NCBI RefSeq assembly: GCF_036322585.1
Contig: NZ_AP024600.1
Span: forward strand, 5,146,001 to 5,210,000
Origin: Luteolibacter sp. LG18
GTDB lineage: Bacteria > Verrucomicrobiota > Verrucomicrobiia > Verrucomicrobiales > Akkermansiaceae
Length of the DNA: 64,000 nucleotides
Direction of reading: 5' to 3'
Part shown: one piece after another, positions 1 to 64,000 of the stretch
How the letters are laid out: the number at the start of each line of letters is the position of its first letter
Numbering within the stretch: position 1 is the stretch's first letter
The notes under the pieces: generated by a model
The model's input: the letters and a program-made list of their open reading frames with translations, nothing else
Database searches by the model: none
What the model was told of the DNA's origin: nothing
Program-made: the position numbers and the translations under genes

Positions 1-19
1 CTGAAATAACGAGCCCACT

Positions 20-120
20 CCCCGGCGTGGCGCGCGCCGGGGAAAGGCCGTGGAATCCTTCTGAAATTTCCGAGGGATTCCACACGAAGAGGTGGAGACC
101 GTCCGTGTGCGGTCTCCACC
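20..120 (+). promoter_or_regulatory. three tandem hairpins in the leader of the SGNH hydrolase gene
   Basis: Three perfect inverted repeats follow one another before the ATG at 124. The arms are CCCCGGCG (20-27) with CGCCGGGG (35-42), GTGGAATCC (50-58) with GGATTCCAC (75-83), and GGTGGAGACCG (91-101) with CGGTCTCCACC (110-120). The last hairpin ends three bases before the start codon and would cover the ribosome binding region. There is no T-run, so none is a standard terminator for an upstream gene. A folded 5' leader that limits translation is an inference. Confidence 0.45.
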
Positions 121-123
121 ACC

Positions 124-1383
124 ATGCGACCCCTTCTCCTTGCCATCATCGCGCTGACAGCGCCCGCGGTTTCCACGGGAGCGGAAGCGAATCCATCCGG
201 CTTCGCCCTCCAGGACGGCGATACCGTGGCCTTCCTGGGCGATAGCATCACCGCGGCCCGGAACTACTCGAAGATCGTCGAGGACTACACGCTGATGCGT
301 TTTCCGGAGCGGAAGATCCGGTTCCTCAATGTGGCCAGAGGCGGAGAAACCGCCCAAGCAGCCCTCGAGCGGCTCCAGAACGCCGTGCTCGACCAGCACG
401 TGACCGTCCTCACCGTCGCCTACGGCATCAATGACATCGGATGGGGCACCAAGGCCGATTCTGAACACGAGGCCGCCTATCTCGATGGCCTCGATAAGAT
501 CATCACCCGCTGCCAGGAAAAAGGCATCCGCGTCTTCATCTGCTCCGCCGCCATCACCTCCATCCCGCCGGACGAGGCGGAGAAAGGATTTCTCCAGCAA
601 ATGTGCGACAAAGGGCTGGCCCTCGCCAAGGAGCGGCACGCCGGGACCATCGATCTCATGCGCCCCATGCGCGAGGTCCAGCGGCGGGTGATCGCGGCGA
701 ATGCCAACGAAAAAGACCCCGCCAAACACACGCTGCTCCACACCCCGGACGGCGTGCATCTGAACGACCTCGGCCAAATGGCGATGGCCTGGGCCATGCT
801 CAAGGGCCTCGGAGCACCCGCCGATTCATCATCCGCCATGATGGATGCGCGTCTCGGCATGGTCGTACGCCAAGAGGCTTGCAAGATCGGCAATGTCGCC
901 ATGGCTCCGGACAGCTTCAAATTCACCCGCCTCGATGACCGGTTGCCCTTCAATCTCTCTCCGCTCTGGGTGCTGATGGGCTGGCACATCCCGCTCTCCG
1001 AGGATCTCAACCGCTACCAGCTCACGATCGCCGGCCTTTCCCCCGGCACTTATGAAATCACCGCCGATGGTCGCGGCATCGGCAAGTGGAACGAGCAGCA
1101 ATTGGCCAAGGGCATCAATATCGCCAGCGCCAGCGCGGTGCCCGGCGAACCCGGTGGCCCGTGGCAGATCCAGGGCCAGCTCACCGCCGCGCTGACAAAC
1201 GTGCGTGATGAACTCGAAGCCATTTCAGCCTCCGAATCCTCGCTGCTCCCGAAGGATTCCGGCAAGGAGGAGCTCATCGCCCGGACCCGGGCAATCGAAG
1301 GCGAGATCGTGGCGCTCCAGCGGGACATGGCCCGCCCGGTGCCGGTGGCGTTCGAAGTGAAAAAGACGGCGGCCAAAGAGTAA
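124..1383 (+). CDS. secreted SGNH/GDSL-family hydrolase
   Basis: This 419-residue protein is probably an exported esterase acting on acyl groups of polysaccharides. The first ~20 residues form a signal peptide (LLLAIIALTAPAVSTGA). The SGNH blocks are visible: LGDSI with nucleophile Ser41, the conserved Gly around 73, YGIND with Asn103, and DGVH with Asp209 and His212. The family hydrolyses ester bonds with this Ser-Asp-His arrangement. A C-terminal extension of about 200 residues is not part of the SGNH fold and ends in a helical, charged stretch; I cannot assign it. The next gene is another secreted esterase on the same strand. The substrate is not evident. Confidence 0.85.
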   Translation: MRPLLLAIIALTAPAVSTGAEANPSGFALQDGDTVAFLGDSITAARNYSKIVEDYTLMRFPERKIRFLNVARGGETAQAALERLQNAVLDQHVTVLTVAYGINDIGWGTKADSEHEAAYLDGLDKIITRCQEKGIRVFICSAAITSIPPDEAEKGFLQQMCDKGLALAKERHAGTIDLMRPMREVQRRVIAANANEKDPAKHTLLHTPDGVHLNDLGQMAMAWAMLKGLGAPADSSSAMMDARLGMVVRQEACKIGNVAMAPDSFKFTRLDDRLPFNLSPLWVLMGWHIPLSEDLNRYQLTIAGLSPGTYEITADGRGIGKWNEQQLAKGINIASASAVPGEPGGPWQIQGQLTAALTNVRDELEAISASESSLLPKDSGKEELIARTRAIEGEIVALQRDMARPVPVAFEVKKTAAKE

Positions 1384-1388
1384 CAACA

Positions 1389-1495
1389 GCGTGGCTGAAA
1401 GCTCTGCTTTCAGGATGTAGGGGGAAGCTCCAGCTTTCCCTCTTCGGGGATGAAATTCGCTTCCCCTCTGCCGAATTCCCTCTTGGCAGCCACGC
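1389..1495. repeat. nested inverted repeats between two esterase genes
   Basis: An outer inverted repeat, GCGTGGCTG (1389-1397) and CAGCCACGC (1487-1495), encloses two smaller palindromes: CTGAAAGC-TCT-GCTTTCAG at 1395-1413, and an imperfect one at 1422-1440 pairing GGGAAGCT with AGCTTTCCC. The 107-base block is intergenic and has the look of a REP-like or small non-coding palindromic element. Similar GAAGC/GCTTC palindromes occur at 9631 and 30204. No coding sequence is seen here. Confidence 0.45.
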
Positions 1496-1499
1496 ATAA

Positions 1500-2423
<924 letters not shown>

Positions 2424-2427
2424 GCCT

Positions 2428-3075
2428 TCAGGCGAGGAAGGGCTTCCCGACCAACGCCAGCAACTCCGCCAGCCCGTCCACGTGATGCCGCGCCGTGTCC
2501 GTGCGCGGCACGGCGGGCCGCAGCGTCTGCACCGTGGGAATCCCCAGCGCGTTCCCGGCCGCGATTTCGGAATCCGCGTTGTCCCCCACCACCAGCGCCT
2601 CCAGCGGCGCGATGCCGTGGCGGCGCAGGATCTCCTCGAACAGCCCCTTCTTCCCGATCCTCCCCGGCAGGTCCACCGCGTCGATGTGGATCTCCTTGAA
2701 GTAGCGGTCCAGCCCAAGAGCAGCCACCTTGCTGCGCTGCAACCCCTCGAACCCCGCCGTCACCAGAAACAGCGGCACAGGAAGCTCCGCCAGCAGGTGC
2801 AGGTCACCGTAGCCCGTCATCGGCACCGTCACCCGGATCGCCTGGTTCGCCTCCCACGCCGCGGCCCGCATCTCCTCGGGAAAGCCATGCTTCTCGAACA
2901 CGTGATCCAACGGCTGCCTCCAGCAATCGAACTCGATGGCCGCCAGCTCTCCCTCGGAAAAACGCCCGTGGTTCGTCCGCCGGATCGCCTCGAACAAGGG
3001 GTCAAGCAGCGCCCGCCCCGGCTCATCGGCGGCGGCCAGGCAATTGTCGAGGTCGAAGACGATCGCTTTCAGCAT
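2428..3075 (-). CDS. HAD-superfamily hydrolase (phosphatase)
   Basis: A 215-residue cytoplasmic HAD-type phosphohydrolase. Motif I is VFDLDN with nucleophile Asp8 and Asp10. The threonine motif is probably VTAGFEG near residue 105, the lysine motif lies in the GRIGKKGLF region, and motif IV is VVGDNADSE, where Mg2+ is bound. An all-helical cap sits between motifs I and II, as in subfamily I enzymes acting on small phosphorylated metabolites. It converges on the preceding esterase with only four bases between stop codons. The following minus-strand gene upstream is a secreted hydrolase. No specific substrate is implied. Confidence 0.85.
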   Translation of the reverse strand: MLKAIVFDLDNCLAAADEPGRALLDPLFEAIRRTNHGRFSEGELAAIEFDCWRQPLDHVFEKHGFPEEMRAAAWEANQAIRVTVPMTGYGDLHLLAELPVPLFLVTAGFEGLQRSKVAALGLDRYFKEIHIDAVDLPGRIGKKGLFEEILRRHGIAPLEALVVGDNADSEIAAGNALGIPTVQTLRPAVPRTDTARHHVDGLAELLALVGKPFLA

Positions 3076-3120
3076 GGCCGCACCATCGCCGCGATCAGGT
3101 ATTTCGCCAGCCCAGCCTGC

Positions 3121-4035
3121 TCACTTCACCGGAATCGGGGTCACCGGGATCTCCTCCGTCGCGCCCCGCAGGAAACGCCCGAGGAAGGCCGCCAACCGTT
3201 TGTTCAGCTCTTCGCTCGCGAAGCCATGCCCGCCGCCCTCGATTTTTTCCAGATACGAGCTCACCCCGGCCTTCTTCAGCCGCTCGTCCAACAACTCCGC
3301 CTGCGCGAACGGCACCAGCGGGTCCTTCGTCCCATGGGCCGTGAACACCGGCGGATCGCCCGCCGTGATGTAGGTCGCCGGAGAAGCCTGGCGCTGGAGC
3401 GTCAACCGGTCCTTGCCCGGCGGGAAAAGCTGGTCCTGCGGGTCGATCGCGTCCGCCCCTTTGAACATCTTGCCCTGCCACGTCATCGTCTCCAATTGCA
3501 CCGGCCCGAACCAATTCGCCACGCAACTCACCTTGCTGCTCACCGTGGGCTCGTGTCCGAGATCCCCCTCGAGCGTGCGGGTATCGCCATCCAATCCGAT
3601 CAACAGCGCCAGGTGCCCGCCCGCGGAAACACCCGTCGCCGCGAAACGGTCCGGATCCAGCCCATGCTCCTTCGCATGCGCGCGCAGGTAACGCACCGCC
3701 GCCTTGCAATCGTGGATCTGCGCCGGCCACGGCTGCTGGTCGGTAAAACGGTAGGCGACCGAGGCCGCGGCATAGTCACCGCCCGCCACCAGCCCCGGCA
3801 GCAGTTTCGCCCCCTCCGACTTGTCCCCGGCCCGCCACGCCCCGCCGTGGATGAAGATCACCAGCGGCAGCGGTTTGTCGTCCTTACGCTTCTCCGGAAG
3901 GTAAAGGTCCAGCATTTGGTGCGGATCGTCCGTATCCGCGTAGGCCAGATCCCTCGTTACCACCACCCCCGCTGGATCGGCGAAACAAGGCAGGACAAGC
4001 AACAGGTACGCGGGAACACCAGACCTCCGGAGCAT
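3121..4035 (-). CDS. secreted alpha/beta hydrolase (BD-FAE / Aes-like esterase)
   Basis: A 304-residue carboxylesterase-type hydrolase. ATG 4035 is preferred because it leaves a short signal peptide (MLRRSGVPAYLLLVLPCFA). The oxyanion-hole motif HGGAW is at 63-67, the nucleophile motif GVSAGG has Ser137, and Asp238 (HGTKDPLVP) and His270 (GGGHGF) complete the triad. This is the pattern of bifunctional acetylxylan/feruloyl esterases and their relatives. The gene diverges from the SASA-type esterase at 4160 across 124 bases, so the two may share a control region. It is one of four carbohydrate-esterase-like genes in the first 6.6 kb. Confidence 0.85.
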   Translation of the reverse strand: MLRRSGVPAYLLLVLPCFADPAGVVVTRDLAYADTDDPHQMLDLYLPEKRKDDKPLPLVIFIHGGAWRAGDKSEGAKLLPGLVAGGDYAAASVAYRFTDQQPWPAQIHDCKAAVRYLRAHAKEHGLDPDRFAATGVSAGGHLALLIGLDGDTRTLEGDLGHEPTVSSKVSCVANWFGPVQLETMTWQGKMFKGADAIDPQDQLFPPGKDRLTLQRQASPATYITAGDPPVFTAHGTKDPLVPFAQAELLDERLKKAGVSSYLEKIEGGGHGFASEELNKRLAAFLGRFLRGATEEIPVTPIPVK

Positions 4036-4159
4036 CCCGCATGCTCGGAAATCCTCCGTCCCGGGCAAGCGGGAACTTCCGGGTGGAAAAACCGCCGGAA
4101 TGGTTCACCTTCCGCGCCTCGTAGCCCGATCCCGCAAGCCACCGACCGTGCTCCCCGTC

Positions 4160-6568
4160 ATGTTTTTCCGGCTTCCCGCTTCTCCCATTCTCTTTCTCCT
4201 CATGTGGATCGCCTCGGCGACCGGGGTCCTGGCCGCCGGACCGCCGGTCAACCTGATCCCGCCATCAGTGCAGGACAGCGCGTCCATCGGCAACAAAATC
4301 ACCGCCAATCGCGGCCTGTGGAGCAATCTGCCGACCTACGGCTACCAATGGTTCATCAATGGAACCCCGCTGACTGGAGCCACCTCCCTGACCCTCACCG
4401 TACCGTCGGTCAGCGGCGTTCTCAAATGCCGCGTTTCCGCCACCAACCGGAGCGGCGGACCGGTGATCGCATGGACCGGCGATTGCGAGGTCCTCGATTC
4501 CGATACCCGGACGCGCCTTTCGAAAACCTCCGTGTCCAACCCGGACGCCCGGATCGAGCTCGATGAATTCACCCGCGCCGCCAAGGCCATGGGACTCTGG
4601 AGCCGCCTGATGTATGTGCCCTTCGGCACCAGGCACGGGGCCGGAGTGCCACTGGGAGGGGGCGGATATCCCACCTCCATTCCCGCCTCGAACCGGGTGG
4701 ACACCCCTTGGGTCATCACGGGCACGAGCTACGGGGAATACGGCACCTCGCTCGGTTACAGCATCGGCGGCCCCCAATCGCAGTACATCACGATGGGATT
4801 CCCCTACCGCCCCCAGGACAATGCCATGTTCGGCTGCCTGTTCCGGATCCCCGGCACACCACCCGCGGGCGGCATTTTCGGCGGCAACATGCCCTCCTAC
4901 GGCTCCCCCAATCTTCCCGGTTTGCTCCTCCAGACCTCCGCCGGCATGCCGGTGATGGGCTTCGCGCTCACCGCCGAGCGACCATCCGACGCGAACCGGA
5001 ACGTGATCTATGCTCCCCTGGTGCAAGAAGTCGCCAGTGGCTATGCCTCGGGCACGAGCGCCTATGATGGAGGAGACCAGTGCCTGACGGCCTCACCGGT
5101 ATCATCGCCGACGTTGACCCTGTCCTACCGGAGCATCGGCGAAGCACGGAAGCACGCGGTCCACAACGGCAAGGCCCTGCGGGATGCCCCCACCGTGTTT
5201 CCGCTGGCTTCATATGGCAGTCCGGCCAATTGGCGCATCGTTGGCCCTACGCTCGGTGGGCCCGATCCCGGCATCCAATATGGCTTCCTGATGCTCTACG
5301 GCACCAAACAGGAAATCGCCGCCCTCCCGCTGGAACAAATCCATGCCCTGCTCTGCTCCACCCTGCTGCGCAATATCGTGACTCCCATCGGAGTGCTCAC
5401 CACCGGCCAGAGCAACTCCACGATCCAAACCAGCGAGGCCGCCTTCGGCCGCCCAGATGGGGTGGGCGGGCTTCCCGGCATCACCGCCAACCAGCGTAAC
5501 GCCAGCTACGGGGGAACCCCCATTTCCAACTGGCTGGTCAACTCGCTGGCAGCCACGGCCAGCCTCGAACAAAACCGCAAGCTGAACTCCGAGGCCGCCT
5601 TCGCGACTCCCATCCGCGGATTGAGATACCTGGATTCGTGGCAAATCGGAAAGGACACGCTTCCCACCAACCCGATCGTCCGCGCCCATACCCGGAACCT
5701 GTTGATCTGGAATCAAGGCGAGAGCGACACGGAGTACCAATTCGAAGCATTCAGATATGAATTCCTTCTCCGCGCCCTCCTCGGCTTCCACAAGGCGGAT
5801 CGGGGAGACGACATGAGGACCATCCTTTGCCTGGTCGATTACGACCCGACCCTACGCACCTACCCCGCTTGCGGAGACTTCACCCTCAGCGGCCTGACCG
5901 GCCCCGGAGCAGCCGCCAACGGCCACTACGTGATCACCTCCACCCAGGATAAATACGACTACTTCTTCCCCTACCAGTGGACGAACGGCTCCTGCGTTCT
6001 CCGGAAGGAAGGCAGGAACTGGGTGCTGCGCATGGACGGGCAGGCGATCGCCACCAGCACCGGTCCCACCCGCGAACACCCCGAGCTTGCCACCGGATGG
6101 ACCCTCGCCAACGGCGGTGGTCTTCCGACATTCAGCGAATCCCGCACCGGCAACATCGAAAGGGTGCGGCAGGCCATCCGCAACGTGGCCGCATCCGATC
6201 CGGACCGCATCCGCACCATCGACACCCGCGATTTCCCCCGCACGGTGGCGGGCGACAGTGTCCACTGGTATGGCTCGGATGGCAGCTTCTCGCCCGCTCT
6301 TCCGATCTACGGCGCACGCGTCCGGAACATCGTCGCCGATCCCACTTTCTGGGGTGCGCCGCGGCTCGCAGGCATCGCTCCGGTCACCGTGGGGATCACA
6401 CGCGTCAACCTGCAAGGAGCTCCCTCGACTTCATACCGCATCCAGCGCTCCACGAACCTGAGCACCTGGACCACCTTGGGATCAGCCGTCACGGACAGCA
6501 GCGGACATATCGACTACCTCGACGAGGAGGCCCCCGAAGAGCAAGCCTTCTACCGGCTCAGCCTTTGA
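4160..6568 (+). CDS. large secreted SASA/CE6-type esterase with C-terminal module
   Basis: An 802-residue exported multidomain protein. ATG 4160 gives a signal peptide (LFLLMWIASATGVLAA). Residues ~30-105 look like an Ig-like domain, and ~110-400 a region with no clear assignment. From ~410 a sialate-O-acetylesterase-like (SASA/CE6) catalytic domain follows: GQSN with Ser418, WNQGESD near 517, and DSVH with Asp699 and His702. The last ~45 residues (YRIQRSTNLSTW through FYRL) match the short C-terminal module common on secreted verrucomicrobial proteins. The likely role is deacetylation of polysaccharide. A long insertion within the catalytic domain (~590-650) is unusual for the family. Confidence 0.75.
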   Translation: MFFRLPASPILFLLMWIASATGVLAAGPPVNLIPPSVQDSASIGNKITANRGLWSNLPTYGYQWFINGTPLTGATSLTLTVPSVSGVLKCRVSATNRSGGPVIAWTGDCEVLDSDTRTRLSKTSVSNPDARIELDEFTRAAKAMGLWSRLMYVPFGTRHGAGVPLGGGGYPTSIPASNRVDTPWVITGTSYGEYGTSLGYSIGGPQSQYITMGFPYRPQDNAMFGCLFRIPGTPPAGGIFGGNMPSYGSPNLPGLLLQTSAGMPVMGFALTAERPSDANRNVIYAPLVQEVASGYASGTSAYDGGDQCLTASPVSSPTLTLSYRSIGEARKHAVHNGKALRDAPTVFPLASYGSPANWRIVGPTLGGPDPGIQYGFLMLYGTKQEIAALPLEQIHALLCSTLLRNIVTPIGVLTTGQSNSTIQTSEAAFGRPDGVGGLPGITANQRNASYGGTPISNWLVNSLAATASLEQNRKLNSEAAFATPIRGLRYLDSWQIGKDTLPTNPIVRAHTRNLLIWNQGESDTEYQFEAFRYEFLLRALLGFHKADRGDDMRTILCLVDYDPTLRTYPACGDFTLSGLTGPGAAANGHYVITSTQDKYDYFFPYQWTNGSCVLRKEGRNWVLRMDGQAIATSTGPTREHPELATGWTLANGGGLPTFSESRTGNIERVRQAIRNVAASDPDRIRTIDTRDFPRTVAGDSVHWYGSDGSFSPALPIYGARVRNIVADPTFWGAPRLAGIAPVTVGITRVNLQGAPSTSYRIQRSTNLSTWTTLGSAVTDSSGHIDYLDEEAPEEQAFYRLSL

Positions 6569-6666
6569 TCCGGGTTTCATTTTCGTGATGACGGCATTTC
6601 ACACCCGCCCGTGGTGATTTCGCTCCGTCGCGGCGGCGATCCGGGGCTACAGTCGCCCCACGCTTC

Positions 6667-7338
6667 ATGACCTCCGCCGATGGCCAACTGATCCTCTTCA
6701 CGCTCGGCACCGCCGGGCTGGCGGTGATCGGGTCGCTGCCGGCGGGGCTGGCGGTCGGCTGGTGGCTGGCACGGAAGGACTGGCCCGGCAAATCTTGGGT
6801 CGAGACCTTCCTCACCTTACCGCTGGTGATGCCTCCCGTAGCCACCGGCCTGATCCTGCTGAAACTCTTCGGGCGGCGCGGCCCGCTCGGCGGCTGGTTG
6901 GAGAAAACCTGCGGCATTCCCATCGTGTTCACGTGGAAGGCGGTGGTGATCGCCCTCGCGGTGATGTCCTTCCCCCTTCTGGTCCGCTGCATCCGCACCG
7001 CCTTCGAGGAAATCCCGCGCCATCTGGAGGAAGCCGCCGCCACGCTGAGCAAAACCCCGTGGCAGGTGTTCTACCGGGTCAGCATCCCCCTCGCCCGCCG
7101 CGGGATCCTCGGCGGGATCGTGCTGGCGTTCGCCCGGGCCTTGGGGGAATTCGGGGCCACGGTCATGGTCGCGGGCTTGATTCCCGGGGTGACGGAAACT
7201 CTGCCGCTGGCCATCTACCGCAGTTTCCAGACCGGGGACGACTCCCGCGCCTGGCTGCTGGCGGGGATTTCCGCCCTGATCGCCTTCCTCGCGGTATGGA
7301 TCTCCAATCGCCTCACCCGCACCCGCGGATTGATCTGA
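6667..7338 (+). CDS. modB: molybdate ABC transporter permease, ModB-like (orphan)
   Basis: A 223-residue inner-membrane permease of the molybdate/sulfate transporter family. It has about five transmembrane segments, the conserved LPLVMPPVATGL segment, and the EAA loop (EEAAATLSKTPWQVFYRVSIPL), followed by ARALGEFGATVMVAG, which is typical of ModB. ModB works with the binding protein ModA and the ATPase ModC. Neither is adjacent: the gene lies between an esterase and a lipoprotein. Oxyanion import is known for the family; molybdate rather than tungstate or sulfate is inferred from similarity. Partners are presumably elsewhere in the genome. Confidence 0.85.
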   Translation: MTSADGQLILFTLGTAGLAVIGSLPAGLAVGWWLARKDWPGKSWVETFLTLPLVMPPVATGLILLKLFGRRGPLGGWLEKTCGIPIVFTWKAVVIALAVMSFPLLVRCIRTAFEEIPRHLEEAAATLSKTPWQVFYRVSIPLARRGILGGIVLAFARALGEFGATVMVAGLIPGVTETLPLAIYRSFQTGDDSRAWLLAGISALIAFLAVWISNRLTRTRGLI

Positions 7339-7351
7339 GCACCGGCGAATC

Positions 7352-7368
7352 CCGCCAGCGGCGGTTTT
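7352..7368 (+). terminator. weak terminator-like hairpin after modB
   Basis: CCGCC (7352-7356) pairs with GGCGG (7360-7364) and is followed directly by TTTT (7365-7368), 14 bases after the ModB stop. The stem is short, so confidence is low. Confidence 0.35.
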
Positions 7369-7453
7369 ACCCATGGGATCCCGGCCCGCCGACATTCCGT
7401 GTTGTCAAGCGGCCCCCGCGTTCCTAGGTTCCCGTCCCGTTCCCGACCCGTCG

Positions 7454-7825
7454 ATGCGTGCCCTGCTCCTACTTCCCTGCCTGCTGGTGACCTCCTGTGC
7501 CCTGTTCAAGAAAGGCACCGGCGAGTCCGCGGCCAAGCCCGGCGTGATCATCTACCAGGCTCCGAAGGAGTATCAGACCAAGGAAAACATGTATCTGCCG
7601 GACGGCACTCCGGCGAAGCCCGCCCAGGCCGCCGCGGACAATTCCCTGCCCGCCATGGGCCCGGCTCCAATGAAGCCCGTGCCCACTGCCGACACCACCG
7701 GCTTCCGCACCCCGGATATCACCAGCAAGCTTCCCGAGGACAAGGAGTTCCGCGGCAGCTCTGCAGCCCAGAAGGCCGGCAACAACCAGGGCGTGATCGC
7801 CAAGCCGCCGACCTCAAACGAGTGA
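7454..7825 (+). CDS. small lipoprotein of unknown function
   Basis: A 123-residue predicted lipoprotein. The ATG at 7454 is chosen because it places a basic residue, a hydrophobic stretch and the lipobox LLVTSC at the N-terminus, so Cys16 would be lipidated. The mature part is low-complexity, rich in Pro, Ala, Lys and Gly, and has no domain I recognise. It is likely disordered and anchored to a membrane. It lies alone between ModB and an RNA methyltransferase on the same strand. Confidence 0.7.
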   Translation: MRALLLLPCLLVTSCALFKKGTGESAAKPGVIIYQAPKEYQTKENMYLPDGTPAKPAQAAADNSLPAMGPAPMKPVPTADTTGFRTPDITSKLPEDKEFRGSSAAQKAGNNQGVIAKPPTSNE

Positions 7826-7913
7826 TTTCCGCCTCAGGGAGGCGCTTTCCGTTTCCCGTGCTGGCCATTCGCGGCGTCACCGCCTACGAACCGCCGCCCG
7901 TTCCCGCCCTGCC

Positions 7914-9128
7914 ATGCCCCGCCCGCCGAAAAAATTCGTCCCTACCCCCTTCGAGTATCATCAGGAGATCGAGCTGAAAATCGATGCACTGAGTAACCTC
8001 GGCCAAGGACTCGGACGGATCGATGGCTGGGTGGTGTTCGTCCCCTTCTGCTTGCCGGGCGAAACGGTGAAGGCCCGCGTTTACCGCAATGACAAGAACT
8101 GCTCCCACGCGGATCTCGTCGAGGTGATCGAAAAGGCTCCGGAACGCGCCGAACCCGCCTGCCCGCTCTTCGGAGACTGTGGCGGCTGCCAGTACCAGCA
8201 CCTCACCTACGACGCCCAGCTCGCATGGAAAACCCGCCAGGTGGGCGAGCTGATGAAACACATGGCCAGCGTCACCTTCCCGGTGAATCCCTGCCACGGC
8301 TCGCCAAAGCTCTGGAACTACCGCTCGAAGATCACCCCGCACTTCGCCCCGCCCCGCGAGGGCACGATCGGCGAGATCGGTTTCCTCGCGGTGGGCCGCC
8401 GGTCCCAACTCGTGGATGTGCCGCAGTGCCCGATCGCGATGGACACCATCAACGAGGCCCTACCGGAACTCCGTGCCGACATCCGCGCCCAGGCGAAGTC
8501 CTTCAAACGCGGTGCCACCCTCCTGATCCGCGCCACCGAGGGCCACATCGAGACCAACCCGAAAGCAGTGGTCACCGAGAAAGTCGGCGACGTGTCCTTC
8601 GATTTCCTCGCCGGGGACTTCTTCCAGAACAATCCCTACATCCTGCCCGAGTTCACCGGCCACGTGGCGGAGAAAGCCAAGGCGGGCGGCACGAAATACC
8701 TCGTCGACGCCTACTGCGGCTCCGGCCTGTTCGCCCTCACCTTGGCGAAGCATTTCGACAAGGTCGCGGGCGTGGAGGTCTCCGAGACCGCCGCCGAGTG
8801 GGCCCAGCGGAATGCCACCAAGAACGGCATCACCAACGCCACTTTCCTCGCCGCCAGCGCCGAGGCCATCTTCGCGCAGATCGACTTCCCCGCGAATGAG
8901 ACGGCGGTGGTGATCGACCCGCCGCGCAAGGGCTGCACCCGCGAGTTCCTCGACCAGCTCGCCGCCTTCGCTCCGGCCCGCGTCGTCTACGTCTCCTGCG
9001 ACCCCGCCACCCAGGTGCGCGACCTCGCCATCATGCAGGAGCAGGGCTTCAAGCTGGAAGACGTCCAGCCCTTCGACCTCTTCCCGCACACCCGCCACCT
9101 GGAGTGCGTGATGACGTTCGTGCGGTGA
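7914..9128 (+). CDS. class I SAM-dependent RNA uracil-C5 methyltransferase (RlmD/TrmA family)
   Basis: A 404-residue enzyme of the TrmA/RlmC/RlmD family, which methylates C5 of uridine in 23S rRNA or tRNA. Residues ~14-75 form a TRAM-like OB fold. A cysteine cluster that could bind an Fe-S centre is visible (CPLFGDCGGCQYQH plus CPIAM). The methyltransferase domain shows DFFQNNP, the SAM motif DAYCGSGLFAL, DPPRKG, and the catalytic YVSCDPAT with its nucleophile Cys, ending in FPHTRHLE. All key elements are present and the length is normal. Which uridine is modified cannot be told from sequence alone. Confidence 0.9.
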   Translation: MPRPPKKFVPTPFEYHQEIELKIDALSNLGQGLGRIDGWVVFVPFCLPGETVKARVYRNDKNCSHADLVEVIEKAPERAEPACPLFGDCGGCQYQHLTYDAQLAWKTRQVGELMKHMASVTFPVNPCHGSPKLWNYRSKITPHFAPPREGTIGEIGFLAVGRRSQLVDVPQCPIAMDTINEALPELRADIRAQAKSFKRGATLLIRATEGHIETNPKAVVTEKVGDVSFDFLAGDFFQNNPYILPEFTGHVAEKAKAGGTKYLVDAYCGSGLFALTLAKHFDKVAGVEVSETAAEWAQRNATKNGITNATFLAASAEAIFAQIDFPANETAVVIDPPRKGCTREFLDQLAAFAPARVVYVSCDPATQVRDLAIMQEQGFKLEDVQPFDLFPHTRHLECVMTFVR

Positions 9129-9180
9129 TGCGCTCGTTTTTCCCCACAGCTTCATCGGCTATTCACACAATTCGTGTGTG

Positions 9181-9609
9181 ATGGGCCACATGAAACCGGG
9201 AAGACACAAGCTCACCCTCGTTACCGGACTCACCGTACTACTCACCCTTCCATGGTGGCTACAAGCCGTCCGGGCAATTCGGCTGGAGTGGCTGGCCCGT
9301 TCGCTGACCGCTACCGAGGAAGCCGCCCTGCTGGCATCGAAACAAATGGATTTCGACTCCGGTGCTCCAGCCCCGGTGATCTCGCTCGCAGGTTCCTTCC
9401 CGCGACAACGTGGCATCATCCGTTTCCGCGATGGAGGTCATGTGCGGTTTGCGTTCTCAAGCCATCCCGGAGTGGCCGTGTTCGTGGGAGGGAACTACCA
9501 CCGAATCGTCTCCAGCAATGGATGGTGCTGTGAGGTCCAGCTCCCCGTCGTGGAAAACCTGGCACATCTGGACCAGATGCTGGATCGAATGCAGGAACCC
9601 TTGGAATAA
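9181..9609 (+). CDS. hypothetical protein with N-terminal membrane segment
   Basis: A 142-residue protein that I do not recognise. A single hydrophobic segment near the N-terminus (LTLVTGLTVLLTLPWWLQAV) suggests a membrane anchor or signal. The rest has mixed composition with a possible beta-rich region (GIIRFRDGGHVRFAF) and the sequence NGWCCEVQLP. Starts at GTG 9178, ATG 9181 and ATG 9190 are all possible, and none has an obvious ribosome binding site. It follows the RNA methyltransferase on the same strand after 52 bases. Confidence 0.55.
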   Translation: MGHMKPGRHKLTLVTGLTVLLTLPWWLQAVRAIRLEWLARSLTATEEAALLASKQMDFDSGAPAPVISLAGSFPRQRGIIRFRDGGHVRFAFSSHPGVAVFVGGNYHRIVSSNGWCCEVQLPVVENLAHLDQMLDRMQEPLE

Positions 9610-9630
9610 GGCCCTGGACATTCCCAGCCT

Positions 9631-9650
9631 CTGGAAGCCGGAGCTTTCAG
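9631..9650. repeat. short GAAGC/GCTTTC palindrome
   Basis: CTGGAAGC (9631-9638) pairs with GCTTTCAG (9643-9650) around CGGA, with one wobble pair. It closely matches the palindrome at 1395-1413 and is related to the one at 30204-30218. It is intergenic, between the 142-residue protein and the hydroxylase. Confidence 0.4.
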
Positions 9651-9716
9651 GCCGTCACCACCTCCACTAACCTGCCGCCATGTCTTCGGCATTGGGACGT
9701 CTACACAGGCGGGGCC

Positions 9717-10418
9717 TTGGTCGCGTTCCTGTTGCTGAACATCGGCATCGTCGCCGGTTCCGCGCTGTTCTGCATCGTGGTCGCCCGGGTCTTCCACCGG
9801 CATCGCCTGTTCGACCGCTGGGAACCGTTCAAGCTCCTCGAGCTGTCTGCCGTGGGCGTGACGATCCTCCTCAACGCGCTGGTCTCCGTGGCGGGCTGGG
9901 CCTTGTGGAAACACGGTGTGATCCAATTGGTGCCGCGTCCGTGGTGGGGCGCGCTGCTGGACACCCTGCTGATGGTCGCCGCGATGGATTTCGGGATGTA
10001 CGTCCTCCACCGGGTCGCCCATGTGCGCTGGCTCTACGGCCTGTTCCATTTCTTCCACCACCGGCACGAGGTGGTGAACCCGCTGAGCCTCTTCGTTCTC
10101 CATCCGCTGGAGGTCGTGGGCTTCGGCTCGTTGATGATCGGGTTCCTGTGCCTGCACCCGATCGACCCGATCGCGCTCACCACCTATCTCGCGCTCAACG
10201 TGCTCTTCGGCTCACTCGGCCACTGCGGGGTGGAGCCCTTTCCCCGCTGGCTCCGGAAACTGCCGCTGCTGCGACTCATCGGCACCAGCACCTTCCACGC
10301 CGAGCACCACGAGCACCCGGCCTGCAACTTCGGCTTCTACACCCTGGTGTGGGACCAGCTCTTCGGCACGCTCGATCCCGGCTATTGGGATCGCTACCAG
10401 CGCGCAACCGGCCGATAG
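9717..10418 (+). CDS. fatty acid hydroxylase / sterol desaturase family membrane protein
   Basis: A 233-residue integral membrane di-iron oxygenase-like protein. The histidine clusters that bind the metal centre are visible: HRVAH, HFFHHRH and FHAEHHEH, plus an isolated LGHCG. There are about five hydrophobic segments. The family hydroxylates or desaturates lipids using O2 in the cytoplasmic membrane. The listed start is TTG 9717. The open frame continues upstream without a stop and encodes plausible protein (WDVYTGGALVAF), while an ATG at 9680 sits one base out of frame, so the true N-terminus is uncertain and a frameshift is possible. The substrate is unknown. Confidence 0.8.
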   Translation: MVAFLLLNIGIVAGSALFCIVVARVFHRHRLFDRWEPFKLLELSAVGVTILLNALVSVAGWALWKHGVIQLVPRPWWGALLDTLLMVAAMDFGMYVLHRVAHVRWLYGLFHFFHHRHEVVNPLSLFVLHPLEVVGFGSLMIGFLCLHPIDPIALTTYLALNVLFGSLGHCGVEPFPRWLRKLPLLRLIGTSTFHAEHHEHPACNFGFYTLVWDQLFGTLDPGYWDRYQRATGR

Positions 10419-10449
10419 CAGCAAGGACAGGAATGTCCTCGCTGCCTGA

Positions 10450-11604
10450 TCACTCCTGCACCGGCACCGCCTTCGGCACGGATGGCTCGGGCGCGGGCTG
10501 GACCGGCGGCGCGATCACGGCCTTCGGAATCTCTCCCTCCTGCGGCAGGCGGGCGATCATCAGCGAGGACTCGTTCGGACGCCAGCGGTAGCCCGCGCTG
10601 AACGGCAGCTCGATCGTCTGCTGCGCCTTGAACGCCTCGTGGAGGTCCGCTTGATAGCGCTCCTTGAAAAGATCGATCGGCCCGGCATACCGCCCTGCGA
10701 GCGTGACGTTCCAACCCGCGTCCTTGAAGAAGCGGTAAGGAATTCCCGAATCATCCTGGATGATCGTCTTGGTGCGGGTCAGCAGGAAATCACGGGCCTT
10801 GGAGAACTCCTGCATGTGCATCAGGTAGGACGCCGCCTTCGCGAAGCCGTTGCCCACGCCCTGCTTGTTGCAGAAGGCGATGAAGCCGGGGCTGCTCTTG
10901 ATCCCCTCGTTGGAAAGGTCGGAGCAGAAGTAATACACCGTCTGGTTCGCCCCATTCGGCGCCACGTAATCGATCTTCACCCCCGGCGTCTTGTTGGCCT
11001 GGGTTTGCAGCTCACCCGCCTGATCCACCCACACCTTCTCCGCCCCGGTGATGCGGCAACCGGCGTGGGCGAGGAACAAATAGAGCACCGGCGTGGTGCC
11101 ATTGAGCGCCGTGTTTTGGAAATCCGACTTCATCGAGCGGGTGATGAAGAAGCTGAAGTCCAGCGCCGAACCGATCGACTTCCGCAGGTTCTGCAGCGAG
11201 GTCGCACGCTGTTCGGGCGTCAGCGCAGCCACGTCCGGGATGGCACCCACCGGCTCAATCCCGCACATCACGGTGGTCGTCGCGTTCGGGAAATAAGCGT
11301 GCGCGTAGAGGAAGTCCGGGCCGCTGAAGAGGTAGAACAGCGGCGCCTTGTCATCGTAGGCAAAGGGCGCCACCCGCGGCATCCACTCCGAAATCTTCGA
11401 AAGCTGGCGCTTGTCCACGTCCAGCCACGCTTTCTGGAAGTCCTTCGAGTGCTGCTGCCACGAGGCCTCCCGGCTCAGCTCTTCCAAGGGAGATCCGGCC
11501 ACCGATTGGCCGGCGAGGAAACGGGCCTGCATGTCGGGAGCGGCGGGCTCGGCCATGGCCCAGGGAGCAACCAGCAACACCAGCGCGGCGATGAACGGCT
11601 TCAT
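10450..11604 (-). CDS. secreted protein of unknown function
   Basis: A 384-residue exported protein. ATG 11604 gives a clear signal peptide (MKPFIAALVLLVAPWAMA). The body contains conserved-looking motifs such as FYLFSGPDFLYAHAYFPNA, which suggests an enzyme or binding fold, but I cannot name a family. The C-terminus is Pro/Ala-rich (PAPEPSVPKAVPV). It is monocistronic, divergent from the GNAT gene at 11762 with 157 bases between them, and its stop faces the hydroxylase stop. Confidence 0.65.
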   Translation of the reverse strand: MKPFIAALVLLVAPWAMAEPAAPDMQARFLAGQSVAGSPLEELSREASWQQHSKDFQKAWLDVDKRQLSKISEWMPRVAPFAYDDKAPLFYLFSGPDFLYAHAYFPNATTTVMCGIEPVGAIPDVAALTPEQRATSLQNLRKSIGSALDFSFFITRSMKSDFQNTALNGTTPVLYLFLAHAGCRITGAEKVWVDQAGELQTQANKTPGVKIDYVAPNGANQTVYYFCSDLSNEGIKSSPGFIAFCNKQGVGNGFAKAASYLMHMQEFSKARDFLLTRTKTIIQDDSGIPYRFFKDAGWNVTLAGRYAGPIDLFKERYQADLHEAFKAQQTIELPFSAGYRWRPNESSLMIARLPQEGEIPKAVIAPPVQPAPEPSVPKAVPVQE

Positions 11605-11761
11605 GCGCGGCGTTGTAGCGGGCCCCTTGGAATTTAACAGTCCGGAATGAAAACCCATTGCGCCACAAGGCCGGCAGCGCGGAAAAGCCGGGCGAAGTTG
11701 TGGAAAAAGCATGCAATCGCCCATGCCGGAAGATACAACATGACCACTCCAAGTCACCCCC

Positions 11762-12394
11762 ATGACCCTGGTGCGACATTCTCTGAACCCGCGAACCGCC
11801 GAGGCCTCCGACGCGCCCGCCATCCTCACCTGCCAGCGCGAGGCGCTCCGGCATCTGGCGCGCACCTCCTACGCCGGATGCCGCCTGATGGAATGGGCGG
11901 ATCGACTCACCGAAAGCGACCTGCTCGCGGCGATCGAGCGGCACCAGGTCCACGTCCTGGAGGATGAAGAGAGCATCGCCGCCTTCGCCGAACTCGACGA
12001 GAGCGATGGCCACATTCCCGCCCTCTTCGTGCACCCGCGGGCCTTCCGGCGCGGCTTCGGCACCGCCTTGATGGAGACCATGCAGCGCCATGCCGATGGC
12101 CTCGGCCTCCGCGAACTGACGGTTTCCGCCGCCACCGATGCCGTGCCGTTCTATGAACGCCAAGGCTTCACCGCCGCCCCGGAACGGCTGATCCATTTCC
12201 CGGACGGCATCTCGCTGACCTATATTCCGATGCGGAAGGAACTCGCCCGCGCGCCTTACAGCGCGGCGTTCATGCCGGTGACCGGCGCGCCTTGGTTCGC
12301 TTGGTCCCCCTTCGGATTGAGCTTCTTCCCGAGCGCTTCCTTCGCCTGGACATCCCGCAGCCCGCTGCACTCCAGCGTGAGAAGCGTCACGTAA
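11762..12394 (+). CDS. GNAT-family N-acetyltransferase
   Basis: A 210-residue acetyl-CoA-dependent acyltransferase. The GNAT core spans ~10-160, with the acetyl-CoA loop region VHPRAFRRGFGTALMETMQRHA (motif A, R/Q-x-x-G-x-G/A-like) and FYERQGF as motif B. It acetylates a primary amine on a small molecule or protein; the target is unknown. The last ~45 residues lie antisense to the 3' end of the secreted-protein gene on the minus strand (139-base overlap), where a normal GNAT would already have ended. The stop of this frame may therefore have been lost by mutation. Confidence 0.8.
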   Translation: MTLVRHSLNPRTAEASDAPAILTCQREALRHLARTSYAGCRLMEWADRLTESDLLAAIERHQVHVLEDEESIAAFAELDESDGHIPALFVHPRAFRRGFGTALMETMQRHADGLGLRELTVSAATDAVPFYERQGFTAAPERLIHFPDGISLTYIPMRKELARAPYSAAFMPVTGAPWFAWSPFGLSFFPSASFAWTSRSPLHSSVRSVT

Positions 12395-13026
12395 TCCTCC
12401 TGCTTCGGCAGGATCATGTAGATGCCGGTGTCGTCCTTCGGCACGCCCACCTGGCGATCGAGGATCCGCACCAGGCCGGACTCTGCCTCCGGCTTGCGGG
12501 CGTAAATCTGCACGTGGGTGGGGACCAGCATCTCATTGCCGGTGAAGCGTCCCTCGAGGCTCCAGCGCTTGCCAGGCGCGAGCTGGATCTTCTTCTCCCC
12601 GGCCACGATGCCGAGCTCGCGGCTGGTGAGGTTCACGAAGATCCCGCTGCCATTCCGGAGGTCCGAGGAGGAGAACCAGAACGGAGTCACCTTGTAGCCA
12701 CCTGCACTGGGAGCGAGTACCAGCAGCCCCTTCTCCACGCCCGTGGGGATCTGCGTGGAGACCACCGGCACGCGGGTCTTCTTGTCGTCGTTGGTGACAC
12801 GGAAAAACGCCACCTCGGCCCCGGCCTTGCAGGGGTAGGTGATCGACTGCCTTCCTTCCACCAGCTCGACCGGGATGGCCACGCCGTCCACATCGATGTT
12901 CAGATCGGACACGGCGGAAAGACCGCGGCCGTTGGCATTCATTTCCGGAGGCGTGAGGTAAACGCTGAACTCCGCCGCCCACAGAGGCAGGACGGAAAAG
13001 GCGAGGGCAACAAGGGTACGGTACAT
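12256..13026 (-). CDS. secreted protein of unknown function
   Basis: A 256-residue exported protein. ATG 13026 is preferred because it starts directly at the signal peptide (MYRTLVALAFSVLPLWAAEF). The mature part is predicted mostly beta and contains no motif I can name. It follows the very long prepilin-like gene by 31 bases on the same strand and is probably co-transcribed, so it may work with that surface protein. Its 3' end overlaps the GNAT gene on the other strand. Confidence 0.65.
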   Translation of the reverse strand: MYRTLVALAFSVLPLWAAEFSVYLTPPEMNANGRGLSAVSDLNIDVDGVAIPVELVEGRQSITYPCKAGAEVAFFRVTNDDKKTRVPVVSTQIPTGVEKGLLVLAPSAGGYKVTPFWFSSSDLRNGSGIFVNLTSRELGIVAGEKKIQLAPGKRWSLEGRFTGNEMLVPTHVQIYARKPEAESGLVRILDRQVGVPKDDTGIYMILPKQEDYVTLLTLECSGLRDVQAKEALGKKLNPKGDQANQGAPVTGMNAAL

Positions 13027-13057
13027 GACGTGCAATGATTGGAATGAAACAAACGGA

Positions 13058-16000
13058 TCAGATGTCGCGGCTGTTCAGCCAGCGGGTGGAGACGATCTGG
13101 AAGGCACGGCCGAAAAGCCGGGCCGGAGAACCCACGGCAAGCGAGGCATACTCGGTGCGGGCGTCCACGGTGTCATCGAGGTAGCCGGGCATGCGCTGGA
13201 CCGTCGTCTCCAGCATGGCAACCGCCTCCACCTTGCCATTGGCATCGAGCGCCTCGCCACGACTGCGGATCACGAAAGTATCCGAGCGGGCGGAGATCGC
13301 GCCGCCGAGGCGGGTCAGCAGATCCGCCTGGGTGAGATACCCCGGCGCGCAGGCGGCGATGTCCCCGGCGAAGGCCTTGGTTTCATACAGGCTGTCGACG
13401 TTCCCCTCCGCGATGACCCGGTTGCCCGAGGTGCCACGCAGCTTGGCGTTGATACTGGTCGCGTCGATGGCCGCCTGCAGCGCGCCTTTCACCCGCTGTT
13501 CGATCGGCGCGCCGTCGTTCACGGAGCGGTTGACGAAATCGGCCAGCGAGGTCGCCGGACCGCGCGCCTTGATCTGCTCGACGATCTGCACGGAAAGCTG
13601 ACGGATCTCGTCCGGCTTCAAGCCACGGAATCCGGTATACTGGCTCTGCCCATCCTCCGCCGTGGTGGCGGTCACCTCTCCGCTGGGAGACGTCAGCACG
13701 CGGGCGTAGGCAGCGCTTGGAACATTCTGCCCGGCGATGGTGAGATCACAGGTGCTCGCCAGGAACGCAGCCCAGGCTTCGGGATCGGTCGAATTGATGT
13801 TGAACGCACCATCCAGCAGCAGCCCGGCGGCATTGCCGCGGAAACCGTCCTCGCCTTCCTTCAACGGCGTGGGCGACAGCGCTTCAAAGCGGCTGTTCCA
13901 CGAGGTCCCTCCCGCCTTACGGGCCGAGAAGAACAGACCGTCCCATAAATTACGATTCAAGTAGTAGGACAGGTCGTGCTGGGTGGATTTGTAGGTGTTC
14001 CCATCGTCCACCACCGTGAGGTCCTGGTAGCGACCCTGGTTCTGGGTGACCTTGAGACGCGGATCGGCGTACGAGTTTCCTATCGGATAGGCCGGGTGAA
14101 GATTGTCGGCGAACCAGTCCTCGGTGGAATGACGCTTCACCCGCACCTCGGTGTCGTAACCCGGCCCATCCTCGATCCAGAGGTTGGCGTGGGTCAACTG
14201 GCCGAGCGAGAAGAAGTAACGCTCCGGCGCCCCCGTCGCCGGGGACTGGAACAGGACGCACTTGTCCGGCCCGCCGATATCGGAAAACCCGATCGATTTG
14301 TTCAGGTAGAGCGCCTCCGGGGTCACGGAGGAAAGCTGTGCCACCAGACCGCCGAGCAGGTTGCCCGGGGAGCCCAGGCCATTTGCGCCCCCGCCCTGTC
14401 CGTTCGCCGTGCCATTCACGGTCACCGAATTCTGCGACCCCGTGAAATCCCCGATGACCACCGGAGGATTCGATGTCGGCAACGTGCCCGACTTCTTGTT
14501 CGCCTCGGACGGCCAGCAGCCGACCGTGGGCGAGCGCGGGTTGAAATTCGCGAGCCACTTCGCGTCCTTGGTGCGGCTGCCCGCGGCGTTGTAGATGACA
14601 TTGTTGCCGTCGCCATCGTTCTGCGCCTGCTTCAGCGTGAAACGACGGGCCCACAGCTCGTTCGCTCCGGTGCTGATGAACAGCGGATACGTGCGCGGAT
14701 CGGGATTGATGTAGAACGGGCTGCCGCTGGACGGACGCTGGAAACCGGTGGTGTCGGTGTTGACGTTGCGAATGTTCACCAGCGGCGCTTCCGGGTCGGC
14801 CTGGCCGGTGGCGGGGCGCTCGCGACGGCCCTCGAACAACTTCACGTTCCAAGTCGTGAACGGATGCGGGACCACTTGGAAGAAACGACCGGACGCGCTG
14901 ACCGAGTCGAACACCTGGATGTCACCGGCGTAGTTCGCGCCAGTGCCGCCGAAGGCGCGGCCACCCTGCCAATTGAGCGTGTTCTGGCGGGCCGGCGGGA
15001 CGTCCCGGATCGTCAGCATCATGTCCCAGAAGGAATAGCCCGGGAATCCGCTGTTCGTGACATCAGCCAGTTCACCGAGTATCCAGCCACTGCCGCTGGA
15101 ATTCGTCACCACGGTCTTGGCACCCATGTCGGCCGCGGGCGAACCCGACGCACGATAGGCCACGTAGGTCCCGTCGAGATCGAGGAAGCGGTTTTGATTG
15201 AGGGCGAACACCTTCGTTTCACCCGGCTGCAAGGTGTGGGCGGGGATGAAGTAGCGGTGCTCGTAACGCATCGTCTTCGGCGGACGCGCCTTCGCGTTGA
15301 ACGTCCCCCACAGGATCACATCCTGATAGGACTCGTCGCCCCCCGCGGAGGCCTGCTGGGCGTTGCCGTTCGCCACCGAAACGGTCAGGCCGTTGGGCGC
15401 ATTGAGCGGACGATCGTAAGGATTCCACAACTTCACCACCGGCGACATGTGGAAGGTCATCACGTAGTTCGGCTGGCCGCCGGCACCATTGTTGTACCAA
15501 CCCGGCGGCAGATTCGGATTCGGCGCGGCGGAGGGCGCGAAGCCGTTGGTATTGGAAATGCCATACATCTCCGTCACCCCGGCGATCACCGGATAATAGC
15601 CTTCCTGATCCTTCGTCTGGCGCTTCACCGTAAGGGTGGTGGCAGGCCCGGATTGGTAATATTGGCGAAGTTGCTCCCAATAAGGACCGCCCGGATCGCT
15701 TCCGCCCGTGGTCACCGGCTCGTAGACCTTCTCGCCGAGGAGGGTTTCCATCGACGAGCGGCTGCCCGCCAGCGCCACGCTGAGGTCCCGGCGCAAGCGT
15801 CCACGGGTGGTGTCCGTCAGCACCCCACGGTGCACGGCGGCCACGGAGCGGCTTCCACCGCGTGATTTCTCGGGCACGGAAGTGACCAATTCACTGGTGC
15901 CGGTGGACGCCAGCCGGTCCCATAGCGGCGAATCCTTTCCTGGAGCACTTTCCAAGCCGGTGATCTTCCGCGGATCCATGCGGTCCGGCGACAGGGCCGC

Positions 16001-16621
16001 CAGGGCGGTATCCTGCTGGCGGGGCAATCCGAGCGAGGCCTTGGTGCCCACATCCTCCACCCACCAGGCGTATCGCCCCGGATTGGCCCCGGTGGACACC
16101 GTCACGGCACCTGCCTTGACCTCCGGAGACGCGGTGCCATTGCTCCGCACCACGGTCAGCCCCTGCCCGGTGATCCCGGAGCCGGCGGACTCCACCGTCG
16201 AAGTCACCGTGGGCTCCCCGGACACCAGCCAGCCGCTGAACTCGCGCTTGATCTTTTCCTTCGGGCTTTCCGCGGGATTGAAGGATGCGTCCTCCGTCCG
16301 CTTCAGAACCACGGTGGCGTTCTTCCAATCCCCATGCACCGTTGGCACGGCCGGTTGGAGCGCGGACGCCGGAGCGCTCACCCGCTGGTCGGGACCAAGC
16401 TGCTTCTGAAGTTCGCCCAGTGCCATCATCATCGCCAGGCGCGCGTTGGCGCGGGCCGTGGACATGGCGGATTCCCGGGCCGCAGCCCGGAGCGTGATCG
16501 AAGAAAGGCCCAGCAGACCGAGCGCGATGGTAGCCAGAAGCACCATCATCAGCAGGGTGATGATGAGGCTGAAGCCGCGGGTGCGGCGAAAACGAGCCGG
16601 ACGTTGGTTTAAGACTTTCAT
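13058..16621 (-). CDS. Verru_Chthon cassette protein A-like prepilin protein
   Basis: A 1187-residue protein beginning with a type IV prepilin-like leader: basic residues, then GFSLIITLLMMVLLATIALGLLGLSS, where G is the expected prepilin peptidase site. This is followed by the conserved ARANARLAMMMALGELQKQLGPDQ helix seen in Verru_Chthon cassette protein A, known from Verrucomicrobium and Chthoniobacter. The rest is a large, probably extracellular beta-rich domain. I start at ATG 16621, which puts 16 residues before the Gly; ATG 16633 is an alternative. The expected partner prepilins B-D are not adjacent; only a secreted protein follows. The function of these cassettes is not established. Confidence 0.8.
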   Translation of the reverse strand: MKVLNQRPARFRRTRGFSLIITLLMMVLLATIALGLLGLSSITLRAAARESAMSTARANARLAMMMALGELQKQLGPDQRVSAPASALQPAVPTVHGDWKNATVVLKRTEDASFNPAESPKEKIKREFSGWLVSGEPTVTSTVESAGSGITGQGLTVVRSNGTASPEVKAGAVTVSTGANPGRYAWWVEDVGTKASLGLPRQQDTALAALSPDRMDPRKITGLESAPGKDSPLWDRLASTGTSELVTSVPEKSRGGSRSVAAVHRGVLTDTTRGRLRRDLSVALAGSRSSMETLLGEKVYEPVTTGGSDPGGPYWEQLRQYYQSGPATTLTVKRQTKDQEGYYPVIAGVTEMYGISNTNGFAPSAAPNPNLPPGWYNNGAGGQPNYVMTFHMSPVVKLWNPYDRPLNAPNGLTVSVANGNAQQASAGGDESYQDVILWGTFNAKARPPKTMRYEHRYFIPAHTLQPGETKVFALNQNRFLDLDGTYVAYRASGSPAADMGAKTVVTNSSGSGWILGELADVTNSGFPGYSFWDMMLTIRDVPPARQNTLNWQGGRAFGGTGANYAGDIQVFDSVSASGRFFQVVPHPFTTWNVKLFEGRRERPATGQADPEAPLVNIRNVNTDTTGFQRPSSGSPFYINPDPRTYPLFISTGANELWARRFTLKQAQNDGDGNNVIYNAAGSRTKDAKWLANFNPRSPTVGCWPSEANKKSGTLPTSNPPVVIGDFTGSQNSVTVNGTANGQGGGANGLGSPGNLLGGLVAQLSSVTPEALYLNKSIGFSDIGGPDKCVLFQSPATGAPERYFFSLGQLTHANLWIEDGPGYDTEVRVKRHSTEDWFADNLHPAYPIGNSYADPRLKVTQNQGRYQDLTVVDDGNTYKSTQHDLSYYLNRNLWDGLFFSARKAGGTSWNSRFEALSPTPLKEGEDGFRGNAAGLLLDGAFNINSTDPEAWAAFLASTCDLTIAGQNVPSAAYARVLTSPSGEVTATTAEDGQSQYTGFRGLKPDEIRQLSVQIVEQIKARGPATSLADFVNRSVNDGAPIEQRVKGALQAAIDATSINAKLRGTSGNRVIAEGNVDSLYETKAFAGDIAACAPGYLTQADLLTRLGGAISARSDTFVIRSRGEALDANGKVEAVAMLETTVQRMPGYLDDTVDARTEYASLAVGSPARLFGRAFQIVSTRWLNSRDI

Positions 16622-16821
16622 TGGAACGGGCATGCATGCATCCATCGCTCCGGACACGAGCGCCGTATGAAAACGGAACCGGGCATCGGTGATGGCGAAC
16701 CAAAGTCCAGCCAAACGGCCCTGTTCTCAAGCGGCCCACGGTGGTCTTGCGTTCCAACCAGTTATGGAAACTCGGCATGCAATACGCTCATCTCCATGAC
16801 GCATCAATCGACACATCATTC

Positions 16822-18021
16822 ATGACTCCGTCCGCTGTCTCCGTTCGCATCCTGACCCCGGACGACGCGGCGCTTTACCGGGCGGTGCGGCTGCAATCCC
16901 TTTGGGAGCAACCTCCCGCGTTCAGCGCGCAACCGGTCGACGAGCCCACCCTCGAGGAAATGGCCACCCACCTCCGTGCCGACCGCGACGAGTGCTTTTT
17001 CGGCTCCTTCTCCGGACGTGAGCTCTGTGGCATCCTGCGACTGTCCCGTTACTCGCCGGAAAACGAGAAACACCGCGCCTTTCTCAGCGGCCTCTTCGTC
17101 GTCCAGAAACACCGTCACCAGGGACACGCCCGGGCCCTGGTCGCCGCCGCGTTGGAACGGGCGAAGTCGGACCCTGGCCTGCGCCGTGTCAACCTGGCGG
17201 TCGTCACCGCCCAAAAGGCAGCCCTCCAGCTTTTCGACAGCCTCGGCTTCCAATCCCGTGGCACCGAACCCGAGGCATTCTCCAATGCCGGGGTCTACTA
17301 CGACGAACACCTGATGACGCTGGATCTCACCGGCGGACGCGGCGGCTTCCTCGGCACCGCGAATGCCTGGTGGGCCGCCTACTTCGGCTGCCGCCCCTCC
17401 GAACTGCTGGCGGACGCCCTCACCCTCATCCCGGATGAGAACGCTCCGGAGGAAACCACCATCCTCTTCCGCGATGGCGCGGCCATCGCCCGCGTCCATC
17501 CCACCCGCCGCACCGAGTTCCGCCGTCTCCTCGCCGTTGGCTCGCCAGCCAAAGCCGCCGAAGCGCTCACCGCCGCCGGTTACGAGGTTTCCGGTCCGTT
17601 TTTCCTCGGCTACACCAAGTCCGCGCCGCGCTCCCGCCACCGCGCCCGCGCGCTCGACCATCACGACGACGACCGCCTGACCTCGTTCAAGCGCGCATGC
17701 CCGCACGATGAATGGCTCCGCGGCGGCTGCGATGACGGCCACCTGCCGCGCTCGGGCGTTTTCACCGATGGTCTGCTGGTGTCGATGGCCACCGCCGACC
17801 CCTCCGACGAAGCCATCGCGCCGCTGCGCCTGATCACCGATCCGGACTACCGCGCCCGTGGCTACGGTCGCAGCGCCCTGGCCCACGCCATGAGCCGCGT
17901 GCTCAAGGACGGCCAGATCCCACAAGTCACTATCCCGGAAAACGACCCTGCCGCGATGAGGCTCGCCGAAGTGCTCGGCTTCGTCCGCTATGCCACCGTC
18001 CTCACGGTGAAGGCACGCTGA
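16822..18021 (+). CDS. tandem GNAT-domain protein
   Basis: A 399-residue cytoplasmic protein containing two GNAT acyltransferase domains. Domain 1 (~5-165) has VVQKHRHQGHARALVAAAL, a normal acetyl-CoA loop, and LFDSLGF. Domain 2 (~180-399) is more diverged but ends with DPDYRARGYGRSALAHAMSRVL and AMRLAEVLGF, which also fit motifs A and B. The middle (~170-300) has no acetyl-CoA motif and may be the degenerate first half of domain 2. The gene diverges from the prepilin gene. The acceptor substrate is unknown. Confidence 0.75.
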   Translation: MTPSAVSVRILTPDDAALYRAVRLQSLWEQPPAFSAQPVDEPTLEEMATHLRADRDECFFGSFSGRELCGILRLSRYSPENEKHRAFLSGLFVVQKHRHQGHARALVAAALERAKSDPGLRRVNLAVVTAQKAALQLFDSLGFQSRGTEPEAFSNAGVYYDEHLMTLDLTGGRGGFLGTANAWWAAYFGCRPSELLADALTLIPDENAPEETTILFRDGAAIARVHPTRRTEFRRLLAVGSPAKAAEALTAAGYEVSGPFFLGYTKSAPRSRHRARALDHHDDDRLTSFKRACPHDEWLRGGCDDGHLPRSGVFTDGLLVSMATADPSDEAIAPLRLITDPDYRARGYGRSALAHAMSRVLKDGQIPQVTIPENDPAAMRLAEVLGFVRYATVLTVKAR

Positions 18022-18528
18022 AGGAATCAGCCAGCCCCGCCTGCCCTTCCTGACCTGCTTGGGGCGCATTCCACACAGGGATGCCGTCGGCACGGTGCCG
18101 CCGTTTCCATTCATCCGGTTCCACCGCTTCCCTGAATCCCAGCCATCGGGCGAGACACCAGCTGACCCGTATTTGGCATGACTCTTGCCTGATCCATAGG
18201 CAAAGAACACCGCTCACGTACGCGGTTTCACGTATATCCCGAACCAGCGGTTCGAGTTATGGCCGAAATTGCTGCCAATGTTTACCCAAACGCTCGTTTA
18301 GCATTCGCTCCCACGCGATCACGTAAACGCGTTAAGGGCGTGTAAAACCGGTAGTTTCAAGGCCTGCCGCGGAGTAAGATCCGTGTGAAATTTTCAAGAA
18401 GCCGGTTAAATCGCTTCCCCTCACCCATATCATTCCTGTAACCCATCGCGCATTAAATGCATGTCACACCATAATGGTTAGACATGCCATTTTAACCTCG
18501 TTCATCCCTGGCAAATCCCCTTGTCGCC
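18022..18528. other. 507-base non-coding gap
   Basis: There is no convincing gene here. The stretch is less GC-rich than its surroundings, especially 18200-18350. It holds a sigma-54-type promoter candidate at 18173-18190 and short complementary segments near 18310-18340 (CACGC with GCGTG). It could encode a small RNA or a long leader for the gene at 18529. Confidence 0.5.
18173..18190 (+). promoter_or_regulatory. candidate sigma-54 (-24/-12) promoter
   Basis: TTGGCATG, four bases, then TTGC reproduces the sigma-54 consensus YTGGCACG-N4-TTGC with one mismatch. GG (18175-18176) and GC (18187-18188) have the required 10-base separation. Transcription would start near 18200, some 330 bases before the next gene. 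No enhancer-binding protein gene is in view, so this is sequence resemblance only. Confidence 0.4.
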
Positions 18529-18945
18529 ATGAATCTCCCTGCTGCGTCCCCTACTCTCCGGTTCTTCTGCGAGGAACCCTTCCAGCGGTTCGCCCGGATC
18601 GAGGGCATCGCGTCCGTCGAGCCGGATGGCATCCGCTTCGAATACGCCATGACCGAAAGCGTGGCCCCCACGCCGAAGGGCTCGGTGTCGAAGCTGCTGC
18701 CCTTCACCGACATCGCCTCGATCGAGCTACGCCACCACTGGATTTCCGCCAGCAAGCTCCGGTTCCGCGCCCGCAGCCTGAAGGCGGTGGAATCCTACCC
18801 CACCACCGATCCCTGCGCGTTCGAGATCGAGATCAGCCAGACCCGGAAGCAGGAAGCGGAGAGCTTCGTGGCGGCCGCGAACATCCGGCTCGAAACGTTC
18901 ATCCGCGGCAGCCTGGCCGCGGCGGCCAACGGCCCGCAGGGTTGA
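18529..18945 (+). CDS. hypothetical protein, possibly PH-like fold
   Basis: A 138-residue cytoplasmic protein with no signal peptide or membrane segment. The alternating hydrophobic pattern (GIRFEYAM, KLLPFTDIASIELRHHW, KLRFRARSL) followed by a C-terminal helix (ESFVAAANIRLETFI) resembles bacterial PH-like domains, but this is a structural guess. The composition is protein-like and the start ATG is clear. It lies 115 bases before the guanidine exporter, but the riboswitch between them makes the exporter a separate control unit. Confidence 0.6.
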   Translation: MNLPAASPTLRFFCEEPFQRFARIEGIASVEPDGIRFEYAMTESVAPTPKGSVSKLLPFTDIASIELRHHWISASKLRFRARSLKAVESYPTTDPCAFEIEISQTRKQEAESFVAAANIRLETFIRGSLAAAANGPQG

Positions 18946-18994
18946 CAAACCCTGCGAACGGGCGGATAGCTGCGGCGCGGAAGCTCCTTTCCGC

Positions 18995-19034
18995 CCGGAC
19001 GAGGCACGCCGTACCCGGTCAAGACAAGACGACG
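18995..19034 (+). promoter_or_regulatory. guanidine-III (ykkC-III) riboswitch
   Basis: The 40 bases from 18995 match the class III guanidine riboswitch closely. They start CCGGACGAGG, continue with CGCCGTACCCGGTCA (19008-19022), and end with GACAAGACGACG (19023-19034). In this class the CGCCGT segment pairs with the 3' ACGNCG segment as a pseudoknot around the bound guanidinium ion; here five of the six pairs form, with one C-A mismatch. It ends 26 bases before the start codon of a SugE/Gdx-type exporter, which is the classic target gene. Guanidine would be expected to turn the exporter on, probably through translation. Confidence 0.9.
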
Positions 19035-19060
19035 TTCGAACCACGAACACTCGTACTGTC

Positions 19061-19384
19061 ATGTCACCATGGGTCACCCTCGTTTTCGCCGGCATTCTTG
19101 AAACCTGCTGGGCGATGAGCCTGAAGGCCACCGCCGGTTTCACCCGCCCCGGCCCCACCACCTTCTTCCTGGTCACGCTCGCGGGCAGCATGGTCCTGCT
19201 TTCCGCGGCGGTGAAACAGCTCCCGATGGGCACCGCCTACGCCGTGTGGGTCGGCATTGGCGCCACCGGCGCGGCCATCGCCTCGATTTTCCTCTATCAG
19301 GAGCCGATGTCCCTGCTCCGCGCGCTGTTCCTGGCGCTGCTGGTCGGATCGATCATGGGCCTGAAAGCCACGGCGCAGCATTGA
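19061..19384 (+). CDS. gdx: SMR-family guanidinium exporter (Gdx/SugE type)
   Basis: A 107-residue protein with four transmembrane helices. It carries the SMR signature Glu in helix 1 (AGILETCWA) and the SugE/Gdx-type segment LPMGTAYAVWVGIGATGAA, rather than the EmrE drug-exporter pattern. Gdx proteins work as dual-topology dimers that export guanidinium in exchange for protons. The class III guanidine riboswitch upstream supports this function independently. The PLP decarboxylase gene follows 33 bases after its stop, with no terminator visible, so the two are probably co-transcribed. Confidence 0.92.
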   Translation: MSPWVTLVFAGILETCWAMSLKATAGFTRPGPTTFFLVTLAGSMVLLSAAVKQLPMGTAYAVWVGIGATGAAIASIFLYQEPMSLLRALFLALLVGSIMGLKATAQH

Positions 19385-19417
19385 TCCCGTGCCGGTCATG
19401 AGGCATAGTGGGGGTTG

Positions 19418-20581
19418 ATGGACGAGGTTCACGATCCGTTGCCGATGCCTCCGCTGCCACCGGAGGCGCGGGCGCGGCTCGATGCGTTCCTCGGCCGGAT
19501 CGAGGAGGTTTCCCACACCCTCGTCGGCTACCCGTGCAGCCAGGATTTCAATTATCCCGAGCTCGCCCCTTTCCTGCGCTATCCGCTGAACAACTGCGGC
19601 GATCCCTTCGCGGACTCCATCTACCGGGAGAACTCCTTCCCCTTCGAGCGCGAGGTGATCGCCACCTTCCAGAAGCACCTCCGTGCCCCCTTGGATCAAA
19701 CCTGGGGCTACGTCACCTCCGGCGGCACCGAGGGCAACCTCTACGGCCTCTATCTGGCCCGCGAACTGTATCCGGAAGGGGTGGTCTATTACTCCGAGCA
19801 CACCCACTACTCCGCCGCCAAGATCGTCCGGGTCCTCGATGCCCGCAGCATCATGATCCGCGGCCAGGACAATGGGGAGATCGACTACGACGATCTCCGC
19901 GAAACCCTGCGCCTGCACCGCGACGTGCCGCCGATCATTTTCGCCAACATCGGCACCACCATGCACGGCGCGGTCGACGACCTCCGGAAGATCCGCGCGA
20001 TGCTCAAGGAGCTCGCCATTTCCCGCGCCTACATCCACGCCGATGCCGCGCTTTCCGGCATGATCCTGCCGTGGGTGGAGCGTCCGCAGCCCTTCGGGTT
20101 CGATGCCGGAATCGACTCCATCGCCGTGTCCGGCCACAAGTTCGTCGGCAGCCCTGTCCCCTGCGGCGTGGTGCTCGCCCGCCGCGCCCACACCGAGCGG
20201 GTCGCCCGCAGCGTGGAATACGTCGGCGTCATGGACACCACCATCCTCGGCAGCCGCAGCGCGCTCGGCCCGCTCGTGCTCTGGAGCGCCTTCCAGCGCT
20301 GGGGCGAGGACGGCATGCGGAGGCGCGTCGCCGCCTGTCTGGATATGGCGGACTACGCCATCGCCCGCTTCGAAGCCGCTGGCATCCCGTCCTGGCGGCA
20401 CGAGAACTCCATCACCGTTGTCTTTCCGCGCCCCGCGGACGAGGTGATCCGCCGCTGGCAGATCGCCCCGCACGAACAAATCGCCCACCTCATCACCATG
20501 CCCCACGTCACCCGCGACACCATCGACCGGGTGATCGCGGATGTCGTGGCCTCGCGCCTCCCCGTCCCCTCCGGACCATGA
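19418..20581 (+). CDS. PLP-dependent group II decarboxylase, histidine/serine decarboxylase-like
   Basis: A 387-residue pyridoxal-phosphate enzyme of the bacterial histidine decarboxylase / plant serine decarboxylase family. Visible marks are YVTSGGTEGNLYGLYLAR (cofactor phosphate region), EHTHYSAAKIVR, NIGTTMHGAVDD, HADAALSG (Asp to the pyridine nitrogen) and SVSGHKF-type VSGHKFVGSP, whose Lys binds PLP. The length is normal. ATG 19418 is used; TTG 19415 is also in frame. It stands between a riboswitch-controlled guanidinium exporter and a double-ACT gene whose start overlaps its stop (ATGA). The amine product is unknown; a guanidino amino acid substrate is a speculation drawn from context. 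Confidence 0.85.
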   Translation: MDEVHDPLPMPPLPPEARARLDAFLGRIEEVSHTLVGYPCSQDFNYPELAPFLRYPLNNCGDPFADSIYRENSFPFEREVIATFQKHLRAPLDQTWGYVTSGGTEGNLYGLYLARELYPEGVVYYSEHTHYSAAKIVRVLDARSIMIRGQDNGEIDYDDLRETLRLHRDVPPIIFANIGTTMHGAVDDLRKIRAMLKELAISRAYIHADAALSGMILPWVERPQPFGFDAGIDSIAVSGHKFVGSPVPCGVVLARRAHTERVARSVEYVGVMDTTILGSRSALGPLVLWSAFQRWGEDGMRRRVAACLDMADYAIARFEAAGIPSWRHENSITVVFPRPADEVIRRWQIAPHEQIAHLITMPHVTRDTIDRVIADVVASRLPVPSGP

Positions 20582-20976
20582 AGGAAATCCTCATCATCAC
20601 CCCAGGCAACCGTCCCGGTGTGCTGGCGGACGTCACCGGCCTGCTGGCCGACCGGGGAATCAACATCCTCCAGATCGACGGGACCGACGACCACGAACAC
20701 GCGGTCATCCGCCTCGAAGCTGAACCCTACGACGACGCCTTGCGCGCCCTCACCGCCGCGGGCTACCAGGCCATGAGCGAGGAAGTCCTCGTCATCCGCA
20801 TCCAGGACCAGCCCGGTGCCATCGCCCACGTGGCCGCCCGTTTCCGCGAGCCCCAGATCAACATCAGCGCCATCCGCTTCGTCCGCCGCGACCAAGGCTG
20901 GGCCACCGTCATCCTCTCCACCAGCGACAATGCGAAGGCCCGCGTGTTGCTCGCGGACTGCCTGGTGAATGCGTGA
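20578..20976 (+). CDS. double ACT-domain protein
   Basis: A 132-residue protein made of two ACT domains in tandem: ~1-68 (NRPGVLADVTGLLADRGINI) and ~72-132 (DQPGAIAHVAARFREPQINI). ACT domains bind amino acids and similar small ligands to control enzymes. Its ATG overlaps the TGA of the decarboxylase gene (ATGA at 20578-20581), a sign of translational coupling and of equal amounts of the two proteins. It is most simply read as an amino acid-sensing partner of the decarboxylase. No catalytic or DNA-binding domain is present. Confidence 0.85.
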   Translation: MKEILIITPGNRPGVLADVTGLLADRGINILQIDGTDDHEHAVIRLEAEPYDDALRALTAAGYQAMSEEVLVIRIQDQPGAIAHVAARFREPQINISAIRFVRRDQGWATVILSTSDNAKARVLLADCLVNA

Positions 20977-20977
20977 A

Positions 20978-21068
20978 AAAGTGCCGAGTCATCAGTGAGC
21001 AGTGATCAGAAAGAGGGGCAATCTGAATACTCTTCTCTGATCACTGCTCACTGATGACTCGGCACTTT
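20978..21068. repeat. 33-base perfect inverted repeat (terminator and repeat-family member)
   Basis: The arms at 20978-21010 and 21036-21068 are perfect reverse complements over 33 bases, separated by a 25-base loop. The element fills the gap between the convergent ACT and kinase genes and begins with AAA and ends with TTT, so it could end transcription from both sides. A degenerate single copy of the right arm, with 27 of 31 bases identical, lies at 25518-25548, which indicates a dispersed repeat rather than a unique terminator. Confidence 0.75.
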
Positions 21069-21070
21069 CT

Positions 21071-22225
21071 TTATCTTTTCCCCCGCCACACCTTGCGGAC
21101 GAATTTCTCCATCGCCTCTTCCTGCTCCTCGATCCGCTCGACCAGCTTGAGCTGGGTGCGGCAGCGGTCAAGGTTGTGATCCGGGCGGTGGGTCTTGAAA
21201 TACACGTCGCCCTCGAGGTGATCGGTGAGGAAGCGGATGCCCACTTCCAACGTCATCAGCTTTCCGGCGAAGACCATGTGCTCCACCTCGGTCTCGTTGA
21301 CGAAACCACCGGCGGCGTCGAGGAAGCCTTCCGTCAGCGCCTCAAACATCGGCATCTGCATCTGGACCTTCGTGAGATCAATTTCATCCTCCGCCGCCGG
21401 GCTGGTCGCGGAGCGCACCAAGTCGCCGAAATCGTAAAGCGAGAGCCCCGGCATCACCGTGTCCAAGTCGATCACGCACACCGCCTCGTCGCTCTCCGAG
21501 TCGATCATCACATTGTTGATCTTGGTGTCGTTGTGGGTGATGCGGACCGGGATCTCTCCCGCGTCCCTCAGATCCAGCAGCTTGCCGGTGATCTCGCCGC
21601 GAGCGCGGATGAAATCGAATTCGGCGCGGACGGACTCGAGGCGGCCCAGCGGATCCTCCGCCGCCACCTCCAGCAGCCGCTGGTAGCGCCGCCGGGTGTC
21701 GTGGAAATTCGGGATCGTCTCGACGATCTCGGTGGGTGCGAGATCGCTCACCAGATCCTGGAAGGACGCAAAGGCCCGCGCCGCCTGATAGGCCTGCCGG
21801 GTATTCTCGACCACATCGTAGGTCAAGCAGCCCTCGATGAAATTGTAGCAGCGCCACAGGCCGCCGCACTGGGCCTCCGCCCAGAAGTGGCCGCCGCGGG
21901 CCGGGTAGAGGTTCAACGTCTGTCCGCCGAGGTCCTTCTTCACCCGCAGCACCTTCCAGTTGATGTGGCGCGTCACGCACTCGATGTTCCGCATCACCGC
22001 ATGCGGATCCTTGAAAACGCTGTCGTTGATCCGCTGCAGGATGTAGCGCTGGCGGGAACCGTCCGGCAGCTCGTAGGTCGCGCGGTAGGTCGAGTTGATG
22101 TGGCCGCTCTGGATTTCCTCCCCGAACACGAACTCACCGCCGATCGCGAACTGGCTACCGATCGCACTGACGGCTTCCTGGACGATGGGGTCGATTTCGC
22201 GAACCGGAGAGGTGAATGGAACCAT
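21071..22225 (-). CDS. APH-fold phosphotransferase, N-acetylhexosamine 1-kinase (NahK)-like
   Basis: A 384-residue kinase of the aminoglycoside phosphotransferase fold. The catalytic loop THNDTKINNVMID, the Mg-binding VCVIDLDTVMPG and the nucleotide-lobe segment SGHINSTYRA match NahK-type sugar 1-kinases, which phosphorylate GlcNAc/GalNAc at C1. ATG 22225 gives the family's usual N-terminus. The C-terminus is highly charged (ERIEEQEEAMEKFVRKVWRGKR). No other genes of the lacto-N-biose pathway are beside it, so the sugar is inferred from family resemblance only. Confidence 0.75.
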   Translation of the reverse strand: MVPFTSPVREIDPIVQEAVSAIGSQFAIGGEFVFGEEIQSGHINSTYRATYELPDGSRQRYILQRINDSVFKDPHAVMRNIECVTRHINWKVLRVKKDLGGQTLNLYPARGGHFWAEAQCGGLWRCYNFIEGCLTYDVVENTRQAYQAARAFASFQDLVSDLAPTEIVETIPNFHDTRRRYQRLLEVAAEDPLGRLESVRAEFDFIRARGEITGKLLDLRDAGEIPVRITHNDTKINNVMIDSESDEAVCVIDLDTVMPGLSLYDFGDLVRSATSPAAEDEIDLTKVQMQMPMFEALTEGFLDAAGGFVNETEVEHMVFAGKLMTLEVGIRFLTDHLEGDVYFKTHRPDHNLDRCRTQLKLVERIEEQEEAMEKFVRKVWRGKR

Positions 22226-22469
22226 GTCCGGCCAGTCTAGCAATGAGCGGACCACGGGCCAGCCGGAAACCACGTGTTTTTTATTCCATGCATCAATCCA
22301 TCCGTAGTCTTCCGACATCCTCCTGCGGAAATTGCCAAGTCTCATTCCCGCTCCCGCCATCAGGCATTCGCCATTTTCCCCAACGCCGTCCTGATTTCAT
22401 CATGTCCGGCCATTTCATGGCGCTCGTCCCGCGCTTGATCCCCCGCCAGCGAACGGTTAGCCCCGCGGC

Positions 22470-23069
22470 ATGCAACCCCGCCTGCCCTTCCGCTTCCCCG
22501 GCATCGCCGCCGACGTGGAACGGCTGCGGGTCAAGCTCACGGAGGCGTTGTCCCTCGCAGGCTTCGTGGCCGACTCCCCCGCCGCCGTGCTGAATCTGGC
22601 ATGCGGCCGTGCCGATGAAACCGGCACCCTCTTCGCCGCGCTGTCCCCGGCGCAAGTCGGCTTCTACCTCGGCATCGACCTCCTCCCCGGCGACATCGCG
22701 GAAGCCACGAAACGCTGGAAACCGGAAACGCCGGACACCCGCATCGAGTTCCGTGCCGGCGATGCCTCCCGCACCGAGCGCATGCGGGAACTGCCGCCCT
22801 TCGACCTCGTCTTCATCCGCCACCAGAACTACTGGCACGACGCCCCGGTGTGGGACCGCCTGCTGGAAAACGCCCTCGCCGCCCTCAAGCCCGGCGGCGT
22901 GCTGGCCATCACCTCCTACTTCGACCGCGAGCACGCCCTCGCCCTTACCGCGCTGAAACTCCGCGGCGCGGAGCTGCTAGTGAACTTCCGCCACGCGGAA
23001 TCCCGCATCCTCGACGACGCGCCGAACAAGTCCGTCGACCGCCATCTCGCCGTACTGCGCCGAAGGTAG
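22470..23069 (+). CDS. class I SAM-dependent methyltransferase
   Basis: A 199-residue methyltransferase-fold protein. Motif I is VLNLACGRADETG near residue 45, the acidic end of strand 2 is YLGIDLLPGDI, motif II/III is FRAGDASR, and motif IV is PPFDLVFIRHQNYW. The LKPGGVLAITSYF segment is the usual post-motif strand. It lacks clear family-specific features, so the acceptor is unknown. It is divergent from the kinase gene and alone on its strand. Confidence 0.75.
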   Translation: MQPRLPFRFPGIAADVERLRVKLTEALSLAGFVADSPAAVLNLACGRADETGTLFAALSPAQVGFYLGIDLLPGDIAEATKRWKPETPDTRIEFRAGDASRTERMRELPPFDLVFIRHQNYWHDAPVWDRLLENALAALKPGGVLAITSYFDREHALALTALKLRGAELLVNFRHAESRILDDAPNKSVDRHLAVLRRR

Positions 23070-23174
23070 GGTCGCACCGCCGTGGGCGACCGGGTCGAAT
23101 GGCTGCGTCCGCTGCCACGAGAACATCCCATCCCTTCATCTAACGATGCCGGCTTCGCGAACGACCTCCTCCGC

Positions 23175-23825
23175 TCACGGCTCGAACTTCATCGGCGGGT
23201 CTCCCCCGTACTCGCTCCGATAGACATAGACCACCACCGCGTTCTTCGCGCCCGCTGAAGCGCACGCTGCCACGTAATCCTTCACGCTCTTCACGCCTTC
23301 GGAGCGGATCTGGAGGCTCCTCTCCCCGCACCATCCCGCCACGGGATAGAGCCGGAACTTCACGCCGCCCGACTCCGACCCCCGGTCCTCCGCGGTGGAG
23401 TCCTGGAAATAGAACGCATCCATCGGCGAGAACTCCGGCAGATTGATCTTTGCGCTAAAGGGTGAATACAGTTCCGGCCGCCCGTTGTCGTGGACACACA
23501 CCAGATGCCGGGCGTCGCGGTTCCAGCCAAAGGAGATCGTTCCCGAGGAAGATTGTTTGCCAGGAGGGTAAATCGCCCGCGAAAGCCGGAACACCCGCGT
23601 CGGCTTGCCGAACGTGTACAGCTCCGCCACCAGCAACGTCTGCGGACTGGATTCGCCCAGCTCGTAGGCGACCCTAAATTCCCGCACCCGGGCCAGCTCC
23701 ATCAAGCGGACCTCGTTGGCCGGAATCTCCACCGGCCGGAAATGAAACCCCTCCGCGGACACAGGCTGCGCTCCACCGAGCAAACCAAATCCCGCCATGG
23801 CATGGATCAAAGTGCATGTCTTCAT
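23175..23825 (-). CDS. secreted protein of unknown function
   Basis: A 216-residue predicted exported protein. ATG 23825 gives a signal-like N-terminus (MKTCTLIHAMAGFGLLGG...PVSA). The mature part is beta-rich with several aromatic pairs (FHFRPV, FSPMDAFYF, YVYRSEYGG) and three or more cysteines. I do not recognise a domain. It converges on the methyltransferase gene. Confidence 0.6.
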   Translation of the reverse strand: MKTCTLIHAMAGFGLLGGAQPVSAEGFHFRPVEIPANEVRLMELARVREFRVAYELGESSPQTLLVAELYTFGKPTRVFRLSRAIYPPGKQSSSGTISFGWNRDARHLVCVHDNGRPELYSPFSAKINLPEFSPMDAFYFQDSTAEDRGSESGGVKFRLYPVAGWCGERSLQIRSEGVKSVKDYVAACASAGAKNAVVVYVYRSEYGGDPPMKFEP

Positions 23826-23929
23826 CGCACTTCGTTTCCAACCACACACCCCGGCCCACTTCAACCGGGTTCCATCGCTTTACGCCGATTTTACCGTGCC
23901 GTGTTTCCGCTGGTTACACACTGCTGATT

Positions 23930-24229
23930 TCAAATCAGCCCCAGATGGGATGGCAAAGACTGGAGAAGAAGCTGCCGCGATTCATTTCCACTACCTTTTG
24001 CCTCACGAATCATTTCCTCCACGACTCGGTGAAACTGTTGAATAGGGCCATCACCAGCTGACAGAAGGTCGCTTGCGATTCGCTCCAACTGCACAACCGC
24101 AAAATCCTCCGCCATCTGCTCTTCATCGCTGTTGGCAAAAATCAGGACGTCTTCCACGAGGATTCGGATCAGGGCATCCATGCGAAGAGATTGATGATCG
24201 AACGGGAAACGCTTCAAGTTCGTTCGCAC
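23930..24229 (-). CDS. small hypothetical protein
   Basis: A 99-residue, mainly helical, acidic protein with no signal peptide (ALIRILVEDVLIFANSDEEQMAEDF). GTG 24229 has a purine-rich GGGAC stretch about eight bases upstream; ATG 24181 is an alternative. The composition is protein-like but no family is recognised. It is the next minus-strand gene after the beta-lactamase-fold hydrolase, with 96 bases between them. Confidence 0.5.
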   Translation of the reverse strand: MRTNLKRFPFDHQSLRMDALIRILVEDVLIFANSDEEQMAEDFAVVQLERIASDLLSAGDGPIQQFHRVVEEMIREAKGSGNESRQLLLQSLPSHLGLI

Positions 24230-24325
24230 GGGTGCAGTCCCAGCCTATTGATGCACAACAATCGACCACGTATCGAAGCACCGGACGGAATCACCCATCC
24301 AGCCAAACTGGGCAATCGCATCCCC

Positions 24326-25510
24326 TCACTCCCCGAACAACGCCTCGATCATGTCCGTGCTCTTCGGTCCGGGGAAGACGCTCAGCTCCATCTGGTTCAT
24401 CACGTACGCGAAGGACAGGCCCGTCTCCGGATCCCCGAAGGCATGGCTGCCACCCGCGCCCGGATGGCCAAAGGCCCCCACCGACTCCCCGTAAAGCCGC
24501 CGCTTCTTGTTCCCCGCCGCGTCCACCGGGTCCTTCTGGCAGCCGCAGGTGAAACAGGTCTCCCGCATCAGGATACGGTCATCCCCCTGAACGCGGGTGG
24601 CCGCCAGCTTCGCCCGCACCGACGCGGACAGCGGGCTATCGATCGCCCCGATCGCGGCCTGATAGAACTTCGCCAGCGCCGAGGCCGTGCCCACCCCGCC
24701 CATCGCCGGGAAGCCCGCCGACCACGCCTTCGGGTCGTTCATCTCCTGCACCGAATGCAGCCCGCGCGGCGACGAAAACGCCCGCCGCACCAACGACCCT
24801 TCCTTGTGGAATTCGCTATAGAAGCCCTCCTCCAGATCCGACTTGTCCGCCTTCCCGGGATACAGCGTGGCCACGCGACCCTGCTCGCTTTCCGGCAGGC
24901 CGATCCAGAAATCGAGGCCCAGCGGAGCCCCGATCGCTTCGCGAAAAAACGCGCCGAGCGTCTTCCCCGTCAATCTACGCACCGGTTCATCCACCAGCAC
25001 CCCGAAGGTCCGCGGATGATAGCCCTGCCCCTCGCCCGGTCGCCAGGCCGGAGTCTGCGCCTCGACCGCCGCCACCACTTCCGCGTGGTCCCACACGCTC
25101 GCCCGGCGATCCAGCGCCGCCAACCCGCACTGGTGGGACAGCAGGTGCGCGAAGGTCGCCTCCGCCACCGGAAACTCCGGCCACACCTCGCGGACCAGCG
25201 TTTCCGGTCCCAGCCCGTGCGTCTCCAACGCCATCAGCAGCGTGGCCGACGTGGGTCCCTTGGTCGCCGAATACACCGGCACCAGCGTCTCCGGGGTCCA
25301 CGCGCGGGATTTTGCCCGGTCGGCATATCCCTCGCCGATCGACAGAATCTCCTCGCCCTGCCACCAGATCGAGACCGATGCCCCAAGCTCGTTCCGCTCG
25401 AGGAAATTTCGTTCGAAGGCGGACAGCACCTGGCCGAGTTGGGCGGGAGAAACGGACACGGGCGGAACTTCGGAACATCCCGTCCCACCACGCAAGCCAA
25501 TCCCGCTCAC
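24326..25510 (-). CDS. serine hydrolase of the beta-lactamase / EstB family
   Basis: A 394-residue hydrolase of the class C beta-lactamase-like fold. The SxxK nucleophile motif is SATK, the second-motif Tyr lies in GQGYHPRTFGVL, and the third motif is probably HPGAGGSHAFGDP near the C-terminus. It has no signal peptide, so it is likely a cytoplasmic esterase or peptidase rather than a beta-lactamase. A short Cys cluster (CFTCGCQKDP) is an odd insertion. The start GTG 25510 is weakly supported. The repeat at 25518 lies directly upstream. Confidence 0.8.
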   Translation of the reverse strand: MSGIGLRGGTGCSEVPPVSVSPAQLGQVLSAFERNFLERNELGASVSIWWQGEEILSIGEGYADRAKSRAWTPETLVPVYSATKGPTSATLLMALETHGLGPETLVREVWPEFPVAEATFAHLLSHQCGLAALDRRASVWDHAEVVAAVEAQTPAWRPGEGQGYHPRTFGVLVDEPVRRLTGKTLGAFFREAIGAPLGLDFWIGLPESEQGRVATLYPGKADKSDLEEGFYSEFHKEGSLVRRAFSSPRGLHSVQEMNDPKAWSAGFPAMGGVGTASALAKFYQAAIGAIDSPLSASVRAKLAATRVQGDDRILMRETCFTCGCQKDPVDAAGNKKRRLYGESVGAFGHPGAGGSHAFGDPETGLSFAYVMNQMELSVFPGPKSTDMIEALFGE

Positions 25511-25517
25511 CTTCTCC

Positions 25518-25548
25518 TCTGATCACTTTCCACTGCTGACTCGGCACT
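25518..25548. repeat. degenerate copy of the 21036-21068 repeat arm
   Basis: TCTGATCACT then CACTGCTGACTCGGCACT: 27 of 31 bases match the right arm at 21036. It lies between two minus-strand genes (25510 start and 25552 stop). Only one arm is present, so it cannot fold like the complete element. Confidence 0.6.
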
Positions 25549-25551
25549 CCT

Positions 25552-26019
25552 CTAGCACTCCACCGTCAACCCCGCCAGATCCTCATCCTTCTCCGCCTCA
25601 TCCCGCAGCCCCGGTTCGAGCCGGAACGCGGTTTCCAAGTGCCCTTTGGCCCGGGTGTGCTGGCCCATCACGTTCAGGTAACAAGCCAGGTTGTAATGGA
25701 ACACCGCATCGCCAAACAGCGCCTTCGGCCCCCGCAGCAGCCACCTGCAGGCTTCCAGCGTGTCCCCGGTTTCATGCAGGCAGAAGGCCGCGTGCAGGAA
25801 AAACCGCGGCTCGGTGGGGAACCGCAGGCACAGCAGCCGCGCCGTCTCCGACGCCCGGTTCCACGCCTTGTGGGCCATTTCCGCCGCCAGCCGCAGCTCC
25901 AACACCGGCCGACGGATCTGGATACGCCACGGGAGCGGCGCCAGCTCGACGAGAGCCTCGTCGGCCAGGCCGAGTTCCAGCCAGCCGACAGCGGCCCGGA
26001 TCCTCGCTCGATACTCCAC
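25552..26019 (-). CDS. TPR-like repeat protein
   Basis: A 155-residue, almost entirely helical protein with tetratricopeptide-type spacing (AVFHYNLACYLNVMGQHTRAKGHLETAFRLEPGLRDEA is the clearest repeat), so it probably binds protein partners. The start GTG 26019 has no clear ribosome binding site. Two alternative hairpins at 26060-26117 lie in its leader. The function of the partner is unknown. Confidence 0.65.
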   Translation of the reverse strand: MEYRARIRAAVGWLELGLADEALVELAPLPWRIQIRRPVLELRLAAEMAHKAWNRASETARLLCLRFPTEPRFFLHAAFCLHETGDTLEACRWLLRGPKALFGDAVFHYNLACYLNVMGQHTRAKGHLETAFRLEPGLRDEAEKDEDLAGLTVEC

Positions 26020-26059
26020 TGGCCGGAATTAGAGCAAATCCCGGACCAGAGGGCAAGAC

Positions 26060-26082
26060 GATCCCGCCTCAGGGGCGGGATC
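26060..26082 (-). promoter_or_regulatory. hairpin in the leader of the TPR-protein gene
   Basis: GATCCCGCC (26060-26068) pairs with GGCGGGATC (26074-26082). Its 3' arm can instead pair with part of the neighbouring hairpin (GGGCGGGAT with ATCCCGCCC), so the two structures are mutually exclusive. That arrangement resembles attenuation, but only the pairing is visible. Confidence 0.35.
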
Positions 26083-26117
26083 GGAAAAATCCCGCCCGGC
26101 ATGGCGACCGGGCGGGA
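26083..26117 (-). terminator. Rho-independent terminator after the 56-residue gene
   Basis: Read on the minus strand, TCCCGCCCGG (26117-26108) pairs with CCGGGCGGGA (26099-26090), followed by TTTTT (26089-26085). It lies 27 bases after the stop of the small gene ending at 26144, supporting that gene as a real transcription unit. Confidence 0.75.
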
Positions 26118-26143
26118 CGAGACCAACCAGCAACCGGGAAATC

Positions 26144-26314
26144 CTAGCGTCGCACGCGCACCAGCGCGGGTTCCTGCTTCGGAGCGGGCCGCGCACAGCG
26201 GGCGGCTTCGGCTCCCACCCGCTTCAACAGCGCGATCAGGGAAGCGGTCACGAAATACTCCTTCAGCAACACCTCGCGGCTTTCGCCGGCCGAATTCTTG
26301 CGTACGACTTTCAT
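26144..26314 (-). CDS. small basic protein
   Basis: A 56-residue, strongly basic protein starting MKVVRKNSAGESREVLLKEY, with a hydrophobic centre (FVTASLIALLKRVGAEAA) and an Arg-rich end. It is too short to assign. A good terminator follows it at 26083-26117. It diverges from dnaG across 183 bases. Its length and composition resemble small conserved verrucomicrobial proteins, but I have no family for it. Confidence 0.55.
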   Translation of the reverse strand: MKVVRKNSAGESREVLLKEYFVTASLIALLKRVGAEAARCARPAPKQEPALVRVRR

Positions 26315-26497
26315 GGGGATGAGGGAACCTTCCGGGTTCCAACATGAGAGCGATGCCACGAACCGGCCTCGTCTGCAAATCGTGTTAGCCCCGCCTGCGT
26401 AGTTTTCCCCCTAACCCGCCCGGATCGGTGATTTCGCGGTTTCCCGCTTCGGGGTTGGACGTCCGCATCCGCATCGCCATACTCCCAGCCCCACACC

Positions 26498-28381
26498 GTG
26501 TCGCAGATCCCCCAGGAAACCATCCAGCAGGTCCTCGCCGCGACCGATATCGTGGACCTGATCGGTTCCTACGTCCAACTGCGCCGGGCGGGATCCGGGT
26601 TCAAGGGCCTGTGCCCATTCCACAACGAGAAAAGCCCCTCGTTCAACGTCACCCCCAGCCGCCAGTCCTTCCACTGCTTCGGCTGCGGCAAGGGCGGCGA
26701 CGCCATCGCCTTCATCCGGGAGTATGAGAACCTCCCCTTCACCGATGCCGTAAGGAAGCTTGCCGGCCGCGTGGGCGTCCCTGTCATCGAGGTGGAATCC
26801 GATCCCCAAGCCGACCAGGCCCGCCGCCTGCGCGGCCGTCTGCTGGATCTGATGCGGGAAACCACCGCCTACATCCATGAGCTGTTGCTCACCTCGCCCG
26901 ACGCCCAACACGCCCGGGACTATCTGAAATCCCGCGGCTTCGGCCGGGACATGGCGGAGCGCTGGTCCATCGGTTGGATGCCGGATAACCTGCGCTGGTA
27001 CACCGATTGGGCACGGGAGCGGAAGTTCACCGGCCGCGAACTGGTCGGATCCGGCATGGCTTATCTCAAGGACGAAAACGATCCCCGCTCTGGCATCGGC
27101 ATCCGTTTCCGGAACCGCCTGATGTTCCCGATTCGCAACGACATCGGCGATGTGGTGGGCTTCAGCGGCCGCCAGCTCGTGGAGGACAAGCGGTCCGGCA
27201 AATACGTCAACTCCCCGGAGACCCCGCTGTTCAAAAAGAGCAACATCCTCTTCGCGCTCGACCGTGCGAAAAAGCCGATCCTCCACGAAAAGGCCGCGCT
27301 GCTTTGCGAGGGCCAGATCGACGTGATCTCCTGCCACGAACACGGCATCGAACAAGCCATCGCCGCCCAGGGCACCGCCGTCACCAGCCAGCACGCGCGG
27401 CTGCTGAAGCGCTACACCAAGTCCGTCGTCCTCTGCTTCGATGCGGACAGCGCGGGCTTCACCGCCGCCGAGAAGTCCTTCCGCGAGCTCATCATGGAAG
27501 GCATCGCCGTGCGGGTGATCGAGCTGCCGGGCGGCGACGACCCGGATTCGTTCCTGAAAGCCCACGGCGCGGAGGCCTTCCGCGGCCTGATCGCCAATGC
27601 GCGCGAGTTCTTCGATTTCAAGATCGACCGCGCCACTGCCTCGGGGGCCATGTCCCACGCGGAATCCCGCGCCGCCATCGCCCGGGAATGCGCCGCCCTG
27701 CTCGCGGTGATGAGCGACACCGCCACCCGCGAGATCCAGATGAACCATCTGGCGTCCCGCCTCCAGATGGGCATCTCCGCCATCAAGGAAGTCACCGTCA
27801 CCGCGCTCAAACAACCCCAGCGCCGCGAGCACCCCACGGAAGCGTCGACCAGTCCGACCGCCGTTCCCACCCCGGTCGACCGCACTGTCGGCCTGCTGTG
27901 CCAGCTCGCCTTGAGTTCCGCCGAGGTCCAGCGGCTGCTTTCCGAGCAGTACGAAACGCTCCACGAAGCCGGCGAGTTCCTGGCCGGCATTCCACTGCTC
28001 GAGCGGATCCTCGCCGGCCACCCCGATCCCGCGGCTCCCGCCGCCGTCAATGCCTTCCTCGGCCACCTCCAGGAGGAGGACCGGCTGGCGCTCAATACCC
28101 TGCTCCACGCCGACCGCCCCCACGAGGATCCGGTGGCGGCGAGCTATGAGACCATGTCGATGCTGGCCGCGAAGGTGCTCCTCCAGCGGGACGCCCGGAA
28201 CAAGGCGCTCTTGAACGATCCGGGACTTTCGCGGGAACGGCTGACCTTCCTATTGGAGGAAGGAAAGGAGATCCAGCGGCTGCTGGACGGCGTGAAGGGC
28301 CGTTTCATCGTGGAAGATATCTTGCCGCCCGCGCCAAAGAAGCCGGTGGCGAAGAAGGAGTGGAAGAAACGGGACAAATAA
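26498..28381 (+). CDS. dnaG: DNA primase
   Basis: A 627-residue primase that makes RNA primers for replication. The N-terminal CHC2 zinc finger is CPFHNEKSPSF ... FHCFGCGKGGD, the central RNA polymerase domain contains GRQL and KYVNSPETPLFKK, and the TOPRIM motif is ALLCEGQIDVIS with DADSAG. The C-terminal part (~440-627) is the more variable helicase-binding region. The length fits bacterial DnaG. It is read from GTG 26498. It is not next to rpsU or rpoD as in many bacteria. Confidence 0.95.
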   Translation: MSQIPQETIQQVLAATDIVDLIGSYVQLRRAGSGFKGLCPFHNEKSPSFNVTPSRQSFHCFGCGKGGDAIAFIREYENLPFTDAVRKLAGRVGVPVIEVESDPQADQARRLRGRLLDLMRETTAYIHELLLTSPDAQHARDYLKSRGFGRDMAERWSIGWMPDNLRWYTDWARERKFTGRELVGSGMAYLKDENDPRSGIGIRFRNRLMFPIRNDIGDVVGFSGRQLVEDKRSGKYVNSPETPLFKKSNILFALDRAKKPILHEKAALLCEGQIDVISCHEHGIEQAIAAQGTAVTSQHARLLKRYTKSVVLCFDADSAGFTAAEKSFRELIMEGIAVRVIELPGGDDPDSFLKAHGAEAFRGLIANAREFFDFKIDRATASGAMSHAESRAAIARECAALLAVMSDTATREIQMNHLASRLQMGISAIKEVTVTALKQPQRREHPTEASTSPTAVPTPVDRTVGLLCQLALSSAEVQRLLSEQYETLHEAGEFLAGIPLLERILAGHPDPAAPAAVNAFLGHLQEEDRLALNTLLHADRPHEDPVAASYETMSMLAAKVLLQRDARNKALLNDPGLSRERLTFLLEEGKEIQRLLDGVKGRFIVEDILPPAPKKPVAKKEWKKRDK

Positions 28382-28628
28382 TCCCGCAATTCATTTGTTT
28401 GCAACAATTTACCCCACTTACAGGCAAATTCGGAAAGCCAATCAAGGGCAGAATCATACACAAAGACGCCGTGCTTCTACAAGCGTCTTGGCCATAACGG
28501 TGGCATATTGGAAGCGTCTCGAAAACCCACGGCATGATGCCCGGGCGGAAAGCTGCGATCCCGCCCGGTCGCCCGTCTCATGTCGCTTGGGTTATTCGAA
28601 CCGCCCATCCGAACAACCCACCACGGAC

Positions 28629-29975
28629 ATGCAACAAAACGTCCATTCAGACCACGTCCCAGCAGCACATGTGCCAGAACACCAGGACCAGAAAAAGAAC
28701 ACGGTCTGGCGCAAGCTCGGCGGAGGCTCGCTTTCCATTTCCATCATCGTCCATGCCGTCCTGCTGGTGATCGGCATCTTCTGGATCTTCCAGATCATCC
28801 CGGAAAAGAAGCAGGAAGTCGACTTCATGCCGAAAGGCGGCGGCGGCGGCTCCCCGGGCGTGAAGGAAGTGAGCAACAAGAAGCAGCGCGCCACCATGAC
28901 CACCCCGAACACACCGCGGATGGCGGCGAAGGGCGTGGCCAGCTCGTTCACCCTTCCGGAACCGGACGCGGCCTCGGCCATGTCCAACGTCGGCTCCCTT
29001 TCCTCGGGCGGTCTGTCCGGCGGCCTTGGCGGCAGTGGTTCCGGCGGCGGCCGCGGTGATGGCCACGGCACGGGCTTCGGCTCCGGCAGCGGTCCGGGCC
29101 TCGGTGGCAACGCCAAGGGCATGAGCCCCTTCGGCATCATCGATCCGAAGGCCAATGCCTTGGTCGGCACCTTCTACGACCTGAAGCAGGATCCGAAGGG
29201 CCGCACCACCCCGCTTGGCGAGAAGACCAACTGGGGTGAGATCATGGACAGCACCCGTGACATCCTGCACGGCTTCGTGAGCCGCGGTTGGAACGAGCGC
29301 TCGCTCGCCAACTCCTATTTCCAAGCCCCGCAGAAGCTGGCCCAGACGAAGATCTACATGCCGGTTCTCCCCGCCGACGGCGCGCCGAAAGCCTTCAACT
29401 GCGACGTGCCGGGCTCCCGCTGGGTCGTCATCTACCGTGGCATGGTCCGCCCGCCGAAGACCGGCAAGTACCGCTTCGTGGGTGCCGGCGATGACGTGGT
29501 GGTGGTGCGCTTCAACAACAAGAACGTCTTCGACTACGGCTACGAATCGCCGACGGCGAACATCAAGCTGGCTGGCAAGGGCGCCGAACTGAAGGGCGAC
29601 AAAGAAGACAAGGAATACGATCGCGCCCGCCGCGATCTCGCGATGCCCAAACCGATGGCGATCTACAACTACGGCTCGATGTCCCAGCGCGCCAAGTCCG
29701 ACATCTCCGGCCTCGGCGTCGGCATGGAGTTCGAAGCCCGTGACAACACCGACTATCCGATCGAGATCCTGGTCAGCGAGGTTCCCGGCGGCTTCTTCTT
29801 CGCCTACCTCCTCATCGAGGAAATCGGTGCCACCTACGAGAAGGACGCCAGCGGCGCCCCGATCCTGCCGCTGTTCCGTCTGGACAACAGCCCCGCCGCT
29901 CCCGGCGAAGGCCCGCCCTACGACAAGAACGGCCCGATCTGGAAGCTCAGCGGCAAATCCCGCACCGATATCTGA
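28629..29975 (+). CDS. PA14-like secreted/anchored protein with TonB-like N-terminus
   Basis: A 448-residue protein. Residues 1-65 resemble TonB: a cytoplasmic tail, then one transmembrane helix (SISIIVHAVLLVIGIFWIFQII) and a Pro/Lys stretch. Residues ~85-165 are a Gly/Ser-rich linker, with GGLSGGLGGSGSGGG as its core. From ~230 a PA14-like beta domain follows (GMVRPPKTGKYRFVGAGDDVVVVRFN). The protein would be held in the inner membrane and project into the periplasm. PA14 domains often bind carbohydrate. A strong terminator follows. Related proteins occur in multiple copies in Verrucomicrobia; the role is not known. Confidence 0.7.
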   Translation: MQQNVHSDHVPAAHVPEHQDQKKNTVWRKLGGGSLSISIIVHAVLLVIGIFWIFQIIPEKKQEVDFMPKGGGGGSPGVKEVSNKKQRATMTTPNTPRMAAKGVASSFTLPEPDAASAMSNVGSLSSGGLSGGLGGSGSGGGRGDGHGTGFGSGSGPGLGGNAKGMSPFGIIDPKANALVGTFYDLKQDPKGRTTPLGEKTNWGEIMDSTRDILHGFVSRGWNERSLANSYFQAPQKLAQTKIYMPVLPADGAPKAFNCDVPGSRWVVIYRGMVRPPKTGKYRFVGAGDDVVVVRFNNKNVFDYGYESPTANIKLAGKGAELKGDKEDKEYDRARRDLAMPKPMAIYNYGSMSQRAKSDISGLGVGMEFEARDNTDYPIEILVSEVPGGFFFAYLLIEEIGATYEKDASGAPILPLFRLDNSPAAPGEGPPYDKNGPIWKLSGKSRTDI

Positions 29976-29983
29976 ACCGAACG

Positions 29984-30013
29984 AATGGCGCCTTTCGAGG
30001 CGCCATTTTTCTT
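29984..30013 (+). terminator. Rho-independent terminator with UUCG tetraloop
   Basis: AATGGCGCCT (29984-29993) pairs with AGGCGCCATT (29998-30007) around a TTCG loop, and a T-rich run follows (30006-30013). It lies nine bases after the PA14-like gene. Confidence 0.9.
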
Positions 30014-30066
30014 TGGTAGCTGAAAATGCAGAAGGGAGCTGACGAGTGAACGCCGCAGGCGAAGTA

Positions 30067-30088
30067 GCGTAAGTTTCCAAACTTGCGC
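30067..30088. repeat. GCGTAAGTTT/AAACTTGCGC palindrome
   Basis: GCGTAAGTTT (30067-30076) pairs with AAACTTGCGC (30079-30088) with a two-base spacer and one wobble pair. It lies in the non-coding interval between two convergent genes and looks like a dispersed palindromic unit. Confidence 0.45.
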
Positions 30089-30203
30089 GTGGGAAGACCC
30101 GCGAAAACCCGGGCAAATCCAGTCCACCCGGGAGCAGGCCCTACCTAATTGCCCATCGTTCGGCCTCCCCACCACCGCCAACTGGAGCTGGTGGAGACAA
30201 TCC

Positions 30204-30218
30204 GGAAGCGGAGCTTCC
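30204..30218. repeat. GGAAGC/GCTTCC palindrome
   Basis: GGAAGC-GGA-GCTTCC at 30204-30218 lies 11 bases beyond the end of the minus-strand Lrp-aminotransferase-protease operon and may act as its terminator. It belongs to the same palindrome group as those at 1395 and 9631. Confidence 0.4.
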
Positions 30219-30228
30219 AGCTACATCA

Positions 30229-30999
30229 CTACCACAGGCCATACTTCCCGTAGGCCACGATGTAGAGGCACATCAGCAGGTTCGCAGTGGCGTGCATCGC
30301 CACGCAGGCACCAAGGCTCTTCGAGCGGATGCAGAGCAGGTAGGTCAGCGAGCCGTAGAGAAATGCCATCGCGCGGTCCGGCCCGGAATGGATCGCCGTG
30401 AAGAGCCCGGTGACGACCACGAAGGACAGCAGCGAAGGCTTGCCGAACGGCTGCCGGGTCCAATCCCCTTCCCAATCCAATAGGAACCGCATCATGAACC
30501 CGCGCCAAAAGATCTCCTCGGCCAGCGCCACCACCACCGCCGCCCGGAAAAACCGCAGCACCACCGCGGTCCACCAGGCCGCGGGCGACTGGAACACGCC
30601 GGGGTCGAAGCCCTCCTTGCGCGCGGCAACCCCCAGCCACGCCCGCCAACCTTCCGGGTCGGTGTCCAGCCCGAGGCGGTCGTAGAGCGTGGTCGGCAGC
30701 AGCCACAGGCCGATGCCCGCCGCTCCGCAAAGAATCCCGACGACGGTCCATTTCACGGACCAACGGAAGTCATAGTACTTCCATCCGCGCAGCAGCAGCC
30801 CGGCGACGACCAGCGATTGCAGCGGATACATCCACTGCTCCGGCGCGCGCCGCCACCACGGCGCGTCCGGATGCTTCCACGTGATCTCCGCCCCCACCAC
30901 CTGGAGGAGCAGGAGGAATCCGATGAACACGGCCAGCGGCAGGACATGCGCCGAGGTCAGCGCCCGCGCTTCCTGGTCGTTGCGTGGGGCCGTGTCCAT
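30229..30999 (-). CDS. CPBP/CAAX-type membrane protease, PEP-CTERM-associated subtype
   Basis: A 256-residue membrane protein with about seven hydrophobic segments. The CPBP glutamic-type protease motifs are clear: AEEIFWRGFMMR (EExxxR), FTAIHSG with its conserved His, and MHATANLLM. The surrounding sequence resembles the CAAX protease subfamily tied to PEP-CTERM/exosortase systems. I see no PEP-CTERM sorting signal on the secreted proteins in this window. It is 12 bases from the aminotransferase gene and last in the Lrp operon. Confidence 0.75.
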   Translation of the reverse strand: MDTAPRNDQEARALTSAHVLPLAVFIGFLLLLQVVGAEITWKHPDAPWWRRAPEQWMYPLQSLVVAGLLLRGWKYYDFRWSVKWTVVGILCGAAGIGLWLLPTTLYDRLGLDTDPEGWRAWLGVAARKEGFDPGVFQSPAAWWTAVVLRFFRAAVVVALAEEIFWRGFMMRFLLDWEGDWTRQPFGKPSLLSFVVVTGLFTAIHSGPDRAMAFLYGSLTYLLCIRSKSLGACVAMHATANLLMCLYIVAYGKYGLW

Positions 31000-31011
31000 G
31001 GGGAGGAAGGG

Positions 31012-32178
31012 TCAGAGGGAGCCGACGAAGCGCTCCATCTTGTCCATTGCCTTCCGCAGGTCCTCGATGCCGGTGGCGTAACAGCAGCGGAGGAAGCCCT
31101 CGCCGCTGGTGCCGAAGGCACTGCCGGGCACGGCCGCGACGTTCTCCGCCTCCAGCAGGCCGGTGGCGAACTCCTTGCTGGAGAGCCCCGTCGAGCGGAT
31201 GTCCGGGAAGACGTAGAAGGCACCGCCCGGCGTGTGGCAGGACAGGCCGATCTCATTGAGGCGCTTCACCAGGAAATCGCGGCGCTGGTGGTAGCTGTCC
31301 CGCATCATCTGCATGGCGGGCGTGCCGTTCTCCAGCGCTTCCAGCGCGGCGTTCTGGCTCATGATCGGAGCGCAGAGCATCGAGTACTGGTGGATCTTCA
31401 TCATCGCCTCGATGATCGGCTGCGGCGCGCAGGCATAGCCGAGGCGGAAACCGGTCATCGCGAAGGCCTTCGAGAAGCCGTGGAGCAGGATCGTGCGCTC
31501 CTTCATGCCCGGCAGGGAGGCGATCGAGACGTGCTTCACGCCGTCGTAGCGCAGCTCGCTGTAGATCTCATCGGTCAGCACGATCAGGTCGTGCTCGATG
31601 CAGAGCTTGGCAATGCCCTCGAGATCCTCGTTGGTGGCGACCGCGCCCGTCGGGTTGGTCGGGAAATTCAGCATCAGCACGCGGCTGCGCGGTGTGATCG
31701 CGGCGGCGAGCGCCTCGGGCTTCAGCGAGAAACCGTTCTCCTTCTTCGTCTCCACCGACACCGCGTTGCCATAGGCCATCACGATGCTCGGGCTGTAGGA
31801 CACGTAGCACGGCTCGTGGAAGATCACCTCGTCGCCCGGATTGAGCAGCGCGCGCAGGGCGAGGTCGATCGCCTCGGACACGCCGACGGTGACGAGTACC
31901 TCCTTCGAGGCTTCATACTGCACGTCGAAAAACTCGCCGACGTAGCGGGAGATGGCCTTGCGCAGCGAGAGCAGGCCGAGGTTCGAGGTGTAGGTCGTCT
32001 GCCCCTTCTCCAGCGAGTAGATGGCGGCCTCCCGGATGTGCCAGGGAGTGACGAAGTCCGGCTCGCCGACGCCGAGGGAGATGACGCCCTCGCGGCCTTG
32101 GACGAGCTCGAAGAAGTCGCGGATACCCGATCGCGGGATCCCCGCGACATTGCGCGCGATTTTAGTGGAATAATCCAT
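31012..32178 (-). CDS. class I/II PLP-dependent aminotransferase
   Basis: A 388-residue fold-type I aminotransferase. The PLP Schiff-base Lys is in HGFSKAFAMTGFRLGY, the Asn-Pro motif is NFPTNPTGA, the Asp/Tyr pair is in LTDEIYSELRY, and the C-terminal Arg that binds the substrate carboxylate lies in GFLRCCYA. It transfers an amino group between an amino acid and a 2-oxoacid; it resembles the broad aspartate/aromatic/alanine group, and the exact substrate is open. An Lrp-type regulator lies immediately upstream on the same strand, which is a common control arrangement for amino acid enzymes. Confidence 0.85.
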   Translation of the reverse strand: MDYSTKIARNVAGIPRSGIRDFFELVQGREGVISLGVGEPDFVTPWHIREAAIYSLEKGQTTYTSNLGLLSLRKAISRYVGEFFDVQYEASKEVLVTVGVSEAIDLALRALLNPGDEVIFHEPCYVSYSPSIVMAYGNAVSVETKKENGFSLKPEALAAAITPRSRVLMLNFPTNPTGAVATNEDLEGIAKLCIEHDLIVLTDEIYSELRYDGVKHVSIASLPGMKERTILLHGFSKAFAMTGFRLGYACAPQPIIEAMMKIHQYSMLCAPIMSQNAALEALENGTPAMQMMRDSYHQRRDFLVKRLNEIGLSCHTPGGAFYVFPDIRSTGLSSKEFATGLLEAENVAAVPGSAFGTSGEGFLRCCYATGIEDLRKAMDKMERFVGSL

Positions 32179-32264
32179 GGTGGTGGTGGGATGCGGTTGG
32201 TTGGAGATCTACTGCCGGGCAATCGCCGGCTTGAGATCACCAATCGCGACTACCCATTCCTCTC

Positions 32265-32750
32265 TCACGGAGAGACGGCGAGGCGCTCGGCTCGGGCTTC
32301 CTGGTCGAAGAGGAACCCGTTTTCCTTATACGTCTTCAGCCGGAAATGCGTGGCGGTGGAGAGCACGCCATCGAGGGTGCTGAGCTTTTCGGACACGAAG
32401 CGGGCCACCTCGCGGAGGTCGCCGCCTTCCACCACGACCATCAGGTCGTAGCCGCCGCTGGCCAGGTAGCAGCTCGTCACCTGGTCGAAACGCGCGATGC
32501 GCATCGCGAGGCGGTCGAAGCCGCCGCCGCGCTCCGGAGTCACCTTCACCTCGATGAAGGCGGACACGGAGTCACCGTCCGCGCGCTCCGGATCGACCAC
32601 GGCCTGGTAGCCTAGGATCGTGCCGTCCTTTTCCCACGCGGCAATGCGGACATTGACCTGGTCCGGGGAAATGGACAGCAGTTCGGCGAGCTGCTCGTGC
32701 GAGTAGCGGGCCTTGCTGCGGAGGAGCTGAAGGAGCGGATCGGTGGACAT
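32265..32750 (-). CDS. Lrp/AsnC-family transcriptional regulator
   Basis: A 161-residue regulator. Residues ~1-60 form the helix-turn-helix (KARYSHEQLAELLSISPDQVNVRIAAWEKDGTILGYQ) and the rest is the RAM/effector domain, with GGYDLMVVVEGGDL typical of Lrp. ATG 32750 is used. Such proteins form octamers and respond to amino acids. It is first in a minus-strand operon with the aminotransferase and membrane protease, so it may control those genes and itself. A perfect palindrome lies 80-110 bases upstream. Confidence 0.85.
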   Translation of the reverse strand: MSTDPLLQLLRSKARYSHEQLAELLSISPDQVNVRIAAWEKDGTILGYQAVVDPERADGDSVSAFIEVKVTPERGGGFDRLAMRIARFDQVTSCYLASGGYDLMVVVEGGDLREVARFVSEKLSTLDGVLSTATHFRLKTYKENGFLFDQEARAERLAVSP

Positions 32751-32829
32751 GCGGAAAAGTTCCAATGGGAGGTAGCCGGAGGCGTTTTAGCGGAAGTCGT
32801 CCTCCCGTCACGCCCGATTTACCCTGAAA

Positions 32830-32860
32830 TATAGGTCCTATAGGACTTATAGGACCTATA
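32830..32860. repeat. TATAGGTCCTA palindrome (operator or terminator)
   Basis: TATAGGTCCTA (32830-32840) and TAGGACCTATA (32850-32860) are perfect inverted repeats around TAGGACTTA, and the pattern TATAGG(T/A)CC repeats inside. It lies between the phosphofructokinase stop (32876) and the Lrp start (32750). It could terminate the former or be bound by the latter. Confidence 0.5.
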
Positions 32861-32875
32861 CGGAGAAAACACCCG

Positions 32876-33949
32876 TCAGTCGCCGAGGCAGATCCCCACC
32901 GCGCGGGCGGCCTGGACCAGCTCGCTGTCCGGCTCGACGAGGCGCAGCTTGTTCACCGCGTCCTGGATCGGCACCGAGCCGACGTGATAGGACTGGTAGC
33001 TGACCATGCGGCCGAACTCACCTTCGGACGCCAACTTCACCGCCATCACGCCGAAGCGCATGCCGAGGATGCGGTCGAGGGAGGTCGGGGCACCGCCGCG
33101 CTGGAGGTGACCGAGCGTGCAGGAGCGGGTTTCCTTGCCGGTGAGGGCTTCCAGGCGCTTCGCCACCACGTCGCCCACACCGCCGAGACGGACTTCACCG
33201 CCGGAGTTCGGGTCGACGCTGACGATGTCGCCCTGCGGCAGGCACGCGCCTTCCGCCACCACCACGAGGGTGCTGTGGTACCCTTGGGCGTCGCGGGCCT
33301 TGATGTGCTCGGCGACCTTTTCGAAACTGAAGGGGATTTCCGGCAGGAGCACCACGCTGGCACCACCGGCGATGCCGCCCCACAGGGCGATCCAACCGGC
33401 GTGGCGGCCCATGACCTCGAGAACCATGACACGCTTGTGGCTTTCCGCCGTGGTCTGGAGGCGGTCCAGGCCATCGACCACCGAATTCACCGCGCTGTCG
33501 AAACCGAAGGTCATCGCCGTGGCGTGGAGGTCGTTGTCGATCGTCTTCGGCACGCCGATGATCGGCCAACCCTCGCGGTAAAGCTGGAGGCCGGTGGTCA
33601 GCGAGCCGTCGCCCCCCACGATGACCAGCGCGCTGATCTCGAGCTGGTCCATGGTGCGCTTGGCTTTCGCCACGATTTCCGGCGGCACTTCGGCGATGTC
33701 GCCCTTGCCGACCTTGGCGGCGAAGTGGCCCTTGTTGGTGGTGCCGAGGATCGTGCCACCCATTTTCAGGATGCCGACGGTGTCCTTCGGGGTGAGAACG
33801 GTGTAATCGCCCGGAGGCAGGAGGCCTTCGAAGCCATCCCGGAATCCGATCACTTCCCAACCGAGTTCATCGGCCGCGCCGACAACCCCGTGAATGACCG
33901 CGTTCAGACCGGGGCAGTCCCCGCCGCTGTTCAGGATACCAATGCGCAT
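32876..33949 (-). CDS. pfkA: 6-phosphofructokinase (mixed-type, ATP predicted)
   Basis: A 357-residue enzyme that phosphorylates fructose 6-phosphate in glycolysis. Key segments are GGDCPGLNAVI, GGDGSLTTG, PKTIDNDL (catalytic Asp) and MGRHAGWIALWGG. The PKTIDND form and overall length fit the group that includes both ATP- and PPi-using enzymes. The Gly after GGD (GGDGS) is typical of ATP users, whereas PPi users carry Asp there. It follows the D,D-carboxypeptidase by 57 bases on the same strand. Confidence 0.9.
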   Translation of the reverse strand: MRIGILNSGGDCPGLNAVIHGVVGAADELGWEVIGFRDGFEGLLPPGDYTVLTPKDTVGILKMGGTILGTTNKGHFAAKVGKGDIAEVPPEIVAKAKRTMDQLEISALVIVGGDGSLTTGLQLYREGWPIIGVPKTIDNDLHATAMTFGFDSAVNSVVDGLDRLQTTAESHKRVMVLEVMGRHAGWIALWGGIAGGASVVLLPEIPFSFEKVAEHIKARDAQGYHSTLVVVAEGACLPQGDIVSVDPNSGGEVRLGGVGDVVAKRLEALTGKETRSCTLGHLQRGGAPTSLDRILGMRFGVMAVKLASEGEFGRMVSYQSYHVGSVPIQDAVNKLRLVEPDSELVQAARAVGICLGD

Positions 33950-34006
33950 GAGTGTCTTAGATTTCGGGTATTTGGGAAGTGTTCCGGGAACGAGCCGGAT
34001 TTTGGG

Positions 34007-34975
34007 TCAGAGAGGGTCTTCCGCCTTGAGCAGTTCGCGGCGGGGATCCTGCACCGGAGCACCGCTCGCCAGCCACTGGTCGTAGATGCCCCAGCCCTGT
34101 TCGATCAGGGCGCGGGCGCGGTTGAAGCGGTCCGGGCTGTTCAGCACCACGGCGATCACGCGGCGCGGGGTCACGCCCTTGCTGCCGTCCGGCTTCTTGC
34201 GGACCAGCGGCTCGCGCTCCTGGCAGGCGGAAACACAGGGACCGGCGGCGTTGGTGGTGCCGGTTTTCACACCCAGCATGCCTTCCTGACCGATTAGTTC
34301 GTTGGTGTTGCGCACCGTGAAGGAACGGGCACCGCCCGCACCGTTGACGGTCACCTTGCGGTCCTTCTGGCGCACGATGTAGGAGAACGCCGCGCGGCGC
34401 ATCGCGTAGATCGAGATCCGGGTCATGTCCGCGGCGGTCGAGACGCCCACCCGCTGGCCGGGGAGCTCCAGGCCGTGGGGATTGGTGAAGGTCGTCTGGC
34501 TCATCCCGAGCGCACGGGCGAGGCGGTTCATTTCCGCCACGTAGGCCGCCACCGGATCGCCCCCACCGCCGCGGCGGCTCAGGAAATCACGGCCGATGTG
34601 GTCGGCGATCGTTTGCGCGGCGAGATTGTCCGAACCGAGCAGGGCCGAGGCCAGCGCGTCCCGCAGGCTGAGGCGGTCGCCCGGCTGGAGACGCATCGGG
34701 TTCGGGCCGCCGATGGTGGCCACGGAGTCCGGCACGGTGAGCATGACCGTGGCGATGTCGGTCTGGCTGGCATTCGCCCAGTCCACGGCGAGAGCGCCGG
34801 TGGCGATCTTGGTGAGGCTGGCGACCGGGCGCTTCGTGCCCGCGTTCGCGGCGACCAGGATTTTGCCCGACCACGCCTCCACGACCATCACGCTTTCAGG
34901 CGCTTGCGCGGCGACAAAGGAGGGGGCTGAGAGCATCAGCAATGGCACCAGACGGGAGAAAAAGGGCTTGAGCAT
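34007..34975 (-). CDS. dacA: D-alanyl-D-alanine carboxypeptidase (peptidase S11)
   Basis: A 322-residue penicillin-binding protein 5-type enzyme that trims D-Ala from peptidoglycan stem peptides in the periplasm. The three active-site motifs are SLTK (SxxK), SDN, and KTGT. ATG 34975 gives a signal peptide (FFSRLVPLLMLSAPSFVAA). The C-terminal beta domain and amphipathic membrane anchor of DacA seem shortened, because the protein ends soon after the catalytic fold. Phosphofructokinase is downstream in the same direction. Confidence 0.88.
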   Translation of the reverse strand: MLKPFFSRLVPLLMLSAPSFVAAQAPESVMVVEAWSGKILVAANAGTKRPVASLTKIATGALAVDWANASQTDIATVMLTVPDSVATIGGPNPMRLQPGDRLSLRDALASALLGSDNLAAQTIADHIGRDFLSRRGGGGDPVAAYVAEMNRLARALGMSQTTFTNPHGLELPGQRVGVSTAADMTRISIYAMRRAAFSYIVRQKDRKVTVNGAGGARSFTVRNTNELIGQEGMLGVKTGTTNAAGPCVSACQEREPLVRKKPDGSKGVTPRRVIAVVLNSPDRFNRARALIEQGWGIYDQWLASGAPVQDPRRELLKAEDPL

Positions 34976-35493
34976 GGCTGTCCGGCGCGAATCTATCGAC
35001 CGCCGCCCCCGACTCAACCCCAAAGGCGACCGATTGGGAGGTTGAATATCAGGAAAGGCAAATTTCCACCCGATTGAGGGGGCATTTTGCATGCCAGCCC
35101 CCCTGCTCATCTTCTCGCGCGTGTTGTAGAAGGGCGGTTAATGCCTTGCCAATCTTTCTCGAAGCCTTAGCTTCCCGCGGCAGCAGGATCTTTCCCACCA
35201 CCCCGGATGCCCGAAACCGGCCCCATGACCATCCTATTGGCCGCCCCGAGTGGAGCGCCCGCCGGTCGCCGCATCCTTGGAACTGGAAAGATTTCTGCCC
35301 ACGGGCGGCGGCGCAAGCCGGCCGGCACGGATTCCCAGGAACGCCCATGTACTCCAGCGGCAGTTCCTCCCGGCACCAAAAAGCCGGACCATCCCTGCCT
35401 CGCCGGTCCGCACGCTGGACCCTCCCAACACCGCCGGGCCTCATCCGCCCGCCGCGCCGGTCCGCCCGCAACCCCGACCCACGCGACAACACC
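34976..35493. other. 518-base non-coding divergent region
   Basis: No gene is seen between dacA (minus) and the RRM protein (plus). An AT-richer stretch at 35041-35095 is the best place for the dacA promoter. The remainder is GC-rich and would be a long 5' leader for the RRM gene if its promoter is far upstream. No clear terminator or riboswitch is recognisable. Confidence 0.5.
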
Positions 35494-36525
35494 ATGTCCA
35501 ACGCAACACAAGACTCCCAGAATCCGGGACGCAAGCGTCGCCGCCGCAACCGCGGTGGCCAGAACCGCAACAACAACCAACAGAATCCCCAGAACCGCCA
35601 GGGCGGTCAGGGTGGCCCACGCCGTGAAGGCGGAAACCGCGAAGGTGGCAACCGTGACGGCGGCCGCCGCGAAGGTGGCACCCGCGATGGCGGCAACCGC
35701 GGCTTCCGCGAACGCCGCCCGATGCCCCAGCCAGCCAAGCTGACCTGGTGGCAGAAGATCCTGAAGGCCATCGGCCTCTACAAGGAGCCCGTCCGCCCCA
35801 CCCGCCAGGAGCGCCAGCAGGACCGCACCAAGGATGCGCCGCAGCAGGAGCGCGCGGCCCAGCCGGTGAAGTCCAACATCCGCATCGCCCGCCCGCAGGA
35901 GCGCAAGGAACAAGGCCCGGTCGAATCCCCGCGCCTCTACCTCGGCAACCTCTCCTACGAGGTCACTGAAAGCGACCTGACCGACCTCTTCAAGGGCATC
36001 GGCGGCGTCCGCAACGTCGAAGTCGTCTACAACCGCAACACCCACCGCTCCAAGGGCTACGGGTTCGTTGAAATGCTCCACGTCGATGACGCCAAGCGCG
36101 CCATTGAGGTTCTCCACGACCAATTCTTCATGGGCCGCAAGCTCAGCGTCTCCGGCGCGAAGTCGAAGGGCTTCGACGAACGCGAGGACAAGGAAGAGCG
36201 TGAGGAACGCCAGGAGCGCCGCCAAGAGCGCCCGCAGAAGCCGACCGGTGCCGTCGTTTCCGCTGCCTCCGCCGTCGCCGCCGTGGCCGCCGCCCCGGCT
36301 GTCGTCGCTGCCGTCGAAACTCCCGCCGCCGAAGCTGCCGCTCCGGTGACCGAGCCCGCCCCCGCTCCGGTGACCGAAGCCGCCCCCGCCCCGGTGGTGG
36401 AGGAAGCCGCTCCGGTCGTGGCCGAGGTGACGGAAGCCGCTCCGGTGGAAACCGCCCCGGTGGTGGCCGAAGCCGCCCCTGCCGAGGAGGCCGCTCCCGC
36501 CGAGCAGAAGAACGAGATCGCCTGA
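35494..36525 (+). CDS. RRM-type RNA-binding protein with Arg/Gly-rich N-terminus
   Basis: A 343-residue protein. Residues 1-75 are very basic and Arg/Gly/Asn-rich (RRRRNRGGQNRNNN and RREGG repeats) and likely bind RNA without a fixed fold. One RRM domain spans ~146-225, with RNP2 LYLGNL and RNP1 KGYGFVEM. The C-terminal ~100 residues are Ala/Pro/Val/Glu-rich and repetitive. Bacterial RRM proteins are RNA chaperones or cold-adaptation factors. The long extensions on both sides are unusual. A strong terminator follows. Confidence 0.85.
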   Translation: MSNATQDSQNPGRKRRRRNRGGQNRNNNQQNPQNRQGGQGGPRREGGNREGGNRDGGRREGGTRDGGNRGFRERRPMPQPAKLTWWQKILKAIGLYKEPVRPTRQERQQDRTKDAPQQERAAQPVKSNIRIARPQERKEQGPVESPRLYLGNLSYEVTESDLTDLFKGIGGVRNVEVVYNRNTHRSKGYGFVEMLHVDDAKRAIEVLHDQFFMGRKLSVSGAKSKGFDEREDKEEREERQERRQERPQKPTGAVVSAASAVAAVAAAPAVVAAVETPAAEAAAPVTEPAPAPVTEAAPAPVVEEAAPVVAEVTEAAPVETAPVVAEAAPAEEAAPAEQKNEIA

Positions 36526-36545
36526 TCCCGATCGTTTCATTCAAA

Positions 36546-36586
36546 GCCCCCGCCCGGTTCGTCCGCGGCGGGGGTTTTTGTTTTTG
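36546..36586 (+). terminator. Rho-independent terminator after the RRM gene
   Basis: CCCCCGCC (36547-36554) pairs with GGCGGGGG (36567-36574), followed by TTTTTGTTTTT (36575-36585). The hairpin begins 21 bases after the stop codon. Confidence 0.92.
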
Positions 36587-36608
36587 AATCCGGAGCCCGG
36601 CACGGACC

Positions 36609-37490
36609 ATGGTCGCTCGAGATTTGAGCGCCGCCCCACCAACCCCCATTTACGTCTGCGGCCCCACCGCCTCCGGAAAAACCGCGCTCGCGCTGGAACT
36701 CGCCGCACGCCACGACGGCGAGATCGTCAATGCCGACGCATTCCAGCTTTACCACGGGCTGGAGATCCTGACCGCCGCGCCCTCGGCGGAGGAGCGCGCG
36801 GTCGTGCCGCACCATTTGTTCAGCGTGCTCGACCCCGCCACTCCGAATGACGCGCAGTCCTACGTCCGGCTGGCCACTCCGGTGATCGCGGAAATCGCCT
36901 CGCGCGGCCGCACCCCGATCGTCACCGGCGGCTCCGGGCTTTATCTGAAATTCCTCACCCACGGTGCCTCGCCCCTCCCCACCGGCGACGCCGCGCTGCG
37001 GGCGGAACTGGACGCCCTGCCGCTGGAAGATCTGGTGGAGGAACTCCGGAGACTCGATCCCGTGGAAGCCTCCCGCACTCCTCTCCAGAACCGCCGCTAC
37101 GTGAGCCGTGCCGTGGAGATCTGCCGCCTCACCGGCGGGAAGGCCTCGGAACTCCGCGACCAGTGGGAAACGGCCACCGCCTCGAAAACCGCCGCCCTTC
37201 ACGGCTACGTCATCCATCGTAGCCGGCCGGACCTGCACGCCCGGATCGCCCGGCGGACGCGGGCTATGCTCGAGGGCGGAGCCATCGACGAAGTCGCCGC
37301 GCTGGAATCGGTTTCCACCACCTTTGAGAAAGCGATCGGCTTCCGCGAGATTCGCGCGCTGATCCGTGGCGAGATCGACCGCGCCACGTGCGAGGAACAG
37401 ATCAATGCCGCCACCCGCCAGTATGCGAAGCGGCAGGAGACGTGGTTCAAGCGCGAGAGCTGGCTCACGCCTCACACGCCCGAGCTATGA
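36609..37490 (+). CDS. miaA: tRNA dimethylallyltransferase
   Basis: A 293-residue enzyme that adds a dimethylallyl group to A37 of tRNAs reading codons that begin with U. The P-loop is GPTASGKT, the DSxQVY region is represented by NADAFQLY, and further conserved segments are TGGSGLYLK, NRRYVSRAVEI and the C-terminal ATRQYAKRQETWFKRE. The NADAFQLY form differs from the standard DSMQVY, a deviation worth noting but within the family range. It is the first gene after the RRM terminator. Confidence 0.92.
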   Translation: MVARDLSAAPPTPIYVCGPTASGKTALALELAARHDGEIVNADAFQLYHGLEILTAAPSAEERAVVPHHLFSVLDPATPNDAQSYVRLATPVIAEIASRGRTPIVTGGSGLYLKFLTHGASPLPTGDAALRAELDALPLEDLVEELRRLDPVEASRTPLQNRRYVSRAVEICRLTGGKASELRDQWETATASKTAALHGYVIHRSRPDLHARIARRTRAMLEGGAIDEVAALESVSTTFEKAIGFREIRALIRGEIDRATCEEQINAATRQYAKRQETWFKRESWLTPHTPEL

Positions 37491-37533
37491 TCGGAGCTGG
37501 AGCTTTAATTTTCCATCCGTCAACCTGCGCGGG

Positions 37534-38211
37534 ATGTCCTCCTCTCGTTTCCGCCGGGTAAAAGCCGTGCTGTGGCTCGCCGTGCTTCTCATGGCCCTCG
37601 CCCAATGCCTGCCGTGGGAACACGTGCCACTGAAGTTCTGGCGTAGTGAATCCATCGCGGAGGGAGAGACTGCCACCAAACAGGTTCTTCATCGCTGGAG
37701 ATTCGTCCAATCTCCGATCCTCCCACCAAGCACCGGACACAGCGTCTGGTACGGAGTCATCGATTCCCGCATTGTCTCAGCACAAAAACATCCGAAGGCA
37801 TTCCCCACCTATCAGATACCGGATCTCTGGTTCTACGCCCGCAGCCTGATTGACCAACGGCCCAATCTGGCGTGGCTGGTCTCAAGCCCCTTCCCCCTCA
37901 TGTTGCTCGTCATCTGGCCCGTCGCCTTCATCGCCCTGATCGCGATGCCATTCCTCGCCGGTCCGCTCGGACACTCACGCGCCACACTCTGGCTCTTCCG
38001 CGCGCTCGCGGCAATCATGCTGGTCTGGCTCATCCGGAATCTTTTCATCGCCTTCACCGGCATCTCCGCCCTGCAGGAATACGAGCGCATCGGCTCCGGC
38101 TATTACCTGACCCTGGCGGCACTGGTGGTGGAAATCGTGGGACTCTTCCTCATCCCGGACTCCTCCGGAATGCATCCACCCGCACGCGATGACAATTTAC
38201 TACATCTATAG
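37534..38211 (+). CDS. hypothetical membrane protein
   Basis: A 225-residue protein with about four hydrophobic segments: an N-terminal one (AVLWLAVLLMALAQC), two central (LMLLVIWPVAFIALIAMPFLAG and LFRALAAIMLVWLI) and one near the C-terminus (LAALVVEIVGLFLI). The loop after the first segment has several Trp and Arg residues. No family is recognised. It is 43 bases downstream of miaA on the same strand and could be co-transcribed. Confidence 0.6.
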   Translation: MSSSRFRRVKAVLWLAVLLMALAQCLPWEHVPLKFWRSESIAEGETATKQVLHRWRFVQSPILPPSTGHSVWYGVIDSRIVSAQKHPKAFPTYQIPDLWFYARSLIDQRPNLAWLVSSPFPLMLLVIWPVAFIALIAMPFLAGPLGHSRATLWLFRALAAIMLVWLIRNLFIAFTGISALQEYERIGSGYYLTLAALVVEIVGLFLIPDSSGMHPPARDDNLLHL

Positions 38212-38227
38212 TAGCCAAACCGCCCCC

Positions 38228-39379
38228 TCACCCCCTCCCCTCATGCCTGGCCCGGTATTCCTTCGTGGTCTGGCCGGTGTATTTCTTGAAGACCCGGTAG
38301 AAATGCAGCGCGTCCGGGAAGCCCACGCGCCCCGCCACCATCGCCGCGCTGTCGTCCTCCTCCCGCAGCAGCTTCGCCGCCCGGTCCATCTTGATCCGCA
38401 GGATCTCCCGCCCCACGCCGCGGCCGCACGCCTTCTCGAACCTCCGCTGCAGCGAGGCCCGTGACACCCCCACCGCCGCCGCGACCTCCTCCACCCCCAG
38501 TGGGCGGTGCATCTGGTTCTCGATGAAATGCACCGCCTGCACCACCACGCTGTCGCGGGACGAGTGCAGGCTCGTGCTGGCCCGCTCGATGACCCCCTTC
38601 ACCGGTGAATACAGCGGTTCGGAGGACATCTCCCCTCCCGCCATCAGATAGCGCAGCAGGGCCGCCGCTTGATAGCCGCGGTCCTCCAGGCCCATGTCGA
38701 TCGTCGAAAGCGGGATCTCGGCGAACACCGAATGCACCTCATGGTTGTAGCATCCCAGGATCGCCACGTCCTGCGGCACGGCCCATCCGGCATCGAGACA
38801 CACCTCCAGCACTTGCTCCGAGTAGTGGTCGAAGGAGCAAAAGACCCCCAGCGGTTTCGGCAGCGCCTCCAGTTGCCGACGGATCTCCACCATCCGGGCC
38901 GCCTTGTGGTCGCGGATCTCCAGCAGTGTCCACGGAATCTCCCGGTCTTCCGCCACCTCGCGGAACCCCGCGATGCGGAGATCGTCGTGCCACGTCCGCC
39001 CCCAGCACACGTGCAGCCAGTGGCGGCGTTCCAAGCCAGCCAGGTACTCCCCCGCCAACCGCCCGGAAGCCCGCGCGTCCGGCAGCAACCGCAGTGCCGG
39101 CATTCCTGGTCGGCTCAAGCTCAGTTCCACCGTGGGCAACCCCAGCGACATCAGGTGGTCGGTCATTCCGCTGCCGGCATCCTCCTCCGGCTCCACCATC
39201 GATATGATCCCGTCCGCCTGAAGCATTTCCGCGTGCTGCCAGGAGTGCGGCAGCAGCAGCCGCACCCGCCAACCGTGCTGCCGACCGAAGCGCAGGATGC
39301 CGCGGTGCATGCGCTCATCATACACATACGTCCCGTAGAGGATCGTGGGGCGGCCCTTTTTCATGAGACGAATATGCAT
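38228..39379 (-). CDS. XylR-type AraC-family transcriptional regulator
   Basis: A 383-residue regulator. Residues ~10-270 form a LacI/periplasmic-binding-like sugar sensor, with CWGRTWHDDLRIAGFREVAE, VFCSFDHYSEQVLEVCLDAG and DVAILGCYNHEVHSVFAEIPLSTID typical of XylR. Residues ~280-383 are two AraC-type helix-turn-helix motifs (GVEEVAAAVGVSRASLQRRFEKACGR). XylR proteins activate genes when a sugar such as xylose is bound. ATG 39379 and ATG 39364 are both possible. It diverges from the beta-strand-repeat gene across ~58 bases that contain three GCATG motifs spaced exactly 30 bases apart. Confidence 0.85.
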   Translation of the reverse strand: MHIRLMKKGRPTILYGTYVYDERMHRGILRFGRQHGWRVRLLLPHSWQHAEMLQADGIISMVEPEEDAGSGMTDHLMSLGLPTVELSLSRPGMPALRLLPDARASGRLAGEYLAGLERRHWLHVCWGRTWHDDLRIAGFREVAEDREIPWTLLEIRDHKAARMVEIRRQLEALPKPLGVFCSFDHYSEQVLEVCLDAGWAVPQDVAILGCYNHEVHSVFAEIPLSTIDMGLEDRGYQAAALLRYLMAGGEMSSEPLYSPVKGVIERASTSLHSSRDSVVVQAVHFIENQMHRPLGVEEVAAAVGVSRASLQRRFEKACGRGVGREILRIKMDRAAKLLREEDDSAAMVAGRVGFPDALHFYRVFKKYTGQTTKEYRARHEGRG

Positions 39380-39440
39380 GAAATAAAGACGTAGGTCCAT
39401 ACTCCGCATGCAATTTCTGTGCGATGAACAGGCTCGCATG
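39376..39440. promoter_or_regulatory. three GCATG motifs with exact 30-base phasing
   Basis: GCATG occurs at 39376-39380, 39406-39410 and 39436-39440, each in an AT-rich surround, in the divergent region between the XylR-type regulator and the beta-strand-repeat gene. The 30-base spacing is close to three helical turns, so all three face the same side of DNA. They may be operator half-sites for the regulator, but one overlaps each start codon region and chance cannot be excluded. Confidence 0.35.
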
Positions 39441-41864
39441 CATCAGACCCGCAGAATCCCCCTCACCGCCGTCGGCCTGCTCCTGACGGCACCCCTCACC
39501 GTTCACGCGAAAACGTGGACCGGCACCACTTCCGCCGCTTGGAACGTGGACACCAACTGGCTGGAAGGAACGCAACCCGCGTCCGGAGAAGCCGTCACCT
39601 TTGATTCCAATTCGACCGCGAACCTCTCCAACACCTTGGAAGGCGCGTTCACCGTCTCCGGTGTCTCCGTGGCCAGCCCCACCGGAAAGGTCACCATCGC
39701 CAATGGCACCGGAGGCACCCTTGCCATCGGCGCCAGCGGAATCGACCTAAGCGCCGCCACCCAGGATCTGGCGTTCAGCTTCACCGCGAACAGCCTGGTG
39801 TCCTTCGGGGCCGACCAGACCTTCAACGTCGCCGCGTCCCGGACGCTCTCGTTCACCGGCACCGCCAACAACCGCACCTTCGGCCTCGGCTCGCGCACGC
39901 TCACCAAGACCGGCACCGGCTCGCTGACCTTCGGCCCGGGCGTGAGCCTCGCCAGCGGCACCTTCGATCTCCAAGGCGGCACCACCACCCTTACCGCAGG
40001 GAACAACATCAGCACCACCACCGCCTCCACCGTATCCTACAAGGTGGGCAGCGGCGCGACCCTCGCCCTCATCTGGAACTCCGGCACGCTGACCTCCGCC
40101 AGTCCGATCACGCTGAATGGCGGGGCGATCGCCACCAGCGGCGGTTCCAGCCCGGTGCTCTCCGGCCAGATCACCGGCACCGGCGGCACCATCACCGCCA
40201 CCCAAAGCTCCACCGGCACGATCACGGACACGTTTTCCGGCGGCTTCAGCGGCTCGGGCACCTTCGACCTGAAGTGCCACCTGACCAGCAGCACCACCCA
40301 CGCGTTCGTCTTCTCCGGAAACAACAGCGGCTTCAGCGGCACCTTCAACCTCAACGGAACCACCGGCACCCGCACGGTGCGGCTCACCAACGCCAACGCG
40401 GGCAGCACCACCGCCACCTGGAACGTCCAGGCCGGAAACACCCTGCAGGTGAACAATGTCTCGGTGGGCCTCGGCAATCTCAGCATCCTTTCCGGCGGAA
40501 CGGGCACGTTCCTCACCGGCAGCACCGTCGCCTTCGGCGCGACCAAGACCGTGCTGGTGGACGCCCAGGCCACCACCACCAACACCACGCTGACCGTGGC
40601 GGGCACGGTCAATCACGCCGGTGCCTTCACCGCTGGCCGGGCTTCCGTGGTGAATCTGAACTCCGGCGCGGCCTGGAACCATTCCGGGGATTTCACGGTC
40701 GCAGGAAACGGCGGCTTCGGGGCCAACACCACCGTGAACACCGGGGCTACCCTGACCTACACGGGAGCTAACACGATCAAGCTCAACCCCGGCACCTCCA
40801 GCAACGGCACGCTCACGGTGAACGGTGGAACACTTTCCACCCTCGCTCCCTTCCAGAGCACCGTGGCCTCGACCACCCCGGGCGCTTTCAATGGCGTGGT
40901 GGTGCTCCAGAACGCCGGCACGCTGAAACTCGGAGCGGACGTCGCGGACGTGACCACCGCTCCCACCGGCACCGCCACCAAGGTGCTCTTCCAGCTCGGC
41001 ACCGGTGGCGGCACGATCGATACCAACGGGTTCACCGCCACCGTCAGCCAGAACATCACCGGCGCGGGCGCGCTCACCAAGGCGGGCACCGGCACCCTCT
41101 TCCTCACCGGCACCAACACCTACACCGGGGACACCACGGTGAGCGCCGGCACGCTGTCGCTCGGCACGGCCTCGCTGGCCAATGCCTCCAAGGTCAACCT
41201 CGCCGCCACGGCCACGCTCGACCTCACTCACGCCGCCACGGACACCATCGACCAGCTCTTCATCGATGGTGTCCAGCAGGTCGCGGGCATCTGGGGCAGC
41301 CCCACCTCCGGCGCGGCCCACACGTCACCGCGCATCACCGGCACCGGCCTGCTCAATGTCGCCACCGGCCCTCCGGGCTACGCTTCATGGGCGGCGGGCA
41401 AAGGGCTGACGACCGGTGTCAACGACGGCTTCGCGGACGATCCGGACGGCGACGGCCGGATCAACCTCGCGGAGTTCGCGCTCGATGGCTCGCCGCTTTC
41501 GGGAGCGTCCACCGGCAAGGTCGTGGGCAAGGTCGCCACGCTGACCATTTCGTCCGTTTCCCAAACGGTGCAAACCCTCACCCTCCCCGTGCGTGGCACT
41601 CCGGCCTTCAGCGGCAACCCGCAACTCGTGTCCGAAGCCGTCGATGGCGTGATCTACCAGATCGAGTCGGCGGTGGATCTCGTCCACTGGAACCTCGTTC
41701 CCGTGCAAGAAGTTCCCTCCGCGGATGCCTCCACCTTCCAAGGCACCTTGAATCTACCGGCGCTTTCCACCGGTTGGACCTACCGCACGTTCTACGTGCC
41801 CTCGTCCGACCCCGCTTCCAACTCCGCGCTCTTCATCCGAGCCAAGCTCAGCAGCACGCCCTGA
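39438..41864 (+). CDS. secreted protein with autotransporter-associated beta-strand repeats
   Basis: An 808-residue exported protein. The signal peptide is ~1-25 (IPLTAVGLLLTAPLTVHA). The body is Thr/Gly/Asn/Ala-rich beta-helix-like sequence with repeats of the TKTGTGSLTFG and LTKAGTGTLFLTGTNTYTGDTTVSAG type, which is the autotransporter-associated beta-strand repeat. After ~650 a DPDGDGRINLAEFAL segment and a C-terminal module with YQIESAVDLVHW follow. No autotransporter barrel is present. It diverges from a XylR-type regulator and precedes a GH35 enzyme, so a role in carbohydrate binding or surface attachment is plausible but not shown. Confidence 0.8.
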   Translation: MHQTRRIPLTAVGLLLTAPLTVHAKTWTGTTSAAWNVDTNWLEGTQPASGEAVTFDSNSTANLSNTLEGAFTVSGVSVASPTGKVTIANGTGGTLAIGASGIDLSAATQDLAFSFTANSLVSFGADQTFNVAASRTLSFTGTANNRTFGLGSRTLTKTGTGSLTFGPGVSLASGTFDLQGGTTTLTAGNNISTTTASTVSYKVGSGATLALIWNSGTLTSASPITLNGGAIATSGGSSPVLSGQITGTGGTITATQSSTGTITDTFSGGFSGSGTFDLKCHLTSSTTHAFVFSGNNSGFSGTFNLNGTTGTRTVRLTNANAGSTTATWNVQAGNTLQVNNVSVGLGNLSILSGGTGTFLTGSTVAFGATKTVLVDAQATTTNTTLTVAGTVNHAGAFTAGRASVVNLNSGAAWNHSGDFTVAGNGGFGANTTVNTGATLTYTGANTIKLNPGTSSNGTLTVNGGTLSTLAPFQSTVASTTPGAFNGVVVLQNAGTLKLGADVADVTTAPTGTATKVLFQLGTGGGTIDTNGFTATVSQNITGAGALTKAGTGTLFLTGTNTYTGDTTVSAGTLSLGTASLANASKVNLAATATLDLTHAATDTIDQLFIDGVQQVAGIWGSPTSGAAHTSPRITGTGLLNVATGPPGYASWAAGKGLTTGVNDGFADDPDGDGRINLAEFALDGSPLSGASTGKVVGKVATLTISSVSQTVQTLTLPVRGTPAFSGNPQLVSEAVDGVIYQIESAVDLVHWNLVPVQEVPSADASTFQGTLNLPALSTGWTYRTFYVPSSDPASNSALFIRAKLSSTP

Positions 41865-41893
41865 TCCCTTTCCCGGGTAATGCAATAAGACCT

Positions 41894-41927
41894 GGCGACC
41901 GGGGGGACGGCAGCTCTCCCGGTCGCC
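41894..41927 (+). terminator. terminator-like hairpin
   Basis: GGCGACCGGG (41894-41903) pairs with CCCGGTCGCC (41918-41927). No T-run follows, so it may be structural. It lies 30 bases after the beta-strand-repeat gene. Confidence 0.4.
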
Positions 41928-41987
41928 TTGCCCAACCGTTGCATTCCTGCTTGCAGGCACCTGCCGCGGACGCTCGACTGATCGCGT

Positions 41988-43871
41988 ATGTTTGTCTCCT
42001 TTGGCCAGTTGTCTGGCGGTCGCTCCGGCCGCATTCTCGCCGCCGCCCTGTGCGGGCTCACGGCCTGTGGTTCCCTTCACGCCCAGGAACCGTCCCCGGT
42101 CTCCGGCAAGCACACCTTCGCCCTCGGAACGGAGGATTTCCTGCTCGATGGAAAGCCGATCCAGATCCGCAGCGGCGAGCTCCATCCCGGCCGCATCCCG
42201 AAGGAATACTGGCGCCACCGCCTCCAGATGGTGAAGGCCTCCGGCATGAACACCGTGGCCGTCTACCTGTTCTGGAACCAGTTCGAGGAAACCCAGGGCA
42301 CGTTCGATTTCAAAACCGGCGAGCGCGACATCGCCGCCTTCCTGAAGATGGCCCAGGAGGAAGGCCTGTGGGTGCTGCTCCGCCCCGGTCCATACGTCTG
42401 CGGCGAGTGGGACCTGGGCGGCATCCCCGCCTACCTGATGCGGGATCCGAAGGTGCAGCTCCGCTCCTCCGCGGATCAGGCTTACATGAGCGCCGTCCAG
42501 CGCTACGTCGAGCACCTCGTTCCGGTGGTGAAGCCGTTCCTCGTCACCCAGGGCGGCCCGGTCGTGATGGTCCAGGTGGAGAACGAGTTCGGCAGCTACG
42601 GTGAAGACCGTAAATACCTCGAAACCCTCCACGGCCTGTGGAAGCAGAACGGCATCGATGTCCCCTTCTACACCGCGGACGGCCCCTCGGACAAGATGAT
42701 GAAGAACGGCACCGTGCCCGGCTGCGCCGTGGGCCTGGACGCCGGCACCGATGAGAAGCACTGGGAGATCGCGCGGAAATACAACCCAGGGGTGCCCGTC
42801 TTCAGCAGCGAGACCTACCCCGGCTGGCTCACCCACTGGGGCGAGAAATGGCAGAACGTCCCCGCGCCGAAGGTCGTCGGCTACACCAAGTGGTACATGG
42901 AGAAGAAGAAGTCCTTCAACTTCTACGTCTTCCACGGCGGCACCAACTTCGGCTTCACCGCCGGGGCCAACGACGGCGGCAAGGGCAAGTACCAGGCGGA
43001 CATCACCAGCTACGACTACGACGCCATCCTCACCGAGCAGGGCCGCCCGACGGAGAAGTTCAACGGCATCCGCGAGACCATCGCCGCCGCGCTGCCCGAC
43101 CTGAAGCTCCCGCCCGTACCGGAACCGATCCCGGCCATCGACGTGCCGGAGTTCAAGCTCGAGGCCTACGCCACCCTCCAGGACAACGTCCCGCCGCTCA
43201 AGCCCACGTCCCTCGACCAACCGAAGTCCTTCGAGGAGCTCGGCGAGTTCCACCAGGGCCTGATGCTCTACGGCACCACCCTGCCCGGCAATCAGGGCGG
43301 CAAGCTCGACTTCGGTGCCACCGGCGTGCGCGACTACGGCCTCGTCTTCCTCGATGGCAAGTTCATCGGCAAGCTCGACCGCAACCTCGCCGAGACCACG
43401 ATCGACCTCCCCGCCACCACCACCGACAAGCCACAGCTCACCGTGCTGGTCGAAGCCATGGGCCACATCAACTTCGGCCGCCAGATGTCCGGCGACCGCA
43501 AGGGCCTTCTCGGTCCCGTGAAGCTCGGTGACGCCGCCCTCACCGGTTGGACCGCCCGCCCGATCCCGCTCGCGGATTCCCACATCGCCGCGCTCAAGCC
43601 CGGCAAGGTGGAGGCCGATGCCAAGGGCGTGTTCTTCAAGGGCAGCTTCACGCTGGAGAAGCCCGCCGACACCTTCCTCGACCTCTCCGCCTACAAGAAA
43701 GGCGTCGTCTGGGTGAACGGCCACAACCTCGGCCGCTTCTGGGAAATCGGGCCGCAAAAACGCCTTTTCTGCCCGGCCCCGTGGCTGAAGGCCGGCAAGA
43801 ACGAGGTGATCGTCCTCGACCTGCTCCAGGCCACGCCCGCCACGATCAGCGGCAAGACCACGCTGCGCTGA
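41988..43871 (+). CDS. GH35 beta-galactosidase, secreted
   Basis: A 627-residue glycoside hydrolase that removes terminal beta-galactose. Residues 1-32 are a signal peptide. The catalytic TIM barrel carries RSGELHPGRIPKEYWRHRL, RPGPYVCGEWDLGG and GGPVVMVQVENEFGSYG, whose NEFG supplies the acid/base Glu, and the nucleophile Glu in VFSSETYPGWLTHWGE. The rest (~400-627) is beta-rich and includes the jelly-roll elements GRFWEIGPQKRLFCPAPWLK of GH35. It lies downstream of the beta-strand-repeat protein and a XylR-type regulator. The natural substrate is probably a galactose-bearing polysaccharide. Confidence 0.92.
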   Translation: MFVSFGQLSGGRSGRILAAALCGLTACGSLHAQEPSPVSGKHTFALGTEDFLLDGKPIQIRSGELHPGRIPKEYWRHRLQMVKASGMNTVAVYLFWNQFEETQGTFDFKTGERDIAAFLKMAQEEGLWVLLRPGPYVCGEWDLGGIPAYLMRDPKVQLRSSADQAYMSAVQRYVEHLVPVVKPFLVTQGGPVVMVQVENEFGSYGEDRKYLETLHGLWKQNGIDVPFYTADGPSDKMMKNGTVPGCAVGLDAGTDEKHWEIARKYNPGVPVFSSETYPGWLTHWGEKWQNVPAPKVVGYTKWYMEKKKSFNFYVFHGGTNFGFTAGANDGGKGKYQADITSYDYDAILTEQGRPTEKFNGIRETIAAALPDLKLPPVPEPIPAIDVPEFKLEAYATLQDNVPPLKPTSLDQPKSFEELGEFHQGLMLYGTTLPGNQGGKLDFGATGVRDYGLVFLDGKFIGKLDRNLAETTIDLPATTTDKPQLTVLVEAMGHINFGRQMSGDRKGLLGPVKLGDAALTGWTARPIPLADSHIAALKPGKVEADAKGVFFKGSFTLEKPADTFLDLSAYKKGVVWVNGHNLGRFWEIGPQKRLFCPAPWLKAGKNEVIVLDLLQATPATISGKTTLR

Positions 43872-43884
43872 AGCCATTCACACG

Positions 43885-43918
43885 AAAGCCGCGGCCAGAA
43901 CAGGCCGCGGCTTTCTTG
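43885..43918 (+). terminator. Rho-independent terminator after the GH35 gene
   Basis: AAAGCCGCGGCC (43885-43896) pairs perfectly with GGCCGCGGCTTT (43903-43914) around AGAACA. The plus-strand tail is TTTCTT. It lies between convergent genes and its ends carry A and T runs, so it may act in both directions. Confidence 0.85.
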
Positions 43919-43934
43919 TATCGCATGGTCTGTA

Positions 43935-44300
43935 TCAAACCTCGTCCCCCGCGCTCTGCGGTTTGAAGATCAGGGTCAGCCCTAGGATGATGGCGAGATA
44001 AGGACGGCTACCCGCGAAATGGGTCGCCACGCCCCAGCCCACTCCGGAGAGCACGGCGATGATTCCCACGATCCGTGGCAGTTTCATCCCGGGCCGCCGG
44101 GAGCCGATCTCACGGCCCGCCCGTGCCTGATGGTAGATCCGCTCGATGTCGGACTGGGGAAGTTGGTTCTCGAGTCCCTTCGCCTTCAATTGCTCGCGGA
44201 TGCCGAAAAGCGAGTCGCCTTTCAAAGTGAGGTTCTGGACCAGCTCGATGGTCTCCTTCTCACGGTTGTCGTCCACCAGCGGACCGGGAAATGATTGCAT
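43935..44300 (-). CDS. small membrane protein of unknown function
   Basis: A 121-residue protein. The N-terminal half is soluble and helical (KETIELVQNLTLKGDSLFGIREQLKAKGL). The C-terminal half has two hydrophobic stretches (IVGIIAVLSGVGWGVATHFAG and YLAIILGLTLIF). No family is recognised. It stands alone, facing the GH35 terminator. Confidence 0.6.
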   Translation of the reverse strand: MQSFPGPLVDDNREKETIELVQNLTLKGDSLFGIREQLKAKGLENQLPQSDIERIYHQARAGREIGSRRPGMKLPRIVGIIAVLSGVGWGVATHFAGSRPYLAIILGLTLIFKPQSAGDEV

Positions 44301-44355
44301 GCCCTCTCATCCTGCAACGGTCCGCTGGAGACGAGTCCAAAAGGCAACCGGACGC

Positions 44356-44820
44356 TTATCCGGCGGCCTCCATTTCATCCGCCGCGGTCTCCAGCACCAC
44401 CGCCAGGCGGCGCAGGTCGCGGGAACGGCGGACATGCAGCACCTCCTCCGCGCCGATCGTCAGCGCGGCGTGGCCGCTCTTGCTGACCTCGACGCGGACC
44501 GGGGTATTCGTACCCACCGTTTCGCGGAAGGACACGAGGCGCTCGACGCCGCCGGAATCAACCGGGCCTCGTCCTTGATTCAAGCGCACGATCTCCGAGT
44601 CGAAGGGCGCGGCATAGTGGTTCGATTCAACCCGCCCGCCCGGGCGCAGCGAGGACGCCCACACGGTGGAATTCTCGTCCGCCACCCAGCCATCGAAGTG
44701 GCCGTTCGGATGCGGACGTTTGAAGGAACCTCCCCGGCCCAGATACACCGCCCCCGCGGGAAGCGGCGGCAGGAACGAAGGCACGGGTGGCAACTCGGGT
44801 GCAATGGTGGTTTCAGTCAT
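44356..44820 (-). CDS. hypothetical protein, third gene of the RHH cluster
   Basis: A 154-residue soluble protein I do not recognise. It starts with a Pro-rich segment (ELPPVPSFLPPLPAGA), followed by a compact mixed region with YLGRGGSF and GHFDGW, and ends in a helix (RDLRRLAVVLETAADEMEA). It is 21 bases after the CxxC gene, so it probably belongs to the same transcript as the first ribbon-helix-helix gene. No toxin motif is seen. Confidence 0.6.
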   Translation of the reverse strand: MTETTIAPELPPVPSFLPPLPAGAVYLGRGGSFKRPHPNGHFDGWVADENSTVWASSLRPGGRVESNHYAAPFDSEIVRLNQGRGPVDSGGVERLVSFRETVGTNTPVRVEVSKSGHAALTIGAEEVLHVRRSRDLRRLAVVLETAADEMEAAG

Positions 44821-44841
44821 GGTTCGATGGATGTTCAGGAT

Positions 44842-45045
44842 TCAAGCCGCCACAGCGGCAGGAAGGGGTTGGACGCGGCAGGCCGGGCAGAACGAGCCCG
44901 CCTCCTCGCCGGCGATCGCCAGCTCCCGGGCGAGGGAGGCGCGGTCGGCCTCCACGTCGTGCTCGATCTCGGTTTCATGGAGCGCCCCGCAGCAGGAGCA
45001 GGCCTGTTTGAGGGAAAAGCCGTGGATGATGTAGAACGGGTTCAT
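44842..45045 (-). CDS. small Cys-rich (zinc-ribbon-like) protein
   Basis: A 67-residue protein with an N-terminal SLKQACSCCGALHE cluster and a CPAC pair near the C-terminus, giving five cysteines in a spacing that could bind zinc. Its ATG overlaps the stop of the preceding ribbon-helix-helix gene (ATGA at 45045-45042), so translation is coupled. The function is unknown. Confidence 0.6.
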   Translation of the reverse strand: MNPFYIIHGFSLKQACSCCGALHETEIEHDVEADRASLARELAIAGEEAGSFCPACRVQPLPAAVAA

Positions 45046-45239
45046 GATTGGGGTGTGGTGGATGGGATCGCTTCCAGTCGGATATGGGCGGTCCGCCGCT
45101 CCAGCAGCTGCTCCGCCACCCAGCGCTCCAGCAAGGCCGAGAGGCTGCAACCGCGCTCCCCGGCCTCCCGCCGCGCCGCGGCCAGGAGTTCACGGTCCAG
45201 CGACAAGGTGGTGGCGGTCTTCTTCGGGAGCTGGTTCAT
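45042..45239 (-). CDS. ribbon-helix-helix (CopG/Arc-like) protein
   Basis: A 65-residue protein with the RHH pattern: a short basic/polar strand (KKTATTLSLD) then two helices (RELLAAARREAGERGCSLSALLERWVAEQLLERR). Such proteins bind DNA as dimers and often act as antitoxins or autoregulators. ATG 45239 is used. It is the first gene of a three-gene minus-strand unit and is divergent from a second RHH gene at 45380. A perfect palindrome TTGGTGT-GAT-ACACCAA lies 62 bases upstream. Confidence 0.75.
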   Translation of the reverse strand: MNQLPKKTATTLSLDRELLAAARREAGERGCSLSALLERWVAEQLLERRTAHIRLEAIPSTTPQS

Positions 45240-45300
45240 GGCGGGAGAGGGCGGGAAAGGCGGTCCGGGGACCCGGGTGATGTCGTCCGTCAAGCGGACA

Positions 45301-45317
45301 TTGGTGTGATACACCAA
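45301..45317. promoter_or_regulatory. palindromic operator 1 between two RHH genes
   Basis: TTGGTGT (45301-45307), GAT, ACACCAA (45311-45317) is a perfect 7-base palindrome in the divergent region. RHH dimers bind such sites. A partner site with GGTG and CACC lies with its centre 61 bases away. Confidence 0.6.
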
Positions 45318-45362
45318 ATCCGATCGTCCGGGCGATGATTTTTCTTCGGTATTTTATAGGAT

Positions 45363-45377
45363 GGTGTATTAGTCACC
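45363..45377. promoter_or_regulatory. palindromic operator 2 beside the second RHH start
   Basis: GGTG (45363-45366) and CACC (45374-45377) form an imperfect palindrome related to operator 1. It ends two bases before the ATG at 45380, so binding would block ribosome or polymerase access to that gene. Confidence 0.45.
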
Positions 45378-45379
45378 GC

Positions 45380-45589
45380 ATGAGCAACGAATCGCGTCAC
45401 GGCAAACGGGCGACGGGCAAGACCCAGACCAGCATCAGCATGCGGGAGGACCTGCTGGAGGCGGCGAAGCGTCAGGCCGAGACGGAGGGAAGATCGCTCT
45501 CGAACTGGATCGAGCAGATGCTCAAGGAGCGCTTCCCCGAGTCCGTCACGCCCCCACTCCCCACGTCAGCGAAGCGTGGTAAGAAGTGA
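45380..45589 (+). CDS. second ribbon-helix-helix protein
   Basis: A 69-residue protein with the same RHH layout (KTQTSISMREDLLEAAKRQAETEGRSLSNWIEQMLKERF) and clear similarity to the protein at 45042-45239. The N- and C-terminal tails are basic. It is alone on the plus strand, with no toxin gene beside it, and two related palindromes precede it. Autoregulation or mutual control of the two divergent units is likely but inferred. Confidence 0.75.
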   Translation: MSNESRHGKRATGKTQTSISMREDLLEAAKRQAETEGRSLSNWIEQMLKERFPESVTPPLPTSAKRGKK

Positions 45590-45698
45590 CTTCGGAACGC
45601 GCGGCATCCATGTATTCAATTGAACACCCGGAAGCCTCCGCGACCAGGCCGAAAAGGTAATAACTTCGGTAATACGCTTCGTACCGCCGAAGGATCGG

Positions 45699-46550
45699 CT
45701 ACGCCACCAGCCGCGCCAGTTTCTCTGGATTCCGCACCACGTAGACCGAGCGGATCGCCCCCTCCTCGATCCCGAAGAGCAGGACATCCGTGGCCTTGCC
45801 GGCGGAGAAATAGGCGAAGCCGGGCAGGCCATTGAACACCACCTCCCGCGCCTCGTCCGGGAGCGCCTTCCGCCGCGTGAGGCTCTCGAACATCCGCGCG
45901 ATCTTGTCGTGTCCGAAGATGCGCCTGCGGGCCGCCCGCACCGGGCCGCCATCGGAAAACAACACCGCACCCGGCTGGAGCAGCTTCTTCAGCCCCGCCA
46001 GATCGCCGTTCCGCGCCGCGTTCAGGAACGCCCGCGACAAGCGGCTCCCCTCCTCCGCCCCGACCTTGAAGCGCGGAGCCTCGTCCTTCAGATGCGAACG
46101 CGCCCGCGACGCCAGTTGCCGACAGGTCGCCTCCGGTTTCTCCAAAAAATCCGCCACCTGCGCGAAGCTCTCGCCGAACACATCGTGCAGCAGGAAGGCG
46201 GCACGCTCCAGGGGCGAAAGCCGCTCCATCGCGTGCAGGACCGCGTATCCCACGTCCTCCGTGGCCTCGCCACCCGCCGACCACAGATCGTCCGGCATGG
46301 GTTCCGGCAGCCATTCGCCGACGTACGTCTCACGCCTTACCCGCGCCGATTTCCGGTGGTCCAGGCACAACCGCGTGACGATCTTCGCCAGGAATGCCTT
46401 CGGAGACTCCACGCTGGTGTCGGCCGCCGACCACCGCAGCCACGCGTCCTGCACCACATCCTCGGCATCGCTGAGCGTGCCGAGCATGCGGTAGGCGAGC
46501 GACCGCAGGAACGGCCGGTGTTCTTCGAAGACGGCGGCTGGATCGGGCAT
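45699..46550 (-). CDS. ECF41-family RNA polymerase sigma factor (SigJ-like)
   Basis: A 283-residue extracytoplasmic-function sigma factor. Region 2 is FEEHRPFLRSLAYRMLGTLSDAEDVVQDAWLRW, region 4 is LSPLERAAFLLHDVFGESFAQVADFL. A long C-terminal NTF2/SnoaL-like domain (~170-283) has the linker SDGGPVRAARRRIFG, diagnostic of ECF41. In this family the extra domain, not a separate anti-sigma factor, sets activity. Its ATG overlaps the stop of the carboxymuconolactone decarboxylase gene, the standard ECF41 partner, and a matching promoter is found before that gene. Confidence 0.92.
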   Translation of the reverse strand: MPDPAAVFEEHRPFLRSLAYRMLGTLSDAEDVVQDAWLRWSAADTSVESPKAFLAKIVTRLCLDHRKSARVRRETYVGEWLPEPMPDDLWSAGGEATEDVGYAVLHAMERLSPLERAAFLLHDVFGESFAQVADFLEKPEATCRQLASRARSHLKDEAPRFKVGAEEGSRLSRAFLNAARNGDLAGLKKLLQPGAVLFSDGGPVRAARRRIFGHDKIARMFESLTRRKALPDEAREVVFNGLPGFAYFSAGKATDVLLFGIEEGAIRSVYVVRNPEKLARLVA

Positions 46551-47020
46551 CAGGCTTGCGCCGCAGGATGGATGGCGCGGAACGAGATCGCCAGTCGATT
46601 CCAGAGATTGATCATGCCGATCGCGATGGTGAGTTGAGCCTGCTGTCCATCGGAGAAATGGCGGGCCAGCTCCTCATACACGTCATCCGGCGCGTGGGTT
46701 TCGGAGATCAGCGTCACGGCCTCCGTCCACGCCAGCGCCGCGCGCTCGGCATCGGTGTAGAGCGGGGACTCGCGCCAAGCGCTGAGCAGGTAGATACGCT
46801 GTTCGGTCTCGCCCTTGGCACGGGCTTCCTTCGTGTGCATGTCGATGCAATAGGCGCAGCCATTGATCTGGGAGGCACGGATCTTGACCAGTTCCCACAG
46901 CGTGGGATCGATGCCGGAGTTGCGCACGTGCATCTCCAGCTTCAGCACGGCCTGGTATCCGGCCGGGTCGGCCTTCGAGTAGTCCAATCGAGGTTGCATG
47001 ATCGTCGTCAGGTTCGCCAT
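46550..47020 (-). CDS. carboxymuconolactone decarboxylase/AhpD-family protein
   Basis: A 156-residue helical protein of the CMD/AhpD fold. The CxxC redox motif is in INGCAYCIDMHTKEAR with a nearby His. CMD proteins linked to ECF41 sigma factors are thought to be redox enzymes or sensors rather than aromatic-ring decarboxylases. The gene starts 16 bases after the predicted start of transcription and overlaps the sigma gene by one base, forming a self-contained stress module. Confidence 0.88.
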   Translation of the reverse strand: MANLTTIMQPRLDYSKADPAGYQAVLKLEMHVRNSGIDPTLWELVKIRASQINGCAYCIDMHTKEARAKGETEQRIYLLSAWRESPLYTDAERAALAWTEAVTLISETHAPDDVYEELARHFSDGQQAQLTIAIGMINLWNRLAISFRAIHPAAQA

Positions 47021-47040
47021 TCAGCGGCGTTCAAGGACAG

Positions 47041-47067
47041 GACGAGACAGCCTCCGAAAACGTGACA
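47041..47067 (-). promoter_or_regulatory. ECF41-type promoter
   Basis: On the minus strand TGTCACG (-35, 47067-47061) and CGTC (-10, 47044-47041) are 16 bases apart. This matches the ECF41 target pattern TGTCACA-N16-CGTC known for the family, apart from the last base of the -35. It lies just upstream of the CMD gene, and would place transcription start near 47036. Confidence 0.75.
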
Positions 47068-47091
47068 CGCGGGATGAAAAAAATCTGCTGC

Positions 47092-48099
47092 TCAGGGTTT
47101 GATCCCGATCACCATCGAGTCCGGTCCCAGCAGCGGCTCCACCCGGCAATCGGTGAAACCCGCCTCCGTCAGCCAGCCGATGCAATCGGCCCCGGTGTAA
47201 TCGAACCCGCCCTGGGTCTCGATCAGCATGTTCAGGCTCATCATCAGACCGAAGGCGTTGCGCGAGCGGTCGTCGTCGATGATCGAGTCGTAGATCACCA
47301 CCGCTCCGCCGGACGGCAGGGCACGGTAGGCCTTTTCCAACAGCATCCGCTTCGTCGGCAGGTCCCAATCGTGGAGGATGTGGCCCATCAGGATCACGTC
47401 CGCCTGCGGCAGTTCATCGGTGAAGAAACTCCCGGCCTTGAATTCCACCCGGCCGACCAGATGGTTCTCCGCGATGTAGTCCTCGAAAATCGGTGCCACC
47501 TCCGGCAAGTCATAACCGATGCCGTGCATGTGGGGGTTCGCCAGCCCGATCTGGGTGACGAGATCGCCCTGAGCCGAGCCAATGTCCGCGCAGGTCCTGT
47601 AGCCGCTCCACGGGAACTGCCGCGCGATGGCCAGGTTCGCGCCGCGGCTCACCCCGGTCATCGCGCACAGGAACTCACGGAGCTTGAGCGGGTCCTCGTA
47701 AAGGGCGGGGAAGAGATCGACCTCCCCCTTCACCTCGTTCTGCGGCTCGCCGGTACGGAGCCCGGTGGTCAGGGCACCCCAGAACGGATACAGCCGGTTG
47801 TTCGCCATCTCCAGGATACCGCCGATGTAGGAAGGCTTCGCCTTGTCGAGGAACAGCTCGGTTTCCGGCGTGTTCGCATACACCCCGCCATCCCGCTTCA
47901 GGAAACCGAGCGCCACCAGCGTGTCGAAAAAATCACGCGCCCCGCGCGGATGCAGGCCATGTCGGCCCACCAGGGTTTCGAGCGTAGCCGGCTCCTTGGC
48001 CAGGCCAGTGAAGACTTCCAGTTCCACGGCACTGAGCAGCGTTTTCGCCGGCCAGAACGCGAAGCCGGTCTGCAGGATATGATCGGGAGAAAGGGACAT
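47092..48099 (-). CDS. O-methyltransferase, hydroxyindole/acetylserotonin OMT-like
   Basis: A 335-residue SAM-dependent methyltransferase. The N-terminal winged-helix-type dimerisation domain (~1-100) includes [24 protein letters not shown]. The catalytic domain has the SAM motif [58 protein letters not shown] and a catalytic His in the HDWD region. ATG 48099 is used. The family methylates hydroxyl groups of aromatic secondary metabolites. No biosynthetic cluster surrounds it, so the substrate is unknown. Confidence 0.85.
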
Positions 48100-48203
48100 G
48101 ATTGCCCCTAACAAAAACCGACGCCGCGAGCAAGATACCCGTTTCCACCGCCGCACGCCCACATTCGCTTCGCCCTTCCGCAGGTGGACGGTAATATGAC
48201 CAC

Positions 48204-48878
48204 ATGGATCCCTTGGAACGCGGACGCCTGCGGGTGGTGGTGGCGACGATCGTCCTCGATGTCGTCGCGGTGGCGCTGTTCACCCTGCTGCCGTGGTCGG
48301 ACTGGCGCACGGGGGTCACGCTCAATCTGGTGGGAAACGCCATGCTCCTCGGATTCATCTGGCGCACCGGTGACAAGCTCCTGCCGCGGTTCATGCTCTA
48401 CGGCCTCGTGGCCGGTCTCGTCGAACTCGCGGCGGACGCGTGGCTGGTCGGCGTCACCCGCACGCTCGATTACTCGGTCGGCGGCGGCCCGATGTTGTGG
48501 AAATCCCCGCTGTGGATGCCGCTGGCCTGGGAAGTGGTGGTCGTGCAGCTCGGCTACGTCGGTCTGCGTCTGTGGGAGCGGTTTGGCGCGAAGGGCCTGC
48601 TGGCCATCGGCGTGATGGGCGCGATCAATATTCCCTACTACGAGGAAATGGCCCGCCACATCCACTGGTGGACCTACAGCGGCTGCCGCATGATCGCTCA
48701 TACGCCCTGGTATATCATCTTGGGAGAGTTCGGCATCGCCATCGGCCTGGCCGTGCTGGCGAAGCCCCTGCGGACCGGCAACGCTCGCACGGCCATCCTA
48801 GCCGGCATCGCGGGAGGCGCGGCGATCTTCCTCTGCTACGCGCTGGCCTTCCTCGCCATCGACGGCTGGCCGCGCTGA
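48204..48878 (+). CDS. hypothetical polytopic membrane protein
   Basis: A 224-residue protein with six or seven transmembrane segments ([38 protein letters not shown] and others) separated by short loops. A Trp/Tyr/His-rich loop ([29 protein letters not shown]) may face the periplasm. I do not know the family. Its stop and that of the minus-strand neighbour are separated by a single base. Confidence 0.65.
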
Positions 48879-48879
48879 A

Positions 48880-49161
48880 TCACCGGCCCGGATCCTTGTA
48901 CACCGGTGGGGGAGCCACGGGTGGCTTCACCGGCTTTCGAACGGTGGGAGCCGGCATGGCGGGCGAGGGCGCCCCCGGGCTCGCGTCCTCCTCCGCCGCC
49001 TTCGGCGTGGCCAACCGCATCTGTGGACGCGTGAATCCGGGCAGTTCCTCCTGCGGCTTCAACGGCGGAAAAATAAGACTCCACAGCAGATAGGCCACGA
49101 AGAACAGCGCGAGCACGCCGAACAGGACCATCCCGAGTTTGGAGCCGGTGGATTTCAACAC
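48880..49161 (-). CDS. small single-pass membrane protein
   Basis: A 93-residue protein with one N-terminal transmembrane helix (LGMVLFGVLALFFVAYLLWSLIF), then a Pro/Ala-rich, probably disordered tail. No family is recognised. It is convergent with the polytopic protein and divergent from the gene at 49265. Confidence 0.6.
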   Translation of the reverse strand: MLKSTGSKLGMVLFGVLALFFVAYLLWSLIFPPLKPQEELPGFTRPQMRLATPKAAEEDASPGAPSPAMPAPTVRKPVKPPVAPPPVYKDPGR

Positions 49162-49264
49162 CCGGCGAAGGTGTCTGCCACCCGGCCCGTGGGGAAGCCC
49201 GAATCCACCGTGCCCCGATCGTTCTTCATCGCCGGAACATCCGGAATCGCGTAGCAGGACACCG

Positions 49265-49927
49265 ATGCCTCAAGACCCCATCCCCGGGCCCTCGCGGCGC
49301 GCGTTCATGCTGGTGGCAGGACTCACCGGCCTGACCGGGCTGGTCATCCAAGCCCACGTCACCTGGCACCTCGCCTTTTTCCGCGGCTGGTCCACCGCCA
49401 CCGTGGTGGCGAAGTATCTCAGCTACTTCACGATCCTCACAAACATCCTGCTCGCCGTCTCCTTCCTCATCGGAAGTCTCGCTCCACGGACCCGAGCCGG
49501 GACCTTCGCCAACCGCCCCGCCACCGCCTCCGCCTTGCTCGTTTACATCGCCATCGTCGGCATCGTTTACGTCCTCGTGCTGGCCGGGCTGTGGAAACCC
49601 CAGGGCTTGCAATGGTGGGCAGACATTCTCCTCCACTACGCCACTCCGGTCCTTTGTTTGATCCACTGGATCCTGTTCGTTCCCAAAACCCGGCTGCCCT
49701 GGACAGCACCGCTGCGCTGGTTGGGCTATCCGGCGCTCTATCTCGTCTGGGCGCTGATCCATGGCGGCCAGACTGGCCACTACGCCTATCCCTTCATCGA
49801 CCTGAAGGCCCTCGGCGCGGGCCGCGTCTTGGTGAACTGCCTGGCCATGACCGGAGCGTTCCTGCTCGTCGGGCTCCTGCTCACCACCATCAGCCGGAAA
49901 CTCTCCGACCGGAACTCCAGCTCCTGA
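49265..49927 (+). CDS. Pr6Pr-family membrane protein
   Basis: A 220-residue integral membrane protein with about six segments. The pattern of LSYFTILTNILLAVSFLIGSL in helix 2 and LLHYATPVLCLIHWILFVPK matches the Pr6Pr family, whose function is not defined. ATG 49265 is chosen because it precedes the first hydrophobic segment directly. A strong bidirectional terminator follows. Confidence 0.8.
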   Translation: MPQDPIPGPSRRAFMLVAGLTGLTGLVIQAHVTWHLAFFRGWSTATVVAKYLSYFTILTNILLAVSFLIGSLAPRTRAGTFANRPATASALLVYIAIVGIVYVLVLAGLWKPQGLQWWADILLHYATPVLCLIHWILFVPKTRLPWTAPLRWLGYPALYLVWALIHGGQTGHYAYPFIDLKALGAGRVLVNCLAMTGAFLLVGLLLTTISRKLSDRNSSS

Positions 49928-49934
49928 AAACAAG

Positions 49935-49958
49935 AAAGGGCACCGTGAGGTGCCCTTT
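49935..49958. terminator. bidirectional terminator
   Basis: AAAGGGCACC (49935-49944) pairs perfectly with GGTGCCCTTT (49949-49958) around GTGA. The A and T ends serve both convergent genes (49265 plus, 49974 minus). Confidence 0.85.
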
Positions 49959-49973
49959 CCGTTCGAATTCGTT

Positions 49974-52400
49974 TCAAGGCGTCGTCGCCTGGATCGTGTA
50001 CCCGCCGATCGAGCCGTAGTCGCTATAACCGGGACTCGTGGGATCGCCGATTCCATCCACATCGACCCGATAGGTGCCAGCCGCAAGCACGCCGGTCCAT
50101 TTCACCTCACCGCCGTCATCGGTCCAGCCGGTTCCGCTTGGCACCGCGACTGCGCCCGCGCTGGTGTAGATCTTCATCCCCGGAGCCAGCGAATACGAGC
50201 CATCCTGATCGGAGTTCAACGTGATGGTCACCGTCTGGCTTGCATCGAGCACGAGGCGGTAGCTGTCGACATCCGTGCGGGAGGTGATGTTCGCGGTGAT
50301 CGCGGGCAGCGCGCCGGTCGATTGGATCGGCAGATCGACGGCGATGTTCAGGGTGTCCCCCGCTTCATCCGCCCGCACCGGCAGGTAGCCACCGATGATC
50401 GCGAGGTCGTCCTCAGGGTTGGACGCTCCCGCGTAGTCGCCAATCGAAAACTGGCGGTAGAACTTGTAATACGGCGTCCCCATCCACGGGCCCCACGAGA
50501 AGCGCGCGCCACTGTGGCCCTCGTAGTACTCCTCCGTCTTCGTGCCATCGTGGCTGAGTCCCAGATTGTGGCCGAGTTCGTGAACCGCGATGGTGCCGTA
50601 TGAATCGATCGTGTAGTCGCCCGTCGTGAATGCCAGGGCGGGCTGATACGCCGGCTCGCCAAAGACGCCCACGTAGCCGAGCCCCGCCGCGCTCGAGTTG
50701 AACTTCGCCGGTTCCGAGTTGAACAAGCACCACGTCCGGTTCGCCGACGGAGTCGCGTCGAACACGCTCTTGTCGGTGGTCACGTTCACATCGAACGCCC
50801 GATAGGCCTCCGCCACCATGATCCAGATGTCATGGCATCCCTGATCGCCGAATTTCGAATACACCGAGGCGGTCGTGATCGGCGCGCTGGTCTTGTTCCA
50901 AGCCGTGCCGGTCAGGGTCGTGCCATTGAACTCCAGATAAATCACCTTCGTGGCTCCCGGCTTGCTCTGCAGGGCCGGCACCGGAGAGGGCGGGCCCGTC
51001 GTCACCACCGGCGGCGCGCTGATCGTCACCGTGGCAGCCGGCGCGGTGACCATCACCGGCAGTTTGGAAAACTGGATCGAAAACGCCTCCTCGCCCTCCA
51101 ACGTCGCATCCCCCAGGATGGAGACGGGCACCACGAAGGTTCCTTGCCCGGCCGCCAGCTTGATCGTACCCGAGGTGCCGGTGAAATCGGTGCCAGCCAC
51201 GGCCGAGCCCGATACGAGCTTCCACGAAAAGCTGACTGCCTCCTGAACCGGCGGCGTCACCGTAAAGGGCACGGAGTACGTCGCCTTCTGCTTCGCCACG
51301 TCACCGCTTGGCTCGGACAACACCTGGGGTGCGTCCACCGACACCGTGGATGTCCACTCGTCATCGAAAATCGTGCCGGTCCCCTCCGCCTTGCCAACGG
51401 TCGCGTTCACCGGGCTGGAAAGCACCACCTTGAAAGTCTCGTCCCCCTCGGACACACGGTCCGGCATGGTGGTCACGGAGATCACCCCGGAGGTCTGGCC
51501 GCTGCGCAGCGTCAGCTTGCCGCTGGCCTTCTTGTAATCGGAGCCCCCCGTCGCGGTGACGTCCACCAGTGTCCACTGCACCGAGATCGCAGCCTTGCCC
51601 GAACCGGACGCCACGCCGCACACCACCGGAAACTTCATCACATTCCCCTTCGTCTGCCCTTCCGCCATGCTGACGTCTCCCACCGAGATAACCGCACTGC
51701 CAGCGGGCACATCCGGAGTCACCACCGAAGTGGGCGGCAAGACCGCCGCCGGAGTGGTCGCTTCCGCCGGGGTGAGCATCCCGTCCGGGCGCTCCACGCC
51801 ATAGGAACACACCAGATCCGCGACCGGCATCCGGCTTACGGCGAGCTCATCCGAACCCGCCGCCACCTTCAGTCGGTAGACGTTCTCATCGCCGCGATAG
51901 CGGATGTGGCCTTGGAAGCCGCCATCCGGATCCAAGTTGCCGAAAAGTTCACCGGTCGATTCACCCGATTCCGCATCGGTGCCCAGGTCCAGACGGATGG
52001 CTCGCCCCCCATCCTCGCGCACCACATTCATCACCACTTCGCCGTCCACCGGAAGCATCCCCTTGCCAAGGGACAACGAAATCCGGTGTCCGGTTTCCCA
52101 AGACGCCACGCCCTGCTTGCCGGTAATCGGTAGTGCGGAAACCACACGCCGCGAGTCCGGCAGCCCGGCCTCCACCGGCCACAATCTGACCTCACGGGGA
52201 CGTTCTTCCCGCCCCGATGGAACGTCGTCGCCAAGGTTTCCAGCAGCAAGCTTGGCATCGCCTCCGGAATGGACGCGGGCGCTCACCGGCGCGGACGGTG
52301 ACGCGGACTGATGGGTGGTGATTTTCCAGACAGTGAGGCCAGTCGCCGCCAAGGCGACAAAACCGCACAGCCAGGCACGCAAGTGACTGGAGTGTTTCAT
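49974..52400 (-). CDS. secreted metzincin-like protease with Calx-beta domains
   Basis: An 808-residue exported protein. A signal/anchor (AWLCGFVALAATGLTVWKI) leads. Two Calx-beta domains follow at ~235-350 and ~355-460 (GSDYKKASGKLTLRSGQTSG... and GTDFTGTSGTIKLAAGQGTF...). The protease domain (~480-700) has the zinc motif HELGHNLGLSHDG, i.e. HExxHxxGxxHD. The C-terminal ~110 residues look like a prepeptidase C-terminal (PPC) domain, ending DYGSIGGYTIQATTP. It would cut proteins outside the cell. A 236-base gap upstream holds its promoter. Confidence 0.88.
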   Translation of the reverse strand: MKHSSHLRAWLCGFVALAATGLTVWKITTHQSASPSAPVSARVHSGGDAKLAAGNLGDDVPSGREERPREVRLWPVEAGLPDSRRVVSALPITGKQGVASWETGHRISLSLGKGMLPVDGEVVMNVVREDGGRAIRLDLGTDAESGESTGELFGNLDPDGGFQGHIRYRGDENVYRLKVAAGSDELAVSRMPVADLVCSYGVERPDGMLTPAEATTPAAVLPPTSVVTPDVPAGSAVISVGDVSMAEGQTKGNVMKFPVVCGVASGSGKAAISVQWTLVDVTATGGSDYKKASGKLTLRSGQTSGVISVTTMPDRVSEGDETFKVVLSSPVNATVGKAEGTGTIFDDEWTSTVSVDAPQVLSEPSGDVAKQKATYSVPFTVTPPVQEAVSFSWKLVSGSAVAGTDFTGTSGTIKLAAGQGTFVVPVSILGDATLEGEEAFSIQFSKLPVMVTAPAATVTISAPPVVTTGPPSPVPALQSKPGATKVIYLEFNGTTLTGTAWNKTSAPITTASVYSKFGDQGCHDIWIMVAEAYRAFDVNVTTDKSVFDATPSANRTWCLFNSEPAKFNSSAAGLGYVGVFGEPAYQPALAFTTGDYTIDSYGTIAVHELGHNLGLSHDGTKTEEYYEGHSGARFSWGPWMGTPYYKFYRQFSIGDYAGASNPEDDLAIIGGYLPVRADEAGDTLNIAVDLPIQSTGALPAITANITSRTDVDSYRLVLDASQTVTITLNSDQDGSYSLAPGMKIYTSAGAVAVPSGTGWTDDGGEVKWTGVLAAGTYRVDVDGIGDPTSPGYSDYGSIGGYTIQATTP

Positions 52401-52636
52401 AGGGACAGCAGCAAGGGTGAGGCACCCGAAGACAAAGCAACCGCTGGGTGGGCGGCCAAGGGGATGGATGCCACGGGAAAATAAACCATCCTAGATCACG
52501 TATAGCAAGACAGTTAGAAAGATTCCGTCTTGGCGAACTTATGGCCGTTTTTACTTCCTTGCACGCAAGTAGGGGCGGCCACCGCTGCTTGGAATGACAC
52601 TCGCTCTCCCAAAGCAGGCCTTCTACGGTCCCGGCA

Positions 52637-53047
52637 ATGCTTTCCCACCTCCCCGCTCTCCTTCAATTTCTCACCACCGGGGCCATCTGGCTGGTCGTCC
52701 TTGTCTGCCTGCTACGAGCCTGCAAGCGGATCGAATCCGCGGCCGCCCTCCGGCTTCTCACTCCAGCCCTGTGGCTGCTCGCCGCAGCGGGCGCGTGGGA
52801 AGTCCTCTCCCTTCTGATCGATTTGAAAAACGCGGTGGCCCACCGCGGCGGCAATGGATTGAAACTGCCGCCTCCTCATTCCAAAGGCGGCCCCGCGTGG
52901 TGGGAGTGGCTGCGTTTCGCCGCTCAAACCTCGGGTGTGTTGTTTTTCTGCCCGAAAATCCGGAAATCCCTGATCGCCGTGGCCATCCTTGGCACGCTGC
53001 TGTTCTGGTTCGAACATCAGGCGTTCCTCTCCGGGTTGGTTCGCTAG
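52637..53047 (+). CDS. hypothetical membrane protein
   Basis: A 136-residue protein with three hydrophobic segments (TTGAIWLVVLVCLLRA, LTPALWLLAAAGAWEVLSLLI and SLIAVAILGTLLFWF) and a basic loop between the second and third. No family is recognised. It is divergent from the metzincin gene and convergent with the 117-residue protein. Confidence 0.55.
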   Translation: MLSHLPALLQFLTTGAIWLVVLVCLLRACKRIESAAALRLLTPALWLLAAAGAWEVLSLLIDLKNAVAHRGGNGLKLPPPHSKGGPAWWEWLRFAAQTSGVLFFCPKIRKSLIAVAILGTLLFWFEHQAFLSGLVR

Positions 53048-53065
53048 CAGGCCCGCGGCGGCCGG

Positions 53066-53419
53066 TCATTCCCACGGCCGCCGGTGCCCGGCCAAGAAGT
53101 GGCAGGAGACCCGTGCCTTCGTCCAGCTCGCCATCTTGTAGGCCAAGGTCAGCACGATGGCCGCCATCGCCGCCATCGCCGCGAAGCTCTGGCTGCCGCG
53201 GTCCATGAGCTGATTGATCAGGACAAAGACGAGGATCGTGATCACCCCCGCCGCGAGAAACCCCAAGCTCTCCGCGATCGCCCATTGGCACCGGGTCATC
53301 CGGGCGGGACACTCTTCACACCGTCGGCGCTCCAGACCGCCACCGTGTGCGGTGGCCATGGAATCCTTGAGGAAAGTTTCGCCGCGGGTGTCCGAAGTGT
53401 CGTTCGATGGACCGGTCAT
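53066..53419 (-). CDS. small membrane protein with Cys-rich N-terminus
   Basis: A 117-residue protein. ATG 53419 has GGAGG about six bases upstream on its strand, so it is preferred over ATG 53452. The N-terminal part carries RRRCEECPARMTRCQW, a possible metal site, followed by two hydrophobic segments (SLGFLAAGVITILVFVLINQL and SFAAMAAMAAIVLTLAYKM). The function is unknown. Confidence 0.65.
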   Translation of the reverse strand: MTGPSNDTSDTRGETFLKDSMATAHGGGLERRRCEECPARMTRCQWAIAESLGFLAAGVITILVFVLINQLMDRGSQSFAAMAAMAAIVLTLAYKMASWTKARVSCHFLAGHRRPWE

Positions 53420-53563
53420 GTGATGCCTCCGTTTCCGATGAAACCGCGCCATGAAAAAAAGGCGCTCTAGTATCGGGAACTCTATGAATCCCGGGCATCA
53501 CTTGCAAGAAGATGTCTGCCCCACACCGCAAAAAACGCGGATCGCACCCGCCCGATCACCCAG

Positions 53564-53842
53564 TCAATTGACCGGCGGCAAGGGCAAGCCGGCTTCCAGC
53601 AACTGCTCCACCGGACTCCAGCCCATGGGCGGCTTCACCGTGGCGCTCCACCACACCCCCTGCCGATCCACCAGCCACTGGCGGCGCAATTCGATCAGGC
53701 GATCTTCCTCGGTCTCCCCGCCATATTCATCTCCCGATTCCGCGCTGCACGAGGGGCAAACCTCGTGGGTCACGTCTCCCCTCTCCAGCACGTCAATGCC
53801 TGGATACCCGCAGACCGGACAGCCGTGGGACCGAATTTTCAT
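53564..53842 (-). CDS. CPCC/zinc-ribbon-type small protein
   Basis: A 92-residue protein whose first 40 residues have CPVCGYPGIDVLERGDVTHEVCPSC, two CPxC knuckles that probably bind zinc, in the style of CPCC cysteine-rich domains. The rest is acidic, then Trp-rich (RRQWLVDRQGVWWSATVKPPMGW). It may bind nucleic acid or protein. It is 144 bases upstream of the 117-residue gene on the same strand. Confidence 0.7.
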   Translation of the reverse strand: MKIRSHGCPVCGYPGIDVLERGDVTHEVCPSCSAESGDEYGGETEEDRLIELRRQWLVDRQGVWWSATVKPPMGWSPVEQLLEAGLPLPPVN

Positions 53843-53895
53843 CCGCCTTTCTAACCATTAGACAGCGGGATCCATTCTGGCGAGCCCTTTTCCGC

Positions 53896-54093
53896 TCAGC
53901 GCTTCTCGTCCCATTTCCGTCCCCACGCCCACCCTCCGCTGGAGGTCAGGGAATCCCGGTCCTTGGCTCCTTGGTCGCTACCCTTGGGAGGCAGGGACAC
54001 GTCCTTGTCTTCGGGGAAGCCGTCGTTGGGACCTTCTGGAGGCGTCTGGAAGCGATCGGGCTCCCCCTCATACCAGTAGGGCAATCCGCTCAT
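53896..54093 (-). CDS. possible small acidic protein
   Basis: A 65-residue frame beginning MSGLPYWYEGEPDRFQTPPEG, rich in Gly, Asp, Pro and Lys and therefore likely disordered. ATG 54093 is preceded on its strand by a purine-rich AGGGAAGGGTGGGAG stretch that could serve as a ribosome binding site. No family; it may not be a real gene. Confidence 0.35.
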   Translation of the reverse strand: MSGLPYWYEGEPDRFQTPPEGPNDGFPEDKDVSLPPKGSDQGAKDRDSLTSSGGWAWGRKWDEKR

Positions 54094-54465
54094 CTCCCAC
54101 CCTTCCCTTGGATTCCAGCAATTGCAAATGACCAAAGGCCGCCACCGGGCGCATTTTGCAGCGCCCCATCTCTGGCAGGCCGATTAAACGCAAAATGCAA
54201 CGCGTCCGATGCACTCCACAGCGCCCGTCATGGCGGCGGCCCAGAGCCCGCGATTGCAAGTGCTTGATCCGTCGACAACTGGATGAAATCGCCGCCGACT
54301 CCCACCGAGCGGCACGCGGTCTGCATTTTCACCATCGTCTGAATCCGCACTCCGTTGTCCGTCCCCCACACACTCCAGTGAAGGAGATGGGCACGCCGCG
54401 CGTCGAACATCTGGAAGCGCCCCTCGTGGGCCGCGCCATCCGCACCGCCAACCCAATCCCTTGCC
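54094..54465. other. 372-base gap with an inverted repeat
   Basis: I see no dependable gene here. GCATTTTGC (54151-54159) and GCAAAATGC (54190-54198) are reverse complements separated by 30 bases. Open frames on both strands have biased, low-complexity translations and look like chance frames. Confidence 0.4.
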
Positions 54466-54828
54466 ATGAAACCCAAAACACGCCTCGGGCTCCCCTTCGA
54501 GGGAGCGGTCTTGTCCATGGTGAACCACGACTGGATCAGCATGGTCGCCTTCAACGGTGCGGACCTCTGTGTCCTCTGGACTCCGCATGGAGCCGAATGC
54601 GCCTCCACCCTCTACAAGGTGATGCAGCACTTCCGCATCCGCACGCTTTCCGACCTCGCCGAGTTCGACCGCTCGTGCCAAGGGTGCTCCTCCGCCAGGA
54701 TTTCGATGAACATCGGTCCTCGCGTGCGCTCCTTCTGGAACCAGTGCAGTCAGGAACTCTCCTTCAGCGGAAACCTGCGCGGGCTCTGCGAAATGGTGCA
54801 GCTCGCGATGCTGGCCCGGGTGCCATAG
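54466..54828 (+). CDS. hypothetical protein
   Basis: A 120-residue soluble protein with four Cys residues in the second half (SCQGCSSARI, NQCSQEL, LRGLCEM). The composition is protein-like (Trp, Phe, Tyr present) but no family is recognised. It is isolated between two non-coding gaps. Confidence 0.5.
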   Translation: MKPKTRLGLPFEGAVLSMVNHDWISMVAFNGADLCVLWTPHGAECASTLYKVMQHFRIRTLSDLAEFDRSCQGCSSARISMNIGPRVRSFWNQCSQELSFSGNLRGLCEMVQLAMLARVP

Positions 54829-55210
54829 CGGGTTACGGCACCCCGGACCGCGTGTGGGCCTCCAAAGCAGGAGCCGTCTCGCCGTCAGCGCGGCAAGACG
54901 AATCCGGGCGCAGGCCCACCACCCCGGACTGCCCCATGCCTCCATCCGGAGTTGGTGCCGGGAAGCTCGTTCCCATCACACAGACGGTAGCAAACCCGAG
55001 GATCAAAGAGCATTCATAGGCGAGTTCGCGAATTCGGGCGGTCAAACGCATGGAGGTCCCTTCGCAGGCGGCGGACCAGCCACAATCCCTTGGAATTGCA
55101 AGGAACATGGATCCAGCCGGAGGGTAATCTGCACTCGCACCGCGCAAATCGCCCCTCCCGTCCCGATGCCGGACGGCGGCCCGATGGACCACCGTCCGGC
55201 TTGAACGAGG
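54829..55210. other. 382-base non-coding gap
   Basis: Between the 120-residue gene and the LamG-gene stop I see no gene, RNA or clear repeat. Confidence 0.4.
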
Positions 55211-57643
55211 TCAATTCGACGACGCCTTGATCTGGAGGAAACCCTTGCCCGCCAATCCTTCCGACTCATCGAGCCGGAAAGTCTGGAGTTCGTAACCGGG
55301 ATCGCCCGAAGGAACCGTGTTCACGTGGCTCACCTGCCGGGTGAAGGTGACGAGATCGAGGCTCCCCCGAACCGTGTAGTGCACCCCATCCACCGTGGCG
55401 GTCTGGCTGCCATCGCCTGCCGCTGAAAATACCGCTCCCGCCCGCACCGCCACCGTGAGGGTCAATTCCTGATGGCTATCCGAGTTGGTATCGGTGAGCG
55501 AAGTCGTGATCAGACCACGGGACGAGGCATCGAGCGGCTCTCCCGCGAACGCGAATTCGTTGAAGTTGCTCACTCCATCATGATCCGCATCGCCGGCAGG
55601 ATCGGCGAGGAGATTGCCGAACTTCGCAAGCTCCCACGAATCCAGCATTCCATCGTGGTCGGTGTCCGTGGTGGACGGAGTGGCGTCGTAGCAAACGGCA
55701 CTGAAGCTATCCAGAATCGCCGTCTTCGCACCGTCCGAGAACAGATGGCAACCGTATACTCCCACCACCAGGTCCGTGAGCGGATCCAGGAAAGTCGGTT
55801 GCACCGTGGGAGTGGCATCCACCCCGTTCGCCGTGAGATGCCAGACACCGCCGATCCGGCTGATCTCCACCGTGAGGGAGATCCCGGCGCGCAATGCCCC
55901 GTTTCCTCCAATGAAGGCGGCATCGGAATCGTTCGCCCCGTTCGTGTTCACGCCGAGGGCCGTGTCGGTTCCGATCACCCCGCCACGCACCACGGCCGTG
56001 GAGCTGCCACCGGCGAAGATTCCGATCTGATCCGCACCCGCGGTGGCGGGCAGATTGATGAATTTCGCCCGAGCCTTGAAGTCCTGGGTTCCCGTGAAGC
56101 CGAGCGACGACAGCCGGATGCCAATCATCTCCGCTTCGCCCAGATTGTTCTGGCCGTTGAGGTCCGAGTTGGTGGTGGTCATCCGCAGGGTGCCATTCAG
56201 GGTGTCCAGCACGAGGTTCGGATCATTGGCGGCCAGCGTCGTTCCCGTTCCTGGAAGCCGGGTATCGAATCCGACACCGGTGCCGGCCGCATCCTTCAAC
56301 CCGTTCTCCGCCGCGGTGAACCCGAGGAATTTCACCGTGTCCGGAGCCCCCGTACCGTTGACGTTCGTCGGGGTGGACTGGGTGTTCATCGGGTTCGAGT
56401 TCGCTTGGTATTCCGCCAGGTTGTTCGCGCCATCACCGTCCGGATCGCCGGTGGCCGATTGGGCCATCGCGCTGCCGAACATCGCCACCTCCCATTTGTC
56501 GTCGAGGCCGTCCTGATCATAGTCTCCGTTCGGCGCGCCCGGAGTGAGCGGGTCGGCAGGATCGGTGCCCATGTTGAACTCGGCGATGTTGGTCCAGCCA
56601 TCGTGATCGAAATCCCCAAGCTTGCCGTCATCGCCCGCCGCGCTGTTCGGGTTCAACCCATGGAGTGTTTCCCACGCGTCCGGCAGGTCGTCGCCATCCT
56701 GGTCGTTGCTCCCCGCCACTCCCAGCAGGGCAGTGGGCGGCAGCGCCACGTTGCTGATGCGCACTTCATCGATCGAACCGATCCAGCGATCCCCGTGGTT
56801 GTCATTGGGATTCCGGCTCGTGCCGTAGCGGCCACGCCCCAGGGTCCATCCCCAGGCATCTCCGTTCACGTCCGTGCCCGGGTTCACCAACGCCGAATTG
56901 GTGCTGGAACTCACATCGGTGGATGCCACGAGCCGATAGGCGGCATCGGTGGCGTCCTTGCGGTAAAGCTTCAATGTGGTGCCATCGCAACTGGCCGCGA
57001 AACTGTGCCATGCTCCGAAGGTGATCGCGGTGGTATCCACCGCCTGCCAGAAATGACCGGCGACATCGGCATAGGCGATCCGCACCCGGTTCGATCCATC
57101 CCCCATTTTCTGGAAGTAAATCGGAGCGGCGGCGGGATCTGGGGAAACGGTGTTGCCCTCCCGGCCCACGAACGTCCTCCAGCCACCGAGATTCGTGCAC
57201 TTGATGGACGCCTCGATGGTCCACGTCGAGGACGTCCAGGTATCGAGGTTGGTTCCGCCGGGGGAAGACTGCGCGGACCAGGTGAACATGGCGGGGTAGT
57301 CCCCGCTGTTGGTCACGCTGAAGGCATTCGCGGCACCGCTCTGCGGCACCGTGGCAAACGGCACATCCGCCGTGTAGACGTGGCCGGCCCACGGATGCTC
57401 CCACGCCCAGACGGTGTTGCCGTTGCCGGACACATCGATCACCTTGATTCCCTCGCCGGTGGCGGTGGTGGTCCTTCCATTGGTGTCTTCCACCTGGGTG
57501 GTTCCCCCGGCGTCCGGGACATTGGTGCCATCTCCTTCAAACCGCCAGTAGGCGATCGTGTTGGCGTCAACGCCAGCCGTCATCAGCCATAAACTGACAA
57601 GGGTGGCGCGCTTCAAGGGATTTGCGGGTAGGTTAGCGGTCAT
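55211..57643 (-). CDS. secreted LamG-domain protein with calcium-type repeats
   Basis: An 810-residue exported protein. A signal peptide is followed by a concanavalin A-like/LamG domain (~30-310: TIAYWRFEGDGTN ... HGDRWIGSIDEVRISNVAL). Next come thrombospondin type 3-like Asp-rich repeats (DQDGDDLPDAWETLHGLNPNS, DFDHDGWTNIAEF, DYDQDGLDDKWEV, DPDGDGANNLAEY) and a second beta domain (~440-650). Another Asp repeat (DTDHDGMLDSWELAKFG) and a C-terminal module YTVRGSLDLVTF...FLQIK complete it. It probably binds carbohydrate or the cell surface. It is divergent from the GntR-type regulator across 626 bases. Confidence 0.8.
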   Translation of the reverse strand: MTANLPANPLKRATLVSLWLMTAGVDANTIAYWRFEGDGTNVPDAGGTTQVEDTNGRTTTATGEGIKVIDVSGNGNTVWAWEHPWAGHVYTADVPFATVPQSGAANAFSVTNSGDYPAMFTWSAQSSPGGTNLDTWTSSTWTIEASIKCTNLGGWRTFVGREGNTVSPDPAAAPIYFQKMGDGSNRVRIAYADVAGHFWQAVDTTAITFGAWHSFAASCDGTTLKLYRKDATDAAYRLVASTDVSSSTNSALVNPGTDVNGDAWGWTLGRGRYGTSRNPNDNHGDRWIGSIDEVRISNVALPPTALLGVAGSNDQDGDDLPDAWETLHGLNPNSAAGDDGKLGDFDHDGWTNIAEFNMGTDPADPLTPGAPNGDYDQDGLDDKWEVAMFGSAMAQSATGDPDGDGANNLAEYQANSNPMNTQSTPTNVNGTGAPDTVKFLGFTAAENGLKDAAGTGVGFDTRLPGTGTTLAANDPNLVLDTLNGTLRMTTTNSDLNGQNNLGEAEMIGIRLSSLGFTGTQDFKARAKFINLPATAGADQIGIFAGGSSTAVVRGGVIGTDTALGVNTNGANDSDAAFIGGNGALRAGISLTVEISRIGGVWHLTANGVDATPTVQPTFLDPLTDLVVGVYGCHLFSDGAKTAILDSFSAVCYDATPSTTDTDHDGMLDSWELAKFGNLLADPAGDADHDGVSNFNEFAFAGEPLDASSRGLITTSLTDTNSDSHQELTLTVAVRAGAVFSAAGDGSQTATVDGVHYTVRGSLDLVTFTRQVSHVNTVPSGDPGYELQTFRLDESEGLAGKGFLQIKASSN

Positions 57644-58269
57644 CTCTCAGGTTTTTGCAATGGCACCGCAGCCCCGTTCCGGTGGTTCATCCTTGGATGA
57701 TTTTCCCCCGGCACGGACTCCACGGCGTGTAAGGGGAATTATCTAGGAAGCGCCCTCTTGTATGATTCCGATATCTTTGGGCATGAATCCGACTCGATGA
57801 CTTCCGACTCACCCAGTTGCCTCCAACAACCTCGTCAGGCGACCGCGCCCCTGACCGAAATTGCAGTCAAATTCCCCGTTTCGAACCTGGATTCCAAAAG
57901 ACCCGGACGATCCTTTCCGCCGCCCTCACCAGCGGCACAAACACCAACACAACCAATTGTTTTTCAATCCATTAAATCACCACCACCTCCTCCAAATCAT
58001 TCTCCACCAAACCTCTCCACTCAGACGAAACATCCGGCCAAACCATCGCCATTTTTGCTGGAACGCGACTTTATCGACCTCCCTGCCTCTTCGGCACACC
58101 GTCTTCGAAACGACGATCCTCAAGGAGACGGAAAAAGAAGCTCCAACCAGATGTCCATTTTGTAGACATTCGGAATTCATGGCTGCTGGCTGACGTTCAT
58201 TTCCTGGATACCGATCAAGGATTGCCGAAGTGAATTCCTTTGCTAGTGGTGTAGCTCCTCATTTCCGCC
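57644..58269. other. 626-base divergent non-coding region
   Basis: Open frames here translate to low-complexity Pro/Ser/Lys sequence and are not believable genes. The region is less GC-rich than its neighbours. From about 57961 to 58022 the plus strand has no G and is C/A/T-rich, which is a C-over-G bubble. Promoters for the LamG gene (minus) and the GntR-type regulator (plus) must lie here. Confidence 0.5.
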
Positions 58270-59394
58270 GTGGAGCCCCTTCCGTCACGAATCTCACTCC
58301 AGAAGCACCTCCTCACGGTGTTGAGGAACGGTATTCAATCGGGGCGATGGACCGGAGAACTTCCGCCCGAGTCGGATCTCTGCCGTGAACTCCACGTCAG
58401 CCGCATGACCCTGCGCAAGGCGCTGTCCGAACTCGCGCGCGAGCAATGGATCTCCCTCGGCGGACGCGGGCGGCTCCACCGCATCGAACAGGCGACCGTG
58501 AGAGCCCCCTCCGGCCAAGGCCGCACCATCCGGGTCCTGACTCCCTACACCTTCGCGGGCCTCGGCACCACCGGCCACGTTATCTTGGAAACCGTGGCGG
58601 AGCAGGTTTCCGCGTCGGGTTTCCGGCTTGAGATCGAGCATCATCCCGGCGTGTTCGAGGGCTTTCAAACGGGCAAGCTGGCCCGCTTGCACGCGCTCCC
58701 GGACACCGCCGCGTGGTTGCTGTTCTACACCACGTCCGAAATGCAGCGCTGGTTCGAGGAACGCGGCACACCGGCGCTGGTGGTCGGGCGCACCCACGAA
58801 GGCGTTTCCCTGCCCTCCGTCTATCCGGACCTGCCCGCGGCGGCCCGCCATGCCGCCGGGTTGTTCTGTGCACGGGGACACCGGGACCTCGTGTATCTGA
58901 TCGCGTCCTTCACCAGCCTTGGCGACCGCATGGCTTCCGAAGCCTTCGCCGCGGAAGGACATCGGCTCGGAGCGAATGTCCGGATCGTGGAGCATGATCC
59001 GGATGTCCACTCGGTGGCCCGGGCAGTGGTGCGGACGCTCGCCGAACGACCGCGGCCCACCGCCTACTACTGCGCCTGCCCCGAACACGTGGTGACGGCG
59101 CTCTGCCGGTTGCAATCCGCGGGAATCCCGGTGCCGGACGCGGTCTCGATCATCTCGGGATGGGACGACCATTGCCTGGACTTCACCTATCCACCGGTTT
59201 CCCGTTACCGGGTCAGCGGTGGCCGGATGGGCCGCCGCATCGCCCGCAGCATCCTGAAGATGATCCACGGTGAACGGGAACCCTCGGCCGCACGCGCGAT
59301 CCTGCCGGAGTTCCTCGAAGGAGCCACCTTGGGATACGCACCCCAATCCCTCCCGAGGAGGCTGCCGGTTCGCGCCGCCAACACGCTCGACTGA
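58270..59394 (+). CDS. GntR-type regulator with LacI-like sugar-binding domain
   Basis: A 374-residue hybrid regulator of the AraR type. Residues ~8-75 form the winged helix-turn-helix of GntR (LPPESDLCRELHVSRMTLRKALSELAREQWI). Residues ~90-360 form the LacI/periplasmic-binding-like domain that should bind a sugar or uronate. The start is GTG 58270. Its stop is two bases from that of the KDPG aldolase gene, facing it. By position, it is the likely controller of the glucuronate operon; the ligand is inferred from context. Confidence 0.82.
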   Translation: MEPLPSRISLQKHLLTVLRNGIQSGRWTGELPPESDLCRELHVSRMTLRKALSELAREQWISLGGRGRLHRIEQATVRAPSGQGRTIRVLTPYTFAGLGTTGHVILETVAEQVSASGFRLEIEHHPGVFEGFQTGKLARLHALPDTAAWLLFYTTSEMQRWFEERGTPALVVGRTHEGVSLPSVYPDLPAAARHAAGLFCARGHRDLVYLIASFTSLGDRMASEAFAAEGHRLGANVRIVEHDPDVHSVARAVVRTLAERPRPTAYYCACPEHVVTALCRLQSAGIPVPDAVSIISGWDDHCLDFTYPPVSRYRVSGGRMGRRIARSILKMIHGEREPSAARAILPEFLEGATLGYAPQSLPRRLPVRAANTLD

Positions 59395-59396
59395 AA

Positions 59397-60029
59397 TCAG
59401 AACGCGGTGCCTGCGGCGACCAGCGCCTCACGGGTGCGCCGCGTGATTTCCGCCCAATGGCCATCGTTCACGAGCTGCCTCTCGACGATCCACGAAGCGC
59501 CCACCGCCGCGACGGCTGGCACATCGAGATAGCTGCGGAGATTCGTCGTGGTGATGCCTCCCGTCGGGATGAACTTCACGCCAGTATGGCCATAGGGACC
59601 CGAGAGGGCCTTGAGCATCGGCACGCCACCCGCTGTTTCCGCGGGGAAAAATTTCAGGACCCCGCAACCGAGCGACAAAGCCATTTCGATCTCGCTCGGA
59701 GTCATAACACCGGGCGAGAACTGAAGGCCCACCTCAGCCGCCTTCACGATCGTCCGGGGATTCAATCCCGGAGCCAGTCCGAAGGATGCGCCCGCATCCT
59801 TCGCCTGCTGGACCTGATCGGCGTCCAGCAGCGTGCCCGCTCCCAACAGGATCTCGGGGAAGCGTTCCGAAATGCGCCGGATCGACCCGGCCGCCGCTGG
59901 AGTCCGGAAGGTGACCTCCATGATGTCCAGCCCACCGGCCAGCAAGGCTTCCGCCAGCGGCAAGGCATCGTCCACCCGGTCCAGGACCACGACCGGGACC
60001 ACTCGTTTCGCTAGGATACGTTCCAACAT
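59397..60029 (-). CDS. eda: 2-dehydro-3-deoxy-phosphogluconate (KDPG) aldolase
   Basis: A 210-residue TIM-barrel aldolase that splits KDPG into pyruvate and glyceraldehyde 3-phosphate. The catalytic Glu is in GLDIMEVTFRTPAA, and the Schiff-base Lys is in GCGVLKFFPAE. The phosphate-binding loop is FIPTGGITTTN. It is last in the minus-strand order SDR, GH115, UxuA, Eda, 26 bases after uxuA. KDG kinase (KdgK) and uronate isomerase (UxaC) are not in the window. Confidence 0.92.
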   Translation of the reverse strand: MLERILAKRVVPVVVLDRVDDALPLAEALLAGGLDIMEVTFRTPAAAGSIRRISERFPEILLGAGTLLDADQVQQAKDAGASFGLAPGLNPRTIVKAAEVGLQFSPGVMTPSEIEMALSLGCGVLKFFPAETAGGVPMLKALSGPYGHTGVKFIPTGGITTTNLRSYLDVPAVAAVGASWIVERQLVNDGHWAEITRRTREALVAAGTAF

Positions 60030-60055
60030 GATTGAAAAGGTTTATACGGCCGGGC

Positions 60056-61267
60056 TCACAGCGAATGACGCAGGCCGAGCGCGAGGCCGCGCAGCTCGGA
60101 CAGGCCGCGCATGCGGCCGAGGCAGGAATAGCCGGGCGTGATGCCAGGCGGCTTGCCCAGATCATCCATCATCGTGTGGCCGTGGTCGGGGCGGATGGAA
60201 AGCTGCCAATCCGCGCGCCCTTCCCCGCGGCGGCGGTCCTGTTCGCGGATCAAGTTCGCCATCACCGCCGGCATGTCGACCGAGCCCGCGAGGTGATCGG
60301 CTTCGTAAAAGGTGCCGTCGGGCAACAGCTTCGTGCTGCGCAGGTGGGCGGCATGGATGCGTGGAGCGAAGCGTTCCACCATCGCGGGCAGATCGTTGTC
60401 CGGGCGCGCGCTGAACGAACCGGTGCAGAAGCACAGGCCATTCACCGGGCTGTCCACCATCCGGAAGATCGTGTCGACATCGTCCGCGGTGGAAACGATC
60501 CGCGGCAAGCCCAGCACCGGAAACGGCGGGTCGTCCGGGTGAATGGCGAGCCGTATTCCCAAGGCTTCGGCCGCGGGCACCACCGCCTCCAGGAAACGGG
60601 CGAGATTCGCCCGCAACTCCGCGGCGTCGATGTCGCGATAGCGGGCAAGCATGGCCCGGATGTCATCGATGGTCAGCGACCACTTCACCCCAGGGAACAC
60701 GTCGATGATCGTGCGGATGAACTCATCCCGCGCCCCGTCATCGAGGCCCCTCCACCACGCGGCCGCCTGCTCGCGCTGGGAATCCGTGTATTCCTCCGCG
60801 GCTTCGGGACGCTGGAGGGCATGAAGCTCGAACGCTGCGAACTTCACCGGATCATAGAGCAGGCACTCCGATCCATCCGGCAGGCGATGGCGCATGTCCG
60901 TTCTGACCCAATCGAGCACGGGCATGAAATTGTAGATCACGGTGGTGATCCCCTCGCCCGCCAGGTTCCGCAGGCTGTCCACGTAGTTGGCGAAGAGTGT
61001 CTTCAGGTCGCCGCTCGCGGTCTTGATGTCCTCGTGGACCGGCACCGATTCGACCACCGACCATGTCAGCCCCGCGGCCTCGATCTCCCGCTTGCGTTCG
61101 CGGATCGCCTCGACCGGCCAGCGTTCGCCATATGGGATCTGGTGGAGCGAGCTGAATACCGCGGTCGCCCCCGCTTGGCGGATGTAAGCCAGCGGCACCG
61201 GATCATTCGGCCCGAACCAGCGGAAGCATTCCTGGAACAGGAACAGATTGGGATTCTCCAAGTTCAT
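60056..61267 (-). CDS. uxuA: mannonate dehydratase
   Basis: A 403-residue enzyme that dehydrates D-mannonate to 2-dehydro-3-deoxygluconate in glucuronate catabolism. The conserved N-terminus (RWFGPNDPVPLAYIRQAGA) and internal AIHPDDPPFPVLGLPRI, CFCTGSFSARPDND and RPDHGH, with metal ligands His, Cys and Asp, all match UxuA. The length is normal. It starts six bases after the GH115 stop, clear evidence of one transcript. Confidence 0.93.
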   Translation of the reverse strand: MNLENPNLFLFQECFRWFGPNDPVPLAYIRQAGATAVFSSLHQIPYGERWPVEAIRERKREIEAAGLTWSVVESVPVHEDIKTASGDLKTLFANYVDSLRNLAGEGITTVIYNFMPVLDWVRTDMRHRLPDGSECLLYDPVKFAAFELHALQRPEAAEEYTDSQREQAAAWWRGLDDGARDEFIRTIIDVFPGVKWSLTIDDIRAMLARYRDIDAAELRANLARFLEAVVPAAEALGIRLAIHPDDPPFPVLGLPRIVSTADDVDTIFRMVDSPVNGLCFCTGSFSARPDNDLPAMVERFAPRIHAAHLRSTKLLPDGTFYEADHLAGSVDMPAVMANLIREQDRRRGEGRADWQLSIRPDHGHTMMDDLGKPPGITPGYSCLGRMRGLSELRGLALGLRHSL

Positions 61268-61273
61268 CGCCGC

Positions 61274-63739
61274 TCAATCGCGTTTGTTGGGGATGATCAC
61301 CACCGGTCCGAGTTGGGACGGTTTGAGATCCCCGAGGTCGACCACCACCTTGTCGAAGACCACACCCGGATCGAGCGGACGGAGAACCAGCGTGTGCTTG
61401 CCGGGTTTCGCAATCATGTGGTCGCTGACTCCGACGGTGATCTGGCTCACCACGTTCGTGGCCCATTCCCCGCCATTCACCTTGGCCGAAAGATCGACCT
61501 CCTGCTCCGAGCCGCCATCGATGGCTGCGGCGTAGCGGAGCTTGACGGTGCGGTTCAGCGGGAAGGTCGGAATGCAATCGACGCGGACCTTCCCGGGCCC
61601 ATCCTTGACGGTGGTGAACTCATAGGTGAGCGAGGCCCCGGCCGGAGCCACGGTGGTGGGCAGCAGCGCGATGGAATCCCCGCTGCGACCAAGACCGGAG
61701 ATGACTTTCCACGAGGTCCCTTTCCCCTCCTCCCTGCGGAGCGGTTGCTCCGCCTCGAAGGCCACGCTGGTCTTGTCTTCGGGTCCGCTGGCAGCCGCCG
61801 CCACGGCACGTTCCTGGATGTTCTTCTCCTCCGGCTTGCGGAGAGCCGGACGGTTACGCGGCGCGGAGGGCATCATGTAGCGCCATTTCCCGCCGGCGAT
61901 CTTCTCGTTGAAGGTCGTGGTTTCCTTCTGGAGCTGGTCGTAGGCCTTCATCGCTCCGTTGAAGTCCCCGCTCCAGTTCATGTCGAAGGCCAACGCGGTG
62001 CCCCGCACCTGGTAGAGAACCATTTCGAAGAACGGGTCCTTCCTGGCAGCGGGCAGCTTCTCATACAGCGCGTTCGCCCGCTTCACCAGCCCGGCGAGCC
62101 GTTGCCGGCGGGCCTCGATCTCGCCGTAATTGTTGGAGAACTTCACCAGGTAAAGGTGCTCCGGCTTCGATTGCTGGTTCACCCGGTAGTATTCATCCAT
62201 GATCGACGCGACCTCGACCGCGTCCGCCTCGCCGAATTCACGGGTGGCCCATTGCTTCAAGAACAGCGGCTGCGCGTTCTCATCGAAAGCGGTGATGTCA
62301 TACGCCATCTTCAGGAAGAACTCCGTGCCGATCTCCATCGGCTTGATGTCGCCGACATTCACCACCCAGTAGTTCCGCGCGCCGTTCTCGTAGGCCTTGT
62401 GCATTTCCTCCCACGTCAGGGACAGCGGTGAGGTGCCGATCCACAGATAGTCGGCAGGATCCCCCCAGTAGGAATGGTGGTAGTAAACGCCCGCGCCGCC
62501 CCTGCGCTTCTGCTCCTCGGGGGTGGAGAGCTGGCGGATGTATCCGAAGTTGTCATCCACCCATACCAGCGTGACATCGTCGGGGACCTTCAGCCCGTTC
62601 TGGTAGTAGGGCAGCACCTCCTTGTAGGGCACGAACACCTGCGGCACCTGCTCCACCTTCGGATTCACATGGCGGGCGATGAGCTCGCGCTGGTCGGCGA
62701 AGACCCGCTCGATGCGCTCCTTGCGTTCCGTCATCGTCCCACCGCCTTGCATCGGGCTGTCATGAATCCCGCGGATGCCGAGCGTGTAGGCATACTCATA
62801 CTTCCCCAGCCCCTGAACGCGCTTTTCCCAGGCGGCCTTGACCTCGTCCGCGTGGGTCACGTAGTTCCAGTGGTCCTTCGGCAAGGTCCACTCGGAAGCA
62901 TTGTTGTACAACATCGGCTCCGCATGGGAGCTGCCCACAACGATGCCGTAATCATCCGCGACTCCGACGTTCGCCGGATCGGAGAAAAAGGCGGCGGTGC
63001 CTTCATGCATCGCGGGCCACAGCAAGTTCGCCTTGAGGCGCAGCAGCAACTCGCCAACCCGTGCGTAGGTCTTCGGGCCGATGTTCTTCTTCTCGGGCTC
63101 CAGGGTCTTGGCCGCCCACGGACGGAGACCAAAGTCCTCGTCATTGATGAAAATGCCGCGGTATTTCACGGACGGAGGACCTTGGACGGTCCGCTGCTCC
63201 TTCACCGCGATGGTGCTTCGCGGAGCCGGTGCCACATCGGCCCACCATACCCAGGGAGACACTCCGATGGCTTCGGAAAGGCTGAAGGCACCATAGGCCG
63301 TTCCACGCCGGTCGCTGCCCGCGATCACCAATCCTCTCTTCACTCCGGGCAAGGGATCGGTAACGGTGGCCACCACGTAGGACTCCCACTTGCCCGCAAC
63401 CTCCGTCACGGAGAGCTTCCGATCCTTCACCAGTTTGTCGATGAGCCGACTCTTGCCGATGGTGCCGATGAGCACCGCGTTTTCCGACACGCCTTGGGCA
63501 CTGCCGAGCACCCGGGGCTTTTTCCCCACAACGCGGTTGATGTCCTCCGACAGGCAGTCCGAAGCGATGCGGACCACCTTGAAGTCCGCGTCGTCCACCA
63601 CCACATCCGCCACTCCACCCGGACCAGCCAGCGGGAAATCGCTGGCACCGGCCTGCGGGGAGATCGCGATCGGTGCCGCCGCCAGAGAACCGGCGAGCGA
63701 ACAAAAGAGAAGCACCACCTGGGTGAGTTGTTTTCTCAT
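61274..63739 (-). CDS. GH115 xylan alpha-1,2-glucuronidase, secreted
   Basis: An 821-residue exported glycosidase. ATG 63739 begins the signal peptide (LTQVVLLFCSLAGSLAAAP). GH115 features are visible: VKYRGIFINDEDFGLRPWAAKT, LRLKANLLWPAMHEG, VVGSSHAEPMLYNN and WVDDNFGYIRQLSTPEEQKRRGGAGVYYHHSYWG. The C-terminal ~200 residues form the extra beta domain of the family. GH115 removes (methyl)glucuronic acid from xylan. It is in one operon with the mannonate oxidoreductase, mannonate dehydratase and KDPG aldolase, so the released uronate would be used directly. Confidence 0.92.
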   Translation of the reverse strand: MRKQLTQVVLLFCSLAGSLAAAPIAISPQAGASDFPLAGPGGVADVVVDDADFKVVRIASDCLSEDINRVVGKKPRVLGSAQGVSENAVLIGTIGKSRLIDKLVKDRKLSVTEVAGKWESYVVATVTDPLPGVKRGLVIAGSDRRGTAYGAFSLSEAIGVSPWVWWADVAPAPRSTIAVKEQRTVQGPPSVKYRGIFINDEDFGLRPWAAKTLEPEKKNIGPKTYARVGELLLRLKANLLWPAMHEGTAAFFSDPANVGVADDYGIVVGSSHAEPMLYNNASEWTLPKDHWNYVTHADEVKAAWEKRVQGLGKYEYAYTLGIRGIHDSPMQGGGTMTERKERIERVFADQRELIARHVNPKVEQVPQVFVPYKEVLPYYQNGLKVPDDVTLVWVDDNFGYIRQLSTPEEQKRRGGAGVYYHHSYWGDPADYLWIGTSPLSLTWEEMHKAYENGARNYWVVNVGDIKPMEIGTEFFLKMAYDITAFDENAQPLFLKQWATREFGEADAVEVASIMDEYYRVNQQSKPEHLYLVKFSNNYGEIEARRQRLAGLVKRANALYEKLPAARKDPFFEMVLYQVRGTALAFDMNWSGDFNGAMKAYDQLQKETTTFNEKIAGGKWRYMMPSAPRNRPALRKPEEKNIQERAVAAAASGPEDKTSVAFEAEQPLRREEGKGTSWKVISGLGRSGDSIALLPTTVAPAGASLTYEFTTVKDGPGKVRVDCIPTFPLNRTVKLRYAAAIDGGSEQEVDLSAKVNGGEWATNVVSQITVGVSDHMIAKPGKHTLVLRPLDPGVVFDKVVVDLGDLKPSQLGPVVIIPNKRD

Positions 63740-63796
63740 AGGTAAAGCGGTTGGATGGGAAACGCGGGATCTCTCAGTCTCCACCTTGGCAGAAAA

Positions 63797-64000
63797 TCAC
63801 ACGCCCGAAAAGGCCACGAATCCGCCGTCCACCGGCAGGATGGTGCCGGTGACGAACTTCGAGGCATCCGCGAGCAGATAGTGGATCACTCCGTGAAGTT
63901 CATCGGCCTGGCCGAATCGGCCGAAGGGCGTGTTGTTGACCACGAGACTGCCGCGCTCGGTCAGGCTGCCATCCTCGTTCGTGAGGAGGCGGCGGTTCTG
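63797..64000 (-). CDS. SDR-family D-mannonate oxidoreductase (partial, C-terminal end)
   Basis: Only the last ~68 codons are in the window; the gene continues past the right edge. The readable end is LLTNEDGSLTERGSLVVN, NTPFGRFGQADELHGV, LLADASKFVTGTILPVDGG and FVAFSGV, the typical C-terminus of short-chain dehydrogenases acting as D-mannonate/fructuronate oxidoreductase. It would supply mannonate for UxuA. It precedes GH115 by 57 bases on the same strand. Confidence 0.85.
   Translation of the reverse strand, partial: QNRRLLTNEDGSLTERGSLVVNNTPFGRFGQADELHGVIHYLLADASKFVTGTILPVDGGFVAFSGV

Follow-up and report, generated by a model that had tools for sequence, protein, structure and literature searches.

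An ordinary guanidine-III riboswitch and gdx exporter gene, followed by a probably separate decarboxylase-ACT gene pair, in Luteolibacter sp. LG18

Introduction

Does the guanidine riboswitch of Luteolibacter sp. LG18 govern only the exporter gene that it precedes, or does guanidine control extend into the amino acid decarboxylase and ACT protein genes that follow on the same strand? We examined this in a 64,000-nucleotide stretch of the genome (the window), for which the earlier note had proposed that all three genes form one guanidine-responsive unit closed by a strong hairpin. The features of the locus are collected in Table 1.

Table 1. Features of the riboswitch-exporter-decarboxylase-ACT locus (window positions)
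Feature	Position	Strand	Support and remarks
Guanidine-III (ykkC-III) riboswitch aptamer	18974..19038	+	Rfam RF01763, 56.7 bits, full-length
Probable expression platform	19021..19061	+	RNA folding; P2 3' strand GACAAGACGA pairs alternatively with UCGU..UGUC before gdx AUG
gdx, guanidinium exporter (predicted), SMR family, 107 aa	19061..19384	+	Pfam PF00893, 88.6 bits
33-base gap, gdx stop to decarboxylase ATG	19385..19417	+	Holds synteny break relative to sister species; GCATAGT
PLP-dependent amino acid decarboxylase, HDC/SDC family, 387 aa	19418..20581	+	NCBIfam NF002748, 470 bits
Double-ACT protein, 132 aa	20578..20976	+	PF01842, 60.5 bits; ACT_8 'ACT domain pair', 33.9 bits
Large perfect inverted repeat	20978..21068	.	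33-nt arms, 100% complementary; copy of dispersed palindromic repeat
Phosphotransferase-like gene (APH domain), flank marker	21071..22360	-	PF01636, 58.9 bits; synteny

Results

A cmscan search of the whole window gave RF01763 as the sole Rfam match (E 4.5e-9, model positions 1-67), with a score well above the gathering score of 36 bits, and a genome search found Guanidine-III in single copy within the 5.8 Mb genome. The covariance-model search proposed in the earlier note thus bears out the riboswitch class that it had claimed; its placement needs correction, since a start at 18995 clips the first 21 bases of the aptamer, whose end lies 22 and not 26 bases before the gdx ATG. A guanidine-related gene stands downstream, gdx here and likewise at 8 other loci. 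Judged from its sequence, the element is a genuine and ordinary Guanidine-III riboswitch.

In the predicted fold of the aptamer and leader, the P2 3' strand pairs with bases directly 5' of the gdx AUG, giving a probable expression platform that would mask the start codon. The fold z-score (-1.46) is unremarkable, and the platform is therefore one that we infer. Folding of the other riboswitch loci placed a hairpin of other sequence at the equivalent position in 7 of them; in locus L107 an equivalent hairpin was not clearly formed. No terminator was found between the aptamer and the gdx start codon in a scan of 18850-21150. Guanidine-III is reported to influence both the initiation of translation and the stability of the mRNA (PMC12186494); given this mode of action, and a predicted switch able to mask the gdx start only, the direct riboswitch target would be gdx, and the platform fits published Guanidine-III behaviour. 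Compared with the known Guanidine-III elements upstream of gdx/sugE/emrE exporters, there was no fundamental difference: the full-length model match, standard target gene, short distance to the start, lack of a terminator and translational-type platform are all alike, whereas the start codon here would be masked without an obvious Shine-Dalgarno sequence, and the host belongs to the Verrucomicrobiota while most known examples are from Actinobacteria (PMC12186494). A 138-aa open frame (18529-18945) directly 5' of the riboswitch is conserved at 82% identity in a sister species of the same genus (G082, considered below) and had no Pfam or NCBIfam match.

The best relatives of the gdx product among solved structures were the 6wk5 entry series (5.8e-26), which we take to be Gdx-Clo. 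The Gdx substrate-site residues checked were present in 5 of 5 cases (E14, W17, S43, Y60, W63) within an SMR fold, and comprise a central Glu and the equivalents of W16, S42, Y59 and W62 in the Gdx-Clo residue list (PMC9574504), some of these signature residues occurring in other SMR subtypes too. The predicted transporter resembles Gdx guanidinium exporters in its best structure match and in these residues but falls under the NCBIfam SugE equivalog cut-off (97.5 vs 126 bits), so that the name Gdx rests on the residues and the riboswitch. The protein is thus, from its sequence features, a predicted Gdx-type guanidinium exporter, and the earlier identification of a SugE/Gdx-type riboswitch target held up on the PF00893 match, the Gdx residues and the riboswitch 22 bases upstream.

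The group II PLP decarboxylase begins 33 bases after the exporter stop, as had been described. It scored 470.2 bits against a cut-off of 305 for the histidine decarboxylase model NF002748, and it aligns over its whole length with Photobacterium histidine decarboxylase (PDB 7erv, 3e-110) and Arabidopsis serine decarboxylase (8jg7, 3e-89). The PLP lysine (K241 in SGHKF) and the catalytic-loop tyrosine (Y268 in VEY) are both kept. The window enzyme has these features in common with the bacterial histidine and plant serine decarboxylases, but differs from them in being paired with a double-ACT protein and in having a cysteine (Cys40) at the substrate-determining position of the plant enzymes, which is Tyr111 in AtSerDC and Phe106 in the tea alanine enzyme (PMC11407765) and Glu in the Photobacterium enzyme; the ACT-linked relatives have Cys, Val, Thr or Ala at this position. 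The Tyr of serine decarboxylases is accordingly absent; the AtSerDC substitutions Y111A/V/L/W abolish serine activity, Cys not being among the substitutions tested (PMC11407765). Enzymes acting on serine, alanine and aromatic acids also belong to this family (PMC11407765, PMC4177580), which is known to change substrates (PMC4177580), so that family membership does not fix the substrate of the window decarboxylase.

The ACT gene overlaps the decarboxylase stop by four bases (ATGA), in agreement with the earlier description, and its product exceeds the ACT_8 cut-off of 23.5 bits. When 84,980 species genomes were scanned, 39 decarboxylase relatives emerged, 38 of them close. With related whole genomes added, 26 loci other than that of the window have an ACT gene as the next gene after the decarboxylase; they are distributed over five phyla (Verrucomicrobiota, Armatimonadota, Chloroflexota of the SAR202 type, Pseudomonadota and Omnitrophota; organisms as named in the sequence records, many being metagenome bins), and the 4-base overlap is common to 9 of the 27 pairs with the window included. 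Decarboxylase loci without ACT were mostly from Bacteroidota and largely confined to a single region of the tree. No third gene was found to accompany the pair across phyla within about 6 kb. Like stand-alone paired ACT proteins (ACT_8, regulatory ACT), the window protein consists of two consecutive ACT domains, but genes for proteins of its type consistently follow straight after that of a PLP decarboxylase. Our literature search found no description of an ACT-histidine decarboxylase pairing, and the decarboxylase plus double-ACT pair is apparently both recurrent and undescribed. The ACT pair would probably bind an amino acid and regulate the decarboxylase. The decarboxylase is 71% identical to, and groups with, a sequence from an Armatimonadota (Chthonomonadales) bin, compared with only 51-58% identity in three other members of the host's own family or genus, which suggests lateral transfer of the cassette formed by the two genes.

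We then compared the neighbourhoods of the two parts. At the 8 other Verrucomicrobiota Guanidine-III loci, gdx was present and the decarboxylase absent in the stretch read, which spanned 11-13 kb for most loci and 3 kb for L107. Conversely, gdx was beside the decarboxylase at none of the 26 other decarboxylase-ACT loci, Guanidine-III was not near the decarboxylase at any of the decarboxylase loci scanned, and it was found nowhere in the 24 decarboxylase-ACT genomes that were searched for it, most of which carry no completeness figure. The genome survey proposed earlier for a conserved three-gene neighbourhood therefore turned up the linkage in no other genome examined, and with the two halves also apart in the sister species, the claim that decarboxylase and ACT protein belong to one guanidine-responsive unit was not supported. 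Literature matches for a guanidine riboswitch together with a decarboxylase and exporter appeared unrelated, as judged by their titles and abstracts.

In the sister, the decarboxylase is 88% identical to that of the window; riboswitch and gdx are at C1:2.385 Mb, and decarboxylase and ACT gene at C1:0.956 Mb, where prfA precedes them by about 70 bases. DNA similarity between window and sister stops at the gdx stop and restarts shortly before the decarboxylase ATG, placing the break within the 33-base gap. In the related genus g7, homologues of the phosphotransferase gene and of a methyltransferase gene (22470-23069), which come next after the cassette in the window, stand close to gdx without the decarboxylase, and most of these loci keep the order and orientation of the window. 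The cassette is thus the insert, the window retaining the old order and the sister having broken it, and the linkage of gdx with the cassette appears to predate the split of the two species and to have been present in their common ancestor. Loss of the linkage in the sister, both halves being kept, is one event; it lowers, without abolishing, the likelihood of a functional link.

A simple reciprocal inversion was considered as the origin of the sister order and rejected as a poor fit. In the window genome a 145-kb block (G000:C1:5020524-5165418) lies between prfA and the decarboxylase; in the sister, if about 7 kb adjoining prfA is left aside, one end of this block is fused to the other, a layout that an inversion does not neatly explain. 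The block looks as if it had been excised as a circle and then reinserted.

Within the gap, the sequence GCATAGT stands 8 bases 5' of the decarboxylase ATG, and at the same distance in the sister though the upstream DNA differs; a 7-base block in register was reached by 0.15% of shuffles. The block resembles a -10 element, and a candidate promoter, TTGATC-17-CATAGT, has 8/12 matches and would give a nearly leaderless start. The scan of 18850-21150 gave no consensus promoter at its threshold, the gap holding only the 8/12 candidate, and no + strand terminator. The 33-base spacing itself was as first described, and a promoter or terminator in it, which the earlier note had named as an argument against a single unit, was not seen above threshold.

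The strong hairpin reported after the third gene is present, with arms at 20978-21010 and 21036-21068, but did not serve as an operon boundary: it is a dispersed repeat, for which the genome search gave 35 partial matches spread over about 20 sites, and an operon end defined by it was rejected. It may also be a transcription terminator.

Discussion

We consider it highly probable that the locus consists of an ordinary riboswitch-gdx unit and a separately inserted, mobile decarboxylase-ACT cassette, two independent units placed head to tail. Guanidine would stabilise the aptamer (helix P2 and pseudoknot), and the stabilised aptamer would keep the P2 3' strand from pairing in the region of the gdx start codon, allowing gdx translation and making the gdx mRNA more stable. 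The decarboxylase and ACT genes would form a self-contained, horizontally mobile cassette that inserted between gdx and the phosphotransferase gene before the window species and the sister diverged, and the sister would later have split the two units by rearrangement in the gap. In the window genome, transcription from the gdx promoter may to some extent run on into the cassette. This reading draws on the observed riboswitch match, exporter type, conservation of two separate pairs and rearrangement; we infer that the cassette has no functional guanidine link. Against two units, the genes are co-directional and only 33 bases apart, and the scan detected no strong terminator or promoter, which makes co-transcription plausible. 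As Guanidine-III affects mRNA stability (PMC12186494), a polycistronic mRNA could be guanidine-responsive; moreover, the linkage appears to have lasted some time, and its loss was seen once only.

These same features, with the 4-base overlap and the lack of a consensus promoter in the gap, would suit one guanidine-responsive operon in which the decarboxylase and an ACT sensor take part in guanidine or guanidino-amino-acid metabolism, as would the ability of Guanidine-III to stabilise mRNA (PMC12186494). The linkage, however, is unconserved in every other genome examined and is broken in the sister with both halves retained, and the decarboxylase is of the HDC/SDC family, specific for His, Ser, Ala or aromatic substrates, and not of the arginine decarboxylases; we regard such an operon as very improbable, and give a dedicated guanidine or guanidino-amino-acid pathway hardly any credence. 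Two more limited possibilities are sub-cases of the two-unit reading. The cassette may have been captured by accident, so that it is co-transcribed with gdx and guanidine slightly increases its expression, by read-through or by stabilising the mRNA, with no metabolic reason. The short gap, in which no terminator was detected, and a linkage that by synteny is older than the split from the sister agree with this, whereas the sister keeps the cassette without a riboswitch, and the GCATAGT conserved there is compatible with a weak promoter of the cassette's own. Such capture is quite possible, if somewhat short of probable, and we judge co-transcription across the gap in the window genome, taken by itself, to be a real prospect that just fails to persuade. 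Alternatively, the cassette may be transcribed independently of gdx from a promoter in the gap, as the 7-base block equidistant from the ATG in both species, and seldom matched by shuffles, would suggest; yet the candidate is under the scan threshold, the gdx stop codon falls within its -35-like part, which is unconserved in the sister, and sequence homology itself could explain the shared block, so that we think this somewhat less likely than not. It is improbable, in our estimate, that an undescribed, laterally mobile decarboxylase system, controlled by an ACT sensor of its own and having neither histidine nor serine as its substrate, has come under guanidine control in this lineage via the stabilised gdx message.

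On the two-unit reading, the tempting tie between guanidine sensing and amino acid decarboxylation is removed as unsupported. The locus adds a clean Verrucomicrobiota example of riboswitch and gdx, and it brings out the recurrent decarboxylase plus double-ACT gene pair of five phyla; this pairing is the more interesting lead, with substrate and regulation directly testable.

The palindromic repeat that follows the ACT gene (TCAGTGATCACTG type) was not found in G158; it occurs again in the window at 25517-25548 and in several copies in the sister genome. At sister locus L030, a 16-base exact piece of it (8108-8123) lies between the decarboxylase and ACT genes, and the decarboxylase frame there is longer (411 aa), with the ATGA overlap lost.
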